DNA of 25,029 bases from a virus. The stretch lies in IMG/VR virus record IMGVR_UViG_3300012704_000289, positions 1 to 25,029 of that record, one strand, 5' to 3'. Positions 1 to 25,029 of this stretch are shown here, in pieces. A model generated the notes under the pieces. It did no database searches. It was not told where the DNA came from and was given only the letters and a program-made list of their open reading frames with translations. Both the position numbers and the translations under genes were made by a program. Each line of letters begins with the position of its first letter. Within the stretch, counting starts at the first letter, position 1.

Positions 1-314
1 CTAGCGCGATCTCGTCGGGTTCGTTCACGGTGGCAAGCACGACCGGTATCTATCCGGGCATGCAGTGCATCATCCTTGGCTACACGGGCGCTCTTCCGGG
101 CCAGTTTGCGTACGTCCAAACGGTTGTTGCATCGACCAACACGGTTGTTGTTCAGACTGCGGCTTCGGGGCAGACGGGCGCGACTGCGGCTACCAATACC
201 GGTATCACTTGCTCGGCTCCGTCGGGTACGGCGGTCGCGTTTGTGGGCTACCCCGAAGTCGTCGTGGGTTGGAACTACGACTACCATTACACCAGCATCG
301 GCGCTGGCGCTTAA
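1..314 (+). CDS. Probable capsid decoration or structural protein (C-terminal part, cut by window edge)
   Basis: The reading frame is already open at base 3 and runs to TAA at 312-314, so this is the end of a longer gene; the GTG at base 30 is only an internal codon. The visible ~104 residues are rich in Thr, Ala, Gly and Val, with no charged catalytic motif, which is typical of a beta-rich virion surface protein. The stretch TTGIYPGM followed by alternating Val/Thr strands matches a module at about residues 128-200 of the protein encoded at 1356-2291 (TAGIYPGMVV). The gene sits directly before the major capsid gene, where phages often keep a decoration, scaffold or head-stabilising gene. That role is inferred from position; the fold assignment is a guess. 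The next gene starts 13 bases downstream, after AAGGAG at 313-318. Confidence 0.7.
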   Translation, partial: SAISSGSFTVASTTGIYPGMQCIILGYTGALPGQFAYVQTVVASTNTVVVQTAASGQTGATAATNTGITCSAPSGTAVAFVGYPEVVVGWNYDYHYTSIGAGA

Positions 315-327
315 GGAGTAACTAACA

Positions 328-1230
328 ATGGCAATTTCACGCGCACAACTCCTTAAGGAACTGCTTCCGGGTCTCAACGCCCTGTTCGGTCTGGAGTACG
401 CCTCGTACGGCGAGGAACACAAGGAACTCTTTGAGGTCGAGACCTCTGAGCGTTCGTTTGAAGAAGAGACGAAACTCTCGGGCTTCAACGCTGCTCCGGT
501 TAAGAACGAAGGTCAGGCGATTGCGTATGACAATGCGCAGGAAGCGTGGACCGCTCGTTACAACCACGAGACCATCGCTCTCGGCTTCTCCATCACGGAA
601 GAAGCGATTGAAGATAACCTGTACGACTCGCTGTCGAAGCGTTACACCAAAGCGCTCGCTCGCGCTATGGCGTACACCAAGCAGTACAAGGCCGCTTCGA
701 TCATCAACAACGGCTTTAACGCTTCCTACAATGGTGGCGACGGCGTTCCTCTGTTCTCGACGGCGCACCCGTTGGTCTCGGGCGGTACGAACAGCAACAC
801 CTTCTCGACGGCTCCGGACTTGAACGAAACGTCGCTTGAAGCGGCGACGATTCAGATCGCCGGTTGGACGGACGAGCGCGGTCTGTTGATCGCCGCGAAG
901 CCGCGCAAGTTGGTGGTGCCGCCGAACCAGATGTTCGTTGCGAAGCGTCTGCTCGACACGGAACTCCGTGTTGGCACGTCGGACAACGACATCAACGCTC
1001 TGAAGTCGATGGGCACGATCAGCGAAGGGTTCAAGGTGAACCACTTCTTGACCGACACCCACGGCTACTACATCCTCACGGACGTTCCGAACGGCCTGAA
1101 GATGTTTGAGCGTGTTGCGCTTCAGAACAGCATGGACGGTGACTTCGATACGGGCAACGTGCGGTACAAGAGCCGCGAACGTTACTCGTTCGGTTGGTCG
1201 GATCCGCTCGGCGTGTTCGGCGTGGCCTGA
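328..1230 (+). CDS. Major capsid protein (HK97-fold, Mu gpT-like)
   Basis: This 300-residue protein looks like the Mu gpT-type major head subunit that forms the icosahedral shell. Recognisable parts, in order, are an acidic N-terminal arm (ELFEVETSERSFEEE, residues 33-47), a long helix-rich segment at about 88-125 (GFSITEEAIED followed by KRYTKALARAMAYTK), the loop DGVPLFSTAHP at 138-148, the strand KLVVPP at 194-199, the TSDNDINALKSMG stretch at 217-229, and a C-terminal ARERYSF-like segment (SRERYSFGWSDP, about 283-294). Length and the order of these segments fit capsid proteins of environmental short-tailed phages. The ATG is preceded by AAGGAG at good spacing. A strong terminator follows the stop, which fits a need to set a very high copy number for this product. 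I see no separate protease or scaffold in the window; those would lie to the left. Confidence 0.9.
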   Translation: MAISRAQLLKELLPGLNALFGLEYASYGEEHKELFEVETSERSFEEETKLSGFNAAPVKNEGQAIAYDNAQEAWTARYNHETIALGFSITEEAIEDNLYDSLSKRYTKALARAMAYTKQYKAASIINNGFNASYNGGDGVPLFSTAHPLVSGGTNSNTFSTAPDLNETSLEAATIQIAGWTDERGLLIAAKPRKLVVPPNQMFVAKRLLDTELRVGTSDNDINALKSMGTISEGFKVNHFLTDTHGYYILTDVPNGLKMFERVALQNSMDGDFDTGNVRYKSRERYSFGWSDPLGVFGVA

Positions 1231-1235
1231 TGACG

Positions 1236-1260
1236 AAGGGGGCCTCACGGCCCCCTTTCT
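1236..1260 (+). terminator. Rho-independent terminator after the capsid gene
   Basis: AAGGGGGCC (1236-1244) and GGCCCCCTT (1249-1257) form a perfect GC-rich stem around the four-base loop TCAC, followed by a short T-rich tail (TTTCT). It begins 6 bases after the capsid stop. The tail is short, so read-through into the fibre genes is plausible. Confidence 0.85.
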
Positions 1261-1273
1261 CTAGGAACATTGA

Positions 1274-1316
1274 GTCTTACGAACCGGCCTAGCGGACGTT
1301 GCAGAGATCGTAAGAC
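1274..1316. promoter_or_regulatory. 9-bp inverted repeat in the capsid-fibre spacer
   Basis: GTCTTACGA (1274-1282) and TCGTAAGAC (1308-1316) are perfect inverted copies separated by 25 bases. In RNA they could close a stem-loop; in DNA they could be an operator or other protein-binding site. I could not find a convincing -35/-10 pair around it. The spacer 1261-1355 holds no open reading frame that I trust. The function is unknown. Confidence 0.5.
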
Positions 1317-1327
1317 GACGATACATG

Positions 1328-1343
1328 GCCCCCTGCAAGGGGC
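1328..1343 (+). promoter_or_regulatory. Small GC hairpin just upstream of the ribosome binding site of the next gene
   Basis: CCCCT (1330-1334) pairs with AGGGG (1338-1342) around a GCA loop, ending a few bases before the ribosome binding site AGGAGAAG and the ATG at 1356. It could tune translation or protect the 5' end of a processed transcript. Bases 1327-1334 also repeat, exactly, the 3' arm of the upstream terminator (1249-1256), so the terminator's 5' arm could pair with either copy. Confidence 0.4.
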
Positions 1344-1355
1344 AGGAGAAGAATC

Positions 1356-2291
1356 ATGGGATTACAGACTCATTTAGGCCCACAACTGTTGGGCACGATC
1401 AAGAACAATAATCCGGCAATCGTACTGACGAACACACCGTCACCGACGTATCTTGGCTCGTACCCGACCAACGGTTACCGCAATCTCGGTGCCGGTGACG
1501 GCTCGCAGTTTGCGCCGATCTCGTTCACGCAGATGAACACGTCTGCGAACAACTCGTCTGCGGTGTTCTATCCGTATCTGACGACCAACGGTGGCACGGC
1601 GCAGCCTATTGTCATTCCGTCGGGGTCGTTCATCAGCAGCATCTATTTGGATGTCGTCATTCCGTTTAACTTCTCGACTATCCCAACGGGTATTACGATG
1701 AACATTAACGCGTATGGCGGCACCGGCACGACTATCAGTACGGGCGTTTCGACTGTCACCACGACGTGTACGGCGGCTACGACTAGCGCTACGCAAGCCT
1801 TCACGTCCACCGCAGGTATCTACCCCGGCATGGTGGTCACGGGCGCGGGTATTACTGGTACGATCACGGTCTCGTCCATCACCAATGCCACGACGCTTGT
1901 GTTGTCTGCGTCGATTACTTCGACGGCGACGGCGTACACGTTCACGGCAAGTTCGGTCAGTCTGAGCAGCGGCCTCAACATCGTAACGCACGGCTCCAGT
2001 TCGGCTATTACGGCGTATAACTCCGCGCAGCGTAACCAAGTCGGTTCGGGTACCTCGTTCACGTATGTGTCGGGTACTTCGATAACCAACATTGCCGGTA
2101 TGCAGTACCTCACCAACACGGGTCCGACGGACACGATGCTCGGTGTTACGTTCACGTATACGGGTTCTGGTACGGCAGTCGCTGGCTCTGCGATCCTGTC
2201 AGTCAACTACGTCCTCCGTAACCCGGATGGCACGTACTACCCGCAGACGCCGACTAGCCCGATTGCGAACCCGCCGGTCGTCACGTACTAA
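1356..2291 (+). CDS. Beta-rich virion surface protein
   Basis: This 311-residue Thr/Ser/Gly/Asn-rich protein has almost no charged residues and no enzyme motif, as expected of a phage surface or fibre protein. Residues about 128-200 contain the module TAGIYPGMVVTGAGITGTI and the following strands; the same module appears in the partial gene at the left edge of the window and, in diverged form, in the fibre genes at 10282 and 12886. Its first residues, MGLQTHLGP, resemble those of the next gene (MGNQTHPSP), which may mark a shared attachment point. The ATG follows AGGAGAAG. It is the first gene after the capsid terminator and precedes two other head-surface candidates by only 12 and 8 bases, so the three are probably co-transcribed. 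I do not recognise a named family. Confidence 0.7.
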   Translation: MGLQTHLGPQLLGTIKNNNPAIVLTNTPSPTYLGSYPTNGYRNLGAGDGSQFAPISFTQMNTSANNSSAVFYPYLTTNGGTAQPIVIPSGSFISSIYLDVVIPFNFSTIPTGITMNINAYGGTGTTISTGVSTVTTTCTAATTSATQAFTSTAGIYPGMVVTGAGITGTITVSSITNATTLVLSASITSTATAYTFTASSVSLSSGLNIVTHGSSSAITAYNSAQRNQVGSGTSFTYVSGTSITNIAGMQYLTNTGPTDTMLGVTFTYTGSGTAVAGSAILSVNYVLRNPDGTYYPQTPTSPIANPPVVTY

Positions 2292-2303
2292 TAGGACACT
2301 GAC

Positions 2304-2585
2304 ATGGGTAACCAAACTCACCCGAGTCCTACGTTCCCGCAGTATCCGGGCGGTGCGTTCGCTGTTACGACGAGTAACACCACGAACTTCACCAACCCGT
2401 CAAACGCCGCCGTGCCAGTCACGGCGGTGATTTACTGCGGCGGATCGGGCAACATTCAGGTGCAGACGGCGCAGAACGAGACGGTCTTGTTTTACGGTGT
2501 CCTTGCCGGTACGGTGTTGCCTGTGCAGGCGGTGCGTGTTTGGACGACGAACACGACCGCGACTAACCTCGTAGCAATTTACTAG
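2304..2585 (+). CDS. Small virion protein resembling spike-base or head-accessory proteins
   Basis: This 93-residue protein has a Thr/Asn-rich N-terminus and a compact beta-rich C-terminal part containing VTAVIYCGGSGNIQVQTA, LPVQAVRVW and the ending TTATNLVAIY. That ending (a strand after 'T-x-T-T-A-T') is a recurring pattern in small phage and gene-transfer-agent spike-base proteins (the Rcc01079-type family), so I infer a base or adaptor for the large spike encoded next, 8 bases downstream. This family link rests on remembered pattern, not a search. The start ATG at 2304 lies 12 bases after the previous stop. The N-terminal MGNQTH echoes the preceding gene. Confidence 0.65.
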   Translation: MGNQTHPSPTFPQYPGGAFAVTTSNTTNFTNPSNAAVPVTAVIYCGGSGNIQVQTAQNETVLFYGVLAGTVLPVQAVRVWTTNTTATNLVAIY

Positions 2586-2593
2586 GGGCCGAC

Positions 2594-4858
2594 ATGGCTT
2601 TTGGTTTCGGCTTAGGGTTAACGCGTGGGGGTGGGGCCGGTGGTCTCATCCCTACGTTTAACGCGAATCTTTTGAACGGTTCGCTGCCACAGGGCGCTAC
2701 GTTCTCCCGTGGCACGGTTGCGACCCAGTACAACTCGTCTGGGCTGTTGCAGTACGCGCCGTCGAACTTGTTGTTGCAGAGTCAGGCGTTAAACCTAAGT
2801 CCTTGGATAACGCAAACAAATGTCACGCTGACTTCAACAAATACAGGCGTGGCTCCTGACGGTACGTTAACAGCAAGTTTGTGGACGTTTTCTGGTACGT
2901 CTAACAATAGCCTTTATCAAGGTTATAACACCGCAGTCAATCAAACATTGACTGGATCTGTTTATTTAAAAGGTCAGGCAGGTCAAACCATTAGTGTTTC
3001 GTGGCAACCGTTTTCAGGATCGGCGGTCTTTACGGTTTGGACGTTAACGGGAAATTGGGACAGAGTTTCTGCTACCGCTACTAACGGCTCGACAGCGGGT
3101 TCAGGCAATTTTGCGATTAGCGTAACCGCAGGACAAACTGCTACCGCAGTTTATGTCTGGGGCGCTCAGTTAGAGCAAGGGCCGAACGCTACCACCTACA
3201 CCCCCACGACCACCGCTGCCGTCTACGGCCCTCGGTTCGACTACGATCCGGGCAACGTGTTGCAGCAGAATTTGTTGTCGTACAGCGTATGGCCCGGAAC
3301 AGGTGGGCCGGGGACTTACCCGACGGGATGGGGTTACACCGGAAGTAATCCGACTGCGTGTTCGGTTGCTCAAGGTGTTGTTAACGGTGTCTCTACAGGC
3401 ATCGTCTCGTATCGTCGAGTTGGCGCAGCGGGATATGAAGGACTACAGCCTTCAATAAATATTCCTCAGAACTATGCTCCTGCATCCACGCTCACGGTTT
3501 CCGTTTGGGCGCGAATCCCTGCGGGTGTTACCGCGACGGATTTGGCGTATTACGACGGCTCAAACGTAGCAGTCATTGCTACTGCGGCGACGTTGGCGGC
3601 AGCCGGGAATAATTGGACATTTTATTCAAAAACATTTACGGCAATTGCTACGTCAGTACTTCCCGGTTGTTTTATTTCCAATAATCCAGCAGCGGGTATT
3701 GGTTCTGGCTTTGATATAGCGCAGCCGCAACTTAACTACGGTTCCACCGCTCTCCCCTACCTCGCCACCACCTCAACTCCGCAAACCGTCTGCGCCCCCA
3801 AGGGGCTGCTGATTGAGGAAGCGCGGACGAATTTGTTGACGTACAGCAATACGTTCAGCAACGCTGTGTGGGCACCGGGGACTGTAGGTGGCACGTTGAC
3901 ATCAAACTCAACAACGTCGCCTGATGGAACGGTTAATGGATCCACGCTTAACGCAACTGCTGTTATCTACGGCGGCATAGTTCTACGCAATCAGTCTTTC
4001 ACCTATGTCGGTTCTACGACTTACACGCTGTCTTGTTATGCAAAAGCGGGCACTTCTAATTTTTTAGGCTTGCGTGTTTCGGGCGATTGTTCTTCAGCAG
4101 GCGGAAGTTATCCGTACTTCAATCTTAGTACAGGCGTTGCATCAACGATTACGCCCACCGCTGGAACTTTAGTTGCCGTAGGCATGAGTAACGTGGGTAA
4201 CGGTTGGTGGAAATGCTGGGTTACGTTTACAACGTCTGCCACACCACTAAGTAACAACACCGACATAGCAATCACATTGGCAAACGGTGCTACTTCAAGT
4301 GTTTATGCGGGCACTGAAAATCTGTATGTCTACGGCGCTCAATTAGAAGCCGGAGCCTTCCCCACCTCCTACATCCCGACCACATCGGCGACGGTGACGA
4401 GGAATGCGGATGCTCTTGTTACAACTCCCGCTGCGTCTCCGTGGTTTAACGGTACGGTAGGTACGTTTGTTGTCCAAGCCGATAAATCTGCGCCGCTTTC
4501 CGGTGGAAGTATTATTGGTTACTACAACGGAACTGCATACGGATACCTAAGCGAAATTGCTGGGTCTGGCAACGGTGGAATGTTTGACACCTCGACCACG
4601 CTGCTAAGTGCAAATGCAATAAGCGCTAACACAACATTTAAATTAGGTACGTTGTACAACGACACGGGCACAACCATGTCGGTATGTTTGAATGGCGGCG
4701 CTGTGGCTTCTGCTACACACTCAAGTTCGTTTTCAACGACGACTCAAATTGGTTTCGGTGGAAACATCGGTTTTGCGTATTTGAACGGGCATCTTCGGTC
4801 CATTCAATACTTCAACTACGCGATGACTAACACGCAACTTCAGCAGGTCACGACGTGA
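2594..4858 (+). CDS. Large head-spike or tail-fibre protein with three repeated binding-type modules
   Basis: The 754-residue product opens with a Gly-rich tip and an ATFSRGTVATQYNSSGLLQ motif (35-53) typical of phage 'head spike fibre' proteins. Three related modules follow at about 58-205, 225-396 and 412-600. The clearest copies start with NLL(L/T)YS or NLLLQS, pass through APDGT or SPDGT, and end in VWGAQLEQG or VYGAQLEAG plus a TYTPTT or SYIPTT tail; the second module is more diverged. Residues about 610-754 look like a LamG/concanavalin-type domain (GTFVVQADKS, then HLRSIQYFNYAMTNTQLQQ). Such modules usually bind carbohydrate, so host-surface or matrix adhesion is likely. Module cores are visibly AT-richer (37-43% in stretches I counted) than their borders (62-68%), which suggests past module exchange. 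The stop overlaps the next start as GTGA. Confidence 0.8.
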   Translation: MAFGFGLGLTRGGGAGGLIPTFNANLLNGSLPQGATFSRGTVATQYNSSGLLQYAPSNLLLQSQALNLSPWITQTNVTLTSTNTGVAPDGTLTASLWTFSGTSNNSLYQGYNTAVNQTLTGSVYLKGQAGQTISVSWQPFSGSAVFTVWTLTGNWDRVSATATNGSTAGSGNFAISVTAGQTATAVYVWGAQLEQGPNATTYTPTTTAAVYGPRFDYDPGNVLQQNLLSYSVWPGTGGPGTYPTGWGYTGSNPTACSVAQGVVNGVSTGIVSYRRVGAAGYEGLQPSINIPQNYAPASTLTVSVWARIPAGVTATDLAYYDGSNVAVIATAATLAAAGNNWTFYSKTFTAIATSVLPGCFISNNPAAGIGSGFDIAQPQLNYGSTALPYLATTSTPQTVCAPKGLLIEEARTNLLTYSNTFSNAVWAPGTVGGTLTSNSTTSPDGTVNGSTLNATAVIYGGIVLRNQSFTYVGSTTYTLSCYAKAGTSNFLGLRVSGDCSSAGGSYPYFNLSTGVASTITPTAGTLVAVGMSNVGNGWWKCWVTFTTSATPLSNNTDIAITLANGATSSVYAGTENLYVYGAQLEAGAFPTSYIPTTSATVTRNADALVTTPAASPWFNGTVGTFVVQADKSAPLSGGSIIGYYNGTAYGYLSEIAGSGNGGMFDTSTTLLSANAISANTTFKLGTLYNDTGTTMSVCLNGGAVASATHSSSFSTTTQIGFGGNIGFAYLNGHLRSIQYFNYAMTNTQLQQVTT
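2765..4393 (+). repeat. Three diverged carbohydrate-binding-like modules inside the spike gene
   Basis: Modules span roughly 2765-3208, 3266-3781 and 3827-4393. Copies one and three share a start (NLL plus three or four residues), a PDGT box and the end motif GAQLE followed by a proline/threonine linker. Copy two keeps the length and a related end (AQPQLNYGST, LPYLATTSTP) but is otherwise diverged. The repeats are seen at protein level; DNA identity between copies is low. Confidence 0.65.
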
Positions 4859-5103
4859 GCGATCACAACGACACCATTAAGCACAGCCTAGATCTCGCTT
4901 TCGCTGCGGTAGTGGGCGGTGCGTGGCTACAGGTACTGCCGACGGTAACGACCATTGCGGGCCTCGTGTGGTACCTGCTCCGGATCTGGGAGTCGGAGAC
5001 GGTCAAGCAGTTGACGGGTAGACCCATGAGCAATCGTGACTGGATAGACACGATGCAATTCCGCAGCCTGAGAAAAAGGCAAGAAGATGCCAAGCGTAAG
5101 TAA
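4855..5103 (+). CDS. Small membrane protein, possible holin
   Basis: The 82-residue product has a short polar N-terminus, a hydrophobic stretch at about residues 12-45 that could be one long or two short membrane segments (LDLAFAAVVGGAWLQVLP and TIAGLVWYLL), and a basic tail ending KRQEDAKRK. Size and layout fit phage holins and other small lysis-associated membrane proteins, but the endolysin lies 11.7 kb away, so a virion-membrane role is also possible. The GTG start at 4855 overlaps the previous stop by four bases (GTGA), implying translational coupling. Its 3' end overlaps the next gene by 17 bases. Confidence 0.6.
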   Translation: MSDHNDTIKHSLDLAFAAVVGGAWLQVLPTVTTIAGLVWYLLRIWESETVKQLTGRPMSNRDWIDTMQFRSLRKRQEDAKRK

Positions 5104-6046
5104 GAAACAACACAACCTCATGGAGGCCGTGGCGCACAATCCCGGCTTTGCCAAAAAGGTTGGTATTCCACAGAAAGTGGGAAAGCATTTCCACGAGGCT
5201 GACAAGAAACTTAATAAAGGCGGCGACGTGAAACACGCAAATCAATTGGAAGGCAAGGCTAAGGAAACGAAGTCGATTGCCAATGAAGAAATGAAGGCTC
5301 TTAAGCGCGGTCATGCGCCTAAGAAAATTTTAGAACACGAAAAAGCGGAGCATAAGGCTATGGGCTACAAGAAAGGCGGCAAGATCGAAACCCCTAAGAA
5401 GGGTTTCGCTATGGCCGAATCGAAAGGTGGCCGCAAGCCGCCGCACAGTCACAAGGGCGAAGAAGGCGATACCAAGCTGAAGGGCTTCGGTATGGGCAAG
5501 GGCGAAGGCAAGGGTCGTAAAGTCACCAAGGCTGAAAAGCCGAAAGACGAGACCAAGACCAAAGGCTTTGCCATGAAGAAGGGCGGTCACGTGAAGCATC
5601 ACGCCAAGGGCGGCGCTGCCAAGGCTCCGCACAAGCCCAAGCCCAAGGTCGATCCGGCGGCGCTCGCTGCCATGATGGGACCTCCGGGCGGCGCTCCGGG
5701 GCCTATGTCGGCAGGTCCGGGCGGCATGCCTCCGGGAGCCGGTGCGCCTCCGGCGATGGGTGGCGCTCCGGGGATGAAGAAGGGTGGTCATATCAGCCAC
5801 CATCACCATCACCATTACGCCAAGGGCGGTCACGTCAAGAAAGAGCCGGAATCGGGGCCGCACATGGTGCGTAAAGTCCACAAGGCGGCTGAAAAGCCGC
5901 ACCGGAAGGAAGACGGCGTTGCACAGCGTGGACACACCCGTGGCAAAGAAGTAAAAATGGCCTCGGGCGGTCACGTTGGCTCGCATCCGTCTCGTCGCGC
6001 TGACGGTATCGCAGAGCGCGGTCACACCACTTGCAAGATTTGTTAA
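5087..6046 (+). CDS. Lys/Gly/His-rich basic phage protein with natural His6 run
   Basis: This 319-residue protein begins with a conserved-looking domain (SVSKKQHNLMEAVAHNP, then GIPQKVGKHFHEADKK, residues 3-41) that I recognise from other environmental phages but cannot name. The rest is low-complexity and very basic. A KGF(A/G)M box occurs at residues 105, 132 and 159, exactly 27 apart. A Pro/Gly/Met-rich segment spans about 195-228, and six consecutive histidines lie at 238-243 (bases 5798-5815). Short K/A-GG-H/K-V boxes recur (KKGGHV, AKGGHV, ASGGHV). It ends in TTCKIC. Binding of nucleic acid through lysines and of metal ions through histidines is plausible but unproven. The start at 5087 lies inside the end of the previous gene; it is chosen because the MPSVSKKQHN opening is the conserved one. 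Confidence 0.75.
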   Translation: MPSVSKKQHNLMEAVAHNPGFAKKVGIPQKVGKHFHEADKKLNKGGDVKHANQLEGKAKETKSIANEEMKALKRGHAPKKILEHEKAEHKAMGYKKGGKIETPKKGFAMAESKGGRKPPHSHKGEEGDTKLKGFGMGKGEGKGRKVTKAEKPKDETKTKGFAMKKGGHVKHHAKGGAAKAPHKPKPKVDPAALAAMMGPPGGAPGPMSAGPGGMPPGAGAPPAMGGAPGMKKGGHISHHHHHHYAKGGHVKKEPESGPHMVRKVHKAAEKPHRKEDGVAQRGHTRGKEVKMASGGHVGSHPSRRADGIAERGHTTCKIC

Positions 6047-6057
6047 GGAGTATCCAA

Positions 6058-6288
6058 ATGTCGAAGCACGGTCATCACGGTCATCTGAAACCCCATCACT
6101 CGAAGGGTCATCACGGTCCGCACTCGTCGCACGAGCATGCGACTCATGAGCATCACCCGAAGCATCATGAGCCGAAGCACCACACGCACCACATGACTCC
6201 GCACCACATCCACCACTCGCACGGTGGTCATGTGGACACGCACCACATGCATCAAGATCATGTGCGTAAGCACTTCCACGGGAAGTAA
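6058..6288 (+). CDS. Extremely histidine-rich small protein (32 His in 76 residues)
   Basis: By direct count 32 of 76 residues (42%) are histidine, spread along the whole chain in HH, HxH and HHxHH patterns, with no cysteine. Such a composition strongly suggests binding of divalent metals, with charge that switches around pH 6; a role as DNA-condensing or virion-internal protein is possible. The ATG at 6058 is chosen over an upstream in-frame TTG (6031) because AAGGAG lies at 6045-6050, just before ATG and straddling the previous stop. The gene is sandwiched between two other basic proteins that share GGHV-type boxes (SHGGHVD here), so the three probably act together. I do not know a named family. 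The antisense strand is also open here only because of the biased codons. Confidence 0.75.
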   Translation: MSKHGHHGHLKPHHSKGHHGPHSSHEHATHEHHPKHHEPKHHTHHMTPHHIHHSHGGHVDTHHMHQDHVRKHFHGK

Positions 6289-6291
6289 GTG

Positions 6292-6648
6292 ATGTTGTCT
6301 TCACGGGGCATGGGAGCCATGAATCCCAGTAAAGTCCCTACCCCCCGTACTGGGAGGAAGCCCCATGCCCCCGTGAAGGCTTGTTCTGGTGGACGTATGG
6401 CGAAGGGCGGGTTGGCTTGGACTCGCAAGGAAGGCAAGAACCCGAAAGGCGGCTTGAACGCCAAGGGTCGAGCGTCCTACAACAAAGCACACGGAGCGCA
6501 CCTCAAGGCTCCGCAACCGGAAGGTGGTCCTCGTCGGGATTCGTTCTGTGCGCGTATGAAAGGCATGAAGCGTAAACTGACGAGCAAGAAGACGGCGAAC
6601 GATCCGAACAGTCGGATCAACAAAAGCCTACGGGCGTGGAAGTGCTAA
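6292..6648 (+). CDS. Small basic phage protein, DUF6321-like
   Basis: The 118-residue product is rich in Lys, Arg and Gly. Its core has GGLNAKGRASYNKAHG, then HLKAPQPEGGPRRDSFCARM, then KKTANDPNSRINKSLRAWKC. This NAKGRxxYN...HLKAP...RRxSFCAR...RAWKC arrangement matches what I remember as the DUF6321-type family, found in many phages and without a known function. Conserved Cys residues at the centre and C-terminus could bind metal. In-frame starts are GTG 6289, ATG 6292 and ATG 6310; I choose 6292 because GGAAG at 6281-6285 is well spaced for it. The stop is immediately followed by the ATG of the adaptor gene. A KGGLA box links it to the neighbouring basic proteins. Confidence 0.75.
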   Translation: MLSSRGMGAMNPSKVPTPRTGRKPHAPVKACSGGRMAKGGLAWTRKEGKNPKGGLNAKGRASYNKAHGAHLKAPQPEGGPRRDSFCARMKGMKRKLTSKKTANDPNSRINKSLRAWKC

Positions 6649-7377
6649 ATGACCGCTACACTGTCTGGTCTTACGACGTTTAATCCAAACCTCAACGAAG
6701 TCGTTGAGGAAGCGTTTGAGCGTTGCGGATCAGAACTGCGCACGGGTTATGACCTGCGTACGGCGACCCGTAGTCTGAACCTCATGTTCATGGACTGGGC
6801 GAACCGGGGCATTAACTTGTGGACGATGGATCTGTCGTATCAGCAAGTGCTGACTCCGGGCGTAGCGACCTACACGCTCCCCGTGGATACGGTAGACCTG
6901 CTTGACCATGTGATCCGTACAGGGTCTGGGACGACGCAGCAGGACATCAACATCACGCGCATCTCCAGTTCGACCTACCTGATGATCCCAAACAAGAACG
7001 CCACAGGGCGTCCGATTCAGGTCTGGATCAATCGGTTGAGCGGACAGACAGCAGCGAGTGGTAGCACCACGACGTATCAGCCCACGATCACCGTGTGGCC
7101 TACGCCGGATACGTCAACGACGTACACGTTTGTGGCGACTCGGCTACGACGTATGCAGGACGCAGGAACTGGTACCAATATCCAAGATATGGCGTTCCGG
7201 TTCTGGCCCGCGATGTGTTCGGGGTTAGCGTATTATATGTCTATGAAGATCCCCGGCGCGGATGGTCGTGCTGCGGCTCTCAAGGCTGTGTACGAAGAAG
7301 ACTGGATGAGGGCTGCGGAAGAGGACCGCGAGAAAGCGGCGATTCGATTCGTTCCACGTGAAACATTCCTACGGTGA
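6649..7377 (+). CDS. Head-to-tail adaptor / tail accessory protein (gp4- or tubular-protein-like)
   Basis: This 242-residue protein has the usual layout of connector proteins that attach to the portal ring. The N-terminal helical part (VVEEAFERCGSELRTGYDL, then SLNLMFMDWANRGINLW) is followed by a beta-rich insert (YTLPVDTVDLLDHVIR, ISSSTYLMIPNK, then YQPTITVWPTPDTSTTYTF) and a C-terminal helical part (RFWPAMCSGLAYYMSMKIPG, then EEDWMRAAEEDREKA). The 'RG-NLW', 'LP-D-VDLLD' and 'AxGLAYYxSMK' patterns are hallmarks I recognise from short-tailed aquatic phages. It would act after DNA packaging, extending the portal channel. It starts directly after the previous stop (TAAATG). A second, unrelated-looking adaptor lies at 8229. 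Confidence 0.8.
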   Translation: MTATLSGLTTFNPNLNEVVEEAFERCGSELRTGYDLRTATRSLNLMFMDWANRGINLWTMDLSYQQVLTPGVATYTLPVDTVDLLDHVIRTGSGTTQQDINITRISSSTYLMIPNKNATGRPIQVWINRLSGQTAASGSTTTYQPTITVWPTPDTSTTYTFVATRLRRMQDAGTGTNIQDMAFRFWPAMCSGLAYYMSMKIPGADGRAAALKAVYEEDWMRAAEEDREKAAIRFVPRETFLR

Positions 7378-7380
7378 TGT

Positions 7381-7761
7381 ATGCCTAGTCGGTTTGCATC
7401 AGCCAGAAATGCGATTGCGGAATGCGACCGCTGCGGTTTCCGTTACAAACTGACGGAACTTAAAAACCTTGTCATCAAGACCAAGAACGTCAACATCAAG
7501 GTCTGCCCGACGTGTTGGGATCCAGATCATCCGCAGTTGCAGTTAGGTCTGTATCCGGTTAACGACCCGCAAGCGGTGCGGGAGCCTCGCAAGGACATCA
7601 GTTATTACACCGCGAACGGTGTGAATGGCGGTGACGGTGGTAGCCGTATCTACCAATGGGGATGGAATCCAATCGGGTATAACACATCGTTTTTGCCCGA
7701 AACGCCGAACGATTTGATCGGTGTCGGTGGCGTCGGTACGGTTACTATAGCGTTCTCCTAG
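7381..7761 (+). CDS. Small zinc-ribbon virion-region protein
   Basis: The 126-residue product has a four-cysteine knuckle pair, CDRC (C15, C18) and CPTC (C42, C45), consistent with one zinc ribbon. The N-terminal FASARNAIAECDRCGFRY pattern and the later QLQLGLYPVNDPQAVREPR stretch are conserved in aquatic short-tailed phages as I remember them. The C-terminal half contains GGSRIYQWGWNPIG and ends in hydrophobic strands (VGTVTIAF). Its place between the two adaptor genes argues for a part in tail assembly or the tail itself rather than transcription. It starts three bases after the previous stop. Its function is not established. Confidence 0.75.
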   Translation: MPSRFASARNAIAECDRCGFRYKLTELKNLVIKTKNVNIKVCPTCWDPDHPQLQLGLYPVNDPQAVREPRKDISYYTANGVNGGDGGSRIYQWGWNPIGYNTSFLPETPNDLIGVGGVGTVTIAFS

Positions 7762-7770
7762 GAGATTTAG

Positions 7771-7920
7771 ATGAAGAAGCACGACAAGCATCACGACGGC
7801 AAGAAGCACATGGCGGCGGGTGGTGTCACTGGCGAAGCCATGAAGAAGTATGGGCGCAATCTCGCCCGTGCGATGAATCAGAAAGCCGCGTCGCATAAGA
7901 GCGGCGGTCGGGGGCGGTAA
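7771..7920 (+). CDS. Very small basic His/Lys protein (49 residues)
   Basis: The ATG at 7771 follows GGAGATTTAG, a good ribosome binding site that overlaps the previous stop, and the frame runs to TAA at 7918-7920. The product starts MKKHDKHHDGKKHMAAGG and continues GEAMKKYGRNLARAMNQKA, then SHKSGGRGR. It combines a His/Lys cluster with an AAGG box and a basic helix, so it resembles a miniature of the basic proteins encoded at 5087-6648. The stop overlaps the next ATG by one base (TAATG), indicating coupling. The N-terminal helix pattern 'GEAMKKYGRNLARAMNQ' is seen in small phage proteins of unknown function. Confidence 0.75.
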   Translation: MKKHDKHHDGKKHMAAGGVTGEAMKKYGRNLARAMNQKAASHKSGGRGR

Positions 7921-8222
7921 TGAGCAACAAATGGCAGGATTTTAAGTATTTCGGGTGGGATGAACCGAACCCCATCGGGAAGTACAAGCAGCCTATGAAG
8001 AACCCTCGGTTCACCGACGGTCAGGGCTACGAGTCTGATGAACTCGACCGCATGGGCACCAAGACCTACGGTCGTTGGGTGCGCCCGTTGAACGGCGACA
8101 AGAAGGAACGCCTTGAGATCCGTGGTTGCAAGAACACGACTCGTGGCAAGCACTTCTACGAGGATCATCAGGAGCGTGATCAGGTGCGGACTAAACCGCG
8201 TCCGGGTAAGCACGAGGACTGA
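7920..8222 (+). CDS. Small charged protein of unknown function
   Basis: The 100-residue product is polar and highly charged (KWQDFKYFGWDEPNPIGKY near the start, then GRWVRPLNGDKKER, and a basic end TKPRPGKHED). There is no membrane segment, signal peptide or motif I recognise. It is translated from an ATG that overlaps the preceding stop by one base, and it lies 6 bases before the second adaptor gene, so it is probably part of the tail-assembly operon. A packaging or assembly accessory role is a guess based on position only. Confidence 0.65.
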   Translation: MSNKWQDFKYFGWDEPNPIGKYKQPMKNPRFTDGQGYESDELDRMGTKTYGRWVRPLNGDKKERLEIRGCKNTTRGKHFYEDHQERDQVRTKPRPGKHED

Positions 8223-8228
8223 TAGACC

Positions 8229-8927
8229 ATGCAGGTCATCTACAGCACCACATCGTCGGCGACTAATAACCTCTATACGATGATTCAGAACTACTGTGAA
8301 TCGTCGGAAGCGTCGTTCGTTGCGAACATACCGAACTTTGTACAGTTAGCGGAAGAGCGGATCTATAACTCTGTTCAGCTTCCTGTCATTCGACAGAACG
8401 CGACGGGTACGATGACCTCAAGCAATCAGTATCTTCAGTTGCCTTCTGTTGTCGGTGGTGTGCCGGTATCGTGGCTATCGATCTTTTCTCTAGCCGTGAT
8501 TAATCCGAACAACATCGTGGGCAACACGAGTCAGTTGTTCTTGCTCGACAAAGACGTGAACTTCATTCGTCAGTCGTACCCAGATCCAACGGCGACAGGC
8601 ACTCCACAGCATTACGCAGTCTTCGACTCCAGTACGTTGATTCTTGGACCTACGCCAGATCAGAACTACTCGGTCGAGATGCACTACTACGGTTACCCTG
8701 CGTCCATCGTGACGGCAACCAATACATGGTTGGGGAATAACTTTGGTGAAGTGCTGTTGTACGGCGCGGTGCGTGAAGGATACGTCTACCTGAAGGGTGA
8801 GACGGACATGGCACAGAAGTACGACCAGATGTATCAGGAAGGCATGGCGCTGCTCAAGCAGCTTGGCGATGGCAAAGACCGTCAGGACGCGTATCGTTCT
8901 GGTCAGGTTAGGGTCAAAGTACAATGA
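8229..8927 (+). CDS. Head-tail adaptor protein (SU10-like adaptor type)
   Basis: The 232-residue product has the conserved layout I know from phage adaptor proteins of short-tailed phages: an N-terminal helix (NLYTMIQNYCESSEASFVAN), the strong motif LAEERIYNSVQLPVIRQNATG (residues about 40-60), a central sheet (LLDKDVNFIRQSYPDP, then HYAVFDSSTLILGPTPD), and a C-terminal helical pair (GNNFGEVLLYGAVREGYVY, then MAQKYDQMYQEGMALLKQLG). It ends in DGKDRQDAYRSGQVRVKVQ. It would bind below the portal and receive the tail stopper. The stop overlaps the next start as ATGA. Confidence 0.85.
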   Translation: MQVIYSTTSSATNNLYTMIQNYCESSEASFVANIPNFVQLAEERIYNSVQLPVIRQNATGTMTSSNQYLQLPSVVGGVPVSWLSIFSLAVINPNNIVGNTSQLFLLDKDVNFIRQSYPDPTATGTPQHYAVFDSSTLILGPTPDQNYSVEMHYYGYPASIVTATNTWLGNNFGEVLLYGAVREGYVYLKGETDMAQKYDQMYQEGMALLKQLGDGKDRQDAYRSGQVRVKVQ

Positions 8928-9337
8928 GCGGTATCACGCAATGTATGACCACCTCGTTCAAGGTGGACTGTTTGGGCATCGTGTCCAACGCCAAGATCGC
9001 GTTGTACTTAGTTGCCAATAGCGCGTCGTTAGATGCGACCACGACAGCGTACACCGCAACGGGCGAGACCACGGGTACCGGCTACACTGCCGGTGGACTC
9101 GCGTTGACCATAGGCACAGCGCCAACATCTAGCGGCACAACGGCGTACTTGGGCTTCAATAACGTCTCGTGGCCCGGAGCGTCGTTCAGCGCGGACGGCG
9201 CACTCATCTATAACTCGGTGACGGGACACTCCATCGCCGTGTTGAACTTCGGCGGTACCAAGACTGTTACGTCGGGTACGTTCACAGTACAGTTCCCCGC
9301 TGCCGCACCGGGGACTGCAATCGTTCAAATATCATAG
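8924..9337 (+). CDS. Small beta-rich virion protein (head or tail accessory)
   Basis: This 137-residue protein contains KIALYLVANSASLDATTTAY, then GETTGTGYTAGGLALT, then FSADGALIYNSVTG, and ends in a sheet (VTSGTFTVQFPAA, TAIVQIS). This strand order is widely conserved in phages that also carry the adaptor types found here; I recognise it as an uncharacterised structural protein. Its ATG overlaps the preceding stop by four bases. The lack of enzyme residues and the high Thr/Gly content support a structural role. There is no sign of a membrane segment. Confidence 0.75.
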   Translation: MSGITQCMTTSFKVDCLGIVSNAKIALYLVANSASLDATTTAYTATGETTGTGYTAGGLALTIGTAPTSSGTTAYLGFNNVSWPGASFSADGALIYNSVTGHSIAVLNFGGTKTVTSGTFTVQFPAAAPGTAIVQIS

Positions 9338-9346
9338 GGGTAGGCT

Positions 9347-9685
9347 ATGAGTAGTAAACGTTCAAAAGAAGGCTACTTGATGATTGATCATCGAGCGACG
9401 GAGCCTCTTAAAGACGAAATTATGGTCAAAGATGGGCTACCTCCCGGTGCCGGTAAGGGTTTGTTTGAGACAGCAACTTATACCTGTTCACACTGTGAAT
9501 ATGTAGTAGTGATGCACCCCAACCGTACTCGTGAGCGTGAGTATTGCCGAGGTTGTGATAGTTATATTTGTGACGGCTGCGGGGAATTGAAAAAACATGG
9601 TAGGCCCTGCAAAACCATGAAACAAATTGTTGATGAGGTAATGAATGCTGCTGAAAAGCAGTCGGGATTAATTATTGTTCCTTAA
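9347..9685 (+). CDS. Cysteine-rich zinc-finger-like protein
   Basis: The 112-residue product has seven cysteines in the C-terminal two thirds: C47 and C50 (CSHC), C67 and C70 (CRGC), C75 and C78 (CDGC), and C88, plus H84. This could make two zinc sites. The pattern VVVMHPNRTRERE followed by YCRGCDSYICDGC is conserved in related aquatic phages as I recall. The N-terminus is polar and not helical-membrane. By my count the gene is 147/339 GC (43%), clearly lower than adjacent genes (the row starting at base 9721 is 36/60), and it uses AT-rich codons, so it may have been acquired separately. Function unknown; assembly or host-takeover roles are both open. Confidence 0.75.
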   Translation: MSSKRSKEGYLMIDHRATEPLKDEIMVKDGLPPGAGKGLFETATYTCSHCEYVVVMHPNRTREREYCRGCDSYICDGCGELKKHGRPCKTMKQIVDEVMNAAEKQSGLIIVP

Positions 9686-9696
9686 GGAGATTTGCA

Positions 9697-10215
9697 ATGG
9701 CTAAGGTATCCAGTCAATTTTCATCGGTCCCAATGACCCTCACCACTATCGGTAGCGCGGCGTCGTCCGGTGGTTTCATGGCACTTCTCGGTGTCGCTTC
9801 GTCGGTCGCAAAGATCAGCGAAATCTACATGGGTGGTGAAGCCGCTTCGTCTTCGCAGGTGGCGAGCATGGTGTTTGCGCGTGTTACTACGCTAGCAACC
9901 ACTCCCGCTGTAGGTAACGCCACGACTATCTTCACGGATATCACGGCGGTTGCACCTACCTTGGCTGCGACTCCGGGGTTCACCTCCGCTGCCACTGGCC
10001 CGACTTCGGCGTCGGGTTCGCAGATTCTTCACTTGTCGTACAACGCGTACGGCGGCATTGTGCGTTGGGTGTCGTCGCCTGATCAGCAGATCACGATGTA
10101 CGGTGCCAGTGCGTATACCGTTGGTACTCAGGGTACCGGTGGTAGCATGAACTTGATTCAGGTTGGTGGTACGGCGTCCACGATGTCGGGTCACATCTTG
10201 TACGAAGTGATGTAA
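9697..10215 (+). CDS. Small structural protein
   Basis: This 172-residue protein is Ala/Ser/Thr/Gly-rich with a hydrophobic helix-like segment at about 25-42 (GFMALLGVASSVAKISEI) and the strand motif KISEIYMGGEAASSSQVASM that I associate with phage virion proteins. The C-terminal half is beta-like (SQILHLSYNAYGGIVRWV, then QITMYGASAYTVG). A perfect AAGGAG precedes the ATG. It is the last gene before the second terminator, which suggests it ends the adaptor operon. Copy number is probably high because of the strong ribosome site, but its place in the particle is unknown. Confidence 0.7.
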   Translation: MAKVSSQFSSVPMTLTTIGSAASSGGFMALLGVASSVAKISEIYMGGEAASSSQVASMVFARVTTLATTPAVGNATTIFTDITAVAPTLAATPGFTSAATGPTSASGSQILHLSYNAYGGIVRWVSSPDQQITMYGASAYTVGTQGTGGSMNLIQVGGTASTMSGHILYEVM

Positions 10216-10224
10216 TGACGGTAT

Positions 10225-10257
10225 GGAGCCGGGGCACTCCCCCGACTCCTATTTTTT
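10225..10257 (+). terminator. Rho-independent terminator closing the adaptor operon
   Basis: GGAGCCGGGG (10225-10234) pairs with CCCCGACTCC (10240-10249), one mismatch, around a five-base loop, followed by TATTTTTT. It starts 9 bases after the stop of the previous gene. The T-run is longer than at the capsid terminator, so termination should be stronger here. Confidence 0.85.
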
Positions 10258-10281
10258 GAGAGCCTGTATTAGGAGATAGAG

Positions 10282-12882
10282 GTGACCGTACAGGCGGTAT
10301 TTACCGGCTATATATCGAGTGGAGCCGGAAGTACCACTGCGGGAACCACGCTAACCGTCCTATCGGTTACGTCAGGCACGATTGCCATTGGGCAAAACGT
10401 CAGCGGCGCAGGTGTTGCTGCTGGCACTCGCATCACAGCGGGTTCAGGTACTTCTTGGACTGTCAGCGTTTCACAGACTGTGGGCGCGACGGGCGGTATT
10501 GCGTTAGCGGGTAACGTACCGTTTAACCAACCGGACTGGGTTACGCCACCTCCTCGCGTACACCCAACGTATGTTCCGCCAGACACACTGATTCAGCGGA
10601 ATATCTCGGCACCTTTTCGACAAACGGATTGGCAGAATCCCATCCTGCCGAAAGCCCCGTCGGTTGTTCATACCTTCATGGGGTCCGTATTGGCGTTGGG
10701 GTTGCTAGTCAATGCGCCTCCGAATAAGCCGAACGACTTCCCGAACCCTGTTACTCGCGTAGCCGCGCAGCAGAACGTTGGTAGCAACAACACGATTCGT
10801 TTAGTGCCGCCACCACCATTTAGGCCGGTGGATGCGCCGAATCCATTGGTGCGTGTCTATCCAACACCAGATCAGCCAGACTTCATACGTCTGCTAAGTA
10901 TTCCATCTCCTACTAGACAAGTAGATTGGCAGAACCCAAGCGTACGGGTATTCCCGCAGCCTGATGTCGTTCAGAACACGGTCATCCGTCAGGTGCCGCC
11001 TCCGCCTATTCGGCCTGTTGATGCGCCGAATCCATCAACTAAGGTTTATCCGCAACCGGATGTCGTACAGAACACGGTCATCCGTCAGGTGCCACAACCA
11101 CCTGTGCGTCCGGTTGATGCGCCGAACCCTGTCATACGGGTCTACCCACAACAAGAAGTAGGCCAAAACACCACGCTTGGTCAGGTACCGCCGCCACCGT
11201 TCAGGCCGGTGGATGCGCCGAACCCGTTAACGCGACTCGCGGCTCAACCGGTACCTCCAGATTTCTTAACTCTGCAAATTACGGCTGCGCCGACTCGTCA
11301 GGCGGATTGGCAGAACCCAAGCGTACGGGTGTTCCCGCAACCGGATGTCGTGCAGAACACGCTGTTGCGGCAAACGCCGCCGCCTCCGTTCAGACCGGTT
11401 GATGCGCCGAATCCGATAGTAAAAGTCTATCCGGTATCTGAGCAGCCAGACTTCTTGCGGGTATTGTCTGTTCCGGGGCCATTCCGTCAATTGGATTGGC
11501 AAAACCCGTCAGTCAAAGTTTATCCGCAGCCTGACGTTCTACCGAACACGACTGTTCAACAGGTGCCCCTGCCACCGTTTAGGCCAGTCGATGCACCTAA
11601 CCCTGTAACACGGCTCTATCCGATACCGGATCAACCTGACTTTTTACGGCTGCTGAATTTCGCTGCACCGTTTAATTTAACGGATCAGCCGAACCCGTCA
11701 GTCAGGGTTTACCCGCAACCGGACGCGGTTCAAAACAACACGTTGCGGCAAGTGCCCGCGCCGCCGTTCAAGCCCGTTGACCTGCCTAACCCGATCACGC
11801 GGCTCTCACCCCTGCCAGATTCGCCCGATTTCATGCGGTATCTGGCGGTACCGGGGCCGTTTAAGCAATCGGATTGGCTCAACCCGATCACGAGGGTCTA
11901 CCCGCAGCCTGACGTTCTACCTAATACAACTATTAGGCAAGTTGCTCCAGTCCTAGCCCCGTTCGTACCGGCGGATCTTCCAAACCCGCTTACACGAATT
12001 GCGGCGCAACCTATCCCGCCGGACTTCCTGACGATTCGGTCGATCTCGGCTCCGTTTAACCAGACGGACTTCCCGAATCCGGTTACACGCATTGCGGCAC
12101 AGCAGGATGTAGGCGCGAACTACACCTTGCGGCAGATGATTCCGGCAGCGCCGTTTAGCCTGAGAGATTGGGCCAATCCGGTTACGCGTAGTGCGTTGTT
12201 GCCTGATGTAGGAAATAACTACACCATTCGGCAAGCGGTACCGCTGGCTCCGTTTACTCAGACCGACTTTCCGAATCCGATTCCGCGCCTTGCGGCGCAG
12301 CAGGATGTCGGGGCGAACTACACTCTCCGACAGGTCATAGCCCCGACTCCGTTCAATCAGACCGACTGGCCCAACCCGCAGTTCCGGGCACCGCGCGGCA
12401 TCACGTTCGATCCCGCGTATCTGCAACCGCCCCCGTTGGTCATCGTACTTGTCACAGGCGTATCAGGTTTTGGTACAATCGGGCAAGTTTCGATCCAGAT
12501 CACGCAACTCTGGAATCCGGTCAATGACTCTCAGACTCCCAACTGGGGTGTACTGCCGGATACACAGACGCCGAACTGGATCCCGGTCGTTGACGCACAG
12601 ACCCCCGGATGGACTGTCGTTAGCGATCCGCAGACGCCAAACTGGACTTCAGTTAGCGTCGCGCCGACAACTGCTTGGACAACGATCAGCGACGCGCAAA
12701 CCCCGAACTGGGCTAACGTCAATGATTCGCAAACGTCGAATTGGGTTGCAGTTACAAATTCGCAGACCCCTGCGTGGACGGCGGTATTGAACACACAAGC
12801 ACCAAACTGGACTTCCGTCAGCGACTCACAGGGTTCAACATGGACTCCGATCAACGACGCCCAAAATCCCAACTGGAAGTAA
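10282..12882 (+). CDS. Repeat-built extended virion protein with two different tandem-repeat blocks
   Basis: The 866-residue product has three parts. Residues ~20-75 are one copy of the beta module shared with the next gene (GTIAIGQNVSGAGVAAGTRI, then [10 protein letters not shown]). Residues ~80-703 hold about 20 copies of a Pro-rich repeat of roughly 31 residues with core P-F-R-P-V-D-A-P-N-P-x-x-R-V-Y-P and a spacer such as QPDVVQNTVIRQV; alternating copies read DWQNPS or DAPNP. Residues 744-864 are exactly 11 copies of an 11-residue repeat, WTxVxDxQTPN. No enzyme motif is visible. A stretched proline-rich rod topped by a Trp-containing solenoid-like head would fit a fibre or ruler. Start is GTG at 10282, after AGGAG at 10271-10275. 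Similar Pro/Asp/Trp repeats exist in other phages as I remember, but function is unproven. Confidence 0.8.
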   Translation: MTVQAVFTGYISSGAGSTTAGTTLTVLSVTSGTIAIGQNVSGAGVAAGTRITAGSGTSWTVSVSQTVGATGGIALAGNVPFNQPDWVTPPPRVHPTYVPPDTLIQRNISAPFRQTDWQNPILPKAPSVVHTFMGSVLALGLLVNAPPNKPNDFPNPVTRVAAQQNVGSNNTIRLVPPPPFRPVDAPNPLVRVYPTPDQPDFIRLLSIPSPTRQVDWQNPSVRVFPQPDVVQNTVIRQVPPPPIRPVDAPNPSTKVYPQPDVVQNTVIRQVPQPPVRPVDAPNPVIRVYPQQEVGQNTTLGQVPPPPFRPVDAPNPLTRLAAQPVPPDFLTLQITAAPTRQADWQNPSVRVFPQPDVVQNTLLRQTPPPPFRPVDAPNPIVKVYPVSEQPDFLRVLSVPGPFRQLDWQNPSVKVYPQPDVLPNTTVQQVPLPPFRPVDAPNPVTRLYPIPDQPDFLRLLNFAAPFNLTDQPNPSVRVYPQPDAVQNNTLRQVPAPPFKPVDLPNPITRLSPLPDSPDFMRYLAVPGPFKQSDWLNPITRVYPQPDVLPNTTIRQVAPVLAPFVPADLPNPLTRIAAQPIPPDFLTIRSISAPFNQTDFPNPVTRIAAQQDVGANYTLRQMIPAAPFSLRDWANPVTRSALLPDVGNNYTIRQAVPLAPFTQTDFPNPIPRLAAQQDVGANYTLRQVIAPTPFNQTDWPNPQFRAPRGITFDPAYLQPPPLVIVLVTGVSGFGTIGQVSIQITQLWNPVNDSQTPNWGVLPDTQTPNWIPVVDAQTPGWTVVSDPQTPNWTSVSVAPTTAWTTISDAQTPNWANVNDSQTSNWVAVTNSQTPAWTAVLNTQAPNWTSVSDSQGSTWTPINDAQNPNWK
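10516..12392 (+). repeat. About 20 tandem proline-rich repeats (~93 bases each)
   Basis: Each unit carries (P)PF(R/N)(P/Q)(V/T)D(A/W/F)(P/Q)NP followed by R or K and a hydrophobic/Tyr/Pro end. Copies are diverged but some are nearly identical in DNA: the 26 bases at 10972-10997 recur at 11068-11093 (96 bases apart), and the 26 bases at 10924-10949 recur at 11305-11330. This indicates recent duplication within the block. Confidence 0.85.
12511..12873 (+). repeat. Eleven tandem 33-base units (WTxVxDxQTPN)
   Basis: A Trp codon starts every unit, and the spacing is exactly 33 bases from the first Trp (12511) to the last unit end (12873). Consensus is W-T-x-V-x-D-x-Q-T-P-N; unit 5 (SVAPTTA end) is the most diverged. 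The regular period suggests a small solenoid or coiled rod. Confidence 0.85.
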
Positions 12883-12885
12883 TCA

Positions 12886-14916
12886 ATGGCTAGTACATAT
12901 TCCCAGAACCTCGGTATCCAGTTGATCGCTCCCGGCGATCAAGCGGGTCAATGGGGTGCGACGACCAACTACAACTTCTCAAACTTCATTGAGACAGCCA
13001 TTTCGGGACTGACTACTTTCTCGTGTTCTGGTGGTACTGACGCTTTCGGTCCTATCGGTACTGCCAATACGTCGGCGTCACGAGCCATGTTCGTCAAACT
13101 GACGGGTACCGGCGGCGGCACTGTCGCGCTGAGTCCTACGTCTCCAAGCGGATCAGGCACGATCACGAAATTGTATTTCGTCAACAACAGTACTACGACC
13201 CCTGCTAGTGCGGTGACGTTTAAAACTACCGCAGGTACCGGCGTTAGTATTCCGGCAAGCAGTACGCTCGCGGTGTTCTGCGACGGTACGAACATCGTCA
13301 ATGCTTCGCCTACGGCATTCGCGTCATTGGCTGTATCGGGGTTGCTCTCTTCGGGCAATTTGCAGGTAGGCCCTGCTTCGTCTGGTTCTACGTTGTTCGT
13401 TGAATCGTCTAGCACGGCGGCATCCATCACGGGCTACATTGCTCCGATGGCGTCGGTGTCGAACGTCACAGGTTCTATTTCCGGTACGTCGTTAACGCTC
13501 ACCGTAGTCAACAGCGGCACGGTCGCTATCGGTCAGATTCTGTCGGGTACGGGCGTTGCGCCTAACACGGTTATCGTTGGCGGTTCGGGTTTAAGTTGGA
13601 CGGTCAGCGTTTCGCAGACTGTCGCAAGCACGACGATTGTGGGTTCGGCCTCTACGCTGCTCACAGTATCTACGTCGGTCAGCGGTACGGTGGCTATCGG
13701 TCAGATCGTTACTGGAACCGGCGTTGCGACTGGCACGACGATCACGGGCGGTAGCGGTAACTATTGGGTAGTCAACTCATCGCAGACGGTTGGATCTTCG
13801 GGTACGCCTATCGCGCTGACTTGCACTCCAACGATTGCGTGGCTAGATGCAGCGACTGGCGCGTGGAACATATACGGCGCTATTAATAACAGCGGCGCGA
13901 TCACGAGCAACGGTACGCTGACGGGTACGACGCTGACGGTCAATGGCTCGTCGGTGCCTCTCAACGGCGTTTACCTGCCTTCCACCAATACGCTTGGTCT
14001 TGCAACCAACAGCACTCAACGTGTAACGATTGGATCGACGGGCAACTGGAACGTCGTTGCTCCTACGACAATCACGACTCAGACGGGCTGCTCAATCTCC
14101 GGTACGGCGTTGACGCTCGGTGCGACTAACGCTGCCGTGGCTACGGGTCAACTTGTGACCGGTACGGGTGTGGCGCAGGGCACCACAATTTCGTCGGGTA
14201 GCGGCACATCTTGGGTTGTGAACATCAGCCAGACCGTAGCGTCTACGACGATGTCGTTCTATGCGAACAGCCCGACTGCGGTCTTCAACGGCCCAAGCGG
14301 TATTCACTCGACGCAAATTTCGAGCGCCTCGGGTACTCTGTTCAATGCGGGTTTCCTTGAAGCCCCGATCAATAGCATTACCGGCAGCACTTATACGACG
14401 ATCCTGTCTGACTCGGGCAAGACGGTCTATTACAGCGGCACGGCGGGTGCTACTTCGACTGCATCGTCCGGTACTACGGCATCCAATATCATTACGGCAA
14501 GCGGCACCGTTGCGGGTACTTTTGCCATTGGTCAGACCGTTACTGGAACAAACGTTGCCGCTGGCTCTATCATTTCAAACGTCAGCGGTACGAACCCATA
14601 CAGCCTCACGCTGGTTAACGCAGCGGGTACAGCGCTGAATCCTACTGGCACGGTATCCGGCGCACTTACTGCTACGCCTACAATTTTGATCCCTGCAAAT
14701 ACCGCAGTTCCTTATCCCGTAGGTACTGTCTTGACGTTCATGAACGACACGACGACAAGTATTGCTACGACAAGCATCGCGATCAATATTGTCACGGATA
14801 CCGTGATCAATACGTCCGGTAATACTGGCGTGAGAACTCTAGGTCGTTATGGTCTGGCAACGGCACTTAAACTGACTTCAACTCGTTGGCTTGTTACCGG
14901 CTCCAACTTCTCTTAA
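12886..14916 (+). CDS. Tail fibre protein with beta-module repeats
   Basis: Residues ~1-150 match the well-known phage fibre N-terminal domain: [20 protein letters not shown], then [16 protein letters not shown], then [23 protein letters not shown] and VFCDGTNIV. This domain anchors the fibre to the tail. The middle has four copies of a ~55-residue beta module (starting near residues 195, 256, 398 and 529) with core GTVAIGQI(L/V)(S/T)GTGVA and SW(T/V)V(S/N)xSQTV; the fourth is the most changed. The C-terminal part ([19 protein letters not shown], then WLVTGSN) resembles the closing domain of many fibre proteins. It would bind the host surface. Its ATG lies 3 bases after the previous stop, implying joint expression with the repeat protein. 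Confidence 0.8.
13468..14660 (+). repeat. Four copies of the GTGVA/SQTV beta module in the fibre gene
   Basis: Copies lie at about 13468-13640, 13648-13800, 14077-14250 and 14470-14640. Shared elements are G-x-V/F-A-I/T-G-Q, T/S-G-T-G/N-V-A, and in the first three S/N-W/Y-V-V-S/N-x-S-Q-T-V. The first part of the gene at 10282 carries another copy. DNA similarity among copies is obvious around the GTAC/GGTACG-rich linkers. Confidence 0.75.
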
Positions 14917-14925
14917 GGCATAACA

Positions 14926-15420
14926 GTGAGCGGCGCACTTAATCTGATCATGGGAAACAGTGGAGGCAGTGGTGGCGCACGGGTTACTGTGGGTACTACA
15001 AGTTCTACCAATTCGGGTGGCACCAACTCGTTTGCTTGGTGGGGGTGGACTACTATCACCAATACCGGCGCAGGTATTTCACCTTGGTTGCTTTATCCCG
15101 ATAGTCCTCCTACATCAGCAGGTAGTGTTTCTCCGGCAACGTATGTTGTTAATGGTCTGACTATCTTGGGTGTGATTTCTCGTAGTCTTCCTAACGGAAC
15201 AACAGACGCGAACATCTACTATGTTTATGTTTCTGGTAACAACACAACCGGGATCAATACACTGACGGTCAACGGAACTGTGCTGACAAGCCCAACGGCT
15301 ACTTACGACAGCACGAGCCAAGGCAGCGTATCAAATACTCGGTTTGCGTTTAGTCATTCAGATAACCCTACGTTATTCGGTACTACAGTGGGTGCGCAAA
15401 TACCCATCAGCATTTCTTAA
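14926..15420 (+). CDS. Short fibre or tail-tip protein
   Basis: The 164-residue product is Thr/Ser/Gly/Asn-rich and starts SGALNLIMGNSGGSGG, closely echoing the next gene's GAILNVIGPSGGGF. Downstream it has a Trp-rich segment (SFAWWGWTTITNTG) and strands (NGLTILGVISRSL, ANIYYVYVSGN, NTLTVNGTVL). No family recognised. The start is GTG 14926, since the frame has no earlier in-frame start after the previous stop at 14916; the ribosome site is weak (TAAGG). Position and composition argue for a fibre-associated or receptor-binding accessory. Confidence 0.65.
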   Translation: MSGALNLIMGNSGGSGGARVTVGTTSSTNSGGTNSFAWWGWTTITNTGAGISPWLLYPDSPPTSAGSVSPATYVVNGLTILGVISRSLPNGTTDANIYYVYVSGNNTTGINTLTVNGTVLTSPTATYDSTSQGSVSNTRFAFSHSDNPTLFGTTVGAQIPISIS

Positions 15421-15429
15421 GGATTCAAA

Positions 15430-16062
15430 ATGGGCGCTATTCTTAATGTGATTGGTCCAAGTGGTGGCGGGTTTACGCCGCAGACTGTTGTCATTACAAC
15501 GACAGGCTCGTTCACTCAAGCGATTCCCTCTGGCGCATCCAATATGATCATCGAAGTCTGGGCCGGTGGCGGTGGCGGTGGCGGTTACGATACGACTGGT
15601 ACGAATCCCGGCGGCGGTGGCGGTGCGGGTGCGTATGCCATTACTGCAACCGCTTACAACGTCAGCACGGCGTCGGGGCAGACAATTGTCGGTTCGGTTG
15701 GTGCGGGTGGTTTGGGTGGCGCGTCAAATCTTAGCGGCGGTAATAACGGCTCAATCGGAACGTCGTCGCTCATCAATACATCGGGAACTTACGCAAGCAT
15801 CAATGCGATTACTGTTAACCCCGGAAATTTTGGTAACAAGGGATCGGTAGGAACAGGTGGTACCGGTGGTACAACAACAACCGCAACCAACTGGACATCG
15901 ACGGCAGGTGGTAATGGACAGCCGGGAACAACAACAGGAGCGGGTGGTATTCCTGTTACCGGTGTACATGGAGGCCCTTATGGCGGAGGCGGCGCGGGTG
16001 GCACGGGTACAGGTACTGCGCCGTCCGGATCTAACGGCGCTGTGGTGTTTTACTTCTACTAA
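15430..16062 (+). CDS. Glycine-rich fibre-tip protein
   Basis: This 210-residue protein contains MIIEVWAGGGGGGGYDTTG, then NPGGGGGAGAYAITATAYNV and GPYGGGGAGGTGTGTAPSG, matching the glycine-rich domain type found at phage fibre tips, where polyglycine helices carry receptor-contacting loops. The short Gly-run is followed by strand patterns (YASINAITVNPGNFG). The N-terminus GAILNVIGPSGGG matches the preceding gene's, which may be a common attachment signal. The ATG has TAAGGATTC upstream at its own spacing. Tip-type function is inferred from family resemblance; no receptor can be predicted. Confidence 0.75.
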   Translation: MGAILNVIGPSGGGFTPQTVVITTTGSFTQAIPSGASNMIIEVWAGGGGGGGYDTTGTNPGGGGGAGAYAITATAYNVSTASGQTIVGSVGAGGLGGASNLSGGNNGSIGTSSLINTSGTYASINAITVNPGNFGNKGSVGTGGTGGTTTTATNWTSTAGGNGQPGTTTGAGGIPVTGVHGGPYGGGGAGGTGTGTAPSGSNGAVVFYFY

Positions 16063-16071
16063 GGAGTTCGC

Positions 16072-16416
16072 ATGGGACTTTTTAAGTACATTCAGAATGC
16101 CCCCAAGTTCTTCGAACTCTTCAAAGAGGGCAAAGAAGTTGCAGATCCTGCGACTTGGAAAAATAGGACGATTGCAACCAACGTAATCCTTGCGCTCCTT
16201 GGCACGGCCCTTGGTCTTGCCAAGGTTTTTGGTTTCAACGTGAGTTTAGACAGTGACACCACACAGAATCTGGCTGCGGGGATTGTTGCTATCGTCACTT
16301 CTGCTAACGCAGTCATGCACACAATTACGTCAGCAAGGGTTGGCGTGTCATCCAACAGCGGGGGTAGTACCGCCGAAGGACAGTCAGATAACGTTAGTAA
16401 GCCTCCAGAAGGCTGA
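16072..16416 (+). CDS. Holin-like membrane protein with two predicted helices
   Basis: The 114-residue product has an N-terminal amphipathic part (FKYIQNAPKFFELFK), the motif ADPATWKNR at 24-32, two hydrophobic segments at about 33-54 (IATNVILALLGTALGLAKVF) and 66-86 (NLAAGIVAIVTSANAVMHTI), and a polar tail. Two-helix membrane proteins of this size just upstream of the lysozyme are typical class II holins. AAGGAG precedes the ATG. The 43-base gap to the next gene holds GAGGAC, a ribosome site for that gene. A second small membrane protein lies at 4855, so which one is the holin is open. Confidence 0.65.
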   Translation: MGLFKYIQNAPKFFELFKEGKEVADPATWKNRTIATNVILALLGTALGLAKVFGFNVSLDSDTTQNLAAGIVAIVTSANAVMHTITSARVGVSSNSGGSTAEGQSDNVSKPPEG

Positions 16417-16459
16417 GTTCGATATTGGTTTTTCGTGCAAATTAACAGAGGACTGAACA

Positions 16460-16810
16460 ATGAGTTTTTTCAATACGCTTGAGCAAGACGTTGCGGCTTT
16501 GGGTAAGTGGTTCAACGGCAATCCGGTTGGCGCGGCTATCGAAGCCGACTTCCGTGCGGCGATTGCTGAACTGCAAAGCATCGCGGTCGCTGATCTTGAG
16601 AACGCGGTCAAGGTGATCGGTTTGGCTGCGCTTGGCGGTCTCGCCACGGGTGGCACGGCGGGCGCTATCGCTGCGGGCATCGCCTCGGCTCAGACTGAGT
16701 TCAAGACCGTCGGTGTGGACATCTCGACCAAGACGATCAACACGCTCGTCAGCACGGTTGTGAATCAGGTCTCGGCCCAGACCACTCCGGCTCCGGTGGT
16801 AGCGCCGTAA
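16460..16810 (+). CDS. Ala/Gly-rich small protein, possible lysis or membrane accessory
   Basis: The 116-residue product has a helical first half (LEQDVAALGKWF, IEADFRAAIAELQSIAVAD), a hydrophobic Gly/Ala-rich segment at about 50-77 (VKVIGLAALGGLATGGTAGA), and a Thr/Val-rich second half ending APVVAP. It could be a membrane-active or antiholin-like protein, or a small virion protein; a name cannot be given. It sits between the holin candidate and the lysozyme and its stop overlaps the lysozyme start by one base (TAATG), so it is translated with it. Confidence 0.65.
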   Translation: MSFFNTLEQDVAALGKWFNGNPVGAAIEADFRAAIAELQSIAVADLENAVKVIGLAALGGLATGGTAGAIAAGIASAQTEFKTVGVDISTKTINTLVSTVVNQVSAQTTPAPVVAP

Positions 16811-17253
16811 TGATGCACCGTATGAATGTCAGTCCAAACTGCGCGGCAATCACCAAGCAGTTTGAGGGGTGTAGGCTGGAGGCATATTTATGCCCCGCTG
16901 AAAAGTGGACGATTGGCTATGGTCATACGGGGCCAGATGTTTACGAGAAGCTGAAAATTGATCAGGCTCGTGCTGATCAATTATTGATGCTGGACCTGCT
17001 GACCGCACAGAGTACCGTCAACAATTTGGTTGAACCTCAGATCAGTCAAAATCAATTCGATGCTCTGTGCGATTTTGTTTTCAATTGCGGATCGGGCAAC
17101 TTCAAGACTTCGACTCTACTGAAATTGATTAATCAGCAGAAGTTTGATGAAGCAGTGTTGGAGTTCGCCAAATGGAATAAGGGTGGCGGTAAGGTGCTTC
17201 CGGGCCTGACCAAACGCCGCGCTGCTGAAGCTGAGTTGTTCGCGAAGGTGTAA
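16810..17253 (+). CDS. Endolysin, GH24 lysozyme (muramidase)
   Basis: This 147-residue enzyme would cleave the glycan between N-acetylmuramic acid and N-acetylglucosamine in the cell wall. The catalytic region is KQFEGCRLEAYLCPAEKW followed by TIGYGHTG. Aligned to T4 lysozyme (E11, D20, T26), the residues are E19, C28 and T34, with the family spacing of 8 and 5 intervening residues; the Asp position is a Cys, a known variation in GH24 endolysins. The C-terminal lobe has NQFDALCDFVFNCG and FAKWNKGGGKVLPGLTKRR. There is no signal or anchor sequence visible, so it probably needs the holin to reach the wall. Its length (147) suits the family. Starts at 16810, 16813 and 16822 are all in frame; the first overlaps the preceding stop and is used here. 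Codons are somewhat AT-richer than the neighbours'. Confidence 0.88.
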   Translation: MMHRMNVSPNCAAITKQFEGCRLEAYLCPAEKWTIGYGHTGPDVYEKLKIDQARADQLLMLDLLTAQSTVNNLVEPQISQNQFDALCDFVFNCGSGNFKTSTLLKLINQQKFDEAVLEFAKWNKGGGKVLPGLTKRRAAEAELFAKV

Positions 17254-17255
17254 CG

Positions 17256-19631
17256 ATGCCACTCGTCAAATTACCGTTCACGCCCGGAGTCAATAAAGAA
17301 GTCACGTCTTACGCAGAGACGGGAACATACTTCAATGCTGACAAGATCCGGTTTCGTTCGGGGTTTGTCGAGAAAATCGGCGGGTGGACTAACGCCTATC
17401 CGAACGCAACCTTCAACGGCGTCGCTCGTACGTTACTTTCTTGGGTAAGTTACGACGGTTACAAGTTGACGGCGATTGGGACGAACCAGAGGTATTACGT
17501 CCAATACGGTAATGCCTACAACGACATTACTCCGGTACGTACTACCTCTGGTGCGTTGACCAATCCGTTCACGACGAGCGGCACGACGAGTCTCATTACG
17601 GTAACTGCGACAGGCCACGGCGCAGGAACAGGATCGTACGTCACGATCACCAGTACGGCTCCTGTGGGTGGTTATACGGTCAGCGGTCAATACGAGATCA
17701 TCTCGGTCGTTGACGGTAACACCTTCACGATCAACGCTTACCCGACAATCCCTACTGCCGGAACGGGCGGTGGAACAGTCAACATCACCTACGGCATCAA
17801 TGCCGGTGGTGGTACGGTCACGTCATCTAACGGATGGGGTGCCGGTGTCTGGGGCGGCGTGACGGGCGTATCCAGTACCGGTTGGGGGCAAGGCGCACTT
17901 ACTGCCATCAGCATCCCATTGCAGTTGTGGTCGCAATGCAACTTCAACCAAGACCTGATTTTCTCGTCTACGTCTGGCGCGATCTATTACTGGCAGTACG
18001 GCACGGGCGGCACCACGCTATCTACTTCGGCGGTGACGCTTAATGCGTTCGCGGCTACACAGGTCAAAGGTACGGCGGTCGTAACAGTCGGCGGCACGAA
18101 CGTCTCGCAGATCACGGTAGACAACTCGTTCTATATTACGTCGGGTTCCACCGTCACGATCAATACGAGTTCGGGAACTGTTCCGGCGGGAACCTACGTC
18201 ACCTCAGCCTACAGCAATGGCTTTGTCGTTACCTTGAGCGGCAACGTAACAGTCTCGGCTGGGGACATTCTCAACTTCAGCTATGCGGGTTATTCAGTAC
18301 CTAACCAGACTAACAAAGTGATTGGTTCTAGCACCTTGCAGTTCACGATCTGCATCGGAGCAAACCCATACGATCCTACGAACTTCAACACCACGTTCAA
18401 TCCTATGATTGTACGGTGGTCGGATCAATCCAATGCGTACGAATGGGTGCCGCAGACGCAGAACCAGTCGGGTGAGACGCCGTTGTCGAACGGATCGTAC
18501 CTGATCACAGCGGTTAACAACCGTCAGGAAATTCTGGTCTGGTCGAACACGACCTTGTACTCCATGCAGTACGTTGGTCCGCCGCTGACCTTTTCGTTCA
18601 CGATCCTCCAAGACAACGTGTCGATCATCTCGCCCAACGCGGCGGTGACCATCAACAACATCACGTACTGGATGGGTCTGGATCGGTTCTACGTGTACTC
18701 AGGTAGCGTTCAGACGTTGCCTTGCACTCTGAAAAGATACATCTACAGCAACATTAACTACGCGCAGCAGAATCAGATTGTTTGCGGCTTCAACGAAGCC
18801 TTCAACGAAATCTGGTGGCATTATCCGTCGGCTACGAGCAGCGTCAACGACAGTTACGTCATCTACAATTATCTGGATAACGTCTGGTACCCCGGTACGA
18901 TGAATCGTACGGCGTGGTTAGATTCTCAGTATCAGCAATATCCTATGGGGGTATTCAGCCTCCAAAAGACGTATTTGAGCGGGAACATCACGGCTACCAC
19001 TACACAGATTCAGGTACTGAACAGTACGACGTATCCCACGTCGGGTACGGTTACGATTGATAACGAGCAGATCTCCTACTCTGGCGTTTCTGTATCTAAC
19101 AACACGTTGAATAATTGCGTACGTGGCATCAACAACACGACTGCTGCTACGCACAATATCTACGCGCCCGTAACGTACAGCGTACCCAATCAGATCATCT
19201 GGCACGAAAACGGACAAGATGACGGCACTCCGGCAACGCCGTTGCCGATCTACTCTTACATTGAGTCTACGGACGTATCGTTAGGCGACGGTCATAAGTT
19301 CTCGTACATCTGGCGCATCGTGCCGGATGTCACGTTCACGAATTCGACCGCAGCGAATCCGGTCATGTATATGACTCTTGAGCCTAGGCAGGACTCGGGA
19401 TCGGCCTATACGACATCGGTGGGCGGGTTTACGACGGATGTCATGAGCGTGGCAAATACGGCGCTGCCCGTAGCCCCGACGTACACTTATCCGGTAGAAC
19501 AGTACACGGGTCAAATCTACACTCGGGTTCGTGGACGCCAGATGGCGGTCAAGTATTACTCGCAGGACTTGGGTGTCATGTGGCAGGTTGGTGCTAATCG
19601 CTACGATATTCGTCCGGATGGGAGACGGTAG
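17256..19631 (+). CDS. Large tail-hub or stopper-type virion protein
   Basis: The 791-residue product opens with KLPFTPGVNKEVTSYAETG, then FNADKIRFRSGFVEKIGGW, a strongly conserved start in podovirus-type proteins that I connect with head closure or the tail hub; the P22-gp10-type stabilising proteins are a possible relation. A beta domain inserted near residues 91-175 has TATGHGAGTGSYVTITS and NTFTINAYP. Further beta stretches occur near 270-340. A small inserted domain at about 573-640 has TATTTQIQVLNSTTYPTSG and IDNEQISYSG, a known phage insert. The rest has many Trp/Tyr strands (IWWHYPS, NYLDNVWYPGTM, WLDSQYQQYPMG) consistent with a beta-propeller. It starts 3 bases after the lysozyme stop. 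Confidence 0.75.
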   Translation: MPLVKLPFTPGVNKEVTSYAETGTYFNADKIRFRSGFVEKIGGWTNAYPNATFNGVARTLLSWVSYDGYKLTAIGTNQRYYVQYGNAYNDITPVRTTSGALTNPFTTSGTTSLITVTATGHGAGTGSYVTITSTAPVGGYTVSGQYEIISVVDGNTFTINAYPTIPTAGTGGGTVNITYGINAGGGTVTSSNGWGAGVWGGVTGVSSTGWGQGALTAISIPLQLWSQCNFNQDLIFSSTSGAIYYWQYGTGGTTLSTSAVTLNAFAATQVKGTAVVTVGGTNVSQITVDNSFYITSGSTVTINTSSGTVPAGTYVTSAYSNGFVVTLSGNVTVSAGDILNFSYAGYSVPNQTNKVIGSSTLQFTICIGANPYDPTNFNTTFNPMIVRWSDQSNAYEWVPQTQNQSGETPLSNGSYLITAVNNRQEILVWSNTTLYSMQYVGPPLTFSFTILQDNVSIISPNAAVTINNITYWMGLDRFYVYSGSVQTLPCTLKRYIYSNINYAQQNQIVCGFNEAFNEIWWHYPSATSSVNDSYVIYNYLDNVWYPGTMNRTAWLDSQYQQYPMGVFSLQKTYLSGNITATTTQIQVLNSTTYPTSGTVTIDNEQISYSGVSVSNNTLNNCVRGINNTTAATHNIYAPVTYSVPNQIIWHENGQDDGTPATPLPIYSYIESTDVSLGDGHKFSYIWRIVPDVTFTNSTAANPVMYMTLEPRQDSGSAYTTSVGGFTTDVMSVANTALPVAPTYTYPVEQYTGQIYTRVRGRQMAVKYYSQDLGVMWQVGANRYDIRPDGRR

Positions 19632-19822
19632 TGCCAAACATCGTCACATCCAAGGCTCCCAACTTACCCCTGCCTACCCCGGCACACGACCCCAAGTACG
19701 ACCATCAGGTCAACAATTCTTTGCGGTTGTATTTCAACCAAGTAGATAATTCGACGGCCCAATTGGCAACCGCGGCAAACAGCGGGGCGGTACAACAGTG
19801 GCTTGATGGGGGTTGTTTCTAA
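19631..19822 (+). CDS. Small virion-region protein (63 residues)
   Basis: The GTG at 19631 overlaps the preceding TAG by one base, and the frame ends TAA at 19820-19822, which overlaps the next ATG by one base. The product has a polar start (PNIVTSKAPNLPLPTPAHDP) and a helix (DHQVNNSLRLYFNQVDN). Small proteins with NLPLP and N-N-x-L-R-L-Y-F-N-Q-x-D patterns recur in aquatic podoviruses, as far as I recall, and their function is unknown. A small head or tail accessory is possible. Confidence 0.7.
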   Translation: MPNIVTSKAPNLPLPTPAHDPKYDHQVNNSLRLYFNQVDNSTAQLATAANSGAVQQWLDGGCF

Positions 19823-20211
19823 TGGCGAACTTTCAGAATATCGTTCCTAAGCGTTTGGCGCAAGCATCTTCCGGGACGGCGTATGCGAACACCTCGTATG
19901 CGTCTATTTATACGGTGCCGTCTGGTACGCGTACGTTCGTGAAGGACATGGACATCTGCAATACGACGGGTAGTTCCGTGAACGTGATTGTGTGCTTTGT
20001 CCCTGCCGCATCGACTACGGTTTTAGGTACCCCCGGCGTTGCGAACGCGATCTATTACAACGTGGCTATCGCAGCCAACACGACGTTGCAGTGGAAGGGT
20101 ACGCAGATTCTAAACGGCCCTGCCGACAATACTCAGGCCGGTGACACTATCCAATTTAAGGCAAGTGCCGCCGGGGTCACGATTACAATCTCAGGTGGCG
20201 AAGCCACTTAA
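19822..20211 (+). CDS. Small beta-rich structural protein
   Basis: The start is ATG 19822, overlapping the previous stop as TAATG; an upstream TTG at 19813 would overlap needlessly. The 129-residue product has PKRLAQASSGTAYANTSYAS, then YTVPSGTRTFVKDMDICNT, then TTLQWKGTQILNGP and ends in VTITISGGEA. This order of strands is common to small structural proteins of environmental phages, possibly a tail or decoration subunit. No enzyme motif is present. Between it and the following gene lies a 15-base spacer with no strong ribosome site. Confidence 0.75.
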   Translation: MANFQNIVPKRLAQASSGTAYANTSYASIYTVPSGTRTFVKDMDICNTTGSSVNVIVCFVPAASTTVLGTPGVANAIYYNVAIAANTTLQWKGTQILNGPADNTQAGDTIQFKASAAGVTITISGGEAT

Positions 20212-20226
20212 TACAGCGGTGTAACT

Positions 20227-22155
20227 ATGTTTAGACCAATGGCTCATCACCCGCACAACATGGCTCAGGGCCTTGCTTCGTTGGGTCGCGGCGGTGACTC
20301 GACGCTTGTGCATATGTCTCCCGCTGAAGTGCAGGGGTTACAGAACCTTGCCTTGCGACACGGCGGTTCGCTGACGCGCAACCCGCACACGGGCTTACCG
20401 GAGGCAGGGTTCCTGTCATCTATCCTGCCCATGATCGGCGGTGCGCTGACGGCAGTATTCGCGCCTGAATTTCTTCCAGAAGAAGCCGCCGCTACGGGCT
20501 TGATCGCCAAGGCGTCCGGTGAAACATGGAAGCAATCAATCATGGCGGGTCTCAGCGCATACGGCGCGGGATCGGCGGCGTCTTCCATTGGGAACTTTGC
20601 CACGGCAGAAACGCCAATTCAGATCACTGCGGAGACACCTTCGATTACTAGCGATTTTGCGGCTAACGCCAGCAACGCATATAACGTGCCTGTTATGGAT
20701 TCTACGGGCAGTTGGGGATCAGTCAGCCCAATGGAATTGGGTAATCCCGCTACTTCTGGCATTCCGGGGGTAACTGAAGATCTCAGCGCGGCTGGCGCTG
20801 CGCCTCCTGCTCCGCCTATTGGATCTGGTGTACTTGCAGATACAAATCCTTTAGCCAATATGCCGACAACGCAGACCGTACTTGATCAACCGGGGGCAAC
20901 GATTCCCGGGCAATCGGGTATATCGAATTTCGGTAAGCAACTAATGCAGCATCCGTTGGATACGACCAAACAGTTCTATCAAGGACTTGGTCCACACCCG
21001 ATGATGGCGGCGGCGGGTCTGGCGGGTGGTATTGGCAATACATTGCAGTCTCTACAAAATACCGGAAATATCCCCGGCGTGACCAACCAGAACGAATATT
21101 ACGTTCAGGCTCCGGGTGGCAAGCCGTTGTACACCCCCGGCACGATCAACCCGAACATTGCCAAACTGGGTTACCTCCCGGCGGGTCAGGAAGCGTTCAT
21201 TGGTCAGGGTTTCAACCCCGGCGTGTGGACTACGACCTCCCCGGTACAGGCACAGACGGCAACCGCCGGAACTCCGTTGATGACTGGCACGGGTGTGGCG
21301 GGTGCAAAAGAAGGCGGGTTGATGGGTCTCAAGAAGCGTCACTTCGACGCAGGTGGCTCGACCGTATCTCCGGCAACGGGCAATCAGATGTTGGCTGCGG
21401 CTCAAGCAAATTATCCCGGCCCTGCGGCGGCGCAAGTGACTCCGCAATCTCAGATCCTGTCTGGAATGAACGGGCTTTACGCAGGACAGTTGGCACAATC
21501 AGCCTTGCAGCAATCGCCCAATATGCTCGCTCCGCCTCCGTCTTCGGACGCGATGAATCAGTATCTTTCTGGAATCAATCAGATGATCACCCCGTCCACG
21601 ATAACGGGCGGTGCGATCACTCCAGAACCCTCGACTTCTCCGGTCAACGCGCTCCCGACGGGCGATACCCCTAACACGCCGTCTCTCAGCACTTTGTGGC
21701 AGAATCCGTATTCCGGACGCGGACGCCTTGGTGATGGCGGCGGTTATGGGATGTACAACATGGGTATGGATTACTCGCCTTCCGCGCTTATTGGAGATGG
21801 ATCTGATTTTGGGGCAGGGGGCAAGGCGCATGGTGGAGTCATCGATCATATGGCTCATGGCGGTCTGGCCGATCTGCAACCGACCTACGCTGCGGGAGGC
21901 AAACTCTTAAGGGGTGACGGCGATGGAATGTCGGATTCGATCCCTGCGGTCATCCACGGTCCCAAACCACAACGTGCAGCTCTTGCAGACGGAGAATTCG
22001 TTATCCCCGCGGACGTTGTTTCGCACCTTGGTAACGGATCGACGGAAGCCGGATCACGCAAACTCTATGCGATGATGGACAAGATTCGTTACGCACGAAC
22101 CGGAAACAAGAAGCAAGGCAAGCAGATCAACCCTGACAAGTTTATGCCAACATGA
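20227..22155 (+). CDS. Large virion protein, probably internal/ejected
   Basis: The 642-residue product starts with a conserved-looking block DSTLVHMSPAEVQGLQNLAL (~24-43), then ThrArgAsn-Pro (LTRNPHTGLPEAGF) and a hydrophobic segment at ~64-78. The middle is Pro/Gly/Ala-rich and probably disordered. The C-terminal part has GG boxes (KEGGLMGLKKRHFDAGG, then AHGGVIDHMAHGGLADL, AAGGKLLRG) and a conserved ending SDSIPAVIHG, ADGEFVIPADVVSHLGNG and KLYAMMDKIRYARTG at ~565-630. Such proteins accompany adaptor-type podovirus modules and may be carried inside the particle and ejected; that role is inferred. Codon use is like neighbours. Confidence 0.7.
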   Translation: MFRPMAHHPHNMAQGLASLGRGGDSTLVHMSPAEVQGLQNLALRHGGSLTRNPHTGLPEAGFLSSILPMIGGALTAVFAPEFLPEEAAATGLIAKASGETWKQSIMAGLSAYGAGSAASSIGNFATAETPIQITAETPSITSDFAANASNAYNVPVMDSTGSWGSVSPMELGNPATSGIPGVTEDLSAAGAAPPAPPIGSGVLADTNPLANMPTTQTVLDQPGATIPGQSGISNFGKQLMQHPLDTTKQFYQGLGPHPMMAAAGLAGGIGNTLQSLQNTGNIPGVTNQNEYYVQAPGGKPLYTPGTINPNIAKLGYLPAGQEAFIGQGFNPGVWTTTSPVQAQTATAGTPLMTGTGVAGAKEGGLMGLKKRHFDAGGSTVSPATGNQMLAAAQANYPGPAAAQVTPQSQILSGMNGLYAGQLAQSALQQSPNMLAPPPSSDAMNQYLSGINQMITPSTITGGAITPEPSTSPVNALPTGDTPNTPSLSTLWQNPYSGRGRLGDGGGYGMYNMGMDYSPSALIGDGSDFGAGGKAHGGVIDHMAHGGLADLQPTYAAGGKLLRGDGDGMSDSIPAVIHGPKPQRAALADGEFVIPADVVSHLGNGSTEAGSRKLYAMMDKIRYARTGNKKQGKQINPDKFMPT

Positions 22156-22583
22156 CATACGGAATTACATTCGTACCCTACGGGCAGATCAGTTTTGTAC
22201 TGCCGTCGCTCATGAACTATCTGACTAAGTCAGAGTTCTGGACCCGTGGTCGTGCGAATGTAGATGACATTGTTCGATTTCTGTTTACTGGACAGATGCA
22301 GTTATGGGCGATCTTTGATCAAGAAACCCAACAGATACATGCATTCATCATTACGGAAATCAAACAATATCCTCAGTCTAAGATGTTTGTCTGGCAATAC
22401 GGAGCCGGGGAAATCGGAGTCTTGGAAGCGACTAACACGTTGGTTGTCGAGACCATAGAGAAAGCCGCTAAAGATTCCGGTTGCGAGGGCATGGAAATCA
22501 TGGGGCGTCCGGGTTGGAGACGCGAAGCCAAACGCTTTGGGTTCACATCTGAAACTGTTATGTACGAGAAGTTCTTCGAATGA
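22152..22583 (+). CDS. GNAT-fold-like protein
   Basis: The 143-residue product has a beta/alpha order like an acetyltransferase fold: strand (QLWAIFDQ), strand (IHAFIITEIKQYP), strand (KMFVWQYGAGE), helix (LVVETIEKAAKDSG), strand (GMEIMGRPGW), then RREAKRFGF and YEKFF. The GRPGWRREAKRFGF stretch (118-131) with Y-x-K resembles the A/B region seen in phage proteins with this fold, including the T7 gp13-type internal-region protein. No classic Q/R-x-x-G-x-G/A acetyl-CoA loop is obvious, so it may not be an active enzyme. It overlaps both neighbours by four bases (ATGA), so it is translationally coupled to the big virion protein before it and the cupin after it. Confidence 0.7.
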   Translation: MTYGITFVPYGQISFVLPSLMNYLTKSEFWTRGRANVDDIVRFLFTGQMQLWAIFDQETQQIHAFIITEIKQYPQSKMFVWQYGAGEIGVLEATNTLVVETIEKAAKDSGCEGMEIMGRPGWRREAKRFGFTSETVMYEKFFE

Positions 22584-22951
22584 CTACTCATATTGAATTG
22601 ATTATGGAAGGCGATGACGAAGGCATCATGTATGTCTTTGATAGAGCCGGGGAAGGTCTCATGATGCATGATCATGATCACACTTCTGCACATAACATTC
22701 TTGTACTGAAAGGCAAGGTTGTAGTTTACGGCGATCTTCCTGCCGTCGTGATGGCTCCCGGTTTTGAGTATCCAATCGATTGGTCTCGGCAGCATGAAGT
22801 AATTGCGCTTGAAGATGGCACGACCATTTTCAACAGGCTTTTGAATGGGGTGCCCTCAGAGTTCCGCACCCTCCCGCCAGATAAACGAAGCGGTTCGATG
22901 GACGATACTCTGCATAACCCAATTCCTTACCATACAGCTTTGACGAGGTGA
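22580..22951 (+). CDS. Cupin-fold small protein
   Basis: The 123-residue product has a cupin-like metal-binding motif: M-H-D-H-D-H-T-S-A-H at 29-38 (H30, H32, H34, H38), then the strand NILVLKGKVVVYG, and the second part APGFEYPIDWSRQHEVIAL, with P60, G61 and H72. This gives three to five candidate metal ligands. Small cupins occur in environmental phage virion operons, as I recall; metal storage, a ring-shaped structural role or an enzyme are all possible. Start ATG overlaps the previous stop as ATGA. The following gene begins 3 bases after its stop. Confidence 0.75.
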   Translation: MTTHIELIMEGDDEGIMYVFDRAGEGLMMHDHDHTSAHNILVLKGKVVVYGDLPAVVMAPGFEYPIDWSRQHEVIALEDGTTIFNRLLNGVPSEFRTLPPDKRSGSMDDTLHNPIPYHTALTR

Positions 22952-22954
22952 CCT

Positions 22955-23806
22955 ATGGGTTGCGGAAGTAGCAGTTCAGCCCCAACGACTACGACAGTCA
23001 ATCAGAATAGTATTCCACCGGAGTTGCTGCCGTATGCAACTCAGGTACTTGGTACTGCGTCAAAGTTAATTCAGACCCCGTACCAACAGTACCCGGGGCA
23101 GCAGGTTGCTAACTTCAGCCCGTTGCAGAACCAAGCGTTCCAAAACATTCAGCAGATGCAGCCTAGCGCTGCGACCAATCAGGCGACTGCACTAGCGGGT
23201 ATGGCAGGTACGAATCAGTTCACGGGTAACAACGTGAACCAGTACATGTCTCCGTATATGAACGACGTTGTCAAACAACAGCAGAACGCCGCTATCCAAA
23301 GTTATGGGCAGCAGCTTCCGGGTTTGGCGTCGGTCGCTACGGGCGCAGGTGGTCTTGGCGGTTCGCGTGAAGCGTTGGTTCAGGCTAATGCGCAGCAGGG
23401 CTTGCAGAATCAGTTGGCGCAGATTCAAGCGCAGGGATCGCAGAACGCGTTCCAGAATGCTCAGAACCAATTCAATGCGTCTAACCAGAACATGCTCGCG
23501 GCGTCGGGGCAGTTGGGCAACTTGGGTCAGCAGCAGTTCCAACAGGCCGCAGGTATAAACACCGCGCTACTGGGTGCGGGTGCGGTGCAGCAACAGCAGC
23601 AACAAACGGGTCTGAATACTTCGTATCAGAACTTCATGAACCAAATCAATTACCCGTACACGCAGTTGTCGTACATGAACAGCCTTGTGCGCGGCACACC
23701 TGTTAGCAGTGGCACGACAAGCATGTATCAGGCTCCGGGTAGCATGTTGGGTCAGGTAGCGGGTCTTGGACTCGGCCTCGGTAGTCTCTTCGGATCGTTG
23801 GGGTAA
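22955..23806 (+). CDS. Internal virion protein, T7 gp14-like by layout
   Basis: The 283-residue product is rich in Gln, Asn, Ala and Gly. It has a short N-terminus, the PYQQYPGQQVANFSPLQNQA stretch, a long Gln/Ala helix-prone region (LVQANAQQGLQNQLAQIQAQ, then NAFQNAQNQFNASNQNML) and a hydrophobic glycine/leucine C-terminus (MLGQVAGLGLGLGSLFGSLG) after YTQLSYMNSLVRGTPVSSG. That order matches channel-forming internal proteins ejected by short-tailed phages. The MGC start looks like a lipid-modification site but lacks a signal peptide. The next gene starts 3 bases after its stop. Confidence 0.7.
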   Translation: MGCGSSSSAPTTTTVNQNSIPPELLPYATQVLGTASKLIQTPYQQYPGQQVANFSPLQNQAFQNIQQMQPSAATNQATALAGMAGTNQFTGNNVNQYMSPYMNDVVKQQQNAAIQSYGQQLPGLASVATGAGGLGGSREALVQANAQQGLQNQLAQIQAQGSQNAFQNAQNQFNASNQNMLAASGQLGNLGQQQFQQAAGINTALLGAGAVQQQQQQTGLNTSYQNFMNQINYPYTQLSYMNSLVRGTPVSSGTTSMYQAPGSMLGQVAGLGLGLGSLFGSLG

Positions 23807-23809
23807 TCC

Positions 23810-25029
23810 ATGAACAGCATGATTCCAGATCACCTTTTCTCGTCGGCTTCTCCCAGTCAGTTGGAGCAGTTGTCTTCCGTTGCAGCGAAAGTCGCGCAAC
23901 TACAAAAGAATGGCGTTAACGATCCGAAGCAGATTGGGATGATCATGTCCCAAGAACTTCAGTTGAACCCGAACTCGGCGTCGCCGTTTCAGTTGTATCA
24001 GATGTTGCAGCACATTCAGAAGAACGCTGCTCCTGCACAACAACCTGCGCAGGGATCTTTGCTCCAACAGGCGCAAGCCAAGTTAGCGGGTATCGGCGGA
24101 CCAACGGCTCCGATGGGCCTCGACGTAAATCGCATGGCGCAGATCATGCAGCCTCCGCAGCCGCCCGCACCGCCGCAGGGTGGACCGCCTATGCCTCCGC
24201 AGGGCGCAGCGCCGCCGCAGCCGCAAGGGCCTGTTGCTCACGCACGTCAAGGCGGTCTCGCAGAACTCCCCGCACACAACATCGGTAAAAATTACGATAC
24301 CGGCGGCATCGTCGCATTTGCAGCGGGCGGTGATGAAGGCGAGATGCTTCAAAACCAAGTTGCCACAGACGCATACGCCAACAAGTTGGAACAAGGTATG
24401 GCGAGCGGCGGTGACGTACGTCACTTTGACGGCACAACCGGATCTTATGTGGATGAGTACAAGAAATACTTCGGCGATCCGTATGCCAACAATATGTACG
24501 ATCCGTCTAATACCATCGGTGTGCAAGGCGACTATCACAAGCCGCCGGGGCCTTTGAACAATGTTGAGCCGTCAGCAACTCCCATGTTAGGGACGTACAG
24601 CGCAACTAATAGACCGTCTCAAGCAGCCATTGATGCATCGGTATCGAATGCGATGTTCGGTTCGCCGGGACATGAATCTCAGTTTGGGCTTGACGTTGCG
24701 TCGCTTAACAAATCTATCGGATCAGGACTTAGTGCCTATGCTGCACGAGGCACTTCGTATGAAAATTGGCAACGACAAGTGCAAGAAGCGACTGCTGTAT
24801 TAAACGACGCAGGATCTAAAGTAAGTTACTTCTCAAGTATGACCCCTGCGGAACGTCAGGCAAATAATGTAGCTTTAGAATCCGCAAGGGCTAAACTTGC
24901 GTATCTTGAAAGTCATCCTCCACAGGCTCCCGCGACAGGTATTGCCGCCGTTGCTCCTGCTGCGAAGCCCCCTGCTCCCGCTGCTGCTCCCGCTGCTGCT
25001 CCTGCCGCCGGGGCTACGCCTTCTGCTCC
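23810..25029 (+). CDS. Large Pro/Ala-rich virion protein, cut at the window end
   Basis: The frame from ATG 23810 stays open to base 25029 (406 codons), so it continues beyond the window. The N-terminus is helical (SQLEQLSSVAAKVAQLQ, then DPKQIGMIMSQEL), followed by a Pro/Gln-rich linker (QPPQPPAPPQGGPPMPP and on), GG boxes (RQGGLAEL, YDTGGIVAFAAGG, ASGGDVRHFD), a Tyr-rich middle (YVDEYKKYFGDPYANN) and an Ala/Pro tail (APAAAPAAAPAAG). The GG-box patterns match those in the protein encoded at 20227. Large proteins of this style in podoviruses are carried inside the particle, possibly as ejection proteins; any enzyme domain would lie beyond the window. Confidence 0.75.
   Translation, partial: MNSMIPDHLFSSASPSQLEQLSSVAAKVAQLQKNGVNDPKQIGMIMSQELQLNPNSASPFQLYQMLQHIQKNAAPAQQPAQGSLLQQAQAKLAGIGGPTAPMGLDVNRMAQIMQPPQPPAPPQGGPPMPPQGAAPPQPQGPVAHARQGGLAELPAHNIGKNYDTGGIVAFAAGGDEGEMLQNQVATDAYANKLEQGMASGGDVRHFDGTTGSYVDEYKKYFGDPYANNMYDPSNTIGVQGDYHKPPGPLNNVEPSATPMLGTYSATNRPSQAAIDASVSNAMFGSPGHESQFGLDVASLNKSIGSGLSAYAARGTSYENWQRQVQEATAVLNDAGSKVSYFSSMTPAERQANNVALESARAKLAYLESHPPQAPATGIAAVAPAAKPPAPAAAPAAAPAAGATPSA

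Follow-up and report, generated by a model that had tools for sequence, protein, structure and literature searches.

A conserved histidine-rich protein family and its histidine-bearing basic neighbor in the structural gene block of uncultured phages

Why would a phage encode, among its head and tail genes, a small protein in which 32 of 76 residues are histidine? The question arises from a virus record of 25,029 bases, the whole of which was analyzed and is referred to here as the window. The gene in question, HIS, occupies a slot in the order membrane-like protein, Up, HIS, a protein that combines SRGMG and DUF6321 parts, and an SU10-type adaptor (Table 1). The sequence-only reading of this DNA had described 32 evenly spaced His residues and no cysteine, and the translation (MSKHGHHGHLKPHHSKGHHGPHSSHEHATHEHHPKHHEPKHHTHHMTPHHIHHSHGGHVDTHHMHQDHVRKHFHGK) agrees: His makes up 42.1% of the protein, is encoded by 20 CAC and 12 CAT codons, and recurs at intervals of 1–4 residues, never more. 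That this composition is far from chance is borne out by a binomial log10 P of about −30 for at least 32 His in 76 residues, taking a background His rate of 2.5% per frame. In the other frames of the 25 kb window, no stretch of 76 codons has more than 14 His, and the one that reaches this number lies over the Up gene. Indeed, HIS and Up (9.1%) are the only products of the 28 window genes with more than 7% His, the other 26 ranging from 0 to 6.5%.

Table 1. Positions of HIS, its neighbors and associated features in the window.
Feature	Position	Strand	Remarks
Major head protein (PHROG 371)	328..1230	+	Sequence match
Small membrane/holin-like protein	4855..5103	+	Upstream flank of the slot; putative function, from sequence
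Up, basic KGG-repeat protein	5087..6046	+	319 aa; 9.1% His; net charge about +38 to +40
Six-His run (GGHISHHHHHHYAKGG) in Up	5798..5815	+	5–7 His kept in most high-His phages
Ribosome-binding site AAGGAG	6045..6050	+	7 nt before the HIS ATG (6058); overlaps the Up stop codon
HIS, His-rich protein	6058..6288	+	76 aa; 32 His; 0 Cys; pI 9.6
Downstream basic protein	6289..6648	+	Net charge +25; N-terminal SRGMGAxxPSK part fused to DUF6321 (PF19846); C-terminal SLRAWKC
SU10-type adaptor protein (PF24175)	6649..7377	+	Slot flank; source of the tree

Is HIS a real gene, and does it belong with the structural genes around it? The canonical ribosome-binding site read from the sequence is present, and AGGAG is kept ahead of the gene in all six orthologues inspected. 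Promoter and terminator scans of the DNA gave results near chance level. Two minus-strand ORFs cover the HIS DNA (6043-6279 and 5330-6304), but they are rejected as genes: they are shadows (CAC and CAT, the His codons, read GTG and ATG in the antisense direction), and substitutions follow the pattern of the plus-strand frame. The earlier placement of HIS within a virion operon holds, with genes for the head protein, the adaptor and the tail flanking the slot in both the window and its relatives in fixed synteny. Its neighbors are likewise basic, as had been claimed; Up and the SRGMG/DUF6321 protein are the only strongly basic proteins in the window.

HIS-type proteins are carried by uncultured phages of one podovirus-like group. 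The head protein of the window is 70% identical to those of the Planktothrix/Synechococcus phage records Pag-Yong1 and MinM2, and 62% identical to that of Pelagibacter phage HTVC023P. The records Pag-Yong1, MinM2 and Pra-JY27 name different cyanobacterial hosts, yet all are 65,014 long and give an equal head-protein score; they may be one phage, with the stated host perhaps doubtful. No host is claimed for the window, since head-protein matches in GTDB contigs fall on metagenome-assembled genomes of mixed phyla, mostly on short contigs.

Several other genes of the region are worth describing in their own right. First, the gene at 6289-6648 has relatives in more than 500 phage records, mostly cyanophages. 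Its DUF6321 part is mobile: it is fused behind the SRGMG part in the window, whereas relatives (L013, L027, L048 and others) have it as a gene of its own, placed several genes upstream, and both forms occur in some loci. Second, the structural block that holds HIS also encodes two small CxxC-type, zinc-ribbon-like proteins (7381-7761 and 9347-9685); for the 7381-7761 protein, the best zinc-finger matches in Pfam are far below the cut-off. Third, an 866-aa protein (10282-12882) contains many near repeats of PPPPFRPVDAPNPxxRVYPQPDVxQNT, with an unusual Pro content and almost no His or Cys.

How widespread is HIS, and is its histidine conserved? Searches of the tblastn type mask low-complexity sequence, and an alignment query gave only 9 loci, compared with 41 IMG/VR contigs in which the HIS core was found with a degenerate DNA pattern for HP[KE]HH[EA]PKHH. 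These represent ~15 distinct proteins, 14 of them C-terminal types and one found via a neighboring gene. All are 38–43% His when counted from the conserved ATG, and none has Cys; their length ranges from 54 to 79 aa, with a variable N-terminal part. In complete loci, the slot always lies between Up and the SRGMG/DUF6321 gene. Thus, the small His-rich relatives that the sequence-only reading had proposed to look for beside the same basic neighbors do exist, with their His content conserved. HIS is a genuine gene, and purifying selection acts on it. When the codons of 11 orthologues were aligned, dN/dS came to about 0.16 and 0.14 with the two nearest relatives and to roughly 0.06–0.3 for the other pairs computed, values that are rough in part, with some dS estimates near saturation. 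Sixteen His columns are invariant across these 11 orthologues, and most of them mix CAC and CAT; by a hand count, 16 of 24 His columns are invariant vs about 11 of 32 non-His columns. Orthologues in the comparisons that show this retention are only 60–70% identical. The low dN/dS, together with invariant His columns that use both codons, indicates purifying selection on the protein and on its His residues. HIS has no match in PHROGs, Pfam, NCBIfam or PDB, and an alignment query found none in GTDB genomes, subject to the same masking of low-complexity sequence. Cultured phage records yielded no match to a related slot protein, and the slot regions of Pag-Yong1, DSL-LC04, HTVC023P, CRP-902, QDWS535 and Caulobacter phage RW are without a comparable His-rich gene. 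No relevant paper turned up in literature searches for phage or virion proteins rich in His.

HIS is the extreme of a wider slot set with graded His content. In more distant phages, a different small protein, with a single Cys and the ending [DE]HVxxMCGGG, lies directly before the SRGMG gene. The signature has at least 120 matching stretches; the 99 distinct proteins among the matches listed are 8–37% His, with a median of about 19%. These proteins (e.g., L079, L105 and L229) resemble HIS in slot, in length and in a GGHV..H...H..HV pattern. They differ in having mostly less His, often an MKNDHPPL N-terminus, and their single Cys near a Gly-rich C-terminus, whereas HIS lacks Cys and ends in HFHGK. 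A profile of the high-His proteins was scored against 28 mid-set proteins, and typically 2–6 of 300 shuffles (range 0–28) scored as high. The reverse profile was weak, with 2–136 of 300 shuffles scoring as high, and pairwise z values between high-His and mid-set proteins ranged from −0.2 to 3.2. Position, pattern and this modest sequence signal suggest that the two sets likely share ancestry. In some phages, the slot holds a plain KGG protein with almost no His.

A new finding is that Up is enriched in His alongside a HIS-type slot protein. Up has an N-terminal KKQHNLM domain (PHROG 16759/22033/25121; motif variants SKRQHR/SAKQHR occur in some high-His phages) and a C-terminal RADGIAxRGxT tail. 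Most high-His phages keep its run of 5–7 His in a setting like SHHHHHHYAKGG; the run is reduced to four His in some (L182) and replaced by scattered pairs and triplets in the L229 type. The run is encoded by three CACCAT repeats in the window and by mixed CAT/CAC orders elsewhere. Up is His-rich in every phage with a high-His slot protein where Up could be read: of the 87 distinct Up/slot pairs compared, 22 include a high-His slot protein, and in each of these Up contains at least 4.6% His (mean 9.2%), while Up in the remaining 65 averages 2.7% and reaches 8.1% at most. Across the 87 pairs, the His contents of the two proteins are correlated (Spearman 0.63), although an independent-pairs test is underpowered and the co-enrichment cannot be significant after phylogeny because the high-His state has only two independent origins, placed by the adaptor tree on supported branches. 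In the second lineage, made up of L229 and its near copies, the slot protein is 37% His and Up 10.7% His; in L244, a sister of that lineage, Up is 7.9% His and the slot protein only 22%. Overall, the co-enrichment favors a joint role of both proteins, and the simplest chemistry for such a role would be either metal ions bound in common or a common response to pH. As a separate observation, several consecutive small basic proteins (5087-6046 in the window, and others in loci such as L048, L053, L062, L076 and L077) share a C-terminal tail of about KKGGxxSSxSKRADGIAxRGKTRGKxC. Such sharing between different neighbors suggests that the tail serves as a common signal for targeting or processing.

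Does the pair belong to the virus particle? The first 40–60 residues of Up also open the jumbo-phage proteins GAP32_317 and CBB_322, and the latter was detected by mass spectrometry in purified phage CBB particles with 30 unique peptides and 43.6% coverage (PMC5259590). This supports a place for Up in the virion, although the shared part covers only about 50–60 N-terminal residues and places the domain rather than the whole protein. For HIS itself, gene position and the tie to Up suggest a possible virion association. The KKQHNLM domain is widespread in jumbo phages. In phiKZ relatives it forms a separate small protein (PHIKZ165.1), and in Rak2-like phages it lies at the start of large structural proteins; gp165.1 goes unmentioned in the main text of a proteomics paper on phiKZ virions.

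What could so much histidine do there? AlphaFold gives no confident fold for HIS (pLDDT 68 and 59, pTM 0.16), only a single helix at residues ~62–73 over the conserved C-terminus. HIS is probably disordered, and the prediction is weak evidence for this because few sequences were available. The protein contains 10 HH, 9 HxH and 11 HxxxH pairs, and sites for trypsin cleavage are few. Hpn, with 28 His in 60 residues, binds Ni, Zn, Co, Cu and Bi in vitro (PMC4671568). HIS very likely binds metal in vitro as well, because proteins of Hpn-like composition bind Ni, Zn, Cu and Co. The account that we favor, while holding it as tentative, is a metal-led partnership in the virion between a disordered HIS and the virion-associated polycation Up, working by metal–His coordination, pH-dependent charge or both. 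HIS would be made together with the head and tail proteins and would act with Up, which bears its own conserved His run. The His pairs and triplets of both proteins would jointly coordinate transition-metal ions (Zn, Ni, Cu or Co) in a multivalent and reversible way. Together with Lys and the pH-dependent charge of His, this coordination would enable the two proteins to cross-link or condense, whether inside the particle, around the DNA or in the head-to-tail region. Metal binding by HIS, its pairing with Up and the location in the particle are steps that we infer. Against this partnership, other related phages manage without high His, and the high-His phages are also higher in G+C (0.52 vs 0.43), though their adaptor protein shows no His enrichment.

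A somewhat unlikely alternative makes charge the main point. HIS would then be internal and DNA-associated, a polycation that gains charge in acid through its His residues (pKa about 6) and thereby tightens the DNA in the particle or helps its release on entry, with metal binding as a side effect. The calculated charge of HIS does rise from about +5 at pH 7 to +19 at pH 6 and +33 at pH 5, and HIS sits between the strongly basic Up (net +38) and the 6289-6648 protein (+25). However, HIS should bind DNA weakly at neutral pH because its net charge there is only about +5, and the conserved HH/HxH clustering exceeds the needs of charge alone. It is unlikely, too, that the metal-led partnership amounts to a two-gene virion module based on His, gained twice in this phage group, in which a disordered, poly-His HIS and a polycation bearing poly-His jointly employ transition metals to form reversible cross-links within the packaged genome or around it. 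Less probable still is a role outside the particle, in which HIS would store or buffer Zn, Ni or Cu inside the cell in the manner of Hpn, serving, for example, the Cys-rich zinc-ribbon-like proteins at 7381-7761 and 9347-9685 or a response to metal stress. Its Hpn-like composition and the two CxxC-type proteins in its gene block would fit such a role, but HIS is fixed within the head/tail block, its His enrichment goes together with that of Up, which shares a domain with a virion protein, and no metal transporter or metalloenzyme partner is seen beside it. Finally, expansion of His with no function, by CAC/CAT slippage and exchange of KGGHV-like modules between neighbors, is very improbable and for the HIS core largely refuted: short CACCAT/CACGGTCAT repeats remain, KGGHV modules are common to the HIS and Up genes and the N-terminal length of HIS varies, but dN/dS is low, synonymous CAC/CAT swaps occur within invariant His columns of proteins well diverged from one another, and invariance is no less frequent among the His columns than among the rest.

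What are the implications of such a protein? The phage protein family that HIS represents is conserved and undescribed; its His content lies at the natural extreme, and it has a His-rich partner enriched alongside it. If HIS is in the particle, this would matter for the stability of these phages, for their response to pH and for the cycling of trace metals. Natural proteins with His runs might also be captured on nickel resin from virions in the environment, with no engineering.

How does HIS compare with known systems? First, T4-type internal head proteins and other small basic head proteins are, like HIS, small, basic and encoded with virion genes; the T4 internal proteins are not known to be His-rich. 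Second, phage tail fibers bear HxH iron-binding sites, as in T4 gp37 and Alteromonas phage R22Y gp12 (PMC11705849), and HIS is similar in being a phage protein with HxH pairs predicted to be able to bind metal. The fibers, however, have few HxH sites in a folded, trimeric, receptor-binding structure, whereas HIS has 32 His, is small, has no predicted fold and lies outside any fiber gene. If HIS is present in the particle, these phages would have metal-binding sites in much greater number than is known from tail fibers, with their few HxH sites. Third, the His-rich, Ni-binding proteins Hpn and Hpn-2 of Helicobacter pylori are close to HIS in size (60 and 66 aa vs 76), and Hpn has a similar share of His (47% vs 42%), likewise arranged in pairs and short stretches (PMC4671568). 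Unlike HIS, which is encoded in a virion block, these proteins are cellular and under the control of NikR; Hpn contains two Cys pairs and Hpn-2 a Gln-rich C-terminal half, whereas HIS has no Cys and a single Gln. HIS is not assigned to the Hpn/Hpn-2 family because it has no Pfam or NCBIfam match, and the likeness is at most a functional analogy. HIS would belong to a known kind, the His-rich metal-binding proteins, and the new element is the paired His-rich arrangement within a virion block.
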